A stretch of DNA of 64,000 nt from Acidobacteriota bacterium (GTDB taxonomy: Bacteria > Acidobacteriota > UBA6911 > RPQK01 > JAJDTT01): NCBI GenBank assembly GCA_028874215.1, contig JAPPLF010000027.1, positions 1 through 64,000 of the forward strand, read 5' to 3'. Each line of letters starts with the position of its first letter. Position 1 is the first letter of the stretch. Shown piece by piece: positions 1 to 64,000 of the stretch. Both the position numbers and the translations under genes were made by a program. Under the pieces are notes generated by a model. It had not been told where the DNA came from, ran no database searches, and was given only the letters and a program-made list of their open reading frames with translations.

Positions 1-120
1 ACTCAATAGGCGTGACATTGGTCAACGCACGTCAACTAGTCTTTATAAGTCCCTATTGTATCCGCCCGGTGTCCCCAGGTGCAGTGTGACGGCCCCCGAA
101 ATCACCGTGGAGCACGGACC

Positions 121-1620
121 TTGACCGGCGTCGGGCCGCCCCACCCCCATGTCCTGACACTGGATGCGGGAACGTCTTCCTTGCGGGCCCAGGTGTGGGG
201 AGTGGATGGGCGTCCCTTTCGGGGGATCGGGGCCCGGGCCCACTATCGCCTTTGGACCGACCCGGAGGGAGGAGCCTGGCTGGAGCCGGAGGAGGTCCTT
301 GCGGCCGTATCCGATGCGCTCGACGAGACGGTGGCCCGAGCCGAGTCCATCGGCGCCCGGATCGCCGCCGTCGCTTCAGACACGCTCTCTCCCACGCTCC
401 TGGGAGTGGATGAGCAGGCCCAGCCGTTGACGCCCATCTACACCTATGCCGACACCCGCAGCCGGCAGGCTGCCGTGGAACTCAGGAAAAGGCTGGATTC
501 TGCGGAGATCCACGAGCGGACGGGGTGTCCCATCCACAGCAGCTACCTGCCCTCCCGCCTCCTCTGGCTGGAGGGGAGCCGGCCCCGGCTCTTCTCCCGG
601 GTCGCCCGCTGGATGACTCTGGGCGAGTTCGTTTATTCGCGATTCTTTGGGACCGGCGGCGTGAGCTATTCGGCCGCCTCGTGGAGCGGGCTGCTGAACC
701 GCCACCGCTTGGACTGGGACGAGTCCTGGATCTCCCTTCTCCCGATCCGGCGGACTCAGCTTTCGACGCTTCGCGATTGCACGAAACCCTTCACGGGATT
801 GCATGATCCCTGGGCTCGGCGTTGGCCGGCCCTGGATCGAATACCCTGGTTCCCTGCGGTGGGAGACGGGGCCGCCGCCAACGTGGGCAGCGGCTGCGTG
901 CGTTCGGACCGGGTTGCCCTGACCATCGGTTCCACCGGAGCCATCCGCGCGGTCCTGGACCGTCCTGCTTCCCCCCTTCCGGCGGGTCTCTGGAGCTATT
1001 TCGTCGATGCCGGCCGGCCCCTCATGGGAGGAGCCACCACCGAGGGGGGGAGCGTCTTCTCGTGGTTGACGAGCCGGCTGCAGGCCGATGTCGAACCCGA
1101 GCGGTTGGAGGCCGAGCTGCAGGCCATGGAGCCGGCTGCCCACGGCCTGGTTTTCCTGCCGTTTTTGGCGGGAGAACGGAGTCCCGGGTGGCGCGACGAA
1201 GCCCGCGGAAGCCTGGTGGGGCTGACGCTTTCGACACGGCCTGCGGAAATCGTCCGGGCGGCTCTGGAATCGATGGCCTACCGGCTTTGCCTGATCTACC
1301 GGCTCATGGAGCCCCACTTGTCCCGGCAGCACGAGATCATCGGCGGCGGCGCCGGGCTGCTCTCTTCTCCCGCCTGGCTGCAGATCCTGGCGGACGTCCT
1401 GGGCCGCCGGGTCATCGCCTGCGCCGAGCCCGAAGTGACGGGCCGGGGAACGGCGCTACTGGCGCTCGAGTCCCTGGGTCTGGTCTCGGACCTGGCGGCG
1501 GTCTCGCCGGCCATGGGAAAGAGTTACGACCCCGATCCCGCCCGCCGCCGCCGGCATCTCGAGGCCATGGAGCGGCACCTGGAGCTTTACCGGCGCATGG
1601 ACGGCTTCGCGCTAGAATAG
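121..1620 (+). CDS. FGGY-family carbohydrate kinase (gluconokinase/xylulokinase type)
   Basis: Predicted cytoplasmic kinase that phosphorylates a free sugar or sugar acid with ATP. The N-terminus has the phosphate-1 loop LTLDAGTSSLRAQVWG, the middle has GSTGAIRAV, and the C-terminal FGGY domain has GGGAGLLSSPAWLQ followed by VTGRGTALLALES. Length (499 aa) is normal for FGGY kinases. TTG at 121 is chosen because GGAG lies 8 nt upstream and it leaves only a short lead before the ATP-binding loop; GTG at 79 is in frame but would add an unusual extension. gnd follows 33 bp downstream, so gluconate is the most likely substrate, its product being the Gnd substrate. Substrate assignment is inferred from context only. 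Confidence 0.85.
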   Translation: MTGVGPPHPHVLTLDAGTSSLRAQVWGVDGRPFRGIGARAHYRLWTDPEGGAWLEPEEVLAAVSDALDETVARAESIGARIAAVASDTLSPTLLGVDEQAQPLTPIYTYADTRSRQAAVELRKRLDSAEIHERTGCPIHSSYLPSRLLWLEGSRPRLFSRVARWMTLGEFVYSRFFGTGGVSYSAASWSGLLNRHRLDWDESWISLLPIRRTQLSTLRDCTKPFTGLHDPWARRWPALDRIPWFPAVGDGAAANVGSGCVRSDRVALTIGSTGAIRAVLDRPASPLPAGLWSYFVDAGRPLMGGATTEGGSVFSWLTSRLQADVEPERLEAELQAMEPAAHGLVFLPFLAGERSPGWRDEARGSLVGLTLSTRPAEIVRAALESMAYRLCLIYRLMEPHLSRQHEIIGGGAGLLSSPAWLQILADVLGRRVIACAEPEVTGRGTALLALESLGLVSDLAAVSPAMGKSYDPDPARRRRHLEAMERHLELYRRMDGFALE

Positions 1621-1653
1621 GGAACTCGTCGCACAGGACAGGAGAATTCGAAT

Positions 1654-3078
1654 ATGGAAGCCAAGGCGGATATCGGACTCATCGGGTTGGCGGTCATGGG
1701 CCAGAACCTGGTCCTGAACATGAACGATCACGGCTATACGGTGGCCGTCTTCAACCGGACGGTCTCCAAAGTGGACGACTTCCTCTCGGGGGAGGCCCGG
1801 GGAACGAGGGTCCTGGGCGCCCATTCCCTGGACGAACTCGTCCGTATGCTCAAACGGCCGAGGCGGGTCATGCTGATGGTCAAGGCCGGCTGGCCGGTGG
1901 ACGAATTCATCCGGCAGCTCCTGGACCACCTGGAGCCGGGTGACATCATCATCGACGGAGGGAACTCCAACTACGAGGACACCCGGCGGCGGGTTTCCCT
2001 GGTGGAGTCGAAGGGCCTTCTCTATATCGGAACCGGCGTTTCCGGAGGCGAGGAGGGAGCGCGGCGGGGACCCTCCATCATGCCCGGCGGGTCCGCCGAG
2101 GCCTGGCCTCAGGTCCGGCCCCTTTTCCAGGCCGTGTCGGCCAAGGTGGACGGGGGAGAACCCTGCTGCGACTGGGTCGGTGAGGACGGCGCCGGCCACT
2201 TCGTCAAGATGGTCCACAACGGCATCGAATACGGAGACATGCAGCTCATCTGCGAGGCCTATCATCTGATGAAGGCGGGACTGGGAATGCCCGCGGATGA
2301 AATCAGCCGCGTCTTCGCCCGCTGGAACCGGGGGCGGCTGGATTCCTACCTGATCCGGATCACCCGGGACATCCTGGCCGTCAAGGACGGCGACGGAGGG
2401 CCCCTGGTGGAAAAGGTCCTGGATACCGCCGGTCAGAAGGGAACCGGGCGGTGGACCGTGATCTCGGCGTTGAACCTGGGAGTTCCCCTCACTCTCATCG
2501 GCGAGGCTGTCCTGGCGCGGGCCCTGTCGGCCATCAAGGAGGACCGGGTCGAAGCCTCCCGGTTGTTGACCGGACCCAGCCCGGACGGCGCCGCGCCTCG
2601 AGCGGATCTGGTCGATGACCTGGAGCAGGCCCTCTATGCGTCCAAGATCGTCTCCTACGCACAGGGTTACCAGTTGATGCGGTCGGCGGCGGCCGAATAC
2701 GGTTGGAATCTGGATTTCGGGGGCATCGCCCTGATGTGGCGGGGCGGTTGCATCATTCGGTCCGTGTTCCTGGGCAAGATCAAGGAGGCCTTCGACCGGG
2801 AGCCGGATCTGAAGAACCTGCTCCTGGATCCCTATTTCAAGGAGCAGGTGGAGGGTGCCCAGGAGTCTTGGCGCCGGGTCGTCTCCCGGGCGGTCGGCTG
2901 GGGCGTCCCGGTTCCGGCGACCTCAAGCGCCCTGGCCTTCTACGACGGCTACCGGCAGGACTGGCTTCCCGCCAACCTCCTGCAGTCCCAGCGGGACTAC
3001 TTCGGCGCCCACACCTACGAGCGAGTGGACCGGCCCCGCGGCGAGTTCTTCCACACCCGCTGGACGGAATCGGGGTAA
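1654..3078 (+). CDS. gnd: 6-phosphogluconate dehydrogenase, decarboxylating
   Basis: Converts 6-phosphogluconate to ribulose 5-phosphate and CO2 with NADP+ in the oxidative pentose phosphate pathway. The N-terminal Rossmann fold starts GLAVMGQNLVLNMNDHGY and includes IIDGGNSNYEDTRRR and GVSGGEEGARRGPS. The all-helical domain carries the family signature LDTAGQKGTGRWT, and the C-terminal tail ([20 protein letters not shown]) is the family's substrate-binding end. At 474 aa it is full length. An AGGAG motif lies upstream of the ATG. It probably forms an operon with the FGGY kinase. The last 200 bp and about 70 bp beyond the stop are repeated 632 bp downstream. Confidence 0.97.
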   Translation: MEAKADIGLIGLAVMGQNLVLNMNDHGYTVAVFNRTVSKVDDFLSGEARGTRVLGAHSLDELVRMLKRPRRVMLMVKAGWPVDEFIRQLLDHLEPGDIIIDGGNSNYEDTRRRVSLVESKGLLYIGTGVSGGEEGARRGPSIMPGGSAEAWPQVRPLFQAVSAKVDGGEPCCDWVGEDGAGHFVKMVHNGIEYGDMQLICEAYHLMKAGLGMPADEISRVFARWNRGRLDSYLIRITRDILAVKDGDGGPLVEKVLDTAGQKGTGRWTVISALNLGVPLTLIGEAVLARALSAIKEDRVEASRLLTGPSPDGAAPRADLVDDLEQALYASKIVSYAQGYQLMRSAAAEYGWNLDFGGIALMWRGGCIIRSVFLGKIKEAFDREPDLKNLLLDPYFKEQVEGAQESWRRVVSRAVGWGVPVPATSSALAFYDGYRQDWLPANLLQSQRDYFGAHTYERVDRPRGEFFHTRWTESG

Positions 3079-3150
3079 CTGAATTCCCATCAACTTACTG
3101 AGCGTTCGGACGTTGCGTCAGGAGAGAGAGTAACTGTCCCCGTTCTCGGT
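2879..3150 (+). repeat. gnd 3'-end direct repeat, copy 1
   Basis: This 272-bp segment covers the last 200 bp of gnd and 72 bp past its stop. It aligns without gaps to 3511-3782 at a constant offset of 632. I count about 26 mismatches: 9 in the coding part and about 17 in the noncoding tail. The copy ends at a TGTCCCC motif (3135-3141). Confidence 0.93.
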
Positions 3151-3238
3151 CCCCGTTCTTGTGTATCTATCGACGAAGCATGGGAATAAGATTGTTGAGT
3201 TCCCAAGTTTGGACATCTAGCCCAATGAGGAGACTGTC

Positions 3239-3421
3239 GTGAGTAAGCCTTCTGTCTTGTTTACCATTAATGGCATGAAGAAAGGGGGACGCAACAGCCC
3301 GCGTCCAACTTCTACTCGTCCGGCACCGCCGGCGGCCCAGCCACCAGCGCCCCAGACTCAGGCACCAGCGCCGACAACTCGGGATCCGAATACTAGCGGC
3401 CCCCGTTCGACTTCTCGGTGA
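3239..3421 (+). CDS. small proline/threonine-rich protein, unknown
   Basis: A 60-aa ORF with GTG start, GAGGAG about 6 nt upstream, and a Pro/Thr/Ala/Gln-rich C-terminal half (residues 22-60). It lies in the segment between the two copies of the gnd 3' end. The N-terminus ([17 protein letters not shown]) is not recognisable. The good ribosome-binding site argues for translation; short length and low-complexity sequence argue against. I cannot assign a function. Confidence 0.4.
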
Positions 3422-3462
3422 GGTGCACAGGTTGGGTTGCGCATGGGCTTCCGTGCCCCAAA

Positions 3463-3497
3463 GGGGAATTTTTCACATTGAGCACGTGACTGTCCCC
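3463..3497. repeat. REP-like inverted element ending in TGTCCCC
   Basis: A short element bounded by GGGGA (3463-3467) and TCCCC (3493-3497) with CACGTG inside. It carries the same TGTCCCC word found at 3135 and 3767, i.e. at the ends of both gnd repeat copies. It resembles small palindromic intergenic repeats mobilised by REP-associated tyrosine transposases; no such transposase is present here. Confidence 0.4.
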
Positions 3498-3510
3498 TTT
3501 TCGAGTGGCG

Positions 3511-3710
3511 TCGTCTCCCGGGTGGTCGGCTGGGGCGTCCCGGTTCCGGCGATCTCAAGCGCCCTGGCCTTCTACGACGGCTACCGGCAGGACTGGCTCC
3601 CCGCCAACCTCCTGCAGTCCCAGCGGGTCTACTTCGGCGCCCACACCTACGAGCGAGTGGACCGGCCCCGCGGCGAGTTTTTCCACACGCGCTGGTTGGA
3701 ATCGGGTTAG
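3511..3710 (+). pseudogene. duplicated C-terminal fragment of gnd
   Basis: Encodes the last 66 residues of Gnd in an open frame with its own TAG stop, but lacks the NADP-binding domain and most of the catalytic domain. It differs from the resident gnd end by four residues (A to V, T to I, D to V, T to L), the remaining coding differences being synonymous. No start codon or ribosome-binding site serves it specifically, so it is treated as a remnant. It is either the ancestral 3' end displaced by an insertion or a tandem copy. Confidence 0.85.
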
Positions 3711-3782
3711 CGGGGTTCCCACCAACCCGTTGAGCGTTCGGGCGCTACCTCAGGAAAAAAAGGAACTGTCCCCGTTCTCGGT
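3511..3782 (+). repeat. gnd 3'-end direct repeat, copy 2
   Basis: Second copy of the 272-bp repeat at 2879-3150. It includes the noncoding tail after the stop and ends just after TGTCCCC (3767-3773); another TGTCCCC (3491-3497) sits 14 bp before its start. From here to the operator at 3873 I see no gene. Confidence 0.93.
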
Positions 3783-3872
3783 CGGAAAGTTCAGAAAACC
3801 CCCACAAGGGAAAGCGCTCTCGAAAGAATCCCTGACTCGAATCGGGACCGTTTCATATAGGAAAAATTCTAA

Positions 3873-3910
3873 ATACCCATTTCAGGTATAATCATCCCCG
3901 AAATGGGTAT
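3873..3910 (+). promoter_or_regulatory. palindromic operator enclosing a -10 box and the start codon
   Basis: Perfect 11-bp inverted repeat: ATACCCATTTC (3873-3883) and GAAATGGGTAT (3900-3910), separated by 16 bp that contain TATAAT (3887-3892). The right arm includes the ATG at 3903. A transcript from this -10 would start about at the right arm, giving a nearly leaderless mRNA. No good -35 hexamer is seen, so activity may depend on a bound regulator. The arrangement is typical of an autoregulated module. Confidence 0.7.
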
Positions 3911-4553
3911 CGGAAATTCTTTCGTCTCAACAGAGTCCCCCGTATCGAATCAGTACGACTCGTCTTTAATCAGTTCCGCCCTGGGGGATGCGCTGTTCAC
4001 TACGACTCAACAACGCGTCTTGGCTCTATTGTTCGGTCAACCGGATCGCAGTTTCTTCGTGACCGAAATCATCGGCCTGGCGGACCTGGGCCGAGGCACA
4101 GTTCAACGTGAACTGTGCCGCCTGGCCGAGTGCGGACTGACGACAGTATTCTGGGTGGGCAGCCAGAAGCACTACCAGGCCAATCGCGACTCGCCTCTGT
4201 TCCGCGAACTCTGCAGCATCATCCGAAAGACCGTGGGTCTCAAAGACCCTGTTCTCGCTGCGCTGCAAGCCGTCTCCAAACAAATCACTCTCGCACTGAT
4301 CTATGGATCGATCGCAAAACGGCAGGAGACGGCGGCCAGCGATATCGATCTCCTTGTGGTTTCCGATACTCTGACGCTGGAAGCGGTCTGTACTGCTCTC
4401 GCTCCAGCCGAAAAGCAATTGGATCGACGCGTGAACCCGATGCTGTACACGTCGAGCGAGTTCCGACGCCGCCGTGCCTCCGGGACAGGGTTTTTGACGA
4501 GGATCCTCCAGGATTCACACCTGGTTCTCATGGGCTCAATCGATGGCGCATGA
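3903..4553 (+). CDS. winged-helix plus nucleotidyltransferase (MNT-type) protein
   Basis: A 216-aa protein with an N-terminal ArsR-like winged helix (about residues 32-95: TTTQQRVLALLFGQ, then DLGRGTVQRELCRLAECGL) and a C-terminal minimal nucleotidyltransferase domain. The catalytic motif is intact: Gly135-Ser136, then Asp147 and Asp149 in SDIDLLV. Proteins of this type are usually encoded with a HEPN-like partner in toxin-antitoxin-like pairs, where the transferase may modify the partner. The following frame overlaps by 11 bp and is the start of such a partner. The winged helix could bind the operator at 3873-3910. The start codon lies inside that operator; a later start would remove only a non-conserved lead. 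Confidence 0.8.
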   Translation: MGIGNSFVSTESPVSNQYDSSLISSALGDALFTTTQQRVLALLFGQPDRSFFVTEIIGLADLGRGTVQRELCRLAECGLTTVFWVGSQKHYQANRDSPLFRELCSIIRKTVGLKDPVLAALQAVSKQITLALIYGSIAKRQETAASDIDLLVVSDTLTLEAVCTALAPAEKQLDRRVNPMLYTSSEFRRRRASGTGFLTRILQDSHLVLMGSIDGA

Positions 4554-4707
4554 ACAGCGCGAAAATCTCGTCGGGATCGGCCGCCTCAAGGCGGAAGCGC
4601 CGGCGGAAATCACTGGGTTTGTCCGGTCTGAATTTGCGCCACTGAAGGACGCGAAACTCGATCATCTGAGCATCGAGTCCCGGTTCCATGCGAAGGGATC
4701 CGGTTGA
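4543..4707 (+). pseudogene. truncated HEPN-like partner of the nucleotidyltransferase
   Basis: ATG at 4543 opens a 54-codon frame (MAHEQRENLVGIGRLKAEAP at its start) overlapping the upstream gene by 11 bp. From memory it matches the N-terminus of a common partner protein of HTH-nucleotidyltransferases, which continues after SIESRF with a helical HEPN-like domain. Here the frame reads SIESRFHAKGSG and stops, so everything after about residue 48 is missing. The break is near 4687 and appears to be a deletion or insertion junction. If so, the pair is non-functional. The family assignment was not checked by a search. Confidence 0.6.
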
Positions 4708-4931
4708 TGAAGAGAAAAGAACAGAAGTACGAAGCCCAACTGAAGAGGTTACGGGAAGCGGCCGAGATCGGCATCGTCAACATCAACTCCGGATCCTTCC
4801 AGATCTTCGACGCGCCGGAACAGCTACGCCGCCACTTGGGTGAATTGGCCCGCGATGTGATGGGTGGCTACAGTAGCGGCCTCAGACCAGATCCTGGAAG
4901 GCTCGAAACAGGGTCCGGTAGTATCGCATGA
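4707..4931 (+). CDS. orphan ParD/CcdA-like antitoxin (possibly truncated)
   Basis: ATG at 4707 overlaps the stop of the truncated HEPN frame by 1 bp, so it may be translationally coupled. The first about 50 residues (YEAQLKRLREAAEIGI, then GSFQIFDAPEQLRRHL) have the shape of type II antitoxins of the ParD group: Lys/Arg-rich helix, short acidic turn, second amphipathic helix. The tail after RDVM runs into the convergent TIM-barrel gene, overlapping it by 50 bp, and looks like unselected read-through. No toxin gene follows. Small size and the lack of a search keep confidence modest. Confidence 0.5.
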   Translation: MKRKEQKYEAQLKRLREAAEIGIVNINSGSFQIFDAPEQLRRHLGELARDVMGGYSSGLRPDPGRLETGSGSIA

Positions 4932-5760
4932 CGCGGATCGGGTCGGTGCTCTCGGGGATCTCGGCCATGCAGTAGCCCGGGTATTCCATCTCCCGGAGCA
5001 GGCGGAACAGGAGCCGCCAGGGGTACTCCTCGACGTAGAGGTCCCGCATGTGGACCAGGGAGATCCGGTCCTTGATCAGGTTGAAATTGGTTTCCACGCC
5101 CCCGTCCAGAAGATCCGTCTTGTTGGAGTTCCAGCAGATCCGGACGTTGTCGTGATCGGCGTAGTCCAGCATCTTGCGGATGCGGGGGATGCGGCCGGTT
5201 TCCCGTCCGTGAACCTCCATCCGGATCTGAACGTCCCAGCCGTTGCCGTAGGCTCCGCATTCCCTCAGGGCCAGTCCGATCTGTTCCAGGGTCTTCTCCT
5301 CGGGGACCCCCTCGGGGAGTCCGTTGGGACGCACCTTGACGCCGGGGGCGCCCACGTCGTGGGCCAGCCGCACGAAGGCTTTGGTCTCTTCGATGTTGCG
5401 GCGCAGGATTTCCGGATCGGGCGAGTGGTACTCGCAGGCGCTGCCCAGGCCGACCAGGCGGACGGGGGAATCCTGAAATCGCATCATGACTTCCCGGCGT
5501 TGCTCGGGAGAGATGTCGATCTCGACGCCGTGGGCGTGGGTGCTGCGCAGTTCGACCCCCTCGAAGCCGGTTTCGGCGCAGTTGCGGATGATCGTGTCCA
5601 GGTCCCAATTCCGGCCCAGGTTGTACGTCACCGTCCCCAGGCGCAGGGAAAGTTTCCGGGGGAGCTGCCGGGTTGCAGCCAGCGATTCGGACGCTTCTCC
5701 GGACAGGAATCCCGCCGACACCGATGCCGTGGCCGCACCAAGAAATCGTCTTCTCTTCAT
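4882..5760 (-). CDS. Tat-exported sugar isomerase/epimerase-like TIM-barrel protein
   Basis: A 292-aa protein starting MKRRRFLGAATASVSAGFLS, a twin-arginine-type signal, then a xylose-isomerase-like (AP endonuclease 2 family) TIM barrel. Visible features are ETGFEGVELRSTHAHG near the start, RMEVHGRE in the middle, and ICWNSNKTD and GYCMAEIPES near the end, which supply acidic and His side chains like the metal site of this fold. The ATG at 5760 has GGGAG 7 nt upstream. It is the last gene of the leftward run that begins with tolC, 38 bp after the NosL-like gene. The substrate is unknown, and a link to metal efflux is positional only. Confidence 0.82.
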   Translation of the reverse strand: MKRRRFLGAATASVSAGFLSGEASESLAATRQLPRKLSLRLGTVTYNLGRNWDLDTIIRNCAETGFEGVELRSTHAHGVEIDISPEQRREVMMRFQDSPVRLVGLGSACEYHSPDPEILRRNIEETKAFVRLAHDVGAPGVKVRPNGLPEGVPEEKTLEQIGLALRECGAYGNGWDVQIRMEVHGRETGRIPRIRKMLDYADHDNVRICWNSNKTDLLDGGVETNFNLIKDRISLVHMRDLYVEEYPWRLLFRLLREMEYPGYCMAEIPESTDPIRVMRYYRTLFRAFQDLV

Positions 5761-5798
5761 GGTTTTCTCCCTGACCAAGCTGCCAAGCGGATCCGGCG

Positions 5799-6338
5799 TT
5801 ACCGATGCCCCGCCGAGAACAGCTCCTGGTAGCTCTTGATGACGCCGCCGCGGTCCTGCTGGAAATCCAGGGCGCTTCGCCGGTCTTTGAAGGCGACCAG
5901 GCCGGGCAGGCAGCGGTCCCAGGCCAGGGTGTACTGACTGCCGGATCCATCCTCCCGGGGGCGTTCCATGGAGCAGCAATGTTGGACCGAACTGTCTTCG
6001 ACGTAGACGGCCTGCTCGGCGGGGAGGATTTCTCCTGTGGAGGTGTCTCCGATCCACGCCTCTTTCACCCGGTGTCCGTTCAGCTCCTGGTAGTGGAGCC
6101 CGCACCGGGGGCAGCAGACGTCCAGGTTCCCTCCTCCGGCCAGTACGATTCGGTAGGTTGAATCTCCATGCAACGGTCTCTGGCAAACGGCGCAGGTTCC
6201 CGACTCCAGGGTGTACAGGAAATAGGTGCTGCCGGCCAGCAGCAGAAATAACAGAATGAGCGCGGTTCCCCGGAGCACCTTGGAGTGTGTTCCGGCACGT
6301 TCGGCCGGAGCGGCGGGCGGTGGCCCATTTTCCTTCAT
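5799..6338 (-). CDS. membrane-anchored NosL-like Cys-rich protein
   Basis: A 179-aa protein with one transmembrane helix (about residues 22-42) and a soluble domain with Cys at about 49, 52, 75, 76, 79, 121, 122 and 143 (motifs CAVC, CCPRCG, HCC). The C-terminal part (LPGLVAFKDRRSALDF, then GGVIKSYQEL) resembles NosL-type copper proteins, where an imported-site check is followed by a conserved 'GG..LSFDEL'-like end. ATG 6338 has GGAGA 6 nt upstream. It lies in the efflux operon 39 bp after the duplicated-domain gene. A periplasmic copper-handling role is inferred from Cys content, NosL resemblance and context. Confidence 0.65.
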   Translation of the reverse strand: MKENGPPPAAPAERAGTHSKVLRGTALILLFLLLAGSTYFLYTLESGTCAVCQRPLHGDSTYRIVLAGGGNLDVCCPRCGLHYQELNGHRVKEAWIGDTSTGEILPAEQAVYVEDSSVQHCCSMERPREDGSGSQYTLAWDRCLPGLVAFKDRRSALDFQQDRGGVIKSYQELFSAGHR

Positions 6339-6377
6339 GAAACAGTCTCCATGGAGGCCCGTCTGTGCCGCCAAAGA

Positions 6378-7058
6378 CTATGGCAACTCACGGCGGAGTT
6401 TCTCATAGTATGCCTGATTCAGAGGCTCCTTGAGTTGAAAGCGGAAGACCCGCATCTTGTCGAAGTTGCGGCGGTTCTCCTCGTAGGTCCGGATCTCCAG
6501 CTCGTACCGTTGCGAGGACCAGACGTTGGCCACGTCGCGGTCCTTTTTCCACTTCCTCGAATCCGACGAGTCCTCGCTGTCGTAGACGATGTGATCCGGG
6601 CCGAAGTAGAGGGTTCCCTCGCAGCCTCCGAAAGTGTGCTTGTGCTTGGCCGGGACCTGGTACTCGGCGTCGATGGGATCGGTGACGCGGTCGGTCACCG
6701 GTTTCTTCAGCTTATTGGAGATGAGCGCCAATGCCTGGTCCGAAAACGTCCGATGGGAAGACAGCAACTCGAAGTCGAAGACCTTGTCCTGGCCCAGCCG
6801 TAGCTTCTGGTCTTCGTAGGTGAGCACGCTGAGGCGGGACGGGGACTTGCGGTCCACGCTCTGAATGTCCTGCCAGATCCACCTCCGGTTGTGGTCCATC
6901 TTTTTCGGCGACCGGTATTCGATCCCCTCCTGGTCGATGATCAATTCTCCCTCGCACTTGCCCCAGGGATCGTGGTCGTGCCGGACCCGCACCGTTTCTC
7001 CCCAGGCCCCCGCGGCGAAACAGAACAGTGTCAGGAGTGTGAAAAGACTTCGCTTCAT
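6378..7058 (-). CDS. secreted protein with two tandem HxH/CEG domains, unknown function
   Basis: A 226-aa protein with signal peptide MKRSLFTLLTLFCFAAGAWG, then two copies of an about 90-residue unit (about 27-115 and 139-220). Each begins with HxH (H27/H29 and H139/H141), then CEG followed by an acidic-free L (C35, C146), then an I-x-Y segment, a basic W (RRWIWQDI and RKWKKDRDVANV), a TYE segment and a VF-x-F strand. The shape suggests two PH-like or beta-rich domains with a potential His/Cys metal site. The start overlaps the cusA stop as ATGA, so the two are translationally coupled. I know of no named family for it. Confidence 0.8.
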   Translation of the reverse strand: MKRSLFTLLTLFCFAAGAWGETVRVRHDHDPWGKCEGELIIDQEGIEYRSPKKMDHNRRWIWQDIQSVDRKSPSRLSVLTYEDQKLRLGQDKVFDFELLSSHRTFSDQALALISNKLKKPVTDRVTDPIDAEYQVPAKHKHTFGGCEGTLYFGPDHIVYDSEDSSDSRKWKKDRDVANVWSSQRYELEIRTYEENRRNFDKMRVFRFQLKEPLNQAYYEKLRRELP

Positions 7059-10000
7059 TTCAGCTTCCAACCCTTCCAAATGTAGTAGATGACGGGGTAG
7101 ACGCAGAGTTCCAGGAGAACGGAGGTTGTCACTCCGCCGACCATGGGCGCGGCGATTCGCTTCATGACGTCCGCTCCTGCGCCATGACTCCACATGATGG
7201 GCAACAGGCCCGCCAGGATGATGCAGGCCGTCATCACCTTGGGCCGCACGCGGTGGACGGCTCCGTGGCGGATGCTTTCGGTCAGATCCGAAAGCCCTCG
7301 CATGCGGCCCTCCCGGACCGCCTTCCGGTAGGCCACTTTCAGGTAGAGTAGCATCACCACGCCGGTTTCCGCATCCAGTCCCATCAGGGCGATGATCCCG
7401 ACCCAGACCGCGACGCTCATGTTGTAGTCGAGCAGGTAGAGCAGCCAGAACGCCCCCACCAGAGAGAAGGGGACCGCCAGGAACACGATGGCCGTTTCGA
7501 AGACGGAGCGCGTGTTCAGGTAGATGATGACGAAGACGATGAGCAGGGTCATGGGGACGACGGCCATCAGGTGTTGCCGGGTCCGCTCCATGTGCTCGAA
7601 TTGGCCGCTCCAGATGACGTTGTATCCGTCCGGAACCTCGACCCGGCCGGCGACCGCCTGCCGGGCCATCGTCACGTAGCTCCCCACGTCGATGTCCGCC
7701 AGGTCGACGTAGATCCAGGCGTTGGGACGGGAGTTCTCCGTCTTGATGGCAGTCGGCCCCTTGCGAATCCGGATGGTGGCCAACTGCCCCAGGGGGATCT
7801 GGGAACCGCGGGGCGTGGGAACCAGGATTTCGCGGAGGGCCGGCAGGTTGTCCCGGAGTTCCCGGCTGTAGCGCAGATTCACCGGATAACGTTCCAGCCC
7901 CTCGACGGTGGTGGTGATGTTCATTCCCCCGATGGCGGACTGGATCACGTCCTGCACGTCGCCCACGGTGAGTCCGTAGCGGGCAATGGCGCCGCGCCGG
8001 ATGTCGAAGTCCAGGTAGTTGCCCTCCATGACCCGCTCCGAGTAGACGGAAAGGGTCCCCGGAAGACGGCGGACCACCGCCTCGATCTCCTGTCCCAGGT
8101 TCTGGAGCACGGACAGATCAGGTCCCGAGACCTTGATTCCGACCGGCGTCTTGATGCCGGTGGAGAGCATGGCGATCCGGGTCTTGATGGGCATGGTCCA
8201 GGTGTTGGTGAGGCCCGGGAACTGAATCGCCCGGTTCAGTTCGTCGATGAGGAGGTCCGGAGTCATGCCGGGACGCCACTCGGACTCGGGTTTGAGCATG
8301 ACGGTGGTCTCGATCATGCTCAGCGGTGCGGGATCGGTGGCCGTGTCGGCCCGCCCGATCTTCCCGAAGACCCGGTCGACCTCGGGAAAGGAAGCGATGA
8401 TCTTGTCCGTCTGTTGCAGGATTTCCCTGGCCTTGGTGGTGGAGATTCCGGGCAGGGTGGTGGGCATGTAGAGCAGGTCGCCTTCATACAGGGGAGGCAT
8501 GAACTCGGAGCCCAGGCGGGAATAGGGAAACCAGGTCAAACCCAGGGTTCCGGCGGTGAGGATCAGGACCGTCCACTTCCACCTCAGGAGGAGCCGGAGC
8601 ACCGGGTCGTAGAGCGCGATCAGGATGCGGCTGAGGGGATTCCGTTTCTCGGAGCGGATCCTCCCCCGGATCCAGTAACCCATGAGGACCGGCACCAGCG
8701 TGATCGTCAGAATCGAGGCCGCCGCCATGGACCAGGTCTTGGTGAAGGCCAGCGGCTTGAAGAGCCTCCCTTCCTGGGCCTCCAGCGTGAAGACCGGGAT
8801 GAAGGAGACGGTGATGACCAGCATGGCGAAGAAGAGGGTCGGCCCCACCTCCTTGGAGGCCTCGCCGATGATCTTCCAGTGGTCCTTGCGGCCGCGATCC
8901 TCCTCCAGGTGCTTGTGGGCGTTCTCGATCATGATGACGGCGCCGTCGACCATGGCTCCGATGGCGATGGCGATGCCGCCCAGGGACATGATGTTGGCGT
9001 CGATGCCCTGCTGTTTCATGACGATGAAGGAGATCAGGACCGCCACCGGCAAGGTGATGATGGCCACCAGCGAGGAGCGCAGGTGGAGCAGGAACAGGAT
9101 GCACACCAGGGCGACCGCCACTCCCTCTTCCAGGAGTTTCTCCCCCAGCGTCTTCACCGCCCGCTCGATCAGGGCCGACCGGTCGTAGACGGTCAGGATC
9201 TCGACGTCTTCGGGCAGACCCTGCCGCAGCTCCTCCAACTTCTCCTTGACCCCTTGAATGACCTGGTGCGTATTGGCTCCGGACCGGACCACGACGATTC
9301 CGCCGACGACCTCCCCCTCACCGTTGTATTCGGCGATCCCGCGGCGCATTTCGGGTCCCATCCGGACCGTGGCCACGTCTCGCAGGAGAATCGGCGTTCC
9401 GGTCGGCGACACCGCCAGCGCGATCTCCCGGAGGTCGGCCACGTTCCGGATATAGCCTCGGCCGCGGATCATGAACTCGGTTTCCGACATCTCCAGGACC
9501 CGCCCCCCCACTTCGTTGTTGCTCCGCTGGACGGCCCGGCGAATCTTGGAGATGGGAATGTCGTAGGCCCGGAGCCGGTTGGGGTCCACCGTGATCTGGT
9601 ACTGCCTGACGAAGCCGCCGACGCTTGCCACTTCCGACACGCCGTCCACCGAGGTGAGCTCGTACTTGAGGAACCAGTCCTGGATGCTTCGAAGCTCGGC
9701 CAGGTTTCTCCGGTCCGACTTGAGGACGTACATGAAGGCCCAGCCGACGCCGCTGGCGTCCGGGCCCAGGGTGGGGCTCACTCCTTCGGGGAGGCGGGCG
9801 CTGACGTAGTTCAGGGACTCCAGCACCCGGCTCCGGGCCCAGTACGGGTCGGTTCCGTCTTCGAAGAGGACGTAAACGAAGGAGTAGCCGAAGAAGGAGT
9901 AGCCCCGCACCACTTTCGAATAGGGCACCGAGAGCATCTGGGTGGTGATGGGGTAGGTCAACTGGTCTTCCACCACCTGCGGGGCCTGGCCCGGGTACTC

Positions 10001-10153
10001 GGCGTAAATGATGACCTGCACGTCCGAGAGGTCCGGAATGGCGTCCAGGGGTGTCTGCCGGAAGGAATGGAGTCCCGCCAGGATGGCGAAACCGGTGGCC
10101 AGGACGATCAGGAGCCGGTTTTCCAGGGACCAGTCGATGATTCTTCCCAGCAT
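7055..10153 (-). CDS. cusA: heavy-metal efflux RND inner-membrane pump (CusA/CzcA family)
   Basis: A 1032-aa proton-driven pump that passes metal ions to a periplasmic adaptor and outer-membrane channel. It starts MLGRIIDWSLENRLLIVLAT, the usual first helix, and has two large periplasmic loops. The RND helix motif GGIAIAIGAMVDGAVIMIEN carries the conserved Asp of the proton relay, and the second half has VGIIALMGLDAETGVVMLLY. Length is normal for heavy-metal RND pumps. It lies 26 bp after cusB and overlaps the next gene by 4 bp. The operon content (metal-binding domain in CusB, CopA across the divergent promoter) favours copper or silver over cobalt/zinc/cadmium, but this is inferred. Confidence 0.96.
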   Translation of the reverse strand: MLGRIIDWSLENRLLIVLATGFAILAGLHSFRQTPLDAIPDLSDVQVIIYAEYPGQAPQVVEDQLTYPITTQMLSVPYSKVVRGYSFFGYSFVYVLFEDGTDPYWARSRVLESLNYVSARLPEGVSPTLGPDASGVGWAFMYVLKSDRRNLAELRSIQDWFLKYELTSVDGVSEVASVGGFVRQYQITVDPNRLRAYDIPISKIRRAVQRSNNEVGGRVLEMSETEFMIRGRGYIRNVADLREIALAVSPTGTPILLRDVATVRMGPEMRRGIAEYNGEGEVVGGIVVVRSGANTHQVIQGVKEKLEELRQGLPEDVEILTVYDRSALIERAVKTLGEKLLEEGVAVALVCILFLLHLRSSLVAIITLPVAVLISFIVMKQQGIDANIMSLGGIAIAIGAMVDGAVIMIENAHKHLEEDRGRKDHWKIIGEASKEVGPTLFFAMLVITVSFIPVFTLEAQEGRLFKPLAFTKTWSMAAASILTITLVPVLMGYWIRGRIRSEKRNPLSRILIALYDPVLRLLLRWKWTVLILTAGTLGLTWFPYSRLGSEFMPPLYEGDLLYMPTTLPGISTTKAREILQQTDKIIASFPEVDRVFGKIGRADTATDPAPLSMIETTVMLKPESEWRPGMTPDLLIDELNRAIQFPGLTNTWTMPIKTRIAMLSTGIKTPVGIKVSGPDLSVLQNLGQEIEAVVRRLPGTLSVYSERVMEGNYLDFDIRRGAIARYGLTVGDVQDVIQSAIGGMNITTTVEGLERYPVNLRYSRELRDNLPALREILVPTPRGSQIPLGQLATIRIRKGPTAIKTENSRPNAWIYVDLADIDVGSYVTMARQAVAGRVEVPDGYNVIWSGQFEHMERTRQHLMAVVPMTLLIVFVIIYLNTRSVFETAIVFLAVPFSLVGAFWLLYLLDYNMSVAVWVGIIALMGLDAETGVVMLLYLKVAYRKAVREGRMRGLSDLTESIRHGAVHRVRPKVMTACIILAGLLPIMWSHGAGADVMKRIAAPMVGGVTTSVLLELCVYPVIYYIWKGWKLK

Positions 10154-10179
10154 GTCTCAGATCACCGCGGATCGGACCC

Positions 10180-11703
10180 TCAGTGCTGATGATGCATGGG
10201 GGATCCCGTGTCCCCCGCCGTGCCCTTGGAGTTGGGAGAGACGATTTTTCGAATGGCTTCCTTCAGTCGGCTCTCCGAATCGATGAGGAATTGGGAAGAG
10301 ATCACGACGCGATCGCCCTCGGACAGTCCCTTCCTCACTTCCCAGAATCCATTTCCGTTTCTTCCCAACGCCACCTCCCGGACCTGAAAGGCTCCGTTTC
10401 CGAGATCCAGGACCACCAGGTTTCGCCGCCCGCTGTGGATCACCGAGTCCTCGGGAACGGCCAGGGCGCCCGGGACCGACGAGATGTCGAAGGTGACGTT
10501 GGCGTACATGTCGGAGCGGAGGCTCGGATCGGGATCCATCAATTCCAGGGACACCTGCAGGGTCCGGGTCCGGTCGCTGAAGGCGGGGGACAGGAACCGG
10601 ACCGCGCCGCGGAATCTCCGTCCCGGCAGGGCGGGGATCTCGACGGAGGCGGTTTGTCCGATCTGCAGCCAGGGAATCTGGTGCTCGAAGACCTCCGCTT
10701 CCACCCAGAGGCCGGATGGATCGGCGATCTTGTAAATGTTCATTCCGGGATGGACCCGCATTCCCTCCAAGGCCTCGTCCATCTTCTCCACCACCACTCC
10801 GCCGACCGGCGAGACCAGGGTCACCGTGTGCCGCGGCTCCCGGGACTCTTCCAGTTGACGGATCTGCTCCAAGTCGATGTGCCAGTGATCCAGGCGTTGC
10901 CGGCTGGAGACCACCAGGGACCGGGCGCGCTCGGCGACCTCGGGGTAATCGTTTCCGCTGAGCCGCTCGGCGTATTCCATGGCCCGCAGATACTCCTGCT
11001 GGCTGGTCACCAGATCGGGGCTGTAGATCTCCAGAAGTTTCTGGCCTTCCTTGACCGGCTCTCCCACGTAGTTGACGTGGGCCTTCTCGATCCAACCGTC
11101 GAACTTGGTGTTGATCCAGGCCATCTTCCCTTCGTCGTAAACCAGGTTTCCCACGGTTCGGATGGTGAAGGAGAGATCGACCCGCCGGATCGCGACCGAC
11201 TGCACCCCGAAGTTCTGGACGAAGGAGGGATCGATTCGAACCACGTCCTGGTGACGGGTATCGAGTTCCGTTTCCAAGACGTCCGCCTGTTGGTTTTCGG
11301 CGGTTCGAGTCGACGTTTCGCCGGAAACACCGCGGTCGCCCATGGACCCGGTCGAGCTCTTGGAACGGGACATGGCGTGGTCTGTCCCGGAGCCTTCCGG
11401 GTGCGTCCGCGAACCTTCCGAGTGTGTCCCGGAACCTTCCCGGCCGGCGGTCGATCCTTTCAACGGGCTCAGGCGCATCCCGCAGAGCGGACAGCTTCCC
11501 GGCCCCTGCCGGATCACATGCGGATGCATGCCGCAGGTCCAGAGTTGTCCTTCCGGGGTGTCCCGTTGAGGAGACGGAATGCCGATCCAGGAGGGAATTC
11601 CGGTCCGGATCCGATGAATCAGGCGCCAATCGAAAGGATCCACCAGGATCAGGGCAGAAGCCGCCAGAAAAACCAGCAAGCCTGAAAGAACCCTCGCCTT
11701 CAT
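10180..11703 (-). CDS. cusB: efflux periplasmic adaptor (CusB/HlyD family) with N-terminal metal-binding domain
   Basis: A 507-aa membrane-fusion protein linking the RND pump to TolC. An N-terminal anchor (residues 5-23) precedes a heavy-metal-binding domain (about 54-78: WTCGMHP, then PGSCPLCGMRL). A Gly/Ser/His-rich linker with imperfect GSGTH/GSRTHPE repeats follows (about 85-120). Then come the beta-barrel, the lipoyl and hairpin segments (VGNLVYDEGKMAWINTK; YVGEPVKEGQKLLEIYSP) and the C-terminal membrane-proximal domain. It ends in MHHQH, another possible metal ligand set. Its start overlaps the tolC stop as ATGA. Confidence 0.95.
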   Translation of the reverse strand: MKARVLSGLLVFLAASALILVDPFDWRLIHRIRTGIPSWIGIPSPQRDTPEGQLWTCGMHPHVIRQGPGSCPLCGMRLSPLKGSTAGREGSGTHSEGSRTHPEGSGTDHAMSRSKSSTGSMGDRGVSGETSTRTAENQQADVLETELDTRHQDVVRIDPSFVQNFGVQSVAIRRVDLSFTIRTVGNLVYDEGKMAWINTKFDGWIEKAHVNYVGEPVKEGQKLLEIYSPDLVTSQQEYLRAMEYAERLSGNDYPEVAERARSLVVSSRQRLDHWHIDLEQIRQLEESREPRHTVTLVSPVGGVVVEKMDEALEGMRVHPGMNIYKIADPSGLWVEAEVFEHQIPWLQIGQTASVEIPALPGRRFRGAVRFLSPAFSDRTRTLQVSLELMDPDPSLRSDMYANVTFDISSVPGALAVPEDSVIHSGRRNLVVLDLGNGAFQVREVALGRNGNGFWEVRKGLSEGDRVVISSQFLIDSESRLKEAIRKIVSPNSKGTAGDTGSPMHHQH

Positions 11704-13040
11704 CGCTCTTCTCCCGATCCGGGGAAACGTGTTCCGACGGCCTGCTCCATTTCCGCAAGGGCCTGCATGTAGTCGGCCTCGTATCGAGCCTGGAGCACCT
11801 GCGTCTCCAGCAAGGACCGTTCGCTGTCCAACAGCTCCAGGGCTCCCAACTGCCCGTTCCGGTATCCGGATTCGGCGGAGAGGAGGGCCTCCCGGGTCTG
11901 GGGGATCAGGACCCGTTCAAACAGGTCCATCTGTCTCCACAGGGTCCGGATGCGAACCGCCAGGTCCCGGATGGAGAGTTGAATCCGGTTCCGCAGATCT
12001 CGATACGTGCTTCGTTCGGCGACCAGGTTTTCCGCGGCCTCCATCACCTCCGCGCGGTATTTGTGCCTCTGAAGGGGAATGTTGATGCTCACCGAGAGGT
12101 TGTAGGCGTTCTTGCCGCCGCCGGGACGCGGCGCCGGAAGCAGGTCCCGCGCCGGAAGACCGCCCACGTTGACGGTTCCCGCGCTCAATGTGACGTCCGG
12201 CCAAAAACTCTTCTTCGCCAGCTCGACGCCCTGCTCCGTCGCTTCGATCCGGGCCATGGCTCCCTTGAGTTCCTGCCGGTGACGCGCCCCCAGCTCGTAG
12301 AGTTCCTCCAGGTTGATCGCCACCTTCGCCGGAGCGGGGCGCCGGAGCCGCGGCACGGATTTCTCCGGCGGCTGGTCCGACAGGCTGTTCAGCCGCGCCG
12401 CCGCCGACTGGCGTTGTTGCCGCAGCAGTTCCAGCCGGCTCATGGTCCGGCTGATCTCGGCCTGGATCCGGATCACCTCCTGCTGGTGCCCCTTTCCCGA
12501 TGCGTATCGGGCTTGGGCCAGATCTTCGTAGTGATCCAGCAGAGACTGTTCTTCCCGGACGATGACCAGGGCCCGGTCCAGGTAGGCCACGTCGTAGAAG
12601 GCCCGTTTCACGCCGGCGGCGATTTCCCGTTCCCGGGCGCGGAAGAGCCGGAATTGGGCCGTCGCCCGCTTGACGGCGATCTTCCCTTTCAGGTCCAACT
12701 TTCCGAACCATGGAAACCGCTGACTGAGCGTGAGGGTGCTCAGTTGAGGCCCCTCCCGGGTCTCCACGCTGCGAAGGAAGCGGCCGAAGGTCAGGGCGGG
12801 ATCGGGCAGAGCCGTCTGTTGGGGCACCTTCTGGAGAGCCGCTCGGTACCGGGCATACGCTGTCTGGATGGATGGATTGGAGTCGAGGGCGGTCCGAAGG
12901 TATTCGCCCAGCAGAGGGTCCGGAACGTGGAAGGCGTTCTCCGGGTCCGGCTGGGCACCGTAGGTTCCCGGCAGCCCCGGCAGGAGGAAGCCCAGTCCCA
13001 ACAATATGGCCGTCAGCAACGGAAGCGTCGATCTCATCAT
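11700..13040 (-). CDS. TolC-family outer-membrane efflux protein
   Basis: A 446-aa outer-membrane channel subunit for the CusBA pump. It starts MMRSTLPLLTAILLG with a signal peptide and has the two long coiled hairpins of the TolC/OEP fold, for example TLSQRFPWFGKLDLKG in the first half and LSVSINIPLQRHKYRAEV in the second, with the typical final EADYMQALAEMEQAVG helix. The first of two adjacent ATG codons (13040) is used; upstream in-frame sequence would add a non-signal extension. It is the first gene of the leftward operon, facing the regulator gene across a 224-bp intergenic region. Confidence 0.93.
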   Translation of the reverse strand: MMRSTLPLLTAILLGLGFLLPGLPGTYGAQPDPENAFHVPDPLLGEYLRTALDSNPSIQTAYARYRAALQKVPQQTALPDPALTFGRFLRSVETREGPQLSTLTLSQRFPWFGKLDLKGKIAVKRATAQFRLFRAREREIAAGVKRAFYDVAYLDRALVIVREEQSLLDHYEDLAQARYASGKGHQQEVIRIQAEISRTMSRLELLRQQRQSAAARLNSLSDQPPEKSVPRLRRPAPAKVAINLEELYELGARHRQELKGAMARIEATEQGVELAKKSFWPDVTLSAGTVNVGGLPARDLLPAPRPGGGKNAYNLSVSINIPLQRHKYRAEVMEAAENLVAERSTYRDLRNRIQLSIRDLAVRIRTLWRQMDLFERVLIPQTREALLSAESGYRNGQLGALELLDSERSLLETQVLQARYEADYMQALAEMEQAVGTRFPGSGEER

Positions 13041-13185
13041 GGTCTCTGGTCCGGCACACTCGTTTCCGTACGCAATTTTCGATCCAACGGGAACGCCTGC
13101 CATGCATGGGGCCAAAAGTCCCTTTATTCCAGGTATTTAGTTCTCGTTGCCCGGAGACGGTTCGGCGGGAGACAAGCCGAAATTT

Positions 13186-13201
13186 TGATTTATATGAATC
13201 A
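13186..13201. promoter_or_regulatory. small AT-rich palindrome in the divergent metal-resistance promoter region
   Basis: TGATT (13186-13190) and AATCA (13197-13201) flank TATATG. It lies just upstream of the putative sigma-70 promoter of the regulator gene and about 150 bp from tolC, in the only AT-rich part of the intergenic region. It may be a regulator site; no binding family is implied. Confidence 0.35.
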
Positions 13202-13208
13202 TTGGGTG

Positions 13209-13237
13209 TTGGAAATAGATCAGATGACTCATATAAC
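13209..13237 (+). promoter_or_regulatory. sigma-70-type promoter of the response regulator operon
   Basis: TTGGAA (13209-13214), a 17-bp spacer and TATAAC (13232-13237), about 27 bp before the ATG at 13265. Spacing and hexamers fit the housekeeping consensus. No convincing -24/-12 sigma-54 promoter is visible in 13041-13264. Confidence 0.55.
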
Positions 13238-13264
13238 ACACTTTCCAGGTACAATAGTTGAGAG

Positions 13265-14653
13265 ATGAAACCCGAACGGATTCTGTTGGTCGACGACGAC
13301 CGGAATTTTCTGCGGGTCCTGGGTTACCAGGTCCAGCAGTTCGGGTACGGCACTTGCTGCGTCTCTTCCGGAGCCCGCGCCCTGGAGCGGGTCCGCGAGT
13401 CCGCGGTGGACCTGGTGGTCACCGACCTGCGCATGCCGGGGATGGACGGCCTCCAGTTGCTGGAACGGATCCGCCGGCTGGATCCCGATCTTCCCGTGAT
13501 CGTCCTGACTGCCCACGGTTCCATCGAGGGGGCCGTCGACGCCGTCAAGGGCGGCGCCTCCGACTTTTTGACCAAACCCTTCGAGCAGGAGGAGATCCAC
13601 CATTCCATCCGGAAAGCCCTGGAGCTGACGCGGTTGATTCGTGAGAACCGAAGACTGTCCCGGGAGGTGCAGCGCAGGTTCGAATTCGGGGGGATCGTGG
13701 GATCGTCCAAGGAGTTCCGCGATGTTCTGGAGTTGGCCCGTCAACTGGCGGTGGTGGCGACGACGGTCCTGATTCAGGGAGAGACGGGAACCGGGAAGGA
13801 GCTGCTGGCCCGGGCCATCCATTTCAACGGACCGCGAAAGAATAGTCCTTTCGTGGTTGTGAACTGTGGCGCCATTCCACGGGACCTGATGGAGTCCGAG
13901 CTCTTCGGCCACCGCAAGGGCGCCTTCACCGGCGCCGTCGCCGACAGGCGGGGAAAGTTCGCCGCGGCGGACACCGGAACTCTGTTCCTGGATGAAGTGG
14001 CGGAGCTTCCGTTGGATATGCAGGTGAAGCTGCTCCGGGTATTGCAGCAGAAGGAGATGGATGTGGTCGGAGACCCGGAGCCCTCCCCCGTGGACGTCCG
14101 GATCCTGGCGGCCACGAACCAGGATCTGGGCCAGGCCATGGCCGGGGGGCGATTCCGTCAAGACCTGTTCTATCGGCTCTCGGTGGCGCCGTTGAGGATC
14201 CCTCCCTTGCGGGAGCGCCGGGAGGACGTCCCGCTTCTGATCCACCATTTCCAGAATGAGTCGTCCCGGAAACTGGGCAAGGAGGTGCGGTTCGGGGAAG
14301 AGGCGGTTTCGCGACTGCAGTCCTATGGTTGGCCCGGAAACGTCCGGGAGTTGGAAAACGTCGTCGAGAGGCTGGTGCTCTTCAACCGGACCGGAACGGT
14401 CGAGTGCGAGGATCTGCCCGGGGAAATCCGCCGGCCGGCCGGAGATACGGACCGGGGAATGTTCCGGCTCCCGGAGAAAGGCTTTTCTCTGCAAGAGCTG
14501 GAGCGCGACATCCTGCTGGCGGCGCTGGAGCGGAACCGGTGGAACCAGGTTCGGACGGCGCGGTACCTGGGAATCACCAGGAACACTCTGATCTACCGGA
14601 TGCGGAAGTTCGAACTCCGGCGGATCAGGGGTGGGGGAAAACCTCCGTTATGA
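13265..14653 (+). CDS. sigma-54-dependent response regulator (NtrC family)
   Basis: A 462-aa transcription activator. The receiver domain (about 1-120) has the acidic pocket DDD at 10-12, phospho-acceptor Asp54 in VVTDLRMPG and Lys in FLTKPF. The AAA+ domain has Walker A GETGTGKE, the sigma-54-contacting loop ESELFGHRKGAFTGA with GAFTGA intact, and a Walker B region TLFLDEV. The C-terminal Fis-type helix-turn-helix reads WNQVRTARYLGITRNTLIYR. The stop overlaps the kinase start. Position between the efflux operon and copA implies control of metal resistance, like ZraR/HydG-type systems; the signal is inferred. Confidence 0.96.
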   Translation: MKPERILLVDDDRNFLRVLGYQVQQFGYGTCCVSSGARALERVRESAVDLVVTDLRMPGMDGLQLLERIRRLDPDLPVIVLTAHGSIEGAVDAVKGGASDFLTKPFEQEEIHHSIRKALELTRLIRENRRLSREVQRRFEFGGIVGSSKEFRDVLELARQLAVVATTVLIQGETGTGKELLARAIHFNGPRKNSPFVVVNCGAIPRDLMESELFGHRKGAFTGAVADRRGKFAAADTGTLFLDEVAELPLDMQVKLLRVLQQKEMDVVGDPEPSPVDVRILAATNQDLGQAMAGGRFRQDLFYRLSVAPLRIPPLRERREDVPLLIHHFQNESSRKLGKEVRFGEEAVSRLQSYGWPGNVRELENVVERLVLFNRTGTVECEDLPGEIRRPAGDTDRGMFRLPEKGFSLQELERDILLAALERNRWNQVRTARYLGITRNTLIYRMRKFELRRIRGGGKPPL

Positions 14654-15738
14654 TGGGGCAGCGCGCCAACTGGCTCGGTCCGGCCTCCATTCTGGCCGGT
14701 GTACTGGTCATCTCCGCCTTCCACTACACCACCAGCACGGAGCACCGGTATCTGCACGAGATCTACCAGCGCGTCTACTACGTTCCCATTCTGCTGGCGG
14801 CCTTCTGGTACGGACCCGTCGGCGGGGTCTGCACGGCGCTCCTGACCAGCGGATTGTATCTTTACCACATCCAGCGGGACTGGCATCACGTCCCCATGTA
14901 CACCTTCAACCAATACGCCGAGATCTGCCTCTACCACGCCATCGGGCTCCTGGTGGGGGTCCTCTCCAGCCGGGAGAGGCGGCAGCGGAGAGACCTGGAG
15001 CGAACCTCGCGGCGCCTGTCCGAGGCGTATGAATCGCTGCAGCAGACCTTCGAGCATCTGAGGCGGGCGGATCGTCTCGCCTCCATGGGACGGCTCAGCG
15101 CCGGCATCGCCCACGAGATCCGGAATCCGCTGGGCACCATCAAGGGCTCCATCGAGATCTTGTCGGGGGAATTCCCCGCCGATCATCCCAAGCGGGAATT
15201 CCTTGGCATCGTCCACCAGGAAATCGCTCGGCTCAATGCCATCGTGGAGGACTTTCTCCGCTTCGGAAGGCCGCCCCAACCGTCGATTCAGCCGACTCCC
15301 GTCGGAGAGCTTCTCGATTCAACGGTGACCTTGCTGCAGAAGCCGGCGCGGGACGCTCAGATCGAAATCCGTGTCTTCGACGATCTCCGAGTGCCGCCGG
15401 TGCCCATGGACCCCGACCAGATCCGGCAGGTCATGCTGAACGTCATGCTCAACGGCCTCGAGGCCATGCCCGACGGGGGAGTGCTGGAAGCGAGAGTCTT
15501 CAGGGCGCCGGAGAGCCGGCATGTCGCCATCGAAATCTCGGACAACGGCTCCGGATCGGAAGGAGTGGATTTGGAGCGTATCTTCGACCCCTTTTACACC
15601 ACCAAGGCCGAGGGGACCGGCTTGGGTCTGTCCATCTGCTTTCAACTCGTGAAGAACCATGGAGGCACCATTGCGGCCCGGGCCAACGAGGACCGCGGGC
15701 TCACCTTCAGAATCGAGTTGCCGTTGGAGGAAGTATGA
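14650..15738 (+). CDS. membrane sensor histidine kinase
   Basis: A 362-aa kinase, start ATG overlapping the regulator stop (ATGA). The N-terminal about 110 residues hold about four hydrophobic segments ([46 protein letters not shown]) with little periplasmic domain, so sensing may be intramembrane. After a short coiled coil comes the H-box [16 protein letters not shown] (His about 155), then N-box [11 protein letters not shown]1-like DNGSGSEG, F-box FDPFYTTK and G2 GTGLGLSI. The order and spacing fit the NtrB-like HPK group that pairs with sigma-54 regulators. It is coupled at both ends to its operon neighbours. Confidence 0.94.
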
Positions 15739-18098
15739 GTCCGGTATCCGGGCAAAGTGAAATCGATCCGGTCTGCGGGATGAAGGTGAGTCCCGGCCCC
15801 GGCGTTCCCAACGTCTCCCACGGTGGGAAGACGTACTATTTTTGCTGCCCGAATTGCGCAGAACTGTTCCGGTCCGATCCGGAGCTCGCCCTTGCGCACC
15901 ACGAAGGAGACCGTCCCCAGGTCCATGCGCATGACCACGGGGACGCAGGCCGCTACATCTGCCCCATGTGTCCCGGCGTCGAGTCGCCGGTGCCGGGGTC
16001 GTGTCCTTCATGCGGCATGGCCTTGCAGCCGTACGGAGCAACTGCGGAAGACGGCGGAGAATTGCGTGAGATGACCCGGCGTTTTCGCTGGAGTCTCGGT
16101 TTCACGGGTCCCCTCTTTCTGCTGTCCATGTTGGATATGGCGTCCGGACAGCCGATCTCCCGGATCCTGACTCCGGATCTCCGCCAGTGGCTCGAGCTGC
16201 TCCTGGCGACTCCCGTGGTGATTTGGGGCGGGCTTCCCTTCTGGCGGAGGGCCTGGACCTCCATTTGGAATCGCAGCCTCAACATGTTCACCCTGATTGC
16301 CCTGGGTACGGGCGCGGCCTACCTTTACAGCCTGGCGGCCGTCGGTTTTCCCAGCCTTTTCCCGGAGGCCTATCGGGACGTCCACGGTCACGTGGGCGTC
16401 TATTTCGAAGCCGCCGCCGTCATTACGGCCCTGGTGCTTCTGGGGCAGGTTCTCGAACTCAGGGCGACGGCGCGTACCGGCAGGGCCGTCCGGTCCCTCC
16501 TGGAACTGTCTCCGCCCACCGCCCGGAAGATCGCCGCCGGTGGCGATGAAGAAGTTCCCTTGGCGGACGTGAAGCCGGGCGACCGGCTGCGAGTGCGCCC
16601 GGGGGACAAGATTCCGGTGGACGGCCGGGTGCTGGAAGGAGAGAGCAGCGTCGACGAGTCCATGATCAGCGGCGAGTCCATCCCCGTCTTGAAGCGTCCG
16701 GGAGATGCCGTGACAGGCGGGACGTCGAACGGGTCCGGCTCGCTGGTCATGGAGGCTCGCCGGGTCGGGAGCGAAACCCTCCTGGCGCGCATCGTCCGGA
16801 TGGTCACCGAGGCCCAACGCTCCCGGGCCCCGGTCCACCGCCTGGTCGACCGCGTCGCGGCGTGGTTCGTCCCCGCCGTCATCGTCGTGGCCGTGGCGGC
16901 GGCGCTGACGTGGGGATTGCTGGGGCCCGAACCCAGATGGGCCAACGCGCTCGTCACGGCGGCGGCGGTCTTGCTGATCGCGTGCCCCTGCGCCCTCGGT
17001 CTGGCGACTCCCATGTCCATCATGGTGGGCGTGGGGGAGGGCGCCCGATCGGGCGTCCTGATTCGGGACGCCGAGTCGCTGGAGGTCCTGGAGCGGGTCG
17101 ACACCCTCATGATCGACAAGACGGGGACTCTCACCGAAGGACGTCCGCGGCTTGAGGCCGTGAATCCGGCCGACGGATGGAGACGCCGGGAGATCCTGAG
17201 ACTCGCCGCCGGCTTGGAACAGGGGAGCGAGCATCCCCTGGCCGAGGCCGTGGTCGCCGGAGCGCGCCGGGAAGGACTGGATTTGCCTTCGGTGGAACGT
17301 TTCGATGCCGTGGCGGGACAGGGGGTCCGGGGAAGGGTGGAGGGCCGGGAAGTGGCGGTGGGCAGCCGGCGGTTCCTGGCGGGTCTTTCGATCCGGATTG
17401 GCGGCCTGGAGCGGCGGGCGGAAGAGTTGCGCCTGCGCGGGATGACGGCCTTCTTCGTAGCCGTCGATGGCCGGGCCTGCGGCGTTCTTGGCCTGGGCGA
17501 TCCCCTCAAGGCGTCCGCCCGGGAGACTCTGGCGCAACTGAGGCTTGAGGGCGTACGCGTCGTCATGGTCACCGGGGACGGCCGGACCACGGCCGACGCC
17601 GTGGCGAGTGAGCTGGGGATCGAACGGGTGCGGTCGGAGATGCTGCCCGACGAGAAGGCGAATCTGATCCGTGGATACCAGGAGGCAGGCCGGATCGTGG
17701 CCATGGCGGGAGATGGCGTCAACGATGCGCCGGCCCTGGCGCTGGCCCAAGTGGGCATCGCCATGGGCACGGGATCCGACGTGGCCCTCCAAAGTGCCGG
17801 AGTAACGCTGTTGCGGGGGGATCTGAACGGCATCCTCAAAGCGCTCCGATTGAGCCGGGCGACCCTGGACAACATTCGCCAAAATCTGTTTTTTGCGTTT
17901 CTTTACAACATGTTGGGTGTGCCGGTCGCGGCCGGGGTCCTGTATCCCCTCTGGGGAATCACGATGAATCCCATGCTGGCCGCCGCGGCCATGGCTCTCA
18001 GCTCTCTCTCGGTGATCGCCAACGCCTTGAGATTGCGCCGGGTTCGGCTCTCAACGACGTCAGCGCCGGCGGCGAGTCGAGTACAATGGAGCCCGTGA
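15735..18098 (+). CDS. copA: copper-type P1B ATPase with N-terminal YHS and metal-binding domains
   Basis: A 787-aa metal-translocating ATPase. The N-terminus is not the usual HMA fold but a YHS domain (about 11-55: DPVCGMKV, then [12 protein letters not shown]), a His patch HAHDHGD (64-70) and a heavy-metal-binding domain (about 74-99: YICPMCP, then [13 protein letters not shown]). Eight membrane helices follow, with the CPC ion site at about 417 in [12 protein letters not shown], phosphorylated Asp in DKTGTLTEG and [13 protein letters not shown] specifies Cu(I)/Ag(I)-type transport in most relatives. Start overlaps the kinase stop (ATGA); the end overlaps the next gene by 13 bp. Confidence 0.96.
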
Positions 18099-18847
18099 AG
18101 ACGAGCCGTTGGTTGTTGGCGCCCCTGCTCCTCCTGCTGAGCAGTCCATCCCAGGCCCAGGTCGAGTCGGACACGCTGCTGGAGAGTCTGAAGCCCCAGG
18201 GCTACGTCAGCGACTATGCGGGCGTGATGAACGCCAATCTGAGGCGGTCGCTGGAGGGCCGGCTCAGGGAATTGGAGCAGAAGACGACGGCTCAGATCGC
18301 AGTGGTCGCTCTCCGGTCTCTGAAGGGCGGAGAGATCCGGGACTTCGCCAATCGCCTCTTCGAGCGTTGGGGAGTGGGGAGGAAAGGCAAGGACAACGGC
18401 GTTCTGATGCTGGCCTCGCTGGAGGATCGCAAGATCTGGGTCGAGGTCGGTTACGGCTTGGAGGGAATCCTTCCGGACGCGAGGGTGGGACGTATTCTGG
18501 ATCAGGCGGTGTTGCCGGAATTCCGCCACGGCCGCCATGGCGGAGGATTGGCGCGGGGCGCGCTCACCATTGCCGGGGTGATCGCACAGGATTCGGGAGT
18601 CACTCTCAGTGGGGCCGCCGTCCCGCGGGATTCCCGGCGAAGCCGCCGTCCGGGCGCCGGCAATCTGCTCTATCTCCTGTTTCTGCTGTTCCTTTTCCTC
18701 CGGCGGCCCCTGTTGGGAATGTTCCTGCCGCTGGGGATGGGTGCCGGGTTCCCGCGCGGCGGTTATGGCGGCGGCTTTTCGGGAGGGGGCTTCGGCGGCT
18801 TCGGCGGCGGGCTTTCCGGAGGAGGAGGCGCCGGCAGGAGCTGGTAG
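18086..18847 (+). CDS. TPM-domain (YgcG-type) exported protein
   Basis: A 253-aa protein with signal peptide ([16 protein letters not shown]) and a TPM domain: [32 protein letters not shown], then [25 protein letters not shown] hydrophobic segment ([19 protein letters not shown]) precedes a Gly-rich tail ([18 protein letters not shown]). This matches the YgcG family, often encoded beside lemA, as here two genes on. Overlap with copA is only 13 bp and may be accidental. The TPM fold is linked to phosphatase-like and photosystem-repair activities in other organisms; the role here is unknown. Confidence 0.88.
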
Positions 18848-18868
18848 GTTGCGAGTCGGGTTGAGGAA

Positions 18869-19609
18869 ATGAAACCGGAAGAACTAGTCGAGAAACTGCG
18901 CAAAGTCCAACCCTTGAGTCTCAGGTCGGTCATTCTGTACGGGTCGGCCGTCGCCGGCGACTTCGTAAAGAAGCGCTCCGACTACAATGTGCTCGTCATC
19001 GCCGAACGCCTGGGGGTGGCGGAGCTGCGGGCCCTCTCCGGCCCGGCCCGGCGTTGGGTCAAGGCCGGGAATCCGCCTCCGCTGCTGTTTACCCTCGAGC
19101 GGCTGAAGCAGTCGGCGGACGTCTTCCCCATCGAAATTCTGGACATGAAGGCGGCGAACCGGGTCCTTTACGGCGAGGACATCCTGAGTCGGATTCCGGT
19201 CAATGAAGAGAATCTGAGGCACCAGGTGGAGTCGGAGCTCAAGGGGAAGCTGATCCAACTCCGCGAAGCCTACCTGATCACGGGCGGCAAGCCCCGGGCC
19301 GTGGTGGAGGTCCTGGTCCGTTCGGTCGCCTCCTTCCTGGTTCTCTTTCGGGCGGCCCTTCGCCTCTACCAGGTCGAGGCCCCGGCCAGGAAACTGGACG
19401 CTCTGGCGGCCCTGGCGCGGCAAATCCCATTGGATGCCACGCCGTTCGAGAACGTCGAGGCCCTCAAGGAAGGGCGGATCAAGGTCAGAAAGGTCAATGC
19501 GGACGCCCTCTTCGGGGACTATCTGAAGACCGTTGAGACCGTCGTGGACGCCATCGACAGCTACGTACACGGGCGGGAGCGAGCTGAGGAACAGGAGTTG
19601 TCGTCTTGA
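18869..19609 (+). CDS. nucleotidyltransferase-fold protein with altered catalytic motif
   Basis: A 246-aa protein with an N-terminal nucleotidyltransferase fold: ILYGSAVAGDFVKKRSDYNVLV. The usual D-x-D is Asp38-Tyr-Asn40, so one metal-binding Asp is replaced by Asn and catalysis is doubtful. The C-terminal half is helical (LKGKLIQLREAYLITGG, then VLVRSVASFLVLFRAAL), like a substrate-binding or HEPN-like bundle. It lies between TPM and lemA and overlaps the lemA start. I believe this TPM/NTase/LemA grouping recurs in related genomes, but cannot verify it here. Confidence 0.75.
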   Translation: MKPEELVEKLRKVQPLSLRSVILYGSAVAGDFVKKRSDYNVLVIAERLGVAELRALSGPARRWVKAGNPPPLLFTLERLKQSADVFPIEILDMKAANRVLYGEDILSRIPVNEENLRHQVESELKGKLIQLREAYLITGGKPRAVVEVLVRSVASFLVLFRAALRLYQVEAPARKLDALAALARQIPLDATPFENVEALKEGRIKVRKVNADALFGDYLKTVETVVDAIDSYVHGRERAEEQELSS

Positions 19610-20184
19610 AGAAGGTATTGATCGTCTTGGGCGTGTCGTTGGGAGTGTTGCTGGTTCTGTTCCTCATCATCGGCATGAGTCTGACCGGCTCCTACAATCG
19701 GCTGGTCACCCTGAACGAGGGGGTGGAGAGCGCCTGGGCCCAGGTGGAGACGGTATTGCAGCGGCGCTACGACCTGATCCCCAACCTGGTGAACACGGTG
19801 AAGGGTTTTGCGGCCCAGGAGCGGGAGGTCTTTACCGAGGTCACCCGATTGCGCAGCCAGTGGGGAGCGGCCCGGACCACCGCCGACAAGGCTCAGGTCG
19901 CCGGCCGGATGGAAGGAGCCCTGTCCCGCCTGCTCCTGGTTGCCGAGCGCTACCCGGATCTCAAGTCCAATCAGAACTTCCTGGCCCTGCAGGATGAGTT
20001 GACCGGGACCGAGAACAGGATTGCCGTGGAGCGGCGCCGTTACAATCAGACGGTCCAGAACTACAACACCACGGTACGCCGGTTTCCCACCAACCTGGTG
20101 GCCGGATTTTTCGGCTTCGAGCGCAGCACGGCTTACTTCGAAGCCTCCGAGGGAGCCGAAACGGCTCCTACCGTGGAGTTCTGA
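19606..20184 (+). CDS. lemA: LemA family membrane protein
   Basis: A 192-aa protein with an N-terminal transmembrane helix (about 4-25) and a helical bundle outside. The family hallmarks are YNRLVTLNEGVESAWAQVET, LQRRYDLIPNLVNTVKGFA, LKSNQNFLALQDELTGTENR and RRYNQTVQNYN. It starts at TTG (19606), overlapping the previous stop, with AGGAG 9-10 nt upstream. LemA proteins are usually encoded beside TPM proteins; their molecular role is unclear. The last 52 bp overlap the convergent trmI. Confidence 0.94.
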   Translation: MKKVLIVLGVSLGVLLVLFLIIGMSLTGSYNRLVTLNEGVESAWAQVETVLQRRYDLIPNLVNTVKGFAAQEREVFTEVTRLRSQWGAARTTADKAQVAGRMEGALSRLLLVAERYPDLKSNQNFLALQDELTGTENRIAVERRRYNQTVQNYNTTVRRFPTNLVAGFFGFERSTAYFEASEGAETAPTVEF

Positions 20185-21017
20185 TCCTCCGGTTCCGGGT
20201 AGACGCGCCGGGCGGAAACCAGAAAACCGGTGTGCGCCACCATCCGATGAACCGGCCGGATGGACTCCTCGCTGACGTGCCAGGGACGGACCAGCGACTC
20301 GGTGGTTTCGATGTGCGCCCAGTCCGGGTCGCGCTGCAGTTTTCTCACCAGCCGGTACACCTGAAGCGCCGTGGGGAGCCAACAGAGAAGGCTGCCGCCG
20401 GGTCTCAACGCCGCCGCCGCCGAGTCGACGGCACGATCCGGTTCGGGGACGTCCAGCAGGATCGTGTCCAGGTCCTTCTCCCGGATCCCTTCGTAGACGT
20501 CCTCCAAAACGACCGTGTGCCGCGCTCCCGAAGCCCCGTAGAGGCCCGCGAATTCGGAGAGCGTATCCTGGGCCATCGAAGCGAACTCCTCCCGGCGCTC
20601 GTAGGAGATGAGATGACCCTGCGGGCCCAGGAAACGGAGCAGAACCAGGGCCACCGATCCGGACCCCAGGCCCGCCTCCAGGACCCGGGCTCCGGGATAG
20701 ATGTCTCCCCGGATCAGGATATGTGTCGAGTCGCGCGGGTAGATGACCTGGGTGCGGCGGCGCAGCCCTTTGAGAACGTACCGTTCCAGGGTCGGCCGCA
20801 CGCAGACGATGGGTATTCCCTGGCGGCTCAGAAATCGGCAGCCGGGGGGCTTGCCCACGATCTCGTCATGGTAGACGTGTCCGGTATGGGAGTGGTGGAA
20901 GAGGCCTCCCGGGCGCAGTTGAAACATGTGGCGCTTGTTCTTGGGTCCGATGAGCAGAACCAGTTCACCCTCCCGAAGGGGGGCCCGCTGCAGCGTCGAT
21001 GTGGGGTCCGAGGCCAT
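20133..21017 (-). CDS. trmI: tRNA (adenine-N1)-methyltransferase, TrmI family
   Basis: SAM-dependent enzyme methylating N1 of A58 (in some lineages also A57) in the tRNA T-loop. It has the small N-terminal beta domain (REGELVLLIGPKNKRHMFQL), substrate motif IYPRDSTHILIRGDIYPG, SAM-binding GARVLEAGLGSGSVALVLL, then LISYERREEFASMAQ and DTILLDVPEP with the conserved D-x-P. ATG 21017 is preferred; TTG at 21053 would add 12 residues. The C-terminal about 15 residues are encoded on the strand opposite the lemA end and look non-conserved. Full-length for the family. Confidence 0.93.
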   Translation of the reverse strand: MASDPTSTLQRAPLREGELVLLIGPKNKRHMFQLRPGGLFHHSHTGHVYHDEIVGKPPGCRFLSRQGIPIVCVRPTLERYVLKGLRRRTQVIYPRDSTHILIRGDIYPGARVLEAGLGSGSVALVLLRFLGPQGHLISYERREEFASMAQDTLSEFAGLYGASGARHTVVLEDVYEGIREKDLDTILLDVPEPDRAVDSAAAALRPGGSLLCWLPTALQVYRLVRKLQRDPDWAHIETTESLVRPWHVSEESIRPVHRMVAHTGFLVSARRVYPEPEDQNSTVGAVSAPSEASK

Positions 21018-21060
21018 CCCGGCAGAATAGTCACCCCTCTTTTCGGGTGTCAAACAGGAG

Positions 21061-21080
21061 GGGGGACATTCTTGTCCCCC
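21061..21080. repeat. GGGGGACA/TGTCCCCC palindrome
   Basis: Perfect 8-bp inverted repeat (21061-21068 and 21073-21080) with a TTCT loop, followed by a T-run. It lies between divergent genes, so it is not a terminator for either. A near-identical 7-bp version occurs at 45963-45980 and half-sites occur around 3.1-3.8 kb and at 24.66 kb. Confidence 0.65.
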
Positions 21081-21185
21081 ATTCTTTTTTCCCCACGCTC
21101 CCTGGAATCTGGGGCCCGCGACACGCGACGAAAGAGGGCAACCACAAATGGTGCCCCTATTGGCAGGGACTGATATTGTAGCCCC

Positions 21186-24161
21186 ATGAGAGACGGGTCA
21201 CCCGCTGCGCGTCCCGGGTCATCTTCCACCCTGCTGGCGGCCTTGGTCTTGGCGGCCATCTCGGGCATCCAGGGATTCAGTCGACAACCGGCCCCTGAAC
21301 CCAGATCTTCTTCGGGCGAAGGAGAGCCGCTGCTCTCCGAGATCCGGCAACTCACGTTCGAAGGCCGGCGTTCCGGAGAAGGATATTTCAGTCCGGACGG
21401 CTCCCTTTTCATCTTCCAGAGCGAGCGCGAGGAGGAAAACCCGTTCTTCCAGATCTACTTGATGGACCTGGTCCGGAGAGAGGTGAGCCGGCTTTCTCCC
21501 GGCCACGGCAAGACCACCTGCGGCTGGATTCATCCGTCGGGCGGCCAGGTCCTCTTCGCTTCGACCCACCATGATCCCGAATCCGGCCGGAAGCAACGGG
21601 AGGAATTCGAGCGCCGGGCTTCGGGACGAACCCGCCGGTACACGTGGGACTTCGATCCCGAATATGAGATCTACGGGCTCTCGCTGGAAACGGAGACCTT
21701 TCGCAACCTCACCAACAAGTTGGGATATGACGCCGAAGCCTCCTGGTCTCCGGAAGGCGGACGGATCGTGTTCGCCTCGAACCGGTTGGCCTACGAAGGC
21801 GGTCTGACTCCGGAGCAGGTGAAGTCGCGGGACGGGGACCCTTCGTCCTTCCTGGATCTCTACTCCATGAATTCGGACGGAACCGACGTTCTCCGGCTGA
21901 CCGCCTCACCGGGATATGACGGCGGTCCCTTCTTCAGCCCCTCCGGCCGGACGATCTGCTGGCGGAGGTTCACCGAGGACGGAATGGTGGCCGAGATCTT
22001 CCTGATGGACGCGAACGGAGACCGCCAGCGGCCTGTGACGCGACTGGGGAAGATGTCCTGGGCGCCCTTTTTCCATCCTTCCGGAGACTACCTGGTCTTC
22101 ACCACCAACCTTCATGGCCTGGACAACTTCGAGCTCTACCTGGTGTCCGCCGAGGGTCGCTCCGAACCGGTCCGCGTCACCCGGACCCCCGGATTCGATG
22201 GTCTGCCCGTCTTCGCGCCGGACGGCAAGACGCTGACCTGGACCTCCAACCGGACTCCCGGGAAGACCTCCCAGATATTCCTGGCCGGCTGGGACGACCG
22301 TGAGGCGAGACGCCTGTTGGGACTCTCCGCGCCGGAAGGGCAGGTGGCCGCCGATCCCGGACCGGAGATTCCGAGCGCGTCCCGGATCCGCGATCAGGAC
22401 CTTCGCCGCCACGTGAACCGTTTGGCTTCCGAGGAGATGGAGGGGCGAATGACCGGGACCCGGGGAGAGCTTCTGGCCACCGCGTACGCCGCTTCGGTCC
22501 TGTCTCGCCTGGGATTGGAGCCGGCTGGAGACGACGGATCCTACTTCCAGTCCTTCCCCTTCACGGCGGGAGTCTCCCTGGGCACCGGGAACCGGTTGGA
22601 GATCGTGAGTGGAGGCGAGAAGAAGCCGTTGCGCGTGGACCACGACTGGAGGCCGTTGTCCTTCTCGGCCGCGGGATCTTTCGGAGCCTCGCCGGTGGTC
22701 TTCGCCGGGTATGGAATCGTGGCGCCGGAATTGGAGGACAACGCCGGTTACGATTCGTACGCTCACCTGGACGTGGCCGGCAAGTGGGTCATGGTGTTGC
22801 GCTATTACCCGGAAGAGGTGTCTCCCCAACGGCGGCGGCATCTGGCCCGCTATGGAAGCCTTCGCTACAAGGCCATGCAGGCCCTGGACCGGGGGGCCAA
22901 GGGACTCCTCATCGCCAGCGGTCCCGCTTCCAAGGTCCGGCGGGAGCTGATCCCGTTGAGGCTGGACGGGTCGGTCACGGACGGGCGCCTTCCCGTCATC
23001 TCCCTCACCGACCGGGCCGCCGGAATTCTCCTGGAGTCCGACGGCCGGACGCTGCAAGAGCTTCAGTTGGGACTGGATTCCGGGGAACTGCAGATGGGGT
23101 TTGTGCTGCCCGGTGTCGAGATGGCTTCCAACGTCGCTCTGAACACGGAAGAGAGGACGGGCCGCAACGTTCTGGGGTTGCTGCAGGCGGAGCCCGGCAA
23201 GGCCGCGAACGGAGTGCTGGTGGTCGGAGCCCACGTGGACCATTTGGGCTCGGGGGCCACCGCTTCGTCGCTGGCCCGGTCAGACCAGGAGGGTGGAATC
23301 CACTACGGGGCCGACGACAACGCGTCCGGGGTCGCCGCCGTTCTGGAGATGGCGGAGCATCTCGTGGACCTCCGGGACCAGGGGGGCCTTCCGCCGGGAC
23401 GAGACGTGCTGTTCGCGCTCTGGTCCGGGGAGGAGCTGGGTCTCCTGGGCTCGAACCATTTCATGAAGAGTTACGGATCGGACCAGGAGGGTGGGTCCGA
23501 AAACGACCTGTTGGCCTATCTGAATCTGGACATGGTGGGGCGGTTGAGACATTCCCTGGTGGTGCAGGGCGTCGGTTCGAGCTCCGTCTGGCCCGCGGCC
23601 ATCGAGCGGGCCAATCTGAATCTCGGCCTGCCCATCGTGATGCAGCCCGAGAGCCATCTGCCCACCGACGCCACCTCCTTCTACGTCAAACAGGTCCCGA
23701 TCCTGAGTCTCTTCACCGGTTCCCACGAGGACTACCACACGCCCGGAGACCGCCCCGAAAAACTCAACTACCAGGGGACGCGGAAGATTGCGTCATTCCT
23801 GAGCCGGATTGCCGTCCAGCTCCTGGAGGACCCCGATCGTCCCGATTACAAGGAAATGAGCGACCCCAGGAGGCGAGGGGCCAGGACCGGACTGAGAGCC
23901 TACCTGGGTACGATCCCCGATTACGCCCAGGGCGAGAATGAGGGTCTCAGCCTCTCGGGGGTTGCACCCGGAGGGCCCGCCGAAAAGGCGGGGGTCCGGG
24001 CGGGAGACGTGGTCGTGCGCCTGGCCGAACGCGAGATCAGGGATATCTACGACTACACCTACGCCATCGATTTTCTGGAGATCGGCTCTCCGACCGATAT
24101 TGTCGTTCGGCGAGAGGGAGAGCGGGTCACCTTGACCATCGTCCCGGCTTCCAGGGAATGA
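21186..24161 (+). CDS. secreted beta-propeller / M28 aminopeptidase / PDZ protein
   Basis: A 991-aa exported protein with signal-like N-terminus (LLAALVLAAISGIQGFS). Residues about 50-390 hold TolB-like propeller repeats (GYFSPDGSLFIFQS, ASWSPEGGRIVFASN, PVFAPDGKTLTWTSN). A PA-like insert and an M28 zinc peptidase domain follow: VGAHVDHLGSG, GADDNASGVAAVLEMAE, WSGEELGLLG with the catalytic Glu, NLDMVGRL and SHEDYHTPGD, giving the His/Asp/Glu/Asp/His metal set. The C-terminal PDZ (GVAPGGPAEKAGVRAGDVVV) may hold substrate or partner. Probably hydrolyses peptides in the periplasm or outside. A single-gene unit closed by the terminator at 24213. Confidence 0.93.
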   Translation: MRDGSPAARPGSSSTLLAALVLAAISGIQGFSRQPAPEPRSSSGEGEPLLSEIRQLTFEGRRSGEGYFSPDGSLFIFQSEREEENPFFQIYLMDLVRREVSRLSPGHGKTTCGWIHPSGGQVLFASTHHDPESGRKQREEFERRASGRTRRYTWDFDPEYEIYGLSLETETFRNLTNKLGYDAEASWSPEGGRIVFASNRLAYEGGLTPEQVKSRDGDPSSFLDLYSMNSDGTDVLRLTASPGYDGGPFFSPSGRTICWRRFTEDGMVAEIFLMDANGDRQRPVTRLGKMSWAPFFHPSGDYLVFTTNLHGLDNFELYLVSAEGRSEPVRVTRTPGFDGLPVFAPDGKTLTWTSNRTPGKTSQIFLAGWDDREARRLLGLSAPEGQVAADPGPEIPSASRIRDQDLRRHVNRLASEEMEGRMTGTRGELLATAYAASVLSRLGLEPAGDDGSYFQSFPFTAGVSLGTGNRLEIVSGGEKKPLRVDHDWRPLSFSAAGSFGASPVVFAGYGIVAPELEDNAGYDSYAHLDVAGKWVMVLRYYPEEVSPQRRRHLARYGSLRYKAMQALDRGAKGLLIASGPASKVRRELIPLRLDGSVTDGRLPVISLTDRAAGILLESDGRTLQELQLGLDSGELQMGFVLPGVEMASNVALNTEERTGRNVLGLLQAEPGKAANGVLVVGAHVDHLGSGATASSLARSDQEGGIHYGADDNASGVAAVLEMAEHLVDLRDQGGLPPGRDVLFALWSGEELGLLGSNHFMKSYGSDQEGGSENDLLAYLNLDMVGRLRHSLVVQGVGSSSVWPAAIERANLNLGLPIVMQPESHLPTDATSFYVKQVPILSLFTGSHEDYHTPGDRPEKLNYQGTRKIASFLSRIAVQLLEDPDRPDYKEMSDPRRRGARTGLRAYLGTIPDYAQGENEGLSLSGVAPGGPAEKAGVRAGDVVVRLAEREIRDIYDYTYAIDFLEIGSPTDIVVRREGERVTLTIVPASRE

Positions 24162-24212
24162 GGGAAGAAGAGGATACGGCGTCCGCTTTTTCCACGGTCT
24201 GCCAGCTTTCGG

Positions 24213-24246
24213 AACCTCCCGCTCCGGGACCCGGTTCAGTTTTTTC
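24213..24246 (+). terminator. rho-independent terminator after the M28 peptidase gene
   Basis: Stem GAACC-TCCCG (24213-24222), CTC loop, CGGGA and GGTTC (24226-24230, 24234-24238) with a CCC bulge, followed by AG and a run of six T. It lies 51 bp after the stop at 24161. Confidence 0.85.
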
Positions 24247-24283
24247 TTAGGAAATCCATGAACTTGTGTTATGATCGCTGACC

Positions 24284-24580
24284 GTGCGGATGAGGGGCAT
24301 CGGTCGAAACACCGAGACGCGTCAAAAGGTAGATTTCAGGTCCGAGCGAAACTTAGCTGTTGCCATCTTGAGACAGGCGTGGCACGAAGCCGTCATCGAC
24401 CTGCGGATCGTCAAGGAAAACTCCCGCAAAGACTATCGCCTGCTCAAGAAGAAGGCCATCGAGTGGATCGTCAGCGACGAAGACGGCTTCCCCTATTGGT
24501 GCAAGCTGGCTGACGCCGACCACAGCGCTATCCGACAGCGCCTGCAGGAGCGGCTGAACCAACAGTACAACTGTCAGTAG
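24284..24580 (+). CDS. small conserved-looking protein, unknown
   Basis: Up to 98 aa (GTG 24284; ATG at 24290 also possible), predicted soluble and helical, rich in charged residues. The core reads LAVAILRQAWHEAVIDLRIV, KENSRKDYRLLKKKAIEWIV, then DGFPYWCKLADAD. I recall similar small proteins in unrelated genomes but cannot name a family. It stands alone after the terminator; a possible -10 (TATGAT, 24270-24275) is close upstream. Confidence 0.55.
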   Translation: MRMRGIGRNTETRQKVDFRSERNLAVAILRQAWHEAVIDLRIVKENSRKDYRLLKKKAIEWIVSDEDGFPYWCKLADADHSAIRQRLQERLNQQYNCQ

Positions 24581-24750
24581 GCGCTTTCAGAGCTGTCGAC
24601 GGAATCGCGGACCGGCTGCCAAATCCAAGAACCCGTCTATTCCAGGAGAGGGAAAATACCTGTCCCCCTCTTCATCGCTCACCCTGCGTCTTGCCCCCGC
24701 CACCATCGTGCCTTGCCAATACCTCTTCATTCACTCCTCGTCCGTCCTCG

Positions 24751-24779
24751 TTGCCTGACGGAAGGGGAATGAATATAAT
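24751..24779 (+). promoter_or_regulatory. sigma-70 promoter of tRNA-Asp
   Basis: TTGCCT (24751-24756), 17-bp spacer, TATAAT (24774-24779), 16 bp before the tRNA 5' end. Near-consensus hexamers at the correct distance. The stretch 24581-24750 otherwise holds no gene I can support; a TGTCCCC half-site lies at 24661-24667. Confidence 0.8.
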
Positions 24780-24795
24780 GGCCGTTCGGCCGAGC

Positions 24796-24873
24796 GGGGC
24801 CGTAGTTCAGCTTGGTTAGAACGCCGGCCTGTCACGCCGGAGGTCGCGAGTTCGAGTCTCGTCGGTCCCGCCA
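24796..24873 (+). tRNA. tRNA-Asp (GTC)
   Basis: Cloverleaf with acceptor GGGGCCG/CGGTCCC (one G-U), D-arm AGTTCAGCTTGGTTAGAACG, anticodon stem CCGGC/GCCGG with loop CTGTCAC (anticodon GTC at 24831-24833), T-arm with TTCGAGT, discriminator G and encoded CCA. Confidence 0.97.
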
Positions 24874-24909
24874 ATCCCGTCACCTTTCCCCGTGAATCCG
24901 GCGGCGAGC

Positions 24910-26268
24910 ATGGGGCAACCCGTCCAGTCTCCCACCCGAGTCCGTTGGCTGGTCTTCGGCTTGGCGTGCGCCTCGTCGTGGATGCTCTACCTGCACCGGT
25001 ACACCTGGAATTTCATCGGACCCGAGTTGGAGCGGACCCATGGCCTCTCCAAGGCGGAGCTGGGCACGCTCTTCTCCTTCTTCATGCCACCCTACGGAAT
25101 CTTCCAGATTCCCAGCGGGATCCTGAGCGACCTGGTCGGCCCCCACCTCTTCCTGGGGTTGATCATGATCCTCTGGTCGCTGTCGCTTCCCCTGCATGCC
25201 GCAGCCGGCAGCTTCGCATCGCTGGCCGTGGTCCGGGTTCTCTTCGGCGCCTTCCAGGCGGGCTGCTATCCCAACCTGACCAAGGTCACCCAGGTCTGGT
25301 TCCCCCGGAGCCGGCGCACCGTGGTCCAGGGTTGGGTGGCCACATTCTTCGGCCGGGGCGGCGCGGCCATGTCTCCCATCCTCTTCGGCACCCTGTTCAT
25401 GGGCTACTGCGGCTTCTCGTGGCAAACCGCGTTGGTGTTGTTGGGAGGAGGAGGGGTCTTTCTGGGCGTCCTCTTCCTGCACCAGTTTCGCAATTCACCG
25501 GAAGTGGACCCCAGGACCAACCAGGCCGAGCGGGACCTGATCCGGGAGGGATCGCCGAAAACGAAGTCCGGGGGTTCCCGCGTTCTCCCCTGGCGCCGGG
25601 CCGCCCGCAATCGGAGCATGCGCTATTTCATCCTGGGCCAGATCGCGAGCGCGGCCGCCGACACCATCTACGTTTCCTTCATGGGCGACTATTTCCTGAA
25701 CGCCAAAGGTGTCGAGATGATCCAGGCGGGCGTGCTGGTGAGCCTGCCCCTGTGGGGAGGAGCCGTGGGAGGCATGGTGGGAGGTTACTGCAACGACTGG
25801 GCGATCCAATGGAGCGGAAGCCGGCGTTGGGGCCGGAGCGTCATCGGTTTCACCGGCAAGTTCGTGGCCTGCCTGCTGATGCTCGTGACCATCCGCCAGG
25901 AGAGCGCGGTGGCGGCCGGGATCTCCCTGTTCGCGGTCAAATTCTTCACCGACTGGAGCCAACCGACGGTGTGGGGAACCTGCACCGATCTGGGGGGAAG
26001 GTATTCGGCGACTCTTTTCGGGATCGTCAACACGTCTGCCAGTGCGGGGGGCGTTCTCGCCCCGCCACTGTTCGGTTTGATCCTGGACTACAATACGGCC
26101 CGGCTATGGGTGGACGGCGCCTGGGTCCAGACCACCAATTACAACCCCCTGTTTGTCGTCGTCGCCGCCATGTATCTGGTCAGCGCGGTGACCTGGTTCT
26201 TCATCGACTGCACAGAATCCGTGGAAAGCGAGCTCGAGCCGGAGCAGAAGGCCACACCGCCAAGATAG
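24910..26268 (+). CDS. MFS transporter (anion:cation symporter-like)
   Basis: A 452-aa (from ATG 24910; GTG 24892 adds six) transporter with about 12 membrane helices. The first half has WMLYLHRYTWNFIGPEL and the MFS loop GILSDLVGPHLFLG, with an Arg-containing helix (VVRVLFGAFQAGCYPNLTKV) as in glucarate/hexuronate/phthalate permeases. The second half includes GMVGGYCNDWAIQW and ATLFGIVNTSASAGGVLAP. Neighbouring convergent genes are a cyclodeaminase-like protein and an aminotransferase, so an organic acid or amino-acid derivative is possible. It starts 36 bp after the tRNA and may be cotranscribed with it. Confidence 0.88.
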   Translation: MGQPVQSPTRVRWLVFGLACASSWMLYLHRYTWNFIGPELERTHGLSKAELGTLFSFFMPPYGIFQIPSGILSDLVGPHLFLGLIMILWSLSLPLHAAAGSFASLAVVRVLFGAFQAGCYPNLTKVTQVWFPRSRRTVVQGWVATFFGRGGAAMSPILFGTLFMGYCGFSWQTALVLLGGGGVFLGVLFLHQFRNSPEVDPRTNQAERDLIREGSPKTKSGGSRVLPWRRAARNRSMRYFILGQIASAAADTIYVSFMGDYFLNAKGVEMIQAGVLVSLPLWGGAVGGMVGGYCNDWAIQWSGSRRWGRSVIGFTGKFVACLLMLVTIRQESAVAAGISLFAVKFFTDWSQPTVWGTCTDLGGRYSATLFGIVNTSASAGGVLAPPLFGLILDYNTARLWVDGAWVQTTNYNPLFVVVAAMYLVSAVTWFFIDCTESVESELEPEQKATPPR

Positions 26269-26278
26269 AGGGGGGCGG

Positions 26279-27259
26279 TCAGAGCTCGGCCCAGATCCCG
26301 AATTCTTCCTCGGCGGCCAGATCGTAGATGCGGCGGGCGACGGCCGCGTCCTGGATGGCCATTCCGGTCCCGTCGAAGAGGGTGATCTCGTCGTCGGACG
26401 TGCGGCCCTCAACGGTGCCGTTGATCACCTGGCCCAGAGTTCCCCGGATGTCGTCCCGGTCGATATGGCCCTTCTCCAGCGGCTCCGAGACCTCGCCCAG
26501 ATGGCAGATCTGCTCGATGTGGTCGCCGAAGATGGTGCATCGCGTATGCACTCCATTGGCCAATTCCTGTTTCCAGGCCTGATCGGCCCCCATGCAGGAG
26601 AAGTGCATCCCGGGCCGTAACCAGTCCTTCTGAACGATAGGGACGGTCGTATTGGTGCAGGTGATGATGACGTCGCTGTTCACGACCAGATCCTGCGGGA
26701 GGCGGACCGGCTCCACCGGTCGGCCAAGTTCCTCGGAGAGCTCGGCAACGTAGCTTTCCAGGGCTTTGGGAAAGGAGTCGTAGACCCGGATCTCCTCAAA
26801 GGACCGGACCTGGACGGCGGCTCTCAGGGCGTGCCTTCCCTGATATCCGGCTCCCAGGATTCCCAGCGTCCGAACGTCGTTCCGGGCCAGGTGCTTGACG
26901 GCCACCGCCGCCGAGGCTCCGGTTCTGAGCCCGGTCACCCAGGACCCGTCCATCAGGGCCAGAGGCTTTCCAGTGTCGGGATCGAACAGCGAGATCTGGG
27001 AAAGGATGTTGGGCAGGTTCCGCTTCGGGTTCTCCTCCCGGCCCTGTCCCAGCTTCATGGCCAGCACGTCCAGGTCCGGGAGCATGCTGGCCATGCAGGC
27101 GCTGATGCCGCCCGGGACCTGGAAGATGAGTTTCTTGGGAAGGATGTCGTTTCCCTTCTCATGATTGGCGAAGGCCTGTTCGACCATGTCGATGGCCTCT
27201 TGGATGCTGAATCGTGTGATGATCTCCTTCTGGCTGATGATCAGAATCGGGTAAGCCAC
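26279..27259 (-). CDS. ornithine cyclodeaminase / mu-crystallin family protein
   Basis: A 326-aa NAD(P)-dependent enzyme of the family that includes ornithine cyclodeaminase, alanine dehydrogenase (archaeal) and ketimine reductases. It has substrate residues KLGQGREENPKRNLPN and the Rossmann motif LGILGAGYQGRHALRAA, then VIITCTNTTVPIV and DGTGMAIQDAAVA near the end. The GTG start (27259) has GGAGG 8 nt upstream and overlaps the aminotransferase end by 19 bp, so the pair is coupled. A dehydrogenase or cyclodeaminase acting with the aminotransferase on an amino/keto acid is plausible; the substrate is unknown. Confidence 0.88.
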   Translation of the reverse strand: MAYPILIISQKEIITRFSIQEAIDMVEQAFANHEKGNDILPKKLIFQVPGGISACMASMLPDLDVLAMKLGQGREENPKRNLPNILSQISLFDPDTGKPLALMDGSWVTGLRTGASAAVAVKHLARNDVRTLGILGAGYQGRHALRAAVQVRSFEEIRVYDSFPKALESYVAELSEELGRPVEPVRLPQDLVVNSDVIITCTNTTVPIVQKDWLRPGMHFSCMGADQAWKQELANGVHTRCTIFGDHIEQICHLGEVSEPLEKGHIDRDDIRGTLGQVINGTVEGRTSDDEITLFDGTGMAIQDAAVARRIYDLAAEEEFGIWAEL

Positions 27260-28392
27260 TGTCGTATCCTCCTGAGTCCCTCCCGGATGGTGTCCGGACC
27301 CACGGCGTATGAGATTCGAAAAGCCCGGCGGCAAGAATCGCCGAAGCCGGTTCCGGGAATGCAACAGACTCGCGCCTCCTCCAGGAGGCGCAGGCAAAAC
27401 GTATCCGCATCCAGGTCCAGATCGTACCTGGGAAAGATGTAGAAGGCCCCTCCGGGGGTGTAACTGGAGAGATGCGGGATGTCTCGAAGCAGATCCAGGG
27501 CCAGATTGCGCCGCTCCCGGTACTCGGAAACCATGGGGGAAATGAAGCTCTGATCTCCGGTCAGAGCCTCGATTCCGGCCCACTGGCCCGGAGTGTTGGC
27601 CACGGTTGTGGTAAAGGTGTGGAGCTTCTGCAGGAGCCGCCAATTGGAATTTCCGGTCACCACCCAGCCGACCCGGATGCCGGTCATGGCGTAGGTCTTG
27701 GACAGGCTGTGGAACACGAACAGACGGTTCCGGTCGGGCTCCAGCGTGAGCATGGAGGGGTAGTTTCCCTCGTGGTCGTAAACCAACTGCTCATAGACTT
27801 CGTCGGAACCCAGCAGCAGGCCATGCCTCCGCGCCACCGCGGCCAGCTCCCGGAGTACCTCCACCGGATAAGTCGACCCGGTCGGATTGCAGGGGGAGTT
27901 GACCAGGATCATCCTGGTTCGGGGAGTGACGGCGGCTTCGACCGCACTGGGATCCGGTATATATCCGTCTTCGACTCGGGTCACCACGGAGACGGGCACC
28001 CCTCCGATCATTTGAATGAACGGAGCGTAGACAACGAAAGCGGGTTCCAGCAGGATGACTTCGTCGCCGGGACTGATGAAGGCCTGCAGCGTCAGGGTGA
28101 TGGCCTCCACGGCGCCGTCGGTGACCAGGATCTCTTCGGGATGGACTTGAACGCCCTGGGTTCTCTCATAGTAGCCGCCGATGGCCTCCCGGAATTCGGG
28201 AACGCCCGAGTCCAGTGCGTAGCGGGTCTTCCCATCGTGAAGGGCCTGCACCATGGCGTCGATGACCGGACCGGGAGTCGAGAAATCGGGTTGCCCGATG
28301 GAGAGATGAACCACGTCTTCCTTCCCCGCAGCCTCGTTGAACATCATGCGGATACTGGAGGGCGGAAGATCGACGACACTTCTTCTTGGCAT
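27241..28392 (-). CDS. PLP-dependent class I/II aminotransferase
   Basis: A 383-aa aspartate-aminotransferase-fold enzyme. It has LSIGQPDFSTPGPV near the start, VTDGAVEAITLTLQAF for phosphate binding, NSPCNPTGSTYP with the Asn/Pro motif, DEVYEQLVYD with the PLP-contacting Asp/Tyr, and SLSKTYAMTGIRVGWV with the Schiff-base Lys and following Arg. The end has AFRISYA with the carboxylate-binding Arg. Subgroup specificity cannot be read. First gene of a two-gene leftward operon; divergent from the ankyrin gene with only 51 bp between starts. Confidence 0.94.
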   Translation of the reverse strand: MPRRSVVDLPPSSIRMMFNEAAGKEDVVHLSIGQPDFSTPGPVIDAMVQALHDGKTRYALDSGVPEFREAIGGYYERTQGVQVHPEEILVTDGAVEAITLTLQAFISPGDEVILLEPAFVVYAPFIQMIGGVPVSVVTRVEDGYIPDPSAVEAAVTPRTRMILVNSPCNPTGSTYPVEVLRELAAVARRHGLLLGSDEVYEQLVYDHEGNYPSMLTLEPDRNRLFVFHSLSKTYAMTGIRVGWVVTGNSNWRLLQKLHTFTTTVANTPGQWAGIEALTGDQSFISPMVSEYRERRNLALDLLRDIPHLSSYTPGGAFYIFPRYDLDLDADTFCLRLLEEARVCCIPGTGFGDSCRRAFRISYAVGPDTIREGLRRIRQWLTRF

Positions 28393-28443
28393 GGGAGCGG
28401 TCGCTTAAACTAGACTGGAGTGGGTTTCCAGGGACGAAATTTT

Positions 28444-30327
28444 ATGTTCCGAGGCACCGGATATCAAGTACGGGCAAGGCCGGGACCGCGGCGCCGGGAC
28501 TTTCCCGCACGGTGGTTGATTCTCGGCCTTCTGGCGTCCAACACCCTCGCCGCCGGTCAGGACCAGGAGCTCAATGCGGCCCTGATCGGGGCCGCCGTGG
28601 AAGGCCGCACGGATCAGGTCGCGGCGTTGCTGGACCGGGGCGCCAGCGTTTTGGTCCGGGACCCGGATGGGTTGAATCCGCTCATGTACGCCGCCATGGG
28701 CGGGAATGAACAGACCGTCCTCCTGCTTCTCTCCCGGGGTTCGGAACTGGAAGCCAGGACCCGGGACGGCGCCACCGCTTTGATGATCGGTTCCGGCTCC
28801 GGTCACGAGGGCGCGGTTCGAGCCCTGCTGGAGGCGGGAGCGGACCTGCGCGCCACCGACGCCAGTGGGCATACGCCGTTGGTCTGGGGAGTCCTGGGAG
28901 GAAGCGCGGGAGTGGTCCGGACCCTGATTGCGGCCGGGGCCGGACCCGACGCGGGGGACAAGACGGGCTGGACCGTCCTGATGCGGGCTTCATCCCAGGG
29001 CGATCTCCCTGTGGTGGAGGCGCTGCTCGAAGGAGGAGCCAAGGTCGGGACCCGGAGCCGTGACAACTGGACGGCTCTCGCCCTGGCTCTGTTCGAGGGC
29101 CACGGACGAACGGCCGCCCTGCTGGTCCGCCATGGTGCGGATGTCGATGAGGTGGACGTCAACGGCATACCGCTCCTGATGCATGCGGCGTCGGGGGGGA
29201 AGACCGAAGCGGCTCGGTTCCTGCTGGCTCACGGCGCTGCCACCGGCTTCCGGGATAAGGAGGGCAATGGCCCACTGGCGGCGGCGGCCTACCATGGCTT
29301 CGCCCCCATCGCCGAGGCTCTGATCCGGGCGGGCGCGTCGGTGGACAGCAGCGACAGCCAGGGCCGGACTCCTTTGATTCAGGCGGCTTCCCAGGGGAAG
29401 GCGGATGTGGTCAAGGCGCTGCTCGACGCCGGCGCGGATCCGCGCATCAAGTCCAATCGGGGCCAGACGGCTCTGGACCTGGCGGTCTGGTACGACCACA
29501 CGAAGGTCATCGAAGCGCTGCTCCCGGTCGGGGAAGGGGCCGATGCGCCCGACGAAGCGGGCCGCACCCTGCTGGTTCATGCGGCTCTGGAAGGGAACGA
29601 GGCGACGGTCAAGGTCCTGCTGGGCAGAGGGGCCGATCCGGACCGGCCCGACCGGGAGGGGAGGACGCCCCTCATCTACGCCGCCCTCCATGGCCATGCC
29701 GAAGTGGCCCGGCAGCTCATCGACGGCGGCGCCCGGCTCGACTCCCGGAGCAACGAGGGTTGGACGGCCCTGGGTCTGGCGCTGAGCCAGGATCGCGTCG
29801 CCATCATCGACGCTCTCCTGGCGGCGGGTGTGGACGTGAATTCGGTAGCCCCCGGCGGCCAGTCGTTCCTGGGAATGGCCGCCTACCGGGGTCGAATCGA
29901 GTCGGTGCGGAAACTGCTGAAACGCGGCGCCCGCGTCGGAACCCGGGGCGCGGGGGGGCAAACGGCTCTCGCCTTCGCGGCGCACCAGGGACTTCCGGAG
30001 ATCGCGCGGATGCTGCTGGACCAGGGAGCGGCGCCGGACGTTCAGGACGACTCCGGTCGCACTCCTTTGATGCAAGCCGCCTGGAACGGTCACGCCGAAG
30101 TGGCGGAACTGCTGCTGGACCGGAAGGCCGGGATCGATCTTCAGGACCGTGAGGGCGTCACCGCCCTGGCCCTCGCGGCGTCACGAGGGCAGACGGATCT
30201 GGTCCGGCTGCTGTTGAGCCGCGGCGCGGATGCCGGCATCCGGAACCACCAGGGAAGGACTCCCCTCATGCTGGCTCAAGCGGAAGGCCGAAAGGTCACG
30301 GCCAGATTGCTCCAGGAGCAGCAGTAG
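28444..30327 (+). CDS. exported protein built of about 18 ankyrin repeats
   Basis: A 627-aa protein. A basic N-terminus and hydrophobic segment (WLILGLLASNTLAAGQD) suggest export. From about residue 40 to the end it is a continuous array of 33-residue ankyrin repeats (for example DGLNPLMYAAMGGNEQTVLL, EGRTPLIYAALHGHAEVARQ). Nothing catalytic is visible; the role is protein binding, partner unknown. ATG 28444 has AGGGA about 10 nt upstream. The last 56 bp before the final codons recur exactly at 31043-31098. Confidence 0.93.
   Translation: MFRGTGYQVRARPGPRRRDFPARWLILGLLASNTLAAGQDQELNAALIGAAVEGRTDQVAALLDRGASVLVRDPDGLNPLMYAAMGGNEQTVLLLLSRGSELEARTRDGATALMIGSGSGHEGAVRALLEAGADLRATDASGHTPLVWGVLGGSAGVVRTLIAAGAGPDAGDKTGWTVLMRASSQGDLPVVEALLEGGAKVGTRSRDNWTALALALFEGHGRTAALLVRHGADVDEVDVNGIPLLMHAASGGKTEAARFLLAHGAATGFRDKEGNGPLAAAAYHGFAPIAEALIRAGASVDSSDSQGRTPLIQAASQGKADVVKALLDAGADPRIKSNRGQTALDLAVWYDHTKVIEALLPVGEGADAPDEAGRTLLVHAALEGNEATVKVLLGRGADPDRPDREGRTPLIYAALHGHAEVARQLIDGGARLDSRSNEGWTALGLALSQDRVAIIDALLAAGVDVNSVAPGGQSFLGMAAYRGRIESVRKLLKRGARVGTRGAGGQTALAFAAHQGLPEIARMLLDQGAAPDVQDDSGRTPLMQAAWNGHAEVAELLLDRKAGIDLQDREGVTALALAASRGQTDLVRLLLSRGADAGIRNHQGRTPLMLAQAEGRKVTARLLQEQQ
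30262..30317 (+). repeat. exact 56-bp direct repeat, copy 1 (inside ankyrin gene end)
   Basis: Identical to 31043-31098 (offset 781). It encodes the last complete repeat segment of the ankyrin protein. After it the gene ends with Gln-Gln and TAG. Confidence 0.97.
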
Positions 30328-30445
30328 TCCGGAGGCCCCAACCACAAACCTCCATTCTCCGGAAGGAACCTATGCCAAGCCGGGCCCTCTCATTTCCGAG
30401 ACCGCTTCTTTTGTCCTGCTTGACGTGATAGCGGTCGATAACCAC

Positions 30446-30465
30446 TTTTCTGTATAATCAGAAAA
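30446..30465 (+). promoter_or_regulatory. palindrome flanking the -10 box of the MazE/MazF-type operon
   Basis: TTTTCTG (30446-30452) and CAGAAAA (30459-30465) are perfect inverted repeats on either side of TATAAT (30453-30458). A DNA-binding antitoxin sitting here would block the promoter. The antitoxin ATG is 20 bp further. A TTGACG at 30420-30425 is 27 bp from the -10, too far for a normal -35. Confidence 0.72.
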
Positions 30466-30484
30466 TCAGTCAGGTGTACCAACA

Positions 30485-30709
30485 ATGGACCTTGCCAAGA
30501 TCACCGCACGCGGACAGACGACGATCCCGAAGCGTATCCGGGAGGCGGCAAACCTCGGCGAGGGTGATGTGCTCTCTTTCGAGATCGAGGACGATCATCT
30601 GATAGTACACAAGGTGACGCCGGGTCAGGACACCTACCTAGGGGGCCTCTCCGAAATTTTGAGCGAATGGATCTCCCCCGAGGATGAGGAAGCATGGCGT
30701 GACCTTTGA
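30485..30709 (+). CDS. AbrB/MazE-type antitoxin
   Basis: A 74-aa swapped-hairpin DNA-binding antitoxin: AKITARGQTTIPKRIREAAN, then GDVLSFEIEDDHLIVHKV. The C-terminal acidic tail (SEWISPEDEEAWRDL) is the likely toxin-neutralising segment. It overlaps the toxin gene by 11-26 bp and probably represses its own promoter through the dyad at 30446-30465. The module lies between two copies of the ankyrin gene end. Confidence 0.92.
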   Translation: MDLAKITARGQTTIPKRIREAANLGEGDVLSFEIEDDHLIVHKVTPGQDTYLGGLSEILSEWISPEDEEAWRDL

Positions 30710-31034
30710 GTCGCTCGATGTGGTCGTCGTCCCCTTTCCCTTTACGGATCGTTGGGCCGCAAAGCGGCGGCCCGCCTTGATCGTCTCATCGGCAAACTTC
30801 AATCGGAATCATGAACAGTCGATCCTGTCCATGATCACCTCGGCTGGGAGCAATTGGCCGAGCGACGTGGCAATCCAGGACTGGCGGGAAGCAGGCCTCA
30901 ACGTGCCCTGCAAAATCCGTTTCAAGCTCTTCACGCTCGATGACAATCTGGTCGTTCGCAAACTCGGGAGGTTGTCGGAACAAGATGGCGAAGCAGTGAA
31001 GAAAGCACTGGGAGATGTCCTGACGCAATCCTGA
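30699..31034 (+). CDS. MazF/PemK-type endoribonuclease toxin
   Basis: A 111-aa toxin of the MazF/PemK fold, expected to cleave RNA unless bound by the antitoxin. Family features are DVVVVPFPFTDRWAAKRRPA (with the conserved FPFTD and R-RPA), then LIVSS, SMITSA and KIRFKLFTLDDNLV near the end. GTG 30699 is preferred because GAGGAA lies 7 nt upstream; ATG 30684 would add five residues but has its purine tract directly against the start. It appears intact. Confidence 0.9.
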   Translation: MTFESLDVVVVPFPFTDRWAAKRRPALIVSSANFNRNHEQSILSMITSAGSNWPSDVAIQDWREAGLNVPCKIRFKLFTLDDNLVVRKLGRLSEQDGEAVKKALGDVLTQS

Positions 31035-31042
31035 TCACCGTG

Positions 31043-31098
31043 CCCCTCATGCTGGCTCAAGCGGAAGGCCGAAAGGTCACGGCCAGATTGCTCCAGGA
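31043..31098 (+). repeat. exact 56-bp direct repeat, copy 2 (after the toxin gene)
   Basis: Second copy of the ankyrin 3' end, beginning 9 bp after the toxin stop. It continues in frame to a different ending (Arg-Glu, TAG) at 31099-31107, so it could be the displaced original gene end. Confidence 0.97.
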
Positions 31099-31148
31099 AC
31101 GGGAATAGGCGCCGTCCCGGCGGCTTCGGTCGAAACCGGCGGGACCGG

Positions 31149-32657
31149 TTAGTTTGACTCCGGTCGGGAAGAGGCTTTCTCCATCAGGTACTCAAGCACC
31201 AGGGTGAGGTCCCGGGGCGCGACGCTCATCCCCTTCTCGAACATGTACTCTTCCATTTTCCGGGTCACGCCCGGCCAATCCTCCCGGCCGTAGGCGTCGG
31301 GGTGCGGCCGGGCATGGCAACCGGTGCAGGCCCTCTCCACCGCCCTGGCTCCGGGAGAGTCGTCCAGTACGGCGGCCGGCGCGGGACGGTGTTTCAGGGA
31401 CAGGGAAGGGACGGCAAATGCCGAATCGTCACTGGTTAGCCTGTCCCGATAATGGATCAGGCTCAATGTCAACAGGTAGGTGTTGGCGCCGTCCATGGTG
31501 CCCAGCTTGATCCCGGCGGCGGGCGGCTTGTCCAGTCCCCACAGGCTGAGAGCACGGGGCAGCGGCCAATCCCCGGATTCGCTCTGCGATGCGACGTACC
31601 CGTTCACGGCGGCGTCCACATCAGGCGATCTACGGCCGGCGGTCATGAGCGCCCGCACCATGAGGCCGCGGAAGCCCGGGAACTCCGTCAGCGCGAAATG
31701 CGACTTCCAGCCGCCGCCGATGGTCGTCTCCATGAGTTGAATACACCGCTGGTAGGCCAGGTCGGGCTCCATGTCGAAGTCGTGGGTCAGGAAGACGTAC
31801 CAGGCCAGTCCTATGTAGTCGGCGGCGATCATGGGCGGCCGCAGGGCCAGAAGCCGGTTTGCCAGTCCCCGGCGGAGATCGGTCAAACGAGCGTCCGTGG
31901 AGGGGAACCCGGCCTGCAAAAGCGCGTAGAGCAGCTTGGCGCTGTTCTCCATGTCGGGCACCGGGCTGCCGTGCTCCCAGCCGTGCTTTCCGGTGAGCGA
32001 GTTCCGGGCGTTGCCCAGGGTCTGGATGATGTTGCCCGATTGCATGATGGTGAAGACCCGCTCGGAGACGGGCAGAGAGCTGGGGGGCAGATACGGAAGG
32101 GAGAGGGGCGACCTGAGCGCCCAGTCGTACGCCTTCCGGACCAGGGCAGAGCGGCCCAGGTTGGCGAGTGCGATCATTCCCTTGGGATGGAGGCAGCCCT
32201 CGTGGGACCAGAGCCAACTCCCGGTCCGGCCATCGAATTCCTCCACGAACCAGTTCCTGACCTTTAGGAAGAGATCGCTCTCCGGGTCGACGCCGAAGTC
32301 CTGGTAGTACATGAGGAAATGGGTCAACAGGTAGAGCTGGTAGGCTACGTAGGCCTTGGGTCCGTAGCGTTTGACGGCGCCTTCGGCGTCCTTGTAGTCG
32401 ACGTAGCCGCCGTTGGAGACGGCCGCGTAGGAAGGCTCGACGAAATCCCGGATGAAGGACCGGGTCCCCCGCGTGATGGCTCGATCCAGATCCTCGCGGG
32501 CCGGCTGTCCCGGCACCGGCGGCGAAGGGATCTCGTCCGGAGAGGGAAGCGCGCCGGAGCTCTTGATCTGCGCTGCCGCAAGGTTCGGCAGCGTCAGCAA
32601 CAGAACAACCGCTGCCCACGTCAGCCTGACTGGAAAGATTTTGATATGGACGCGCAT
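31149..32657 (-). CDS. exported helical-barrel protein with C-terminal c-type heme motif
   Basis: A 502-aa protein with signal peptide (WAAVVLLLTLPNLAAAQ). The body (about 60-400) is helical, with W/G-rich repeats of the alpha/alpha-barrel type seen in terpene cyclases and glycan-processing proteins (SWLWSHEGCLHPKGMIALAN; GSPVPDMENSAKLLYALL). The C-terminus carries one heme-attachment motif CTGCHARPHPDAYGREDWPG and a distal Met candidate in EEYMFEKGM, a small cytochrome-c-like domain. Probably a periplasmic redox enzyme or electron acceptor. I do not recognise the full architecture. Confidence 0.78.
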   Translation of the reverse strand: MRVHIKIFPVRLTWAAVVLLLTLPNLAAAQIKSSGALPSPDEIPSPPVPGQPAREDLDRAITRGTRSFIRDFVEPSYAAVSNGGYVDYKDAEGAVKRYGPKAYVAYQLYLLTHFLMYYQDFGVDPESDLFLKVRNWFVEEFDGRTGSWLWSHEGCLHPKGMIALANLGRSALVRKAYDWALRSPLSLPYLPPSSLPVSERVFTIMQSGNIIQTLGNARNSLTGKHGWEHGSPVPDMENSAKLLYALLQAGFPSTDARLTDLRRGLANRLLALRPPMIAADYIGLAWYVFLTHDFDMEPDLAYQRCIQLMETTIGGGWKSHFALTEFPGFRGLMVRALMTAGRRSPDVDAAVNGYVASQSESGDWPLPRALSLWGLDKPPAAGIKLGTMDGANTYLLTLSLIHYRDRLTSDDSAFAVPSLSLKHRPAPAAVLDDSPGARAVERACTGCHARPHPDAYGREDWPGVTRKMEEYMFEKGMSVAPRDLTLVLEYLMEKASSRPESN

Positions 32658-32730
32658 GTTGCGGAGTGCTCAGGCGCAGTCTAGCATAACGAAATTCGGC
32701 GGAAGTTCAGTTAGCGGAAAGGCTTCAGGA

Positions 32731-34338
32731 ATGACAGATACGACGCCGCAGAACTCGTCTCCCGACTCGGGCGCCGGTAGCTTCCGGGCGCCCCATCCCG
32801 GGTCCAAGGAGATGCCGCGATGGCAGACCGGCAAGCTGGTGAATGCGCCCGTCTTCACGAGACGAAACTGGTTCCAGTTGCTGGGTCCCGGTCTGATCCT
32901 GGGAGGAGGCGCCATCGGCGGGGGCGAATGGCTGATGGGTCCCGCCGTCACGGCCAAGTACGGCGGCGCTCTCATGTGGCTCGCCACCCTGAGCATCATG
33001 AGCCAGGTTCTCTACAACATCGAGATCAGCCGCTACACCCTCTACACGGGGGAACCGATCTTCACCGGCAAGTTCCGCACCCTGCCTGGACCCAGGTTCT
33101 GGCTCATCGCCTACATATTCCTGGATTTCGGAGCCGTCTTCCCTTACCTGGCGGCCAACGCGGCCACCCCGCTGGCCGCCGTCCTCCTGGGGGGAGTCCT
33201 TCCGGACCCGCTGAACAACGACGCCCACTGGTGGCTCCTGAGGATCCTGGGCTATCTGATTTTTCTGGCGGCCCTGGTGCCGCTGCTCATCGGCGGCAAG
33301 ATCTACAACTCGCTCCGGGCGGTGATGACCTTCAAGATCGTGGTCGTCCTGGGGTTTCTCTCGATCCTGGGGATCTTCCACTCCAGCCTCTCCACCTGGA
33401 CCGAGATTTTCGGCGGCTTCCTCAAGTTCGGTTCGGTGCCCGTCGGCGGGGCCGAGACCGAGAACATCTTCGTCTCGCTGGTGAACAAGGGGACGGTGCC
33501 CGAGATCGACTTCAGCACCATCGCCCTCCTGGCGGCATTCGCCGCCATCGCCGGCAGCGGGGGGCTCTCCAATGCTCCCATCAGCAACTACACCAGGGAT
33601 CAGGGTTGGGGAATGGGCCGTCACGTGGGAGCCATCCCCAGCGTCATCGGCGGGCACAACCTGAGCCTGTCCCACGTGGGTATGGTCTTCGAGGTGACGC
33701 GCAGTTCCCTGGGGAGATTCCGCCAATGGTACCGGCACGTGTGCCGTGATCAATTGGCCGTCTGGATGCCCGCCTGCTTTCTGGGCCTGGCCCTGCCCAG
33801 CATGCTGAGCGTGCAGTTCCTGCCCCGGGGCACGGAAGCCAGCAGTTGGGTGGCTGCCGGCATGACGGCGTCCGGCGTGCGCGACCACGTGGGGGCGGCC
33901 TGGGGTGCGGATGCCGGCGTGCTCTTCTGGTACCTCACCATGTTCTGCGGTTTTCTGGTCCTGGCTCCCACCATGGCGACCTCGGCCGACGGAGTCATCC
34001 GCCGGTGGGTGGACGTCTTCTGGACCTCCAGCGCGCGACTGCGCAAGCTGGACCCGAGCCGGATCCGAATCGTCTATTTCAAGGTGCTGGCCGGCTACGC
34101 CGTTTTCGGCCTCATCATGCTCTCGGTGGCGCCGCCGCTGGAACTCTTGAAGATCGCCACCAACATCTTCAACTATGCCCTGGGGGTGAGCTGCTTCCAC
34201 ACGCTGGCCGTCAACGTCACCCTGCTGCCCCCGGATCTGCGCCCCGGCTGGGCCATGCGAATAGGAATGTTCCTGGCGGGATCCTTCTTCACACTGCTGG
34301 CTATCGTCACCACGCTGAGCCTGGTGGGGGTTCTGTGA
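32731..34338 (+). CDS. divergent Nramp-family membrane transporter
   Basis: A 535-aa protein with about 11 membrane helices and the overall Nramp (LeuT-fold) pattern, e.g. NWFQLLGPGLILGGGAIGGG, ISRYTLYTGEPIFTGK and MTFKIVVVLGFLSILGIF. Canonical Nramp metal ligands are absent: the DPGN of helix 1 is replaced by GAIGGGEW and the MPH of helix 6 by a GLSNAPISN segment. It may therefore carry another ion or solute, as in Nramp-related Mg or Al transporters. ATG 32731 follows GGA closely; the upstream frame is the opposite-strand gene's leader. Confidence 0.82.
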   Translation: MTDTTPQNSSPDSGAGSFRAPHPGSKEMPRWQTGKLVNAPVFTRRNWFQLLGPGLILGGGAIGGGEWLMGPAVTAKYGGALMWLATLSIMSQVLYNIEISRYTLYTGEPIFTGKFRTLPGPRFWLIAYIFLDFGAVFPYLAANAATPLAAVLLGGVLPDPLNNDAHWWLLRILGYLIFLAALVPLLIGGKIYNSLRAVMTFKIVVVLGFLSILGIFHSSLSTWTEIFGGFLKFGSVPVGGAETENIFVSLVNKGTVPEIDFSTIALLAAFAAIAGSGGLSNAPISNYTRDQGWGMGRHVGAIPSVIGGHNLSLSHVGMVFEVTRSSLGRFRQWYRHVCRDQLAVWMPACFLGLALPSMLSVQFLPRGTEASSWVAAGMTASGVRDHVGAAWGADAGVLFWYLTMFCGFLVLAPTMATSADGVIRRWVDVFWTSSARLRKLDPSRIRIVYFKVLAGYAVFGLIMLSVAPPLELLKIATNIFNYALGVSCFHTLAVNVTLLPPDLRPGWAMRIGMFLAGSFFTLLAIVTTLSLVGVL

Positions 34339-34385
34339 TGGGGCCGGCCGCAGTCCTGGCCTCGCTCCGGTGAGTCTCCGTCGCG

Positions 34386-35081
34386 TCAGAACCCGAATTT
34401 CTTCAGAAGTTGGGCCGTCTCTTTCGGTTTCTCCAGAGGAGGCAGATCGGGCCGGCGCATGATCTCGTGCGCCTCCTTCTCGAAGACGACCATCTGTCCC
34501 GCCTTCTCGGGCAGGATCCGGAGGCAACTGGCGGGGATCTTGATGACCCCTTCGTTGTTGGCGTGGATGATGTCTCCCGGGTTCACCCGGATGCCGCCGA
34601 CCTGAACCGGCTCGTTCACTTCCGAGACCGTCAGCGCACAGTGATGGATGGTGAGGCCTCGAGAATAGGCGGCGAAGGGAATGCTCATGAGTCCGGGAAT
34701 GTCTCTGACGCCGCCATTGGTCACGAGGGCGCTGCAACCGGCGACGTCGAGCGCCTTGGCCATTCCATCCCCGAACACGCACTCGTGCTCCGGCCGGGAG
34801 CCGACCGCCTCGCACACCCACACTGCCGGTTCCTCCATCTTGTCGATATGGTTCACCATCTCCCAGAACCCGCTCAGGTCCGGCCTTCTTCCCGGTGTGC
34901 TGCTGTCCAGCTTGCAGGTGACGGCCACTCCCACGCTGGGCCCCAGGGAAGGGGTGACCGATTGGATGGAGCCCGACATGTAGAACTCCTCGGGGGGAGT
35001 CGGGTCGATGAATCCGATGGTGTTGGCGAGCAGTGCCGTGTCGTATTCGATGAGCCGGTTCAAGGTCTGAATCAGGGACAT
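34386..35081 (-). CDS. RraA / HMG-CHA aldolase family protein
   Basis: A 231-aa cytoplasmic protein of the RraA-like fold. It has FGDGMAKALDVAGCSALVTN and GGVRDIPGL, which hold the substrate/divalent-metal residues (Arg-Asp) of 4-hydroxy-4-methyl-2-oxoglutarate aldolases, and VNPGDIIHANNEGVIKIP. Family members are either pyruvate-yielding aldolases or the RNase E inhibitor RraA; the Arg-Asp pair favours an enzyme. ATG 35081 has GGAGG 5 nt upstream. Convergent with the Nramp relative, divergent from the TIM-barrel gene. Confidence 0.86.
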   Translation of the reverse strand: MSLIQTLNRLIEYDTALLANTIGFIDPTPPEEFYMSGSIQSVTPSLGPSVGVAVTCKLDSSTPGRRPDLSGFWEMVNHIDKMEEPAVWVCEAVGSRPEHECVFGDGMAKALDVAGCSALVTNGGVRDIPGLMSIPFAAYSRGLTIHHCALTVSEVNEPVQVGGIRVNPGDIIHANNEGVIKIPASCLRILPEKAGQMVVFEKEAHEIMRRPDLPPLEKPKETAQLLKKFGF

Positions 35082-35185
35082 TTGCTCCTCCGTCGAAAAC
35101 CTCCCTTGCCGCCGTCCGATGCAGTGTAGAATCGGACGGCAACGGTCGAAGTGGTCCGATAGCCTATCATGGTTTCTCGTGCGCT

Positions 35186-36211
35186 ATGGAGCCGGACGAA
35201 ACACCTGACACCTGGATGAGCAACGGTCGGGCAGACGCGGAAAGAACCGGACGCCGGGAATTCCTCGCCGGGCTGGGGACTGGCCTGTTGGCGGCCGCCG
35301 GCACCCGGCTCGAGGGCAAACCCTCCCGTCAGGGTGGGCCGCTGGCCGACCCCGATTGGACGTACTGCATCTTTTCCAAGCATCTGCAGTGGCTGGACTA
35401 TCGGGAATTGGGCGTGGCCGTGTCCCGACTCGGCTTCGACGGAGTCGACCTCACCGTCCGTCCCACAGGGCATGTTCTGCCCGAAAAAGTGAGGACGGAT
35501 CTTCCCGGGGCGGTGTCGGCGGTTGCGGAATCGGGTGTCACCGTTCCCACGATAACGACGGCCATTACCCGTCCGGATGGACCGGGAACCCGGGAGATCC
35601 TGGAGACCGCCAGCGGCCTGGGGATCCCGTTCTATCGGCTGGGTTACTATCGCTACCCGGAAGAGAAGGAGATTTCGGAAACGTTGGCGGAGATCAGGAA
35701 GAGCCTGACCGGCTTGGCCGATCTGAATCGAAGGTTCCGGATCTGCGGCGACTATCAAAACCACGCCGGCGCGTCCCATTTTGGAGCGGCGTTGTGGGAC
35801 CTGCGCGAGGCGCTGGAGGGACTCCCCAGCCGCTGGCTCGGCTGCCAGTTCGACATTCGCCACGCCACCGTGGAAGGGGGGCTCGCCTGGCCCACCAACT
35901 TCAGGGCTCTGGCCGGCCAAATCCACACCGTGGTGGTGAAAGACTTCAGGTGGAAGGAGACGTCCGATGGGTGGAAGGTGGAAAACTGCCCGTTGGGCGA
36001 GGGAATGGTTCCAGTCGGCCCCTTTCTGGCCCTTTTGTTGAAATCGGGATTCGCAGGTCCCATCAGCCTCCACTGCGAATACTCCCTCGGCGGCGCCGAG
36101 CGTGGCCGCCGCCGGCTCACCATGGACCGGGAGCGGGTCCTGGAGTCCATTGGGAAGGACCTGGCGACCCTGAAACGGCTGGTTGGTGAGGCAGCGGCTT
36201 CAGTGGGCTGA
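35186..36211 (+). CDS. Tat-exported TIM-barrel protein (xylose isomerase-like)
   Basis: A 341-aa protein with a twin-arginine signal (TGRREFLAGLGTGLLAAAGT) and a sugar-phosphate-isomerase/epimerase TIM barrel: RLGFDGVDLTVRP near the start, FRICGDYQNHAG and GCQFDIRHATVEGG in the middle and GPISLHCEYSLGG near the end, which provide the expected His/Asp/Glu metal set. Second exported protein of this kind in the window (the other at 4882-5760). ATG 35186 is used, but ATG 35216 is as likely. Substrate unknown. Confidence 0.84.
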   Translation: MEPDETPDTWMSNGRADAERTGRREFLAGLGTGLLAAAGTRLEGKPSRQGGPLADPDWTYCIFSKHLQWLDYRELGVAVSRLGFDGVDLTVRPTGHVLPEKVRTDLPGAVSAVAESGVTVPTITTAITRPDGPGTREILETASGLGIPFYRLGYYRYPEEKEISETLAEIRKSLTGLADLNRRFRICGDYQNHAGASHFGAALWDLREALEGLPSRWLGCQFDIRHATVEGGLAWPTNFRALAGQIHTVVVKDFRWKETSDGWKVENCPLGEGMVPVGPFLALLLKSGFAGPISLHCEYSLGGAERGRRRLTMDRERVLESIGKDLATLKRLVGEAAASVG

Positions 36212-36362
36212 CGTCCGATCGCAAGAACAACTGCGGCCGCTCCTGGTTTGCCGGCCTCGCTTCCGCGAAATGGAACTCGCCTCCATTGGCCGTCGTGAAA
36301 TATTCCGAAGTCCGAAAATCCCATTCTTCCTTGAACATCAGAGAAAGCGGGAACCATCCAAG

Positions 36363-37352
36363 ATGAACATCGAGATCCGGGAGATCCAAAAGAAAATCGA
36401 CGCCGAAAGCGTCCTGGTGGAGCGAATTCTCGAGGAGGTTTCCAAGGTGATCGTGGGCCAGGAATACATGGTCCGGCGCCTGCTCATCGGGCTCCTCACC
36501 AATGGGCATGTGCTGCTGGAGGGGGTGCCCGGCCTGGCCAAGACCCTGACGGTCAAGACCCTCTCCCAGACCATCGACACCGGGTTTCAACGGGTTCAGT
36601 TCACACCCGACCTGCTCCCCGCGGATCTCATCGGCACGCTGGTCTACGATCAGAGCGACGGCAGCTTCAAGACCAAGAAGGGACCCCTCTTTTCCAACCT
36701 GATTCTGGCCGACGAGATCAATCGTTCGCCGGCCAAGGTCCAGTCGGCGCTGCTGGAGGCCATGCAGGAGCGGACCGTGACCATCGGCGAGAACACATTT
36801 CCCCTGGACGACCCGTTTCTGGTCCTGGCGACGCAGAATCCCATCGAGCAGGAGGGCACCTACCCCCTTCCGGAGGCACAGGTGGACCGCTTCATGTTGA
36901 AGCTGGCGGTGGGGTATCCGTCGCGCATGGAGGAATTGGAGATCATGCGCCGCATGTCCGGAAACTCCGCTCCCGAGGCCGCACCCGTAGTGTCGCCGGA
37001 GGAGATCCGCCGCGCCCGGGACGCGGTGCAGGAAATCTACATGGACGCCAAGATCCAACGGTATATCGTCGACATCGTCTTCGCGACGCGAACTCCCGGC
37101 GAGTGCGGCATGGACGAGCTGGTCGACCTGATCAATTTCGGCGCTTCTCCCAGGGCCTCCATCTTTCTGGCTCGCGCGGCCCGGGCCCATGCCTTCCTGG
37201 ACCATCGCGCCTACGTGACACCCGAAGACGTCCGGGCCATCGGCATGGACGTGCTCAGGCACCGTGTCATTCTGACCTACGAGGCGGAGGCCGAAGAGGT
37301 GACCGCCGAGGACGTGGTCCGCAAGGTCCTGGACAACGTGGAAGTGCCATGA
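36363..37352 (+). CDS. MoxR-family AAA+ ATPase
   Basis: A 329-aa chaperone-like ATPase that works with vWA proteins. It has Walker A LLEGVPGLAKT, Walker B LILADEINRSP, sensor-1 VLATQNP and the C-terminal lid with arginine finger region (LPEAQVDRFMLK). It is the first gene of the long Bat operon (about 9.6 kb, all genes overlapping or spaced by up to 74 bp). Proteins of this family assemble or activate vWA-containing complexes in stress tolerance and enzyme maturation. ATG 36363 is chosen from the conserved N-terminus. Confidence 0.95.
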   Translation: MNIEIREIQKKIDAESVLVERILEEVSKVIVGQEYMVRRLLIGLLTNGHVLLEGVPGLAKTLTVKTLSQTIDTGFQRVQFTPDLLPADLIGTLVYDQSDGSFKTKKGPLFSNLILADEINRSPAKVQSALLEAMQERTVTIGENTFPLDDPFLVLATQNPIEQEGTYPLPEAQVDRFMLKLAVGYPSRMEELEIMRRMSGNSAPEAAPVVSPEEIRRARDAVQEIYMDAKIQRYIVDIVFATRTPGECGMDELVDLINFGASPRASIFLARAARAHAFLDHRAYVTPEDVRAIGMDVLRHRVILTYEAEAEEVTAEDVVRKVLDNVEVP

Positions 37353-37383
37353 CGCGGCTGCGGCCTGGTGAAAATCTGCCGAG

Positions 37384-38265
37384 ATGATTCCACGCGAGAT
37401 CCTACGCAAGGTGCGCCGTCTCGAGATCGCCACTCGAGGCTTGGTGAACAACGTCTTTTCGGGTGAATACCATTCGGTGTTCAAGGGACGCGGCATGAGC
37501 TTTGCCGAGGTCCGCGAGTACCAGATCGGGGACGACGTCCGGACCATCGACTGGAACGTGACGGCCCGGATGGATCGTCCCTACGTCAAGCTGTTCGACG
37601 AGGAGAGGGACTTGACGGTGATGCTCCTGGTAGACGCCAGCCTTTCGGGCGAGTTCGGGTCCGGAGAGCGCATGAAGGGAGAGGTCGCCGTCGAAATCTG
37701 CGCTCTGCTGGCATTTTCCGCCATCAAGAACAACGACAAGGTGGGCCTGATCATCTTCACCGACCAGATCGAGAAATTTGTGCCTCCCCGCAAGGGCCGC
37801 TCCCACGTGCTCCGGGTCCTTCGGGAGCTGCTGTATTTCCAGCCCCGGAATCAGGCTACCGACATCGGTCTGGCCCTTGAGTACCTGATGCGGGTCATCC
37901 GCAGAAGAAGCATCGTCTTCCTGGTGTCGGACTTCCTCGCGGACGGGTTCCATCGCGGGCTCCGGGTCGCCAACCGGCGGCATGACGTGGTGGCCGTCCG
38001 GGTCCGGGACCCCAGGGAACGGGAGCTTCCGCGAGTGGGTTTCGTCGAGTTCGAGGATGCCGAGACGGGAGAGCAACTGATTCTCAACACCAATGACCCG
38101 GAGGTTCGAGAGGCGTTCAAGGCCCAGGTTCGCCGGGAGGACGAAGAACTCCGGAGCTTCCTCAACTCCATCAGCGTCGACAGCATCGAGGTGGATTCGG
38201 ACCGCAGCTATCTGGAGTTGTTGATCCGGTTCTTCCGGACCCGGAGCCGGCGGTTGCGGCGATGA
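37384..38265 (+). CDS. DUF58 (vWA-like) protein
   Basis: A 293-aa protein with the DUF58 signature VREYQIGDDVRTIDWNVTAR and a vWA-type core (VMLLVDASLSGEFGSG; GLIIFTDQIEKFVPPRKG; FLVSDFLADGF). The MIDAS-like sequence is D-A-S-L-S rather than D-x-S-x-S-plus-conserved T in all positions, so metal binding is uncertain. Always found beside MoxR genes; probably its substrate or partner. Stop overlaps the next start (ATGA). Confidence 0.94.
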   Translation: MIPREILRKVRRLEIATRGLVNNVFSGEYHSVFKGRGMSFAEVREYQIGDDVRTIDWNVTARMDRPYVKLFDEERDLTVMLLVDASLSGEFGSGERMKGEVAVEICALLAFSAIKNNDKVGLIIFTDQIEKFVPPRKGRSHVLRVLRELLYFQPRNQATDIGLALEYLMRVIRRRSIVFLVSDFLADGFHRGLRVANRRHDVVAVRVRDPRERELPRVGFVEFEDAETGEQLILNTNDPEVREAFKAQVRREDEELRSFLNSISVDSIEVDSDRSYLELLIRFFRTRSRRLRR

Positions 38266-39251
38266 GACACCGCATTATTCCGATCGCGATCCTGATCTTC
38301 TGCCTGCCGGCGTTGCCGGGGCAATCCCCCGTCCAGTTGGATTCCCGGGTGGATCCGGCACAGGTCACCGTGGGAGATCTGATTCGCCTCACCTTGACGG
38401 TGACGGCGGACCCCGGCGTGGAAGTGGACCTGCCCGAACCGGACCCCGATATGGGCGAGTTCGAGGTCCTCGGCCATGAGGTCGCGGGTCCGGTCGAGGA
38501 TGACGGGCGCCGGATCTGGACCGTGGTCTACACTCTGGCTCTCTACAAGACGGGCAGTTTCGAGATTCCTCCGGTGGCGGTGAGCTACCGTGGCGAGGGT
38601 GTCCAGGCCGGATCGGTCCGGACCCAGGAGCATTCGGTTCGGGTCGAGAGCACCCTGTCTGACGATTCCAAGGACATTTTGGACATCAAAGGGCCGCTGG
38701 AGATTCCGCGAAGCCTCTGGTCCCTGTGGCCCTGGTTCGCCGCCGCCCTGGGTCTGGCGGCCCTGATCTTCCTGTATCTTCGCCGGAAAGGGGGTGAGGC
38801 CCCGTCGGCGGTCTCGCGGGAACCCCGGCTCTCGCCGTATGATGAAGCCTATCAGGCGCTCCGCCGGCTCCGGGACTCGGGACTGCTGGAAGAGGGTCAA
38901 CTGAAGCCGTATTTCACCCGGCTCTCGGAGATCATCCGCCGCTACCTGGAACGGCGGTATCTGATTCAGGCCATGGAGTCGACGACCACGCAGCTCCTGG
39001 ACCAATTGCGGAAGATGTCTCTCGCCCTGGATGAGTTGAAACTGTTTCGGGACTTCTTCCCCTGCTGCGACCTGGTCAAATTCGCCAAATACGCCCCTAC
39101 GGTTCCGGAGCAGGAGCGGATCACAGAATTGGCTTTCCGAATTCTGGAAGTGACCCGCCCCACGGAACCGGTTTTGCCTGCTACGGAGGAGTCCACGCCG
39201 GAATCCGCGGGACATCAGCGACGGGATCGTCGCCGCCACGGACAAGATTGA
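38262..39251 (+). CDS. short BatD-like membrane protein
   Basis: A 329-aa protein with a signal peptide (IIPIAILIFCLPALPGQ), an Ig-like extracytoplasmic domain (VDPAQVTVGDLIRLTLTV; then YTLALYKTGSFEIPPVAVSY), one transmembrane helix (about 153-173) and a helical cytoplasmic tail with the segment YDEAYQALRRLRDSGLLEEG. This resembles the N-terminal and tail parts of BatD in reduced form. A second, full BatD is encoded at 42577-44430, so the operon carries two. Translationally coupled to DUF58. Confidence 0.8.
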   Translation: MRHRIIPIAILIFCLPALPGQSPVQLDSRVDPAQVTVGDLIRLTLTVTADPGVEVDLPEPDPDMGEFEVLGHEVAGPVEDDGRRIWTVVYTLALYKTGSFEIPPVAVSYRGEGVQAGSVRTQEHSVRVESTLSDDSKDILDIKGPLEIPRSLWSLWPWFAAALGLAALIFLYLRRKGGEAPSAVSREPRLSPYDEAYQALRRLRDSGLLEEGQLKPYFTRLSEIIRRYLERRYLIQAMESTTTQLLDQLRKMSLALDELKLFRDFFPCCDLVKFAKYAPTVPEQERITELAFRILEVTRPTEPVLPATEESTPESAGHQRRDRRRHGQD

Positions 39252-39261
39252 GGAGGTCATC

Positions 39262-39585
39262 ATGGTTGCTATTCCCCCGATTTTGGTTGGGGCCCTGGTC
39301 GACGCTGTCGTCACGGGAGTTTCGAAAGTGCTTGACTCGCGCCTGAACCGAGGCGCAGAGCCCGCCGGCATCGGTGCGGACGAGGTGCGCCAAGGCGTCG
39401 AAGCGGCCACGATGACCCTGAACGCCGAGTTGTTTCAAATCCGGGCGGCCATCGCGTCTCGTCCCACGACCGAAGACCTGGAATCGACCATTCGCGATCT
39501 GGAAACGCGGATTTATCGAGCCCTGGTGGTGCAGGCCGTAGGCATTGCGGGCGTGGTTGCCGGTCTTCTCTGGTTCCTCGGATGA
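39262..39585 (+). CDS. small coiled-coil protein with C-terminal membrane anchor (CCDC90/DUF1640-like)
   Basis: A 107-aa protein: hydrophobic N-terminal region (VAIPPILVGALVDAVVTGV), heptad-rich helix (TEDLESTIRDLETRIYRALV) and transmembrane helix at about 86-106. The shape resembles CCDC90/DUF1640-type proteins. GGAGG lies 6 nt before the ATG. Its place inside a Bat operon, between the short BatD-like and batA, is not one I know to be usual; it may scaffold the complex at the membrane. 74 bp separate it from batA. Confidence 0.6.
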   Translation: MVAIPPILVGALVDAVVTGVSKVLDSRLNRGAEPAGIGADEVRQGVEAATMTLNAELFQIRAAIASRPTTEDLESTIRDLETRIYRALVVQAVGIAGVVAGLLWFLG

Positions 39586-39659
39586 GGATTGTGTCCGGCA
39601 TTGAGGCCACGCAGATTCGGGACCTCCGCTCTGATGCTGCTTTGCCCTGAGAATTGACC

Positions 39660-40652
39660 ATGTCGTACCGTTTCGCGGATCCCTGGTTTCTCAGCCTGCT
39701 GGTGATCCTTCCCCTGATCCTGTTCTGGATCCTGAGCCGGGGACGCCGCCGGAACTCCAGCCTGCGGTTTCCGCATGTGGGCTCTCTCAAGAAGGCGTAC
39801 AAGCCCATGGCGGCCCGTTCCCGCCATTTCCTCTTCGCCGTTCGGTTGGTTGCCCTGGGGCTTCTGGTTCTCGCGGCGGCGAGGCCCCAGAGCGGCGCCA
39901 CGCGTGAGGAGGTCACGGCGGAGGGGATCGACATCGTTCTGGCCTTGGACCTGTCCAGCTCCATGCTGGCCCAGGACATCGAGCCCGACCGGATCGAAGC
40001 GGCGAAGCAGGTCGCCGCCGACTTCATCCGGCGCCGGACCAACGACCGGATCGGACTGGTGGTCTTCGCCAGCCACGGATTCGTCCAGTGCCCGCTGACC
40101 CTGGACTACGGGATCCTCCTGGATTTTCTGGACGAGTTGAAGGTGGGCCTGCTGGACGACGGGACCGCCCTGGGCATGGGCATCGCCACCGCGGTCGGCC
40201 GTCTCAAGGAGAGTGAAGCCGAATCGAAGGTGTTGATCCTGCTCACCGACGGCCGCAACAATGCGGGAGAAATCGACCCCGCCACCGCGTCCCAGATGGC
40301 GCAGGCCTTCGGAATCCGCATCTACTCCATCGGTGCCGGAACCCGCGGCGTGGCGCCCTATCCGGTGGACGACCCGGTCTTCGGCCGCCGCCAGACCCGG
40401 ATTCGAGTCGACATCGACGAAGAGGCGCTTCGACAAGCCGCCGAGGTGACGGGCGGGCGGTATTTTCGGGCGACGGATCGCGAGAGCCTGGAGCAGATCT
40501 ACCGCGAGATCGACGAGTTGGAAAAGAGCGAGATCAAGGTGAATCAATATACCCAATACGGAGAGCTGTTCCCTTATCCGCTGGCCCTGGCGGTCGTGCT
40601 TCTGTTGGGCGAGGTGGGACTCTCCGGAACCTGGTTTCGCAAGGTGCCGTGA
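39660..40652 (+). CDS. batA: BatA-type membrane vWA protein
   Basis: A 330-aa protein with two N-terminal transmembrane helices (LLVILPLILFWILS; AVRLVALGLLVLAAARP), an extracytoplasmic vWA domain and a C-terminal helix (LALAVVLLLGEVGL). MIDAS is intact: LDLSSSMLAQDI, GTALG and LLTDGRNNAGE. ATG 39660 preferred; the TTG six bases upstream is not needed. 27 bp before batB. In Bacteroides and Leptospira, Bat proteins support aerotolerance and envelope stress resistance. Confidence 0.92.
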   Translation: MSYRFADPWFLSLLVILPLILFWILSRGRRRNSSLRFPHVGSLKKAYKPMAARSRHFLFAVRLVALGLLVLAAARPQSGATREEVTAEGIDIVLALDLSSSMLAQDIEPDRIEAAKQVAADFIRRRTNDRIGLVVFASHGFVQCPLTLDYGILLDFLDELKVGLLDDGTALGMGIATAVGRLKESEAESKVLILLTDGRNNAGEIDPATASQMAQAFGIRIYSIGAGTRGVAPYPVDDPVFGRRQTRIRVDIDEEALRQAAEVTGGRYFRATDRESLEQIYREIDELEKSEIKVNQYTQYGELFPYPLALAVVLLLGEVGLSGTWFRKVP

Positions 40653-40679
40653 AACCAGACAGGCAAGAGGGAAGGGATC

Positions 40680-41711
40680 TTGTTTCGATTCGGTGAGCCA
40701 CAGTTGCTGTATCTGCTGGTCCTGTTGCCGCTGCTGTTCGCCTTTCTGTTCTGGGTGATCCGGCGGAAGCGGCGCGCGGTCCAGGTTCTGGTGGGGCCCC
40801 ACATGGCGTCCCGGCTCACCGGGAACTCCAGCAGCCGGCGCCAGTGGTCCAAAGGGCTCATGGTGGTGGCGGCCGTCGGCCTGCTGTTGGGCGGTCTGGC
40901 GCGGCCCCAGTTCGGGACCCGTCTGGAGACGGTGGAAAGAGAGGGGCAGGACCTGGTGGTGGTCCTGGATCTGTCCGCCTCCATGCTGGCCCGGGACATC
41001 CAGCCGAGCCGCCTGGAAAAGGCCAAGCACGCCATCGGAACGCTCATCGGCCTGCTGGAGGGGGACCGCATCGGGATCGTGGGGTTCGCCGGGGAGGCTT
41101 TTGTCCAATGTCCCCTGACCCTCGACTACGGGGCGGCCAGAACCCTGCTGGCCTCCATGGGACCGGAGTCGATTCCGGTGCCGGGAACGGCGTTGGGTGA
41201 AGCCCTGCGCAAGGGGTTGGAGCTCTTCTCGGCCGAGGAGAAGAAGCACAAGGTAATGGTTCTGATCACCGACGGAGAAGACCACCTGGGACGGCCCCTG
41301 GAGGTGGCGCGGGAAGCGGCCGGCCAGGGAGTGGTCATCCACGCCGTCGGAATCGGGTCGATGCAGGGCACTCCCATACCGGTCTTCGATTCGGAAGGCC
41401 GGACCCAAGGTTTCAAGAAAGACAGGTCCGGCGAAGTCGTGATGACACGGCTGGACGAGAGCACGCTTCGCGAAGTTGCGGAGGAGACGGGTGGCGCCTA
41501 TCGGAGGGCCTCCCCCGGCGAGTCGGAATTGGAGGGGATCTACGGGGAGGTGGCGGCCATGGAAAAGAAGCAGCTCGCCTCCATCCAGGTGGCCCAATAT
41601 GAGGAGCGGTTTCAGATCCCTGTACTGTTGGGTCTGATACTGCTGCTGGCCGACCTCCTGTTGGCCGAGCGGCGTCGCGTCGACAGAGTCTGGAAGGGAC
41701 GTTTTCGGTGA
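40680..41711 (+). CDS. batB: BatB-type membrane vWA protein
   Basis: A 343-aa paralogue of BatA: N-terminal helices (LLYLLVLLPLLFAFLFWVI; GLMVVAAVGLLLGGLARP), vWA domain with MIDAS (VLDLSASMLARDI, GTALG, LITDGEDHLGRP) and C-terminal helix. TTG start (40680) since the conserved F-R-F-G-E-P-Q-L-L-Y start begins there. The end overlaps batC by 1 bp (TGATG). It probably forms a heteromer with BatA. Confidence 0.92.
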   Translation: MFRFGEPQLLYLLVLLPLLFAFLFWVIRRKRRAVQVLVGPHMASRLTGNSSSRRQWSKGLMVVAAVGLLLGGLARPQFGTRLETVEREGQDLVVVLDLSASMLARDIQPSRLEKAKHAIGTLIGLLEGDRIGIVGFAGEAFVQCPLTLDYGAARTLLASMGPESIPVPGTALGEALRKGLELFSAEEKKHKVMVLITDGEDHLGRPLEVAREAAGQGVVIHAVGIGSMQGTPIPVFDSEGRTQGFKKDRSGEVVMTRLDESTLREVAEETGGAYRRASPGESELEGIYGEVAAMEKKQLASIQVAQYEERFQIPVLLGLILLLADLLLAERRRVDRVWKGRFR

Positions 41712-42580
41712 TGGGATTTCGGCGCCTGTTCGCGGGACTGTTGCTGGCGGGACTGTTGTCCGGCTCCCAGCCTCTCTGGAGCCAGGCCGGCAGGGAGAAA
41801 GTTCTGGAGGGGAACCGGAACTACTCGGAGGGAGCCTACGACAAGGCTCTGGAACTGTACCGGGAGGCTCTGGAAGAGAACCCGGATTCCCCGGCCATCC
41901 GTTTTAATCTGGGCGATGCGCAATTCAAGAAGGAAGAGATGGAGGATGCCGCCGATTCTTTCTCCAGAGCGCTGCAGACGGAGGACCCCGGGATCAAGTC
42001 GCGGGCCCAGTACAATCTGGGCAACTCGCTCTATCGCCAGGGAAAGCTCCAGGAGAGCCTGAACGCCTACCGGGAGGCGCTGAAGGCGGCGCCCGGCGAC
42101 CGGGACGCCAAGCACAATCTGGAATTCGTGCTCAAGCAGTTGCAGGAACAGCAACAGCAGAACCAGGACCAGCAGGGCGAGGGAGAACAGGACAAGGACA
42201 AGAACCAGGACGAGAGCGGGTCCGGCAACGAGGATCAATCGCAGCAGGGACGGCAGGACCAGCCGGAAGAGCAGGAGAACCAGGACCGGCAGGACGAGGA
42301 GCAACAGTCCCAGGCCCGGAATGACCGGCAGGATTCCGGAAATCCTGAACAGCGCCCGGGAGACCGGCAGGAAAACAGGGACCAAGAGTCTCGCGCCTCC
42401 GGCGGCCGGCAAGAGGAGTCTTCCCGGGAGGATCAGGCCCAAGCCTCTTCCCACGGCGCTCAACCCATGTCTCGCGAGGCGGCCGAGCGCCTGCTGGAGG
42501 CCCTGGCTCAGGCCCAGGCGGGAGTCAGGAAGAAGCTCGAAATGCGACCCGGAACCGCGAAGGTCGAGAAGGACTGGTGA
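41711..42580 (+). CDS. batC: BatC-type TPR protein with Gln/Glu-rich linker
   Basis: A 289-aa exported protein: signal peptide (LFAGLLLAGLLSGSQPLWSQ), about three TPR motifs (residues about 25-130: YSEGAYDKALELYREALE, NPDSPAIRFNLGDAQFKK, QYNLGNSLYRQGKLQESL) and a low-complexity Gln/Asp/Glu/Arg linker (about 138-250), then a conserved-looking end KVEKDW. The linker is disordered and may bind partners. ATG 41711 (GTG 41708 also in frame). Confidence 0.88.
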   Translation: MGFRRLFAGLLLAGLLSGSQPLWSQAGREKVLEGNRNYSEGAYDKALELYREALEENPDSPAIRFNLGDAQFKKEEMEDAADSFSRALQTEDPGIKSRAQYNLGNSLYRQGKLQESLNAYREALKAAPGDRDAKHNLEFVLKQLQEQQQQNQDQQGEGEQDKDKNQDESGSGNEDQSQQGRQDQPEEQENQDRQDEEQQSQARNDRQDSGNPEQRPGDRQENRDQESRASGGRQEESSREDQAQASSHGAQPMSREAAERLLEALAQAQAGVRKKLEMRPGTAKVEKDW

Positions 42581-44430
42581 GAAAGTTCCGGGGAACAGTT
42601 CTGGCGGCGGTCCTGCTTACCGGACCGGTGGGCGGCCAGGACCCGGCCGTCCGCGCGTTTCTGGACCGGACCTCCGTCGCCAGGGGACAGCAGTTTACGC
42701 TGACGGTGGAGGTTTCGGGCAAAGGAGCCTCCAGCGCCGGAGAACCCCGCTTGCCCCCCATGGAGGAGTTCGCTGCGTTTCTGGGACGGAGGAGCTCGCA
42801 GCAGTATCGGCTGGTGAATGGACGCATGTCCACGTCCCGGACCTTCAGTTTCCATTTTCGGGCGACCCGGGAAGGCGAGTTCGAGATCGGCGCGGTCCAA
42901 GTCCGTTTGGACGGCAACATCCACAAGTCCGCTCCCCTTCGGATTCAAGTCGGCAGTGGGGGAAGGCCGGTTCCCACTCCTCCCGGCAGAGGCCGGTCCG
43001 CCGATACGGCATCGCCAGCGGATCTTTTCGTGCGGGCAGCCGCCGACCGGGAACGTGTCTACCGGAATCAGGCGTTGGTGGTGACCTACAAGATCTATAC
43101 GGGTGTCAGGATTTCCTCATACGGAATCTCCAAGCAGCCGGAGACGGCCGGGTTCTGGGTGGAGGACTATTCGCAGCCCCGGCAGCCCCAAACCGAGGGG
43201 GAGGTGATCGGCGGACGGCGCTACACGGTGGCTCAGATCAAGAAGATGGTGCTGTTCCCCACCGGTGCGGGGCAGAAGGAGATCGGTCCCCTGGTTCTGG
43301 AATGCCGGGTGCAGACCCGAGGCGGCTCGTGGGATCCCTTCGGTTCCCGGGATCCGTTCCGGGGCTTTTTCTCCAGTGACATCTTTGGCCGCGAGGTGAC
43401 CCGCCAGGTCGCCTCCAATCCGCTTCGGGTGCAGGTCCTTCCCTTGCCCCAGGAGGGCAGGCCCCAGGAATTCCAGGGCGCCGTCGGAGATTTCTCCATT
43501 TCCGGTCAATTGGACAAGTCGGAGGTCAAGGCCAACGAGGCCTTGAGCTTCAAGGTTCGGATCTCCGGCAACGGCAATCTGGCCGGCCTGAGCGAACCCC
43601 GGATTGAGTTTCCTTCCAGCTTCGAAGTCTACCCGCCGAAGATGGAGCAGCAGATCCGCCGGGACCCGGGCGGGATCTCCGGAGAGAAGACCTTCGAGTA
43701 CGTGCTCATTCCACGCCGCCCCGGTCCGGTGCGGTTGGGACCGGTGCAGATGGCCTACTTCGATCCGGCCTCGGATGCCTATCGCATCAGCCGCGCTCCC
43801 GAGTTGTCCGTCAACGTAACGCCGGGCGATCAACTGGCGGAAGCGGCGAAAGCGGGGCTCTCCCGCCAGGAGGTGAAGCTGCTGGCGCAGGATATCCGGT
43901 TCATCAAGATCGGGTCCGGGCCGTTTCACAAGATCGGGGATTCGATTCTGACGGTCACCGGGTTCTGGATTCCCTTTTCCTTGCCGCTTCTGTGTCTTCT
44001 GGGCGCCGTCGGTTACCGGCGGCACCAGATGAGGCTCAAGGGAGACGTGGCTTACGCGCGGGCCAGGCGGGCTCGGCGAGTCTCCAGGAAACGACTTGCT
44101 CAGGCCCAGTCCTATCTGGACGGGGGGGCCGAGCAGGAGTTCTATCCGGCCGTGGGACAGGCGCTCATGGGCTATCTTGCCGACAAGCTCAACGTCGCCC
44201 AGGCCGGAATGGTCAGTCAGGAGGTCAAGGAATCCTTGCGGGCCAGGGGAGTCTCGGAAGAATCTCTCTCTCGCTATTTCGATTGTCTCCAAATTTGCGA
44301 CCTGAAGCAGTTCGCGCCCTCTTCCTCCGGCCGGGAGGAAATGCGCGACCTGATGGCCGGCGCCCGGGAGGCCGTGACCCGGATGGAGCAGGAATTGACG
44401 TCACGGCCGGAAGGGAGGCCTGCTCAATGA
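42577..44430 (+). CDS. batD: BatD-type outer/periplasmic membrane protein
   Basis: A 617-aa protein: signal peptide (TVLAAVLLTGPVGGQD), repeated immunoglobulin-like domains (VSRGQQFTLTVEVSG-type, LDKSEVKANEALSFKVRISG, YVLIPRRPGPVRLGPVQM), one transmembrane helix (GFWIPFSLPLLCLLGAVGY) and a cytoplasmic helical tail. GTG start overlaps the batC stop (GTGA). BatD proteins display large extracytoplasmic domains next to BatA/B. The other BatD-like gene (38262-39251) keeps only part of this. Confidence 0.9.
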   Translation: MRKFRGTVLAAVLLTGPVGGQDPAVRAFLDRTSVARGQQFTLTVEVSGKGASSAGEPRLPPMEEFAAFLGRRSSQQYRLVNGRMSTSRTFSFHFRATREGEFEIGAVQVRLDGNIHKSAPLRIQVGSGGRPVPTPPGRGRSADTASPADLFVRAAADRERVYRNQALVVTYKIYTGVRISSYGISKQPETAGFWVEDYSQPRQPQTEGEVIGGRRYTVAQIKKMVLFPTGAGQKEIGPLVLECRVQTRGGSWDPFGSRDPFRGFFSSDIFGREVTRQVASNPLRVQVLPLPQEGRPQEFQGAVGDFSISGQLDKSEVKANEALSFKVRISGNGNLAGLSEPRIEFPSSFEVYPPKMEQQIRRDPGGISGEKTFEYVLIPRRPGPVRLGPVQMAYFDPASDAYRISRAPELSVNVTPGDQLAEAAKAGLSRQEVKLLAQDIRFIKIGSGPFHKIGDSILTVTGFWIPFSLPLLCLLGAVGYRRHQMRLKGDVAYARARRARRVSRKRLAQAQSYLDGGAEQEFYPAVGQALMGYLADKLNVAQAGMVSQEVKESLRARGVSEESLSRYFDCLQICDLKQFAPSSSGREEMRDLMAGAREAVTRMEQELTSRPEGRPAQ

Positions 44431-45188
44431 AACCGGGGGCAGCCGCTCTGCTCTTCCTGATTCTGGTTGCCGCTCCGCTTCGTGGAGACTCCAGAGAGGG
44501 GCTCTTTCTGCAGGGGAATCGTCACTACGAGGCCGGCGACTACCGGAAGGCGTTGGAGAGCTATGCCGCCATCGCCGCCATGGGTTACGAGTCGGGTCCG
44601 CTCTATTTCAACATGGGGAATTGCTACTACAAGTTGGGCGAGACGGGGCCGGCCATTCTTCACTACGAACGAGCGTCTCGGCTGATCCCCGGAGACGAGG
44701 ACCTGGAGGTCAACCTGTCGCTGGCCCGGCTCAAGGTGGTCGACCGGATTCCGGAGCTGCCCCGTTTCCGGCCACTGGTGCTTCTGGAACGCCTCGTGTT
44801 CTACTTTCCACGCGACGCTCTATGGATCCTGTTGTGGAGTTCCTACGCCGTCGCGGCGGCGGCCTGGATCCTCAGGCTTCTGTGGAGTCGCGGCCGCAAG
44901 GTTGCCGGCAAGATCGTCTGGATCGGATCCATGATGCTGATCGTGTCCGCCTCCTGCCTTGTGGGTCAGGTCCGCCAGGAGAGAGAATCCACCGAGGCCA
45001 TCATCCTGGCCAAGGAGGTCAGAGCCGTGAGCGCTCCGGGAGAAGAGGGCATCCAGGTCTTCACGCTCCACGAGGGAACCAAAGTACGAATGCAGGAAGT
45101 CTCGGGATCGTGGGTCGAGGTCCTGCTGGCCGACGGTAACGTGGGATGGCTCAAGGCCGACTCCATGGCCAGGATTGCACAACCATGA
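44427..45188 (+). CDS. batE: BatE-type TPR/SH3 membrane protein
   Basis: A 253-aa protein: signal (AALLFLILVAAPLRGD), TPR repeats (LQGNRHYEAGDYRKALESYA; SGPLYFNMGNCYYKLGETGP), two transmembrane helices in the middle (DALWILLWSSYAVAAAAWIL; IVWIGSMMLIVSASCLVG) and a C-terminal bacterial-SH3-like domain (VSGSWVEVLLADGNVGWLKA). Start overlaps the batD stop and its own stop overlaps the ankyrin start, keeping the coupled chain. Confidence 0.88.
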   Translation: MKPGAAALLFLILVAAPLRGDSREGLFLQGNRHYEAGDYRKALESYAAIAAMGYESGPLYFNMGNCYYKLGETGPAILHYERASRLIPGDEDLEVNLSLARLKVVDRIPELPRFRPLVLLERLVFYFPRDALWILLWSSYAVAAAAWILRLLWSRGRKVAGKIVWIGSMMLIVSASCLVGQVRQERESTEAIILAKEVRAVSAPGEEGIQVFTLHEGTKVRMQEVSGSWVEVLLADGNVGWLKADSMARIAQP

Positions 45189-45958
45189 GATCAAGGAGCG
45201 GAAAAGCATTGGTGTGGGCGCTGGGTGCGGCGCTCCTGATAACAGGAACCGTGCTTGGCGCCCTCCGGCAGCAGGAGAAACCCGTCCATCTCATCCAGGC
45301 TGCCGAACGGGGAGACGTGAACACCGTGAAATACCTGCTGGATCTCGGCGTGGACGTCAACGGGAGGGACGAGCAGGGGACCACGGCTCTGACGGCCGCC
45401 GCCTGGGAGGGGCAGAGCGAAGTGGTCAAGATCCTTTTGGAGCGAGGGTCCGAGATCGATCCGCAGGATGAGCTGGCTGGGATGACGCCACTCATCTGGG
45501 CCTGCTGGAAGGGATATGGAGACACCGTGGGGGTTCTTCTGGAAGCCGGAGCCGACGTGAACCTCAAGGACAAGAACGACCGCGGCGGGCTCATGGGGGC
45601 GGCCTGGGAGGGTCGCACCCAAATCATCGGCATGTTGGTTGCCGCCGGCGCCCAGTTGGAGTCGCGCGATTACACCGGCGCCACCGCCCTGATGTGGGCC
45701 GCGTGGAACGGCCGCCTGGAGACCACAAAAGCGCTGCTGGCGGCCGGCGCCGCCATTGATGCCCGCGAGAACGAAGGAAAGACCGCGCTCATCGGCGCAG
45801 CGACGGATGGCCACCTTCCGGTGGTCCGGGCGCTGGTGAACGCGGGAGCTCGACTGGACCTCAAGGACCAGAAGGGTCTCACCGCCCTTTCGGCGGCCGC
45901 CTCAAATCGCCACACTGAAGTCGTCCGCTACCTGCAAGAGGCCGGCGCCGCCAAATAG
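45185..45958 (+). CDS. ankyrin-repeat protein, terminal gene of the Bat operon
   Basis: A 257-aa protein with N-terminal signal/anchor (LVWALGAALLITGTVLGAL) and about seven ankyrin repeats (GTTALTAAAWEGQSEVVKIL; GATALMWAAWNGRLETTKAL). Its ATG overlaps the batE stop, so it belongs to the Bat operon. Presumably a periplasmic binding partner or inhibitor of the Bat complex; that is inference from position. It shares its fold with the large ankyrin protein at 28444. Confidence 0.9.
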   Translation: MRSRSGKALVWALGAALLITGTVLGALRQQEKPVHLIQAAERGDVNTVKYLLDLGVDVNGRDEQGTTALTAAAWEGQSEVVKILLERGSEIDPQDELAGMTPLIWACWKGYGDTVGVLLEAGADVNLKDKNDRGGLMGAAWEGRTQIIGMLVAAGAQLESRDYTGATALMWAAWNGRLETTKALLAAGAAIDARENEGKTALIGAATDGHLPVVRALVNAGARLDLKDQKGLTALSAAASNRHTEVVRYLQEAGAAK

Positions 45959-45962
45959 GAGA

Positions 45963-45980
45963 GGGGACATCCCTGTCCCC
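45963..45980. repeat. GGGGACA/TGTCCCC palindrome
   Basis: Perfect 7-bp inverted repeat with TCCC loop, 4 bp after the Bat operon. Same element as at 21061-21080, here in a convergent intergenic region. Confidence 0.65.
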
Positions 45981-45994
45981 CACACTCCGGAGTC

Positions 45995-46011
45995 GGGGGC
46001 GGCCAACCCCC
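45995..46011. terminator. possible bidirectional hairpin between convergent genes
   Basis: GGGGG (45995-45999) and CCCCC (46007-46011) flank CGGCCAA. No T-run follows on either side, so this is at best a weak or factor-assisted terminator shared by the ankyrin and sulfatase genes. Confidence 0.35.
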
Positions 46012-46022
46012 GCACCGATCCG

Positions 46023-47438
46023 CTACTCCCACCCCGGTTCGAACCCCCGGTCTCCGGGAATGACGTTCAACTGTCTCCGCAAGTCGAGGCAGGCCTCCTC
46101 CCAGCGGTCGAGTTCGTCCCTGAGCCGGGTGACGCCTTCGGGGACCGCCCCCCGCTGCAGGAGGTTGTCCAGCTCGCCTGGATCACGGGTGAGGTCGTAG
46201 GCTTCATCGCCGTATTGGGGATCCCGGATGTAGGAGAACTCCCGGCTCCGGCCGGCTCGAACCAGGGCGTTTCGCCGCCCCGAATTGAAGGTTCCGGTGG
46301 GGAAGGTGGACTGGAGATGTCCATGGTAGTCGCCCACCTGGGCATGGACGGCATCTCGCAACGGCCGTTCCGCTCCCCGGCCCACCCAGTCCATCAGGTC
46401 CCGGCCCTGCGCGTACTCGGGAACCGGAATGCCGGCCAGGGAGAGGAAAGTGGGGAAAAGATCCACCAGATCCACGAGGCCGGGGATCCGGATTTCCCGG
46501 CGGGCCGTCAGGTTCGTGGGGGGACGAATCACCAACGGGACGTGGGTCAGGCACTCGTACGGAACCTCGCACTTCTCGAAGAGTCCCTTCTCCCCCATGA
46601 AATCGCCGTGGTCGGAGGCGAAGACCACCCAGGTGTTCTCCAGCAGGTCCCGTTCGGCCAGGGCCTGGAAGACCCGATTCATCTGGTCGTCCACGTAGCG
46701 GATCATGCCGTTGTAGACGGCCACCACCTTCTTGAGATCGCGTTCCGATGCCTCATCGGTCCTGACTTCCCTGAGGGCCTGGCGCTGCCAGGCGGGCCTC
46801 GCCCCGTCGTGGTCCATCACCGGGAGAACGACCTGGTCCGGGTCCACCAGGGAATCGTAGGGAGGAGGCACGAAATAGGAGGGATGGGGGTCGTTGAAGG
46901 AGAAGTGGAGAAAGAAGGGCATCCGGGATCGCCGCGCCGTGTCGATCATGCGGATCGCCCGGTCCGCCAGCAGCGCCGAATGTCCCTCCTCGGGAGCGCA
47001 TTCGATGGCTCCGCACGACCAGCCCACGTCCTTTCGGCCATGCGAGTACTTGGTCTCCAGAGCGCGGGCCAGGGGCCCCGGCTCACGCAGGTCCACCTGC
47101 TCGTACCAGCCGCGGCTCAGGTTGCGCCCTTGCTCGAAATGACCCGCCACCGCCGTGTAGTAACCGGCTGAGGCGAAGAGCTCGGACATCTGAGGCAGGT
47201 TCAGAGGGGCCTTGTTCTGCCAGCAGGTGACCTGGTGGACCAGAGGGTGGACGCCGGTGAAGACGGAGGCGCGGCTGGGAGTGCAGATGGTGCTGGCGGC
47301 ATAGGTCTCGGGAAAAGTGATTCCTTCCGCGGCCAGGCCTCCCATGAAGGGGCAGGAGATCAGCGAGTTCCCCAGAATGGGGGCCGCCGAGGCCTTGAGT
47401 TGATCGGCGGTGATGTAGACGAGGTTGGGCTTGTCCAT
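46023..47438 (-). CDS. type I sulfatase
   Basis: A 471-aa enzyme hydrolysing sulfate esters. The active-site Cys52 in TICTPSRASVFTG is the formylglycine position (C-x-P-S-R). N-terminal NLVYITADQ supplies the metal Asp, SFNDPHPSYF a His pair, and VVFASDHGDFMGEKG the second metal Asp-His. Length is normal. No signal peptide is seen at ATG 47438, so it is predicted cytoplasmic or exported by an unrecognised route. No formylglycine-generating enzyme is in the window. Substrate unknown. Confidence 0.93.
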   Translation of the reverse strand: MDKPNLVYITADQLKASAAPILGNSLISCPFMGGLAAEGITFPETYAASTICTPSRASVFTGVHPLVHQVTCWQNKAPLNLPQMSELFASAGYYTAVAGHFEQGRNLSRGWYEQVDLREPGPLARALETKYSHGRKDVGWSCGAIECAPEEGHSALLADRAIRMIDTARRSRMPFFLHFSFNDPHPSYFVPPPYDSLVDPDQVVLPVMDHDGARPAWQRQALREVRTDEASERDLKKVVAVYNGMIRYVDDQMNRVFQALAERDLLENTWVVFASDHGDFMGEKGLFEKCEVPYECLTHVPLVIRPPTNLTARREIRIPGLVDLVDLFPTFLSLAGIPVPEYAQGRDLMDWVGRGAERPLRDAVHAQVGDYHGHLQSTFPTGTFNSGRRNALVRAGRSREFSYIRDPQYGDEAYDLTRDPGELDNLLQRGAVPEGVTRLRDELDRWEEACLDLRRQLNVIPGDRGFEPGWE

Positions 47439-47482
47439 CGTCTTCAACTCGAGTGGACTCTACCGATCCTGCGTGCTTCCCC

Positions 47483-49258
47483 TCAGTTCGGAACGATCCG
47501 ATGGGTCGACGTCGCCATTCTTCCGGTGAGACGCTGGCGAACCACGACCACCAGGTCGCGGGGCCCGTCCGGCGTAATCCCTGCCGCCATGGGGACGAAG
47601 TGCTTGTAGCGTAGGAACTTGGCCAGATCCTGCTGATTGAAGTCCAGATCGAACTTCTCAACGAAGTAGAAGTTTTCCCCGACCCATTTCCCGGAGTCGT
47701 CGAAGAGTGCCCCGAACATCTCGATGACGCACTGGTTCTGTCCGCCCTGGGATCTGAAGATGAAGGCTCCGGTCGGGATTCGGGCCTGGACCTGCACCTG
47801 ACCGTTCCGGTTCAGGACCTGCGTGTCGACGGGAAAGTCCTGGAACAGATCGGGGAACTTGAACGCGTTGGCCAGATCGACGGTTTCGGCTTCCCTCGGG
47901 TCCTCTTCGACGTAACCTTCCCGGTACCGCAACCGGACGCCTTTTCTTTTGACCTTCACCTTGATCTTGTGGAACTTGCCCTTCTTCCGAATCGAGGACG
48001 GGACATATCCCATGAGGTAGTAGCGGCTGCCGTCCCGGTAGGCGTTGCGGATCGGGCGTTCCAGGTCGTTGTCGTCGGCGAACCAGAGCCCGCCGGTCTC
48101 CATGGAGAGGGAGGCCAGAAACTGGTGCGGGGACGTAATGTCCTCGGTGGAATAGGTCGGGTAGAGATAATTGCCCGAACCTCTGTGTTCAGGGTTGCCG
48201 ATCGCCGGGACCATCAGACCTCGAGGATCGATGCTGTACACCGAAACCTGGGCTCGATTGGCCTGGCGTACGGCCGACCCAAGCCGGTTGAGCAGGTGGG
48301 AGGCCTGGGAGGCTCCCGCCATGTAGTTGTTGGCTGCCAGATGGATCAGGGTGATCTGTCCCGGCGAGTAGGTGATGGCTCGTTGGGAAATCAGGTGGCT
48401 GATGGTCCGTTTGGCGTCGAGAGGATAACCCTTGGAAAAGTAGATCAACTGCTTTCGTCCCGGCAGAGAGCCAAGATGCCGGGAGAGGGCGCTGATGGCG
48501 GCGCAGGTGAAGTCCACTTGCAGCTCGACCTTCACCAGGAGATCGCGGCCGTAGTCCGCTGCTTCGGAGATGGCCCCATCCAGATTCGGATCGAGTCTCT
48601 GCTCTCCGGTCCCGGTCTGGCCGGGATCGAAAGTGTCCAGGGCTCCCGCCTCCATGCGGGCGAATGCATAGTCCATCTGCTCTATGAACTTGGCGATGCT
48701 GGTCTCTTCAAAATCCCTCGCGACCAGTTGGTCGAGGGTGGCGTCCAATCGGGAAATGTCGCTGGTGAAGGGCATTTCGACTTTAAACTGCGGCCGAATG
48801 CTGGCCACCATCACCTGGTCGGTGGGAGCCAGTTCGGAGCGGGCGAACCGTCGAATGGATTCCTTGACCCGTTCCAGCCCATGAAAGGACATGGACTGCA
48901 GGTCGAACAGGAAGACGAAATAGCCCCTGTCCTGCGGGGTCGTGGGGAGGGCCCTGGCGGCGAGGGCCGGTGCTGGAACGGAGCCCGTTCCGACTTCCGA
49001 AACCAGTTGTTCCTCGGATCCGGCTCTCTTGCGCAGGTCGAAGAAGGTCAGCCGCTGGAGCTTGCCATCCTCGAAGACCTGGATTTCCTCGGGTTTCAGG
49101 TCATGAACGAACTGTCCCCGCTTGTCGGTGACCACCAGGTCGACGAGGACGACCTCGGATTGGGCCCGGAAAGAGGGGACCGGCTCCTGCTGGGCATCGA
49201 CGGGAACCAGAGTGAACCCCAGGAAACCGACGGCGCACGACAGGCGGCGAAATCGCAT
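47483..49258 (-). CDS. exported VWFA-related protein (Acidobacterial type)
   Basis: A 591-aa protein with signal (SCAVGFLGFTLVPVDAQQ). It begins with the pattern typical of the 'VWFA-related Acidobacterial domain' group: VDLVVTDKRGQFVHDLKPEE, IQVFEDGKLQRLTFFDL, then vWA-like FVFLFDLQSMSFHGLERVKE and QLIYFSKGYP. The canonical DxSxS MIDAS is altered to D-L-Q-S-M-S. A C-terminal domain follows (YYLMGYVPS, VKVKRKGVRLRYREGY). ATG 49258 fits a signal peptide; ATG 49309 is an alternative. Function unknown. Confidence 0.85.
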   Translation of the reverse strand: MRFRRLSCAVGFLGFTLVPVDAQQEPVPSFRAQSEVVLVDLVVTDKRGQFVHDLKPEEIQVFEDGKLQRLTFFDLRKRAGSEEQLVSEVGTGSVPAPALAARALPTTPQDRGYFVFLFDLQSMSFHGLERVKESIRRFARSELAPTDQVMVASIRPQFKVEMPFTSDISRLDATLDQLVARDFEETSIAKFIEQMDYAFARMEAGALDTFDPGQTGTGEQRLDPNLDGAISEAADYGRDLLVKVELQVDFTCAAISALSRHLGSLPGRKQLIYFSKGYPLDAKRTISHLISQRAITYSPGQITLIHLAANNYMAGASQASHLLNRLGSAVRQANRAQVSVYSIDPRGLMVPAIGNPEHRGSGNYLYPTYSTEDITSPHQFLASLSMETGGLWFADDNDLERPIRNAYRDGSRYYLMGYVPSSIRKKGKFHKIKVKVKRKGVRLRYREGYVEEDPREAETVDLANAFKFPDLFQDFPVDTQVLNRNGQVQVQARIPTGAFIFRSQGGQNQCVIEMFGALFDDSGKWVGENFYFVEKFDLDFNQQDLAKFLRYKHFVPMAAGITPDGPRDLVVVVRQRLTGRMATSTHRIVPN

Positions 49259-49388
49259 GGCGGCAACAGAAAGGACTTCGAGTCCGGTCACAGAATACAG
49301 GCGGAACATTTTATCAGGCCCGGTCTTCCGATGACGCCGGAATTTTTCAGGGTCCGCCTTCACCGGAAAGCTCCGGTATACTCGAGCC

Positions 49389-49913
49389 ATGAGGTTCATC
49401 TTTCCGGCCGCTCTGGCCTGGGTGGTCATTTTGCCTGGAACGGTTTTGGCTCAGGATTCAGAGCCGCCGATTTCGGCTCGAAACTTTCTCTGGGTCAACC
49501 AGGATTTCTGCACCGCCGGGCAACCGACCCACCAGGACCTGATCCGGCTGAAGCAGAAAGGGGTCCAATCGGTCTTGAACCTGCGGACCACCGCCGAGGA
49601 TCCCGGTGTGGCGAAAGAGGGAGCTGCCGTCCAGGCGCTGGGACTCAATTATTTTCATCTGCCGGTGGACTCGAGCCAATTGACTCCGAAGTTGGGAGAC
49701 GAGTTTCTGCGGATCGTCTCGGACGAGTCGAATCGGCCTCTCTTCATCCATTGCGCCAGCGCCAACCGGGTCGGAGCGTTCTGGATTCTTCACCGGGTGG
49801 TCAACCATGGCTGGAGCCTGGCCGAGGCGGAGGAAGAGGCCCGGAGGATTGGCCTGCGGTCCCGGAAGTTGCTGGAGTTCGCCCGGAAATACCTGGAACG
49901 GGCTGGCCACTGA
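49389..49913 (+). CDS. exported dual-specificity/beta-lactamase-hydrolase-like phosphatase
   Basis: A 174-aa protein with signal (FIFPAALAWVVILPGTVLA) and a cysteine-phosphatase fold of the DSP/BLH group: AGQPTHQDLIRLKQKGVQS, VLNLRT, then the P-loop IHCASANRVGAFW (C-x5-R). The catalytic Asp may lie in FHLPVDSS. Divergent from the VWFA gene, 17 bp before the FG-GAP gene. Target unknown. Confidence 0.85.
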   Translation: MRFIFPAALAWVVILPGTVLAQDSEPPISARNFLWVNQDFCTAGQPTHQDLIRLKQKGVQSVLNLRTTAEDPGVAKEGAAVQALGLNYFHLPVDSSQLTPKLGDEFLRIVSDESNRPLFIHCASANRVGAFWILHRVVNHGWSLAEAEEEARRIGLRSRKLLEFARKYLERAGH

Positions 49914-49930
49914 ATTCCTGGAGGTCTGAT

Positions 49931-52786
49931 ATGCGCTGGAATCTGGGGCTGACCTTGCTTTTTCTGTCTTGCGCCGTTGCGGCCCGGGGCCAGACCGGGC
50001 CCAAGATCTGGCAGGAATCCAGCTTCGAGGATTTCGCCGACGGCCGCTTCGGAGACGGCGGCGCCAACACCTACGTTTCACGGAGGGGGCGCATCCAGTT
50101 GGTGAATCGGTGGGATCTGAACCAGGACGGGTTCATCGACCTGGTCTTCTCCAACACGCATCCCCACAAGGAGAAGATGGACGCGGCCATCTATTGGGGA
50201 AACGGCAGGGACTTCGACGTGTCCCGGCGCTCCTTCATTCCCAACGACGGCGCCCAGTGGGCTGCCTCCGGCGATCTGAACGGTGACGGGCGGATGGATG
50301 TCGTCTTCCCCAACTATACCAACGGAACTTGGGACGGCATGGATTCGTTCGTCTACTTCGGCGGGATCGAAGAATTGAAGACCCGCCGCGACGATTCGGC
50401 GTGGGGTTTCCACCCCTTTTCCAGGAAGATCTCCCTTCCGTCTCGGGCGGCCCAGGGAGCCGCCGTCGCCGATCTTAACCGGGACGGGCACCCTGACGTG
50501 ATTCTGGCTCTGTCCGCCGGGTTCTGGGAATACCGCGTCGGCTTTCGGGACGGCGGTTACGATTCACCGTCCCGGGTCTTCTGGGGGTCGGCGCAGGGAC
50601 CGGACCGGGAGCGCTATGTGGACGTCCCGGCGCTCGGGGCCTCGGACGCCGCCGTCGCCGATCTGAACCAGGATGGATGGCCCGATCTCATTCTGGCCAA
50701 CCAGGAAGACAAGGGGAACCAGGACATCGACTCCTATGTCCTGTGGGGAGGGGAGAAGGGTTTCAGTCCCCAACGCAAGGTGGATCTTCCGACCCATCAG
50801 GCCTTTGCCGTGGAACCGGCCGACGTGAACGGCGACGGCCGCACCGATCTGGTGTTCGCCAACGGGAAGGGACCGGCTTCGTTCGTCTATCTCAACGGCG
50901 AGGAGGGCTTCTCGGCCGACCGGCGCCTGGAGCTTCCCACCAGCGACGCCCGGGACGCCGCCGTCGCCGATTTCAACGGCGACGGCCACCAGGACATCTT
51001 CTTCACCAATCACCAGTCCCACGGAAACCCCCTCACCCACTCCTATCTGTACTGGGGCTCTGAGGAGGGGTTCTCCGCGGATCGGCGTCAGGAATTCGAG
51101 ACGGTGGGAGCGTGGGGCGCCTCGGCCGCCGATCTGAATCGGGACGGGCACGTGGACCTGGTCATCTCCAACTACAAGGAACACTTTTCGTTCGAGGTTC
51201 CCTCCTATATCCAGTGGAACTCGGAAGAAGGGTTCGCTCCCACCCGCCGCACCTCCCTCTTCACAACGGGAGCGGTGGGCAACCTGGTGACCGACTTCGA
51301 CGGCGACGGCCACCTCGACGTCCTCTTCAACAACACGGTGGCGCGCAGCCGGGGTGGGGACAGTCCCATTTTCCTCTATTGGGGAGACGCGCATGGCCGG
51401 TACAGCGCCGAGCGGCGGATCTCGCTGCCCGCCGTCGATCCCTATGAATGGGGATCGGCGGACCTTAACGACGACGGATGGACCGATCTGGTGGTCTCCA
51501 ATTTCGGAGAGACGGTCCGGTGGCGCCAGGAAAGCCACATCTACTGGGGTGACAGGCAGGGGTTCCACGCCGGCAAGCGATCCGCCCTGATGGGACGCGG
51601 CAGCGCCGGCGTGAGCATCGCCGATCTGGACCGGGACGGATGGCTGGACGTGGTCCTGTCCAACGTCCCCAGTGAGGAGTTGGCGGAAACGGGAGCGTTC
51701 ATCTACTGGGGCGGCGGCGAAGGGTTCGTGGTCACGGAGCGGCTGGAATTGGACAACGGACCCACCGGCATCCCCGCCATTGCCGACCTGAACCGGGACG
51801 GACACCTGGACCTCCTGTTCTCGGCCAACGCGGAGGGCGTCCCCATCTATTGGGGTGACGGAAGCCGGGGCTACTCCTCGTCGCGCCGCAGTATCGTGCC
51901 CGGATCGGCCAGCCTCCGGGGCGTGGAGGTCGCCGACCTGAATCGGGACGGAGTGCTGGACCTGGTGCTGAGCCGCTCCATCGAAGCAGGCTCCCGGTCG
52001 ACCACAGGCTTCGTCTATTGGGGTGCGGGGAAAGGAGAATACTCGGCCGGCCGGCGCACCGAATTCGAGATCGAGGGGACCAACCTGATCACGGTGGCGG
52101 ACGTGAACCAGGACGGATGGCTGGACCTGGTGTGCCCCAACTACAACACCGGATCGAGCCGGGCGACACTCTCACGGGTCCATCTGGGCGGACCCGACGG
52201 GTTCGACCCGAAGCGGATGTTCGAGCTGCCCACCAACTCGGGGGCCGGAAGCATGGTGGCGGACTTCAACCAGGACGGATACGCCGACATCCTCTTCGTC
52301 TGCCATCGTTCCGAGGGGGATCCCAACCGGATCGGCTCCTTCGGCGATCACGTCACCAACTCCTTCCTCTACTGGGGAGGAGGCGACGGCTTCCGGGCGG
52401 ACCGCAGGCTGGAGATCCCGGTCCGCGGACCCCACAACGACTCGGGAGTGGACCTGGGCAACATCTACGACCGGCGTTTCGAGTTCGACTACGTCTCGTC
52501 GGCGCACTCGTTCTCGGAGGGCCGTCCGGCCAACCTGACCTGGAAGGCTCAGACGCCCCATGGCAGCCGGGTGCTTTTCCAGATAAGGACGGCCGAGTCG
52601 GAAGAAGAATTGGACGGCGCCGCGTGGCGGGGACCCGGCGGTCCGGCGACTTTCTTCGAGCATCCCGGCGCCATCCCGGATACGGACCCCTCACATGCAG
52701 TGATTCAATACCGGGCGACTCTCCATCCGGCAGCGACGGGAGTCGTATCGCCGATCCTGGAAGAAGTCGTAGTGCTGTTCCGGTAG
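49931..52786 (+). CDS. large exported FG-GAP/VCBS-repeat protein
   Basis: A 951-aa protein with signal (LTLLFLSCAVAARGQ). About fourteen FG-GAP/VCBS-type repeats with a calcium-binding-like motif D-x-N-x-D-G (LNQDGFIDLVFSN; LNGDGRMDVVFPN; LNRDGHPDVILAL), giving one or two seven-bladed propellers. A C-terminal Ig-like domain follows (GRPANLTWKAQTPHGSRVLF). ATG 49931 has GGAGG 8 nt upstream; sequence before it belongs to the phosphatase gene. Likely an adhesive or surface carbohydrate/protein-binding protein. Confidence 0.92.
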   Translation: MRWNLGLTLLFLSCAVAARGQTGPKIWQESSFEDFADGRFGDGGANTYVSRRGRIQLVNRWDLNQDGFIDLVFSNTHPHKEKMDAAIYWGNGRDFDVSRRSFIPNDGAQWAASGDLNGDGRMDVVFPNYTNGTWDGMDSFVYFGGIEELKTRRDDSAWGFHPFSRKISLPSRAAQGAAVADLNRDGHPDVILALSAGFWEYRVGFRDGGYDSPSRVFWGSAQGPDRERYVDVPALGASDAAVADLNQDGWPDLILANQEDKGNQDIDSYVLWGGEKGFSPQRKVDLPTHQAFAVEPADVNGDGRTDLVFANGKGPASFVYLNGEEGFSADRRLELPTSDARDAAVADFNGDGHQDIFFTNHQSHGNPLTHSYLYWGSEEGFSADRRQEFETVGAWGASAADLNRDGHVDLVISNYKEHFSFEVPSYIQWNSEEGFAPTRRTSLFTTGAVGNLVTDFDGDGHLDVLFNNTVARSRGGDSPIFLYWGDAHGRYSAERRISLPAVDPYEWGSADLNDDGWTDLVVSNFGETVRWRQESHIYWGDRQGFHAGKRSALMGRGSAGVSIADLDRDGWLDVVLSNVPSEELAETGAFIYWGGGEGFVVTERLELDNGPTGIPAIADLNRDGHLDLLFSANAEGVPIYWGDGSRGYSSSRRSIVPGSASLRGVEVADLNRDGVLDLVLSRSIEAGSRSTTGFVYWGAGKGEYSAGRRTEFEIEGTNLITVADVNQDGWLDLVCPNYNTGSSRATLSRVHLGGPDGFDPKRMFELPTNSGAGSMVADFNQDGYADILFVCHRSEGDPNRIGSFGDHVTNSFLYWGGGDGFRADRRLEIPVRGPHNDSGVDLGNIYDRRFEFDYVSSAHSFSEGRPANLTWKAQTPHGSRVLFQIRTAESEEELDGAAWRGPGGPATFFEHPGAIPDTDPSHAVIQYRATLHPAATGVVSPILEEVVVLFR

Positions 52787-52898
52787 GGGATTCGCTCCCG
52801 GCATCTGCAACCGGGGAGACTCTACGATTTCCATCCGGAGACGGTGGGACTCGTTCTCAACGTGACTGATCTCCACAAAACCTCGGTACCGAAGTAGC

Positions 52899-53306
52899 CT
52901 ACGCGCTTCGCGGTGTCACCAGTTTCACTGCAGGGAAGTAGGTCTGGTATCGCCTTGTGTCTCTGGTGAGAAGTGTCAGTCCTTGTGTCTCGGCGTGCGC
53001 GCCGATGTAGAAATCCGGCAGCGGCGATGCCCGCACACCTCCGGCTCGGCGATACTGGATAAAGGCTCTCGCCGCGAGGAATCCAGCTTCGTACGGTAGC
53101 TGAAAACGCACCAGCATAAGGGAGTTCAGGTAATGATCCAATTCTCTGGGATCGGTGAAAGAGACGGATGTCTCGGCGTAGATGATCGGGTTGATTCCAA
53201 CGACTCCGGAAACCAGAGAATCACGTATTGCGTGCTCCGACCAGGGACGCCAGACCGGGTCGTCCGAGAGGATGTCGAGCAATACGTTGGTGTCGACCAG
53301 AAACAC
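52899..53306 (-). CDS. vapC: PIN-domain toxin (VapC type)
   Basis: A 135-aa ribonuclease toxin. PIN acidic residues are present: FLVDTNVLLDIL (Asp5), VGINPIIYAETS (Glu), PLPDFYIGAHA (Asp) and LLTRDTRRYQTYFP (Asp). GTG 53306 abuts the antitoxin stop with no gap. Full length, no sign of damage. Confidence 0.93.
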   Translation of the reverse strand: MFLVDTNVLLDILSDDPVWRPWSEHAIRDSLVSGVVGINPIIYAETSVSFTDPRELDHYLNSLMLVRFQLPYEAGFLAARAFIQYRRAGGVRASPLPDFYIGAHAETQGLTLLTRDTRRYQTYFPAVKLVTPRSA

Positions 53307-53537
53307 TCAGTCGTCCCCGCGCGTGAGCCGCATCACATCATCGGTACTGAGTCCTCTGTCCGCGACGCCGCGTGCGTCACGGAGGCGCTGCTCGATGAGA
53401 GCTCGTTTGCTCAACACGGGACGAATCAACACTCCACCGTCGGACTCTTCGAAGGCCGCCTCCGTATTGGGGAGCAGTCCGAACTTCAGCCTGAATCGCT
53501 GGGGGATCGTCACCTGACCCTTGGATGTAATTTTCAT
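53307..53537 (-). CDS. vapB: AbrB/VapB-type antitoxin
   Basis: A 76-aa antitoxin: MKITSKGQVTIPQRFRLKFG gives the swapped-hairpin DNA-binding domain, then GVLIRPVLSKRALIEQRL and an acidic tail for toxin binding. ATG 53537 is used because the AbrB motif begins there. The start codon overlaps the operator dyad at 53536-53569, so it probably represses itself. Confidence 0.9.
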   Translation of the reverse strand: MKITSKGQVTIPQRFRLKFGLLPNTEAAFEESDGGVLIRPVLSKRALIEQRLRDARGVADRGLSTDDVMRLTRGDD

Positions 53538-53569
53538 TGTAAGAGTATTACCAACTATAGTCTTACAAT
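53536..53569 (-). promoter_or_regulatory. operator dyad overlapping the VapBC promoter and start
   Basis: ATTGTAAGA (53536-53544) and TCTTACAAT (53561-53569) are perfect 9-bp inverted repeats 16 bp apart. On the minus strand TTGATT and TAATAC stand 16 bp apart around this site, and the antitoxin ATG overlaps the left arm. No Shine-Dalgarno is seen. The stretch 53570-53675 holds no gene. Confidence 0.68.
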
Positions 53570-53675
53570 CAAGTCCCATCGAGTGATGGTGTATGCGGAT
53601 CGGTGATGTCAGCATGCCTTTAGCGAATTTTGGATTATCGGATCGTGTGAAGGCAGAAAAAACCGCAATCCGCCG

Positions 53676-54719
53676 TCAGCCTTGAATCCCGTAAATCTCC
53701 ATGGCGGTCCCGCCGCGAATCTGGGCGATGTCGCTTTCGCTCATGTACGGGCACCGCTCCTTGATGTAATCGAACTGGTGCAGGTACTGCTCGACGGTGG
53801 GAAGGTCCACGTGGGTGTACTCGGAGCCCCACATGAGCTTGGACGGGCCGAAGGTGTCGTAATACGCCTTGAGGACCGCATCTCCGGGGCCGTACATGTC
53901 GGACCGGTGCTGGAGTCCGGGGAGGATCTCCATGACCACGTTGTAATTCTTGACCAACTCGACGACCGCGTCAGGAATTCGGACGGAACCGTCGTCCTGC
54001 ACGCAGCTTGGCGGCCAGTAACCATGAATGATGACCACCTTCAGATCCGGAAACTTCTTGAGCACGTTCAAGAGGCCCGGTCCCAGGGTCTTGAAGTTGT
54101 ACGAATAGGAAGTGACGCACGCGGGAACCCCCAGTGACTGGACCAGTTCCCATTGAGGGTCGTAACGGGAGTGGTCGAAGTGGTGGAAGGGGTCGGGAGT
54201 ACCCCACTCCTTGGGGTCCATCCCCATTTCCACCCTCTGCTCCGGCGGCCAGCAGTCGTAGTACCACCCCTTGAACCCCCATTCCTCGATGTGATTCTGG
54301 ATCAGCTTCAGCCCGCGGTCACCGGGCAGCAACCGTTCGTCGATCTTGCTGATGGCGACGAACCGGCCCGGATGCTCCTTCATCATCCGGCGGTGGTACC
54401 GGTGCAGGTAGAAGGCGCACTGGAGCACCTGCATGTCGATGCCGACGGAATCCATCAGGTAGAGGTTGTCCCGGGCGCCCATCCCGTACTTCCAGTTCTT
54501 CCTGTACTCGCCCTCCAGGTCCTGAATCTCAACCTGGCTGATGTGGCCATGCGCATCGATCTTCATGGGTGTGTCGTCTTTCCTGGTTTGACTTGAGATA
54601 CCGGCGCTTCTCGCCTCGGCTCCGGCGAGGTGGGCCGCGGCGGCGGTCCCCAGGGCCTGGGCGGATCGGTGAAGGAAACCGCGGCGCGTCTGGCCGCCGT
54701 CGATTCGAGAACTGGACAC
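53676..54719 (-). CDS. Tat-exported amidohydrolase (amidohydrolase-2 family)
   Basis: A 347-aa metal-dependent hydrolase. A twin-arginine signal TRRGFLHRSAQALGTAAAAH precedes the TIM-barrel domain, which begins KIDAHGHISQ with H-x-H and continues with VVIIHGYWPPSC, MEILPGLQHRSD and KLMWGSEYTHVDLP. These are typical of ACMSD/PtpB-like amidohydrolase-2 enzymes. GTG 54719 has AGGAGG 6 nt upstream. Substrate unknown; relatives decarboxylate or hydrolyse small aromatic or carbonyl compounds. Confidence 0.86.
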   Translation of the reverse strand: MSSSRIDGGQTRRGFLHRSAQALGTAAAAHLAGAEARSAGISSQTRKDDTPMKIDAHGHISQVEIQDLEGEYRKNWKYGMGARDNLYLMDSVGIDMQVLQCAFYLHRYHRRMMKEHPGRFVAISKIDERLLPGDRGLKLIQNHIEEWGFKGWYYDCWPPEQRVEMGMDPKEWGTPDPFHHFDHSRYDPQWELVQSLGVPACVTSYSYNFKTLGPGLLNVLKKFPDLKVVIIHGYWPPSCVQDDGSVRIPDAVVELVKNYNVVMEILPGLQHRSDMYGPGDAVLKAYYDTFGPSKLMWGSEYTHVDLPTVEQYLHQFDYIKERCPYMSESDIAQIRGGTAMEIYGIQG

Positions 54720-54791
54720 GGGTCACCTCCTGGAATACGGAACGTCACTGGTCTGAATCGGAATGGAAGATACGGAATACGACGCTTCGCA

Positions 54792-56507
54792 TCAATATTC
54801 CGGGCGGAGTTCGCGGCGGGAGTCCGATTCTCCGCCCCTCTGACCGGCGGTCCTGACCCATCCCTGCGGCCGGAGCACGACGTCCAGGAAACTGGTCCGA
54901 TCATTCTGAATCATGACCAATTTCGGTCGAAACGTCACCAGTTCCGTCTGGGTCATCTCGGGGCGCGAATAAAAGCTCAAGGAGTAGAGGCCCGTTGGGA
55001 TTCCTTCAAGGATGAATCGGCCCTCCTGGGAAAAGCTCCGGAAGATCCCCAGATCGAACCCATCCTTCCTCAATACGATGGTGAAATCCCGCACGGGGTT
55101 GCCATCCGTGTCGGCGACATTGCCCTCGATCCGTCCTCCGCCCTTGACCCGAAGATCGATGTTGGACTGATAGGAGCGGATCACCTTGGCCTCGGTGATA
55201 CCGAGTCCCACATGAAGGGCCGTGGCGTAGATGCGAAAGGGATATTCGCTGGCCTGGTAGGTCTGTGTCGGCTCAGATCTGTCGATCTTCCGGGTGACCG
55301 GGGAGACGACGCCCTTGCCGCTCTCCAGGGCGGTCCCGATCACGAAGGGATTCGCCACGGATTGTCCCTTGCTGTCATAGACGCGCACCGTGAAGCGCCG
55401 ATACTTCTTGAATTCCTCCAGGACGGGAAAGATCTCGGTGTCCTGAGTCACCTCGTGGGTCTGCCAGTAGGTCTTGTGTCCCTTGATCTTGACCTCCAGT
55501 GTGACGTCGCCTGGAGGCAAAATGAATTCGAAAAAGCCGCCGCCGCCAGTTGTGGAGTCGGCAAATCCCATTCGTCCGGAATTGGCCTTGACTGCCAGGT
55601 CAACGGTTGCGCCGGAGAGAGAATGTCCATCCCCGTCCGAAACCCGGCCCGAAAGCCGGACCAGCTCGTCCAATTCCGTCACGACGATTTCGAGAGGCGA
55701 CGAAGTGGGAACCTGCACGTCGTCCTCAAACGGTTCGTGGGAAATCGAGTGAACGGAGAGTCGATAGGTGCCCTCCGGTATCTCCAGAGAGAAGGAGCCG
55801 GCCTGATCGGTCTCGGAATAGCCCGGTATCCCCATTCTTCTCAGGTAGCGGTTCCGGATCTGGACCGGCGCAGTCGGGGATTCTGTCGGGTCCGAGGAAC
55901 GGACATTACGCCTCCTGCGTGGAATTTCCAAAGAAACACGTGCGCCTGGAACTCCCCGGCCTGCAGTGTCACGGACCGATCCGGTCACGAGTAACCCTGG
56001 CGGATTCCTGGGAGTCAGTACAACGGTGCATCGAGACTCCGACCCCTCAGCGGCGAAGCCGACATGGTCGGGAACATACGCGGGGTGGTTGGCCCAAACC
56101 CAGTATTGGCCGCGGTCCAGCTCGAAATAGGCCCTTCCATCGGATCCGGTCTGTCCCGACAATTCCTTGGATCGCGACCACACTTGTCTGACCTGAACCG
56201 AGGCTTCCGGCAAGGGAGACTGCGTTTCTTCGTCGACGACCAATATCTCGAGGCGGGTGGGTGCATCGGTCCATTCGCCCGATCTCTTCGAGGTCCGGAT
56301 TGGCGGAACCCCGCGAGCCCTGCCGTTTCCGCCGCCGTTTGGCAGCCACGGAAGCTGTCCGCGTCCATCTTGTGAAATCCGGGCTTGGCCGCCGGATCGA
56401 GAATCCGATGCCGGGACGGGTTCCTGATTCTGATGGTCGATTCGGAAGAGCAGAAAAACCAGAATGACTGCCGCTGCAAGCAGGAGGAACCGGCGGGCTG
56501 GGCCCAT
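54792..56507 (-). CDS. exported multidomain protein with CarboxypepD_reg-like repeats
   Basis: A 571-aa protein with N-terminal membrane anchor (RRFLLLAAAVILVFLLF), a low-complexity stretch (about 30-75) and about five carboxypeptidase regulatory-like beta domains: LPEASVQVRQVWSRSKELSG, VPGARVSLEIPRRRRNV, LSGATVDLAVKANSGRMG, NPVRDFTIVLRKDGFDLG. Such domains are structural and no catalytic domain is seen. Start ATG 56507 has GGAGG 6 nt upstream. It faces away from the tRNA-Cys only 31 bp off. Confidence 0.86.
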   Translation of the reverse strand: MGPARRFLLLAAAVILVFLLFRIDHQNQEPVPASDSRSGGQARISQDGRGQLPWLPNGGGNGRARGVPPIRTSKRSGEWTDAPTRLEILVVDEETQSPLPEASVQVRQVWSRSKELSGQTGSDGRAYFELDRGQYWVWANHPAYVPDHVGFAAEGSESRCTVVLTPRNPPGLLVTGSVRDTAGRGVPGARVSLEIPRRRRNVRSSDPTESPTAPVQIRNRYLRRMGIPGYSETDQAGSFSLEIPEGTYRLSVHSISHEPFEDDVQVPTSSPLEIVVTELDELVRLSGRVSDGDGHSLSGATVDLAVKANSGRMGFADSTTGGGGFFEFILPPGDVTLEVKIKGHKTYWQTHEVTQDTEIFPVLEEFKKYRRFTVRVYDSKGQSVANPFVIGTALESGKGVVSPVTRKIDRSEPTQTYQASEYPFRIYATALHVGLGITEAKVIRSYQSNIDLRVKGGGRIEGNVADTDGNPVRDFTIVLRKDGFDLGIFRSFSQEGRFILEGIPTGLYSLSFYSRPEMTQTELVTFRPKLVMIQNDRTSFLDVVLRPQGWVRTAGQRGGESDSRRELRPEY

Positions 56508-56538
56508 TTCTCGCCTCCGGACGGTTCTTCAAAGGATT

Positions 56539-56614
56539 TGGAGGCGGCGACCGGATTCGAACCGGTGAATGGAGGTTTTGCAGACCTCTCCCTTAGCCAC
56601 TTGGGTACGCCGCC
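56539..56614 (-). tRNA. tRNA-Cys (GCA)
   Basis: Read on the minus strand: acceptor GGCGGCG/CGCCGCC, anticodon loop CTGCAAA with GCA at 56581-56579, stem GAGGT/ACCTC, T-arm with GGTTCGAATCC, discriminator T, encoded CCA. Confidence 0.97.
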
Positions 56615-56627
56615 ACCGTTTCCGTCC

Positions 56628-56657
56628 ATTATAGGAAACGCCGGAATCGGAACTCAA
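56628..56657 (-). promoter_or_regulatory. sigma-70 promoter of tRNA-Cys
   Basis: On the minus strand TTGAGT (56657-56652), 18-bp spacer, TATAAT (56633-56628), 13 bp before the tRNA 5' end. Confidence 0.75.
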
Positions 56658-56741
56658 ATGATCGAATCTCCGTGTCCCAGCGGAATTCTTGACCGGTTGC
56701 GGCATTTCCAATAGCTTGCAGCTCATGCTGGCAGGGACTCC

Positions 56742-57893
56742 GTGAGAACTCTCGTTCGGGAATTGGGGAATCGTCTTGAGCGGGTCCGCTCGTCCGGGCT
56801 CTACCGGTCCCTCGAGGACGCGTCCCCCGAGGCCGTGGATTTCTGTTCCAACGACTACCTGGACCTGTCCCGCGATCCGCGGCTGAGGACGTTCCTGATC
56901 GAGCGTTTGCGTGACGAGCCCGAGTCTCGTCCCGTCTCGGCACCCTCCTCCCGGCTGCTGCGGGGAAACACGCCGCACCACCGGCTGCTGGAAGAGAAGC
57001 TGGCCCGGTTCAAGGGGACCGAAGCCGCCCTGGTGTTTCCCAGCGGCTACCAGGCCAACATGGGTCTCCTTTCCGCCCTCATGGGCCCCCGGGACCGGGT
57101 GGTGTCGGACCGTCTCAACCACGCCAGCATCATCGACGGAATTCGTTTGAGCGGGGCGCGGAAGGTCATCCATCCCCACCGGGATCTGGAGGCGGTGCGA
57201 GCCGCTCTCGCGACTCCCCATCCCCGCGGCCGAACCTTCCTGGTCACCGAGTCCCTCTTCAGCATGGACGGGGACATCGCGCCCTTGGACCAATATGCGG
57301 ACCTGGCGGAGGAATGGGGAGCGGACCTGATCGTGGATGACTCCCATGCCACCGGGCTCTTCGGCACCGGTCGAGGGTCGGGCCTGACGGAGCATTTCGG
57401 GATCGAGAAGCGCGCCGCCGCCATCGTCTCGGGGTGCGGCAAGGGTCTGGGCGTGGCCGGCGCGTTCGTGGCCGGCCCCCGAACCGTCATCGAGTACCTG
57501 GTCAACGCCTGCCGCAGCTTCATCTTCACCACATCCACGCCGCCCCTTCTCCTCTACGCGTTGGAGGCGGCGTTGGAAATCGCCGGGGGCGACCCGGGAC
57601 GGCGGGAACGGGTCCTGGAACTCTCAGACCGCCTCCGCCGGCGACTGAGAGGGCAGGGTCTGGACACGTTGGACAGCGCCGGCCCCATCGTGCCGGTCAT
57701 CCTGGGCGACAATCGCCGCGCCCTCGCCGTCGCCCGACGGCTTCGGGAGCAGGGACTGGACGTAAGGGCGCTCCGTCCCCCCACGGTGCCGGCCGGCACC
57801 GCTCGGCTCCGGATCTCGGTTCACGCCAACCATTCTGTCGAGCAGTTGGACCGGCTTTGCCAGGCTCTTGCCGAGGCGCTGGAGACCGTGTGA
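56742..57893 (+). CDS. bioF: 8-amino-7-oxononanoate synthase
   Basis: PLP-dependent enzyme of biotin synthesis joining pimeloyl thioester and L-alanine. It has FCSNDYLDLSRDPRL at the start, VFPSGYQANMGLLSAL, NHASIIDGIRLSGA, VDDSHATGLFG and SGCGKGLGVAGAFVAG with the Schiff-base Lys. At 383 aa it is full length. GTG 56742 has AGGGA about 7 nt upstream. First gene of bioF-bioD-bioA; the bioD ATG overlaps its stop by 1 bp. No bioB or pimeloyl-pathway gene is in the window. Confidence 0.95.
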   Translation: MRTLVRELGNRLERVRSSGLYRSLEDASPEAVDFCSNDYLDLSRDPRLRTFLIERLRDEPESRPVSAPSSRLLRGNTPHHRLLEEKLARFKGTEAALVFPSGYQANMGLLSALMGPRDRVVSDRLNHASIIDGIRLSGARKVIHPHRDLEAVRAALATPHPRGRTFLVTESLFSMDGDIAPLDQYADLAEEWGADLIVDDSHATGLFGTGRGSGLTEHFGIEKRAAAIVSGCGKGLGVAGAFVAGPRTVIEYLVNACRSFIFTTSTPPLLLYALEAALEIAGGDPGRRERVLELSDRLRRRLRGQGLDTLDSAGPIVPVILGDNRRALAVARRLREQGLDVRALRPPTVPAGTARLRISVHANHSVEQLDRLCQALAEALETV

Positions 57894-58591
57894 TGCAGGT
57901 CTTGGTCACTGGAACGGGGACCGAAATCGGCAAGACGGTCGTCTCCGCCGTTCTCCTGGCCCACTGGGCGGGACGGACGCACGTTACCTACTGGAAACCG
58001 GTCGCCACGGGAGCGGAGGAGGGAAGCGACAGCCAGGAGGTGGCTTCCCTGGCGGGTCCGGAGGTGCGGATTCTGAAGGAGTGCTACCGGTTTGGTCCGC
58101 CCCTTTCTCCTCACCTGGCGGCCCGTTTGGCGGGAGTCGAGATCGAACCGGAGCGCATCCTCTCCGCCTACCGGCGTCATCGGGAGTCTGTGGGCGACGG
58201 TCTTTTGGTCGTGGAGGGGATCGGGGGTCTCCTGGTGCCCCTGACCGATCGCGGATATCTCCTGGCCGATCTCCTGAAGGACTTGGCTCTGCCCTGCCTC
58301 GTGGTCGCGTCCAGTCAACTCGGGACCATCAACCACACTTTGCTGACCCTCGAAGCGCTCCGTTCCAGGGACCTGAGCCTGGCGGGAGTGGTCCTGAACG
58401 GGCCCGCCAACCTGGAGAATCGGCGGGCCATCGAGCGGTTCGGCCGGACCCGTGTGGTGGCGGAGTTGCAACCCCTCAATCCCCTCTCCTGCGAGACCGT
58501 CGCGCGAACGGCCTCCGGATTCGACCGGGACCGGGTGCTGGAGCGCTGTCTCCTGGGGCCCCGGCCGGACGCCGGAAGGCGGGTTAGTTAG
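57893..58591 (+). CDS. bioD: dethiobiotin synthetase
   Basis: ATP-dependent ring closure of 7,8-diaminononanoate with CO2. P-loop VTGTGTEIGKTVVSAVLL, then YWKPVATGAEEGSDS and VVEGIGGLLVPLTD with the conserved Glu-Gly. At 232 aa it is normal size. Start ATG overlaps the bioF stop (TGATG); bioA begins 11 bp after the stop. Cytoplasmic. Confidence 0.95.
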   Translation: MQVLVTGTGTEIGKTVVSAVLLAHWAGRTHVTYWKPVATGAEEGSDSQEVASLAGPEVRILKECYRFGPPLSPHLAARLAGVEIEPERILSAYRRHRESVGDGLLVVEGIGGLLVPLTDRGYLLADLLKDLALPCLVVASSQLGTINHTLLTLEALRSRDLSLAGVVLNGPANLENRRAIERFGRTRVVAELQPLNPLSCETVARTASGFDRDRVLERCLLGPRPDAGRRVS

Positions 58592-58602
58592 AGTAGTCGG
58601 CA

Positions 58603-59925
58603 ATGAAAGATTTCGGCGGCTGGGTGTCCCAGGATCGGAAATACGTCTGGCATCCGTTCACCCAGATGCAGACGGCGCCTCCTCCCATCCCCATCGAGCG
58701 CGCCGAAGGGATCTACCTCCATACCCAGGACGGCCGCCGGTTGCTGGACGGCATCTCCTCCTGGTGGGTCAACATCCACGGACACAACCATCCACGTCTC
58801 AACCGTGCGTTGGAGGAACAGGCTTCGCGGCTGGGGCACGTGCTGTTCGCCGGATGCACCCACGAACCGGCGGCACGGTTGGCTTCCGAGCTGGTCCGGC
58901 GCTCACCGGCGGGGTTGTCACGCGTCTTCTTCTCGGACAACGGATCCACCTCGGTGGAGGTGGCGCTGAAGATGTCCTACCAGTATTGGAAGAACCGCGG
59001 CGAGACCCGCGATCTCTTCATCTCTCTGAAACATGCCTACCATGGCGACACCCTGGGTGCCATGGGGGTGGGGGGAGTGGACGCTTTCCACGCCCAGTTC
59101 GCGGACCTCCTGGTGAAGCAGCTCCAGACTCACGCTCCCACCTGCCGGACCTGTCCCGTGGGCCGGACCCGCGCCACGTGTCACATCGAGTGCACCGGCC
59201 GGCTCGAGGACCTCCTGCGGGAGACGGGTCACCGGGTGTCGGCGGTGATCGTGGAGCCCATGGTTCAGGGCGCCGGGGGAATGATCATCTGGCCGGTGGA
59301 GTTCCTGAACCTGGTCCGGGAGCTGACCCGCCGTCACGGAACTCTGCTCATCGCCGACGAGGTCTTCACCGGTTTCGGCCGGACCGGGAAGATGTTCGCC
59401 TGCGAGCATGGACCGGTGACGCCCGACCTCATGTGCCTCTCCAAGGCCCTCACCGGAGGTTATCTCCCCCTGGCCGCCACCCTGGTGGCCGAGCCCCTTT
59501 ACCAGGCGTTTCTGAGCGAGGACCGGGGGCGGGGGTTTCTGCACGGGCATTCCTACACCGCCAATCCCCTGGGATGCGCCGTCGCCCTGGAAAGCCTGGC
59601 CCTTTTCGACGAGGAAGAGCGGCTGGAGCGAGTGGCTCGATTGGCAGAGCTCTTCTCGGAGCGCCTGGCCCGCATCGCCCGGCTGCCTGGAGTGGCGGAG
59701 GTTCGCGGGATCGGAGGGCTGGCGGTGATGGAACTGGAGGCCGAGGGAGAGGCAGGCTATCTCGATTCGCGATCGCCCCGATTGATCCAGACGTTTCTGG
59801 ATAATGGTCTTCTCCTGCGCCCCCTGGGAAATGTTCTCTACTTCCTTCCTCCATATGTCATCGAAGACCGGGAGGTTCACTGGGCGTTCGACGTCATCGA
59901 GGAAGTCCTCGTCTCCATCGCCTGA
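58603..59925 (+). CDS. bioA: adenosylmethionine-8-amino-7-oxononanoate aminotransferase
   Basis: Converts 8-amino-7-oxononanoate to 7,8-diaminononanoate with SAM as amino donor. It begins KYVWHPFTQMQ, a BioA motif, with SSWWVNIHGHNHPRLNRAL, the PLP-contacting DEVFTGFGRTGKMFACEH and CLSKALTGGYLPLAATL with the Schiff-base Lys. At 440 aa it is full length. Third gene of the cluster. Downstream, 59926-60067 separates it from the convergent SurA-like gene. Confidence 0.95.
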   Translation: MKDFGGWVSQDRKYVWHPFTQMQTAPPPIPIERAEGIYLHTQDGRRLLDGISSWWVNIHGHNHPRLNRALEEQASRLGHVLFAGCTHEPAARLASELVRRSPAGLSRVFFSDNGSTSVEVALKMSYQYWKNRGETRDLFISLKHAYHGDTLGAMGVGGVDAFHAQFADLLVKQLQTHAPTCRTCPVGRTRATCHIECTGRLEDLLRETGHRVSAVIVEPMVQGAGGMIIWPVEFLNLVRELTRRHGTLLIADEVFTGFGRTGKMFACEHGPVTPDLMCLSKALTGGYLPLAATLVAEPLYQAFLSEDRGRGFLHGHSYTANPLGCAVALESLALFDEEERLERVARLAELFSERLARIARLPGVAEVRGIGGLAVMELEAEGEAGYLDSRSPRLIQTFLDNGLLLRPLGNVLYFLPPYVIEDREVHWAFDVIEEVLVSIA

Positions 59926-60067
59926 GGGTACTGGTGACCCTACGGCCGGATTCCGCCACCTTGAAGTTGGTTGTGGGATAGGCGGACCAACGGAGTGCCG
60001 CAGTGATGAAAACCTGTGCGAACAGGGGCTACCGCTACGGGGCCGACCCGGTGTGGTGGCCCGGGCT
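59926..60067. other. convergent intergenic region, no feature seen
   Basis: 142 bp between bioA and the SurA-like gene. Only a weak hairpin (GGGT/ACCC at about 59926-59940) is visible; I find no riboswitch, RNA or ORF. Confidence 0.5.
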
Positions 60068-60766
60068 TCAGGGACTCTCCGGATGGTTGGGAGACTGAGG
60101 GGGTTCCCTGAACAGCAGAACCTCGACCACGATTCGCTTCCGGGCTTGAGCCACCCAGCGCTCCAGTTCCTGGTTGGCTTTTCGGCGCCCCACGATTTCC
60201 TGAATCCGGTTCTGCAGCAATTCCAGGGGTGGTGCCGAACCTCCTTTGACGGTTGGAAGGAACGTCTCGCGGTAATAGGCTTCGATTTCCCGGGGCAGAA
60301 CGATTACGAACGCCTGAATGCGAACCTGAACGAACTTCTGAACGGTCAACTGTCGCCGGACCACAGCGCGCAGACTTCCCGGGCTCATCCCCATGGACCG
60401 GAGTTTTTTCTGGAACTTCTCTTCCGACCGGAAGTGCCGCCTGTAGGCCTCGATACGAGTTTCCACCTCTGCCGGCAGGATTTCAGCGCCCGGAGTGTTC
60501 CGTGCCTCCCTGGCAATCATGGTTTCCTCGATCAACTGGTTCAACGCCGCAGAATAAACCAGCTTTCTCCGGGCGGGATCCGACGGCAGAATCTGTCCCC
60601 GGAACTGAATCAGCCAACGTACGTCGGAGAGGGTAATGACTTCGTCTCCCACCAAAGCGGCCACTCTGTCCATGATCTCCGAACGAGCGGGACTCAGGTC
60701 CGCGATGGAGCAGAAGACAGCCAGCCAGGTCACGGTCAGAATTCCATGTCGACTCCGGTGGCGCAT
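60068..60766 (-). CDS. SurA N-terminal-domain-like periplasmic chaperone without a PPIase domain
   Basis: A 232-aa exported protein with signal (ILTVTWLAVFCSIADL) then a SurA N-terminal-like helical domain: EIMDRVAALVGDEVITLSDV, ALNQLIEETMIAREARN, then basic helices (KANQELERWVAQARKRIVVE). The parvulin-type domain of SurA/PpiD (with its Q-x2-H and FA-x4-S marks) is absent. It follows the Omp85 gene by 2 bp, so it is coupled to outer-membrane assembly and probably acts as an outer-membrane-protein chaperone. Confidence 0.78.
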   Translation of the reverse strand: MRHRSRHGILTVTWLAVFCSIADLSPARSEIMDRVAALVGDEVITLSDVRWLIQFRGQILPSDPARRKLVYSAALNQLIEETMIAREARNTPGAEILPAEVETRIEAYRRHFRSEEKFQKKLRSMGMSPGSLRAVVRRQLTVQKFVQVRIQAFVIVLPREIEAYYRETFLPTVKGGSAPPLELLQNRIQEIVGRRKANQELERWVAQARKRIVVEVLLFREPPQSPNHPESP

Positions 60767-60768
60767 GG

Positions 60769-63630
60769 CTAAAACGACGGTCCCAGTATGAAGTGAAAGT
60801 TCCAGTGCTTGAACGCCGTCACGTCCGGTGGACTGGGATTGTAGCCCACATCGAAGCGAATCGGCCCCAAGGGCGTGTTGGCCTGAATCCCCAATCCGAC
60901 GGCGTGCGTAAAGTTGGATGGAAGATCACGAAAGGTACGGAAAACATTGCCCCCGTCGTAAAACAACGCGGCCTCGAAGAAGGCCGCCAGTGGAAACCGG
61001 AGTTCCAGATTTGCGATCAAGAGAGCGTTGCCGCCCAACGGAACGGGTCGCCCGGCCGGGTCAGACTCTCCCCGATGGTTCACGAGCACGATCTCGCCCG
61101 TCTCGGGATCGCGCAAGAGCGGCCCGGCAAGCTCCCGGGGCAAACCCCGCAGGGTGGTTGATCCTCCGGAGAAGAATCGCTCGCTCAAGGGGGCGGGGTT
61201 GGACATTTCATCTGGAGCAGCGAGTCCAAACGCACCGATCCAACCCAGTCTGAGGGAGGAAGCCAGAATCAGATCGGGATGGAGCTTTCGGTAGTACTGG
61301 CCCTGAGCCAGAGCACGGAAAAAGTTTGCGCCCGAACCGATTGCCTTGAGAGAGAGTTTTGTGTCGCCAGTCAAAAGGAAGCCTTCAGTGGCGTTGGTGG
61401 GGTCGTCTCTCGACTCGTTCAGATAGGACAGCGCAAAGCTGGAAAGCCGCAGCCGGTCCTGCTCGCGGAAGAACTGCAGGGGAACGTCCAGATCTTCGGG
61501 AAGCCTGATCCGTACGGCTTCGAAGTTGTAGCGAAAGAACATGGACTCGCGCCGGCTCAACGGTCGTTCGGTCTGGGTCGACAAGATGACACGAGATTCG
61601 TCGAAGGGTTTCCCTCGGGGAGCCCGGATGTCTCCTTCGGTGTCCGTGGTTAGGGCCGCTTCATTGTTGGCCGTCAGGGATGTGACCGTGGGGAGCTTCC
61701 GTCCGAAGAAACGGGACGCGGTGTACGACAAATTGGCGCGTTGTCGTTTGGAACCGGCGCGCAGACCAAGAGCCAGAGTTTCGGCTCTTCCCAGGAAGTT
61801 GCCGTTGCTGATGCCGAGCGTGCCGCGCGGCCCCTCAGACGAGGAATAGCCGCCGCCGTAGGAGAGTGTATATTTCCTTGCCTCCTCCACCGCGACCACC
61901 ACGTTGCGGCGAAGCGGGTCGATGAAGGATGGAATCTCCCGAATCTCCACGCGGCTGAAAACGGCCAAGTCGTACAGATCGCTCTCGGTCGCCAGAATTC
62001 GAGTGAGTGACGCCGGATCTCCGGGCTTTATGGAGATTGCCTCGTGAACTAACCTTTCTTTCGTGCTCAGGTTCCCGGAGAGCACGACCACATCAGTGAA
62101 ATGCCGGGGGCCTTCCTCGATGACAAAGGTGACGTGGGCGGCGGCAACCTCAGGAAACGAGATCTGAAAGCGGCAGTCCACCTGCCGGTAGCCCAGATCT
62201 TCGTACATAGCCAGCAGGTTGGCTCGATCCCGGGTCAGATTCGCAAGGGCGAACGGAGTGCCCGGACGGCCTTGGAGCTGATTCTCCAGAACTCTCCGGC
62301 TCAACTCCTCGTTTCCGACAAACTGAACGTCCCGAATGAAATACCTTGTGCCCTCCCGGATCTCGTAGGTCAGCTTCAGGTTGCGGCCGGGTGGATTCGC
62401 TGCCACCAGTTCGTAGGTGACTTCCACATCCCTGAACCCTCTCTGCCGGTAATAGGCTTCGATGACACGGAGGTCATCCTGGGCCATCCGCTCGGTAAAC
62501 CGCCCGCTGCGAAACATTCCGCCCTTCCTGACGCTGACGATTCCGAGTAGAACTCCGTCTTCCGCGAACTCGTTACCTTCGAAAAGAACGCTGCCGACCC
62601 TGCACCGCGCACCTCTCTCGACCCTGAACAAGATCGCGTTGGAATTGGCGCGGTCTTGTCTCTCCAGCGCTACGTGGGCCAGCAGATACCCGCGGCGCTG
62701 ATAGATTTCCCGGAGTTCCGCCGTGGTGTCGTCCAAGAGGTTTTCCAGCAGTCCCTTCCGGCTGAAGACGGGAAGATCGGCGAGCGTCTGCTGATCCAGA
62801 TCAACACCCTCGAATTCGATCACCGTGCGGTTGCCCGGTTGAATCTGCAGCCGAAGCGATACCGTATTGTCGGTGCGGTCGTACTGCAGTTGCTCACGAA
62901 TCCTTGCTGCCGCGAAACCTTGCCGGGCCAGGTCTTTTTCCACTCGACGAATGATCTGGTCGAGCCGACTCCTGGAGAAGACCGAACCTCTCGCGTTTTC
63001 AAGCTGAACCTGAAACCTTTCCAGGTCCAAAGCTTCGGGGGCTTCAATCTCGACCTGCTTCATCCGAGCCCCCCGGCCGGCCGTGATCCGGAATGCCAGG
63101 TTGATACCTGCCCCGTCATGATCGATCTCAAACTCGGGCTCGACTGCTGCCTGGTGGTACCCGTTCCTCCGGTAGAAACTGCTCACCTTGACAAGGCTTT
63201 CCTCGAAACTCGCATCGGAGTATGGTTCGCCGGGTTTCAAGACCAGTTGCCGGCGGAGTTGCCTCCTGTCGGCTTCGACTTGACCGATGAATCGAATCTG
63301 GTCCATTAGATATTTTCGAATCAGGAAAACCGTGACCGACACTCCGCCGTCGGACGATTTCCGGACGTCGATCTGAACATCGTGAAAGACTCCCGTGGCG
63401 TAGAGTCGGCGCAGAGTCGTTTGAGCCCGGGAACTCGTGTAGGGTTCCTCTTCACGAATCGTGATCAACCTGAACACGTCCGCTTCGGAAATTCTGGTCA
63501 GCCGTCCGTCCGCGTGAATTTCCACGCGGCGGACGGTCTTTCCTTCGAACCGGGAATCGGCACTGGCCTCAGCATACGTGAACGGTAGGAGAAGAAGGCC
63601 GATCATGACCGCGGGTCTGCCGAAGCGCAT
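60769..63630 (-). CDS. Omp85-family outer-membrane assembly protein (BamA/TamA type) with seven POTRA domains
   Basis: A 953-aa protein with signal peptide (FGRPAVMIGLLLLPFTYAEA). I can read seven successive POTRA-like units of about 75-90 residues (about 25-570), each with a beta1 start, e.g. VRRVEIHADGRLTRISEADV, MDQIRFIGQVEADRRQL, CRVGSVLFEGNEFAEDGV and FIRDVQFVGNEELSRRVL. The barrel (about 575-953) begins with TLSYGGGYSSSEGPRGTLG and ends HFILGPSF, with the usual terminal aromatic. The gene lies between a TamB-like gene and the SurA-like gene, which suggests TamA or a combined role. ATG 63630 gives the signal peptide. Confidence 0.93.
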   Translation of the reverse strand: MRFGRPAVMIGLLLLPFTYAEASADSRFEGKTVRRVEIHADGRLTRISEADVFRLITIREEEPYTSSRAQTTLRRLYATGVFHDVQIDVRKSSDGGVSVTVFLIRKYLMDQIRFIGQVEADRRQLRRQLVLKPGEPYSDASFEESLVKVSSFYRRNGYHQAAVEPEFEIDHDGAGINLAFRITAGRGARMKQVEIEAPEALDLERFQVQLENARGSVFSRSRLDQIIRRVEKDLARQGFAAARIREQLQYDRTDNTVSLRLQIQPGNRTVIEFEGVDLDQQTLADLPVFSRKGLLENLLDDTTAELREIYQRRGYLLAHVALERQDRANSNAILFRVERGARCRVGSVLFEGNEFAEDGVLLGIVSVRKGGMFRSGRFTERMAQDDLRVIEAYYRQRGFRDVEVTYELVAANPPGRNLKLTYEIREGTRYFIRDVQFVGNEELSRRVLENQLQGRPGTPFALANLTRDRANLLAMYEDLGYRQVDCRFQISFPEVAAAHVTFVIEEGPRHFTDVVVLSGNLSTKERLVHEAISIKPGDPASLTRILATESDLYDLAVFSRVEIREIPSFIDPLRRNVVVAVEEARKYTLSYGGGYSSSEGPRGTLGISNGNFLGRAETLALGLRAGSKRQRANLSYTASRFFGRKLPTVTSLTANNEAALTTDTEGDIRAPRGKPFDESRVILSTQTERPLSRRESMFFRYNFEAVRIRLPEDLDVPLQFFREQDRLRLSSFALSYLNESRDDPTNATEGFLLTGDTKLSLKAIGSGANFFRALAQGQYYRKLHPDLILASSLRLGWIGAFGLAAPDEMSNPAPLSERFFSGGSTTLRGLPRELAGPLLRDPETGEIVLVNHRGESDPAGRPVPLGGNALLIANLELRFPLAAFFEAALFYDGGNVFRTFRDLPSNFTHAVGLGIQANTPLGPIRFDVGYNPSPPDVTAFKHWNFHFILGPSF

Positions 63631-63784
63631 GACGACAGGCCCCACTGTCCTATGAAAATCCTTGGTCAACTCTCACCCGGAATTCCGCAAATTTGTTCAG
63701 TGAGGAGTAACCAGGAGCTTCCAGGCCCTGTCCCTCCCACCAGTCAGGCCGGCCTTATTCTGGTTTTGACAGGTCCTCTCTCGA

Positions 63785-63803
63785 TCCGGTTGCCAAGACC
63801 GGA
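63785..63803 (-). terminator. possible hairpin after the TamB-like gene
   Basis: TCCGGT (63785-63790) and ACCGGA (63798-63803), 7-nt loop, 19 bp past the stop. There is no T-run, so it may be a weak terminator or simply structure. The rest of 63631-63822 holds no gene I can support. Confidence 0.3.
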
Positions 63804-63822
63804 CTTTCCGGATGAGAACGAG

Positions 63823-64000
63823 TTAAAATCTTTTCTTGAGTTTGAGATCAACCGCGACCGAGCCATCCTGTTCACGGCTTCCAAGGGCAGTGAGCCCCTC
63901 ATTGATTCGAGATTCGAATACGACGGTCTGGCTCTGACTGATGTTACCCAGATCCATGCTGTAGTGCAAGGACAGCCTCCGTCCCAGTTGCTTGCCCAGC
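63823..64000 (-). CDS. C-terminal end of a TamB/DUF490-domain protein (partial)
   Basis: The last 58 residues (from about LGKQLGRRLSLHYSMDLGNI), ending VAVDLKLKKRF, run off the right edge. The short amphipathic strands and final K/R-K-R-F match TamB-type proteins, which form a bridge between inner and outer membranes for envelope biogenesis and lipid transport. The following Omp85 gene supports this. The identification rests on the tail only. Confidence 0.7.
   Translation of the reverse strand, partial: LGKQLGRRLSLHYSMDLGNISQSQTVVFESRINEGLTALGSREQDGSVAVDLKLKKRF

Follow-up and report, generated by a model that had tools for sequence, protein, structure and literature searches.

The window analyzed here is a stretch of 64,000 nucleotides from contig C27 of an Acidobacteriota genome. 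At its end (60068-64000) the 3' end of tamB (63823..64000), a gene for a TamB-linked Omp85 (60769..63669) and a gene for a SurA core-like chaperone lacking the PPIase domain (60068..60766) lie together on the minus strand. The Omp85 and SurA genes are separated by 2 nt, and tamB and omp85 by 153 nt or, if counted from the ATG described below, by 192 nt. The shared strand, the short gaps and the tandem gene order, which neighborhood comparison finds kept in relatives, are consistent with a putative operon. The window holds the C-terminal residues of TamB, ending in LKKRF, while the rest of the gene extends to C27:67734. The full ORF encodes 1303 aa and matches Pfam TamB (PF04357) over residues 957-1303 (134.8 bits, E 5.9e-39), and its translation combines a hydrophobic N-terminal stretch with an OMP-like last strand. 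It is the sole TamB match in the genome, as no second TamB was found at E <= 0.001.

The Omp85 protein (966 aa) matches PF01103 with 147.8 bits and, with the E limit relaxed to 10, PF07244 in seven stretches totaling 195 bits. Its listed start is a TTG, but the ATG at 63630, which precedes a signal-like segment, is the likelier true start. A family POTRA profile, partly circular in that its seeds were POTRAs cut by hand from this protein and from the genome's own BamA, delineates seven POTRAs on the minus strand, given here with the PF07244 scores of the single cut-out units: POTRA1 (63319..63540, residues 44-117, 25.8 bits), POTRA2 (63076..63315, residues 119-198, 47.2 bits), POTRA3 (62833..63069, residues 201-279, 34.8 bits), POTRA4 (62611..62826, residues 282-353, 16.4 bits), POTRA5 (62350..62607, residues 355-440, 42.5 bits), POTRA6 (62110..62346, residues 442-520, 44.7 bits) and POTRA7 (61882..62106, residues 522-596, 27.7 bits), which adjoins the beta-barrel (60772..61800, minus strand, residues 624-966, covering positions 1-325 of 325 of PF01103). 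Six of the seven exceed the Pfam cut-off of 21.3 bits on their own; the weakest, POTRA4, falls below it. The predicted Omp85 structure, built on four sequences, was set aside for its mean pLDDT of 30.7, which leaves sequence profiles as the basis of the count. On that basis the seven POTRAs of the original prediction are confirmed, and its placement of the Omp85 gene between a TamB-type gene and a short SurA relative is borne out by domain matches and gene layout. Seven POTRAs correspond neither to the three of TamA nor to the five of BamA. The protein passes the BamA equivalog model TIGR03303 (382.8 bits, cut-off 297.15) and fails the TamA model NF047950 (106.5 bits, cut-off 625).

The SurA-like protein (232 aa) scores 38.1 bits against SurA_N_3 (cut-off 27.2), and no match to the Rotamase (PPIase) domain was found in it at E <= 10. 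A profile of its orthologues retrieves E. coli SurA from the PDB at E 2.6e-12. Among 22 orthologues, 16 match SurA_N_3 at E up to 0.01 and two match Rotamase_2 (best E 7e-4). The structure model is poor (61.4); SurA chains rank first in a fold search with it, though weakly (best E 6e-3).

Contig C63 encodes a separate BamA with five POTRAs, which scores 470 bits on the BamA equivalog model (cut-off 297) and has lpxD, fabZ and lpxA downstream; a BamD-type YfiO gene is present in the genome, away from bamA. In our tree the window Omp85 falls into a clade of TamB-linked Omp85s (100/98), fused and unfused alike, apart from the BamA clade (100/99); the tree does not place E. coli TamA, whose branch is very long. 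Since the genome encodes a separate BamA and the tree sets the two clades apart, the window Omp85 is best described, at the level of sequence, as a second, TamB-linked Omp85 that does not stand in for BAM. Like the Omp85 of a TAM, it is encoded beside tamB and is distinct from BamA in both gene layout and tree position. The proposal that Bam-like and Tam-like duties are merged in one machine is therefore partly supported: the five-POTRA BamA and the separate clade speak against it, whereas the neighboring and co-occurring SurA core gene suggests that Bam-type and Tam-type (TamB) partners would bind the same Omp85. The search for a separate BamA that had been proposed thus found one, with BamD not its neighbor, and the POTRA count of the window protein is seven, not five or fewer.

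The POTRA arm was then compared across 25 unfused TamB-Omp85 loci, those of relatives and that of the window. The family profile counted seven POTRAs in the window Omp85 and in 21 others, six in one and three in two, one of the latter being cut off at its 5' end. Pfam at E 0.01 was less sensitive, yielding five stretches instead of seven at L055 and three instead of five in the fusion L045. The SurA core gene adjoins 22 of the 25 loci, an arrangement for which we found no earlier report in the literature searched. The unfused seven-POTRA locus L081 has no SurA core neighbor, but the same genome carries the gene elsewhere.

In other relatives within the Acidobacteriota the TamB end and the Omp85 are often joined in one ORF. 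Such fusions were found as 48 ORFs in 45 genomes of 26 families, and again no earlier report of a one-ORF TamB-Omp85 in Acidobacteriota was found in the literature searched. The fused ORFs carry one to seven POTRAs, and in many of them the OMP-like TamB end lies 18-63 residues ahead of the first POTRA. None of the 31 junctions checked contains a signal-peptide-like stretch: their highest mean hydropathy ranged from -1.75 to 1.26, as opposed to 1.87 to 3.43 at 22 unfused Omp85 N-termini. Junction dN/dS was 0.15-0.35 in the four pairs for which dS is finite, which means purifying selection across the junction in these pairs. A tblastn search for fusions on plasmids returned 44 records, none of which covered 80% of the query.

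Frame length alone is no proof of fusion. L064, L107 and L113 had been reported with frames >2000 aa, yet each proved to be separate genes parted by a single in-frame stop and was rejected as a fusion. At L051 and L102 a fusion is split over two frames, in L102 by a frame change. Rows L036-L038 were dropped (same contigs as L078, L079 and L077), as were the BamA loci L054 and L096. L089, with a TamB and no Omp85 in the fetched stretch, stands outside the 25 unfused loci. The divergent L053 and L075, the latter cut off, were left out of the SurA tests and the second tree; L059, with too short a flank, was left out of the SurA-fusion pair test, and E. coli TamA (ECTAMA) was left out of the second tree.

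The fusions do not appear to form a single group. A tree constrained to keep all 31 in one group is worse by 19.2 log units (AU p 0.02, 77 rows). The fusion label changes twice if only TamB-linked rows are considered, three times if BamA rows count as unfused, and four times in a larger quick tree with an open backbone. These trees suggest that the fusion state changed more than once, as gain or as split. The POTRAs themselves indicate which part of the arm was affected. Across 25 five-POTRA fusions, the first POTRA best matches POTRA2 in 13, POTRA3 in 11 and POTRA6 in one; in a second fusion group it best matches POTRA2 in six of eight, and POTRA1 is the best match of no fusion POTRA. The five-POTRA fusions thus seem to have lost POTRA1 together with either POTRA2 or POTRA3, and not surely POTRA1-2.

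The SurA core follows the length of this arm. All 15 genomes whose partner Omp85 was counted at seven POTRAs have it (seven of these had fed the SurA core profile, eight had not), as does one further genome with six counted POTRAs. Two of the 15 carry the seven-POTRA partner fused to TamB and retain the SurA core gene at an unlinked place. In genomes with only shorter partners it was found in 0 of 27, with absence read at E 1e-3 or only at 1e-12 and with seven of the 27 genomes less than 85% complete. This pairing of SurA core and full POTRA arm is likewise without an earlier report in the literature searched. For fusion against SurA core, the tree offers two independent pairs, and since the fusion label changes so few times, significance is out of reach.

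Taken together, these data probably describe a TAM-like three-part machine working beside a separate BAM. TamB would be anchored in the inner membrane and span the periplasm, and its C-terminal OMP-like strand would dock on a BamA-like Omp85 whose long arm has seven POTRAs. The PPIase-less SurA core may sit at the start of this arm, on POTRA1 together with either POTRA2 or POTRA3, and pass clients on, with TamB docking closer to the barrel than the SurA core does. The cargo could be protein, lipid or both. In E. coli, the SurA core is reported to touch POTRA-1 and POTRA-2 of BamA and to be enough by itself to complement the membrane sensitivity of strains deleted for surA (PMC11366764). By a narrower margin we also favor the view that Acidobacteriota possess a single-chain TAM of the form TamB::POTRA(n)::barrel, predicted to reside in both membranes, which arose or was split more than once while the SurA core was kept with the first POTRAs; docking sites would thereby be mapped, and TamB would not need to leave the Omp85.

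Three other readings were weighed. The window Omp85 could be a second general BamA, forming a merged BAM/TAM that assembles bulk OMPs with the SurA core, and TamB could be co-transcribed without being a partner. The TIGR03303 and TamA model scores, the adjoining SurA-like gene and the hybrid BAM-TAM published for Borrelia (PMC13382580) would agree with this, but a five-POTRA BamA is already present in the lpx locus, the window Omp85 lies outside the BamA clade, 45 genomes have TamB fused to the TamB-linked Omp85 lineage, and none of 19 BamA-side rows in two trees (18 plus E. coli BamA) reads as a fusion; we consider it improbable. Somewhat less doubtful, though still unlikely, is a machine that serves chiefly as a lipid conduit, in which TamB brings phospholipid to the outer membrane, where the Omp85 serves as its anchor, and the SurA core does no more than help Omp85 or TamB to fold. 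TamB is an AsmA-superfamily protein whose lipid role is debated (PMC11014939), and a permanent bridge would fit a covalent link to the barrel; the SurA core tracking the full POTRA arm points instead to protein clients at the arm, although not decisively.

The fused ORFs, finally, might be assembly or annotation artefacts, or might be cut in two after export, and would then be silent on docking. Most of the genomes are drafts, and L051 and L102 do have fusions broken into two frames. Recurrence of the fusion across families, the lack of signal-peptide-like stretches at all 31 junctions checked and purifying selection across the junction in four pairs make this explanation very unlikely.

The fused chain, with its predicted reach from inner to outer membrane, offers a way to test docking of such machines. 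The natural covalent joint supplies structural work with a single-chain construct and limits the position of the TamB end; it also bears on how TamB and its outer-membrane partner dock and on whether release is needed for substrate entry. A SurA core gained or lost with the first POTRAs would support, from another phylum, the SurA-POTRA contact seen by cryo-EM in E. coli, and the link suggests that a TAM can own a chaperone.

Compared with E. coli SurA, the window protein shares the core N-domain but is confined to that short PPIase-less form and is encoded beside TamB and Omp85. As in TamA-TamB of Proteobacteria and TamL-TamB of Bacteroidota, TamB and Omp85 share one putative operon and BamA is separate. 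Unlike TamA, the window Omp85 scores as BamA, with seven POTRAs rather than three, and unlike both systems the locus has a SurA core neighbor and its relatives have covalent fusions. A close precedent is the seven-POTRA, TamB-linked duplicated BamA described in Acidobacteria and proposed as the origin of TamA (Heinz et al., 2015; PMC4494059), likewise a second BamA-type Omp85 beside TamB. The main text of that paper uses neither the word fusion nor the word fused, whereas relatives here have TamB::Omp85 fusions, and the sections consulted name no SurA partner, whereas the window has a SurA core gene. Those sections also give the third POTRA as divergent, where the fourth is weakest here, and a gene order of BamA-TamB instead of TamB-Omp85-SurA. 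In the hybrid BAM-TAM of Borrelia burgdorferi, too, TamB works on a BamA-type Omp85; as modeled in 2026, C-terminal TamB strands complete the BamA barrel, perhaps transiently (PMC13382580). As described there, Borrelia, which has no TamA, relies on its single BamA, whereas the window genome has a separate BamA, and the TamB strands close the barrel, whereas the fusions of the acidobacterial relatives connect the TamB end to the POTRA arm. In WD40-Omp85 proteins, which have been likened to a BamA-BamB fusion (PMC4104836), an Omp85 is likewise fused to a partner-like domain; there the added domain is similar to the lipoprotein BamB, whereas the fusions described here carry a TamB predicted to be anchored in the inner membrane.

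The genome that holds the window (5.7 Mb in 113 contigs, 97.5% complete) carries tamB, omp85 and a SurA-like gene in this order on the minus strand; three relatives at 79-80% identity are MAGs labelled Acidobacteriota, Acidobacteria and Aminicenantes. The TamB-like tail reported in the original prediction proved to be the 3' part of tamB, which ends at 63823 and lies mostly off the window (complete ORF, 1303 aa). Omp85 (60769-63669, minus strand) has a full barrel and the seven predicted POTRA stretches, which scored 25.8, 47.2, 34.8, 16.4, 42.5, 44.7 and 27.7 bits when POTRA1-7 were cut singly. POTRA4 is the weak one because it alone falls under the cut-off of 21.3 bits. The SurA-like protein (60068-60766, minus strand), predicted to lack a PPIase domain, indeed combines a SurA N-domain with no Rotamase match in the domain search, and a profile built from its orthologues matched the core N-domain of a PDB entry, E. 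coli SurA, with E 2.6e-12. The adjoining plus-strand genes (56742-59925) encode class I/II and class III aminotransferases (Pfam) and look like a biotin cluster, bioF and bioA being our naming. At locus L004, a divergent gene upstream of tamB (10374-11849, plus strand) encodes a 491-aa PQQ-repeat protein with a PF13360 match labelled BamB (103.6 bits); a BamB-like propeller and an unrelated quinoprotein are both possible.

The window Omp85 is not the BamA of the cell. Three Omp85 barrels are encoded in the genome, and the search for a separate BamA returned a five-POTRA Omp85 on contig C63 that scores 470 bits as BamA, with a YfiO (BamD-type) gene on contig C61. Downstream of this bamA, beyond one ORF with no match, lie lpxD, fabZ and lpxA (each above cut-off) and then a gene resembling lpxI, while genes resembling lolD and lolCE are found on the upstream side; for lpxI, lolD and lolCE the names are those of best matches under the curated cut-offs. 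The third barrel (L006 8383-10143, contig C96) had no POTRA match at E 0.01. SurA_N_3 and Rotamase matches share one frame at two other places in the genome, on C66 and C41. In a tree of 77 rows, 18 BamA rows and E. coli BamA fell on one side (100/99) and the TamB-linked Omp85s on another (100/98), where the BamA label denotes rows neither fused nor TamB-linked, gene order having been examined in the window's genome only. E. coli TamA and the divergent L053 and L075 formed long branches outside both sides.

Once three duplicated contigs and two loci belonging to BamA had been set aside, 25 unfused loci with a TamB-type Omp85 were compared. Seven POTRAs were counted in 22, six in one (L064) and three in two. 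The SurA core gene adjoins Omp85 in 22 of the 25 and was not seen beside it in L053, L075 and L081; TamB was absent from the stretch retrieved in L079 and L095. Most unfused loci have the order TamB-Omp85-SurA, and Omp85-SurA-TamB occurs in L090-L094 (family f10) and L133 (f85). In L064, L107 and L113, TamB and Omp85 lie in the same frame, separated by a stop codon plus 0-9 nt, which could be a step adjoining fusion.

In relatives, frames some 2300 aa long proved to be single ORFs that encode a TamB domain, then POTRAs and then the barrel. We collected at least 48 such fusions from at least 45 genomes of at least 26 family codes; since loci were picked for long frames, 48 is no frequency. TamB itself was detected at E <= 1e-20 in 317 of 396 evenly drawn Acidobacteriota genomes. 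Complete unbroken fusions measure 1855-2539 aa, and four (L049, L052, L059, L123) extend past the retrieved stretch. Five POTRAs were counted in 34 of the 48, four in nine, seven in two, three in one and one in two, although in five of the nine four-POTRA fusions the gap of 433-457 residues could hold five, and in the three-POTRA fusion L112 the gap of 498 could hold five or six. Two fusions run in two frames, L051 (1368-8164) with the TamB front as a separate ORF overlapping the remainder and L102 (3358-9805) through a frame change; these breaks are either true splitting or sequencing errors. The one-POTRA cases, L123 (G042:C185, 3-3161) and L124 (G057:C51, 1704-7271), are TamB and barrel with one POTRA found between, and their genomes also hold a five-POTRA (G042) or four-POTRA (G057) fusion. 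Genome G029 carries two differing fusions, L047 and L050. No SurA core was found in the flank of any of 31 fusion loci (30 with at least 679 bp downstream, L059 with 294), and likewise none was seen at 17 later loci.

Each POTRA of 31 fusions was scored with one profile for each of the seven positions. Among 25 five-POTRA fusions, the best match of the first POTRA was POTRA2 in 13, POTRA3 in 11 and POTRA6 in one. POTRA4 predominated for the second (19) and POTRA5 for the third (17); the fourth matched POTRA2, POTRA5 or POTRA6 best (once POTRA3), and in 24 fusions the fifth matched POTRA7 best. A four-POTRA group (L060, L063, L072, L073) gave best matches of 4, 5, 6 (5 once) and 7. As no POTRA of the 31 fusions was best matched by POTRA1, this domain is missing from all of them, together with POTRA2, POTRA3 or both. 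Loss of POTRA1-2 from the front is the simplest reading for the five-POTRA fusions because their second POTRA is POTRA4-like, but in the second fusion group the first domain is best matched by POTRA2 in six of eight.

A signal-peptide-like stretch was present in all 22 unfused Omp85 N-termini measured and at the junction of none of the 31 fusions. A hydrophobic stretch is present at the N-terminus of 25 of the 27 fusions whose start is complete; the exceptions, L058 and L061, have a cleavable-signal-like stretch about 380-480 residues in. In the window, the unfused TamB has the C-terminal residues ...LKKRF, and a similar end (e.g. HDLRFGG) is kept ahead of the first POTRA in many fusions. The linker between TamB domain and first POTRA spans 19-45 residues where five POTRAs follow; in the four fusions with true four-POTRA spacing and the two with seven it spans 52-63. 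Junction dN/dS was 0.15 to 0.35 in four pairs with finite dS (L042 common to two), junction dS being saturated in a fifth; the same comparison gave 0.17-0.41 for the TamB parts and 0.14-0.21 for the remaining Omp85.

A profile of 22 SurA core orthologues was searched against 25 fusion-bearing genomes (E 1e-3) and 30 more (E 1e-12), and a genome was counted when a single match covered most of the profile within a frame that left no room for a PPIase domain. G001, G022, G064 and G347 were counted despite a longer stop-to-stop frame, on the basis of a short ORF on reading, an adjoining Omp85 match or, in G064, a match confined to the last 200 residues. The SurA core was present in 28 of the 55 genomes. 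Fifteen of these have a counted seven-POTRA partner, seven of which fed the profile and match by construction and eight of which lie outside it (G005, G375, G188, G284, G061, G212, G064, G264); one (G263) has a partner with six counted, and in twelve (G022, G045, G338, G345, G076, G243, G292, G294, G198, G139, G069, G096) partner POTRAs were uncounted. It was not found in 27 (15 at E 1e-3, 12 at E 1e-12), seven of them under 85% complete, and the known partners there, Omp85s tied to TamB, have only five or fewer POTRAs. These genomes were told apart by partial match and frame length: any matches were partial and in frames of at least 321 aa, save two of 171 aa and 191 aa (57 and 32 bits). One of the 27, G047, holds an additional orphan TamB whose Omp85 was not found. 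Family f33 is the most informative case: TamB is fused yet seven POTRAs are kept (L100, L104), and the SurA core is present at an unlinked place (L117, L118), so among the genomes checked the chaperone tracks the full POTRA arm and not the unfused state. Across five f33 genomes (L117-L121) its gene is unlinked to both TamB and Omp85, and within a few kb lie genes that we take, by N-terminal motif, to be of DnaK and DnaJ type.

Either repeated fusion or fusion followed by splitting could account for the distribution of fusions. The fusion label changes twice among TamB-linked rows, three times with BamA rows taken as unfused and four times on a larger quick tree, and forcing all fusions into one clade was disfavoured (p 0.02).

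TamB is described as a groove protein with an inner-membrane anchor, docking on an Omp85 (PMC11014939), and the barrel may be closed by the C-terminal strands of TamB (PMC13382580). The window machine would be a TAM-like bridge that has a SurA core of its own seated on the first POTRAs, and its cargo might be proteins, lipids or both; gene content, gene order, fusion and co-occurrence are the directly established part of this model. We found no description of the TamB::Omp85 fusion or the SurA core partner in the literature searched, which was of limited reach and included the parts available of PMC4104836, PMC11014939, PMC13382580 and PMC11366764. For Acidobacteria, a duplicate BamA with seven POTRAs next to TamB has already been published (PMC4494059). 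The SurA core is reported to contact POTRA-1 and POTRA-2 of BamA (PMC11366764), and its co-occurrence with the full arm agrees with this contact.
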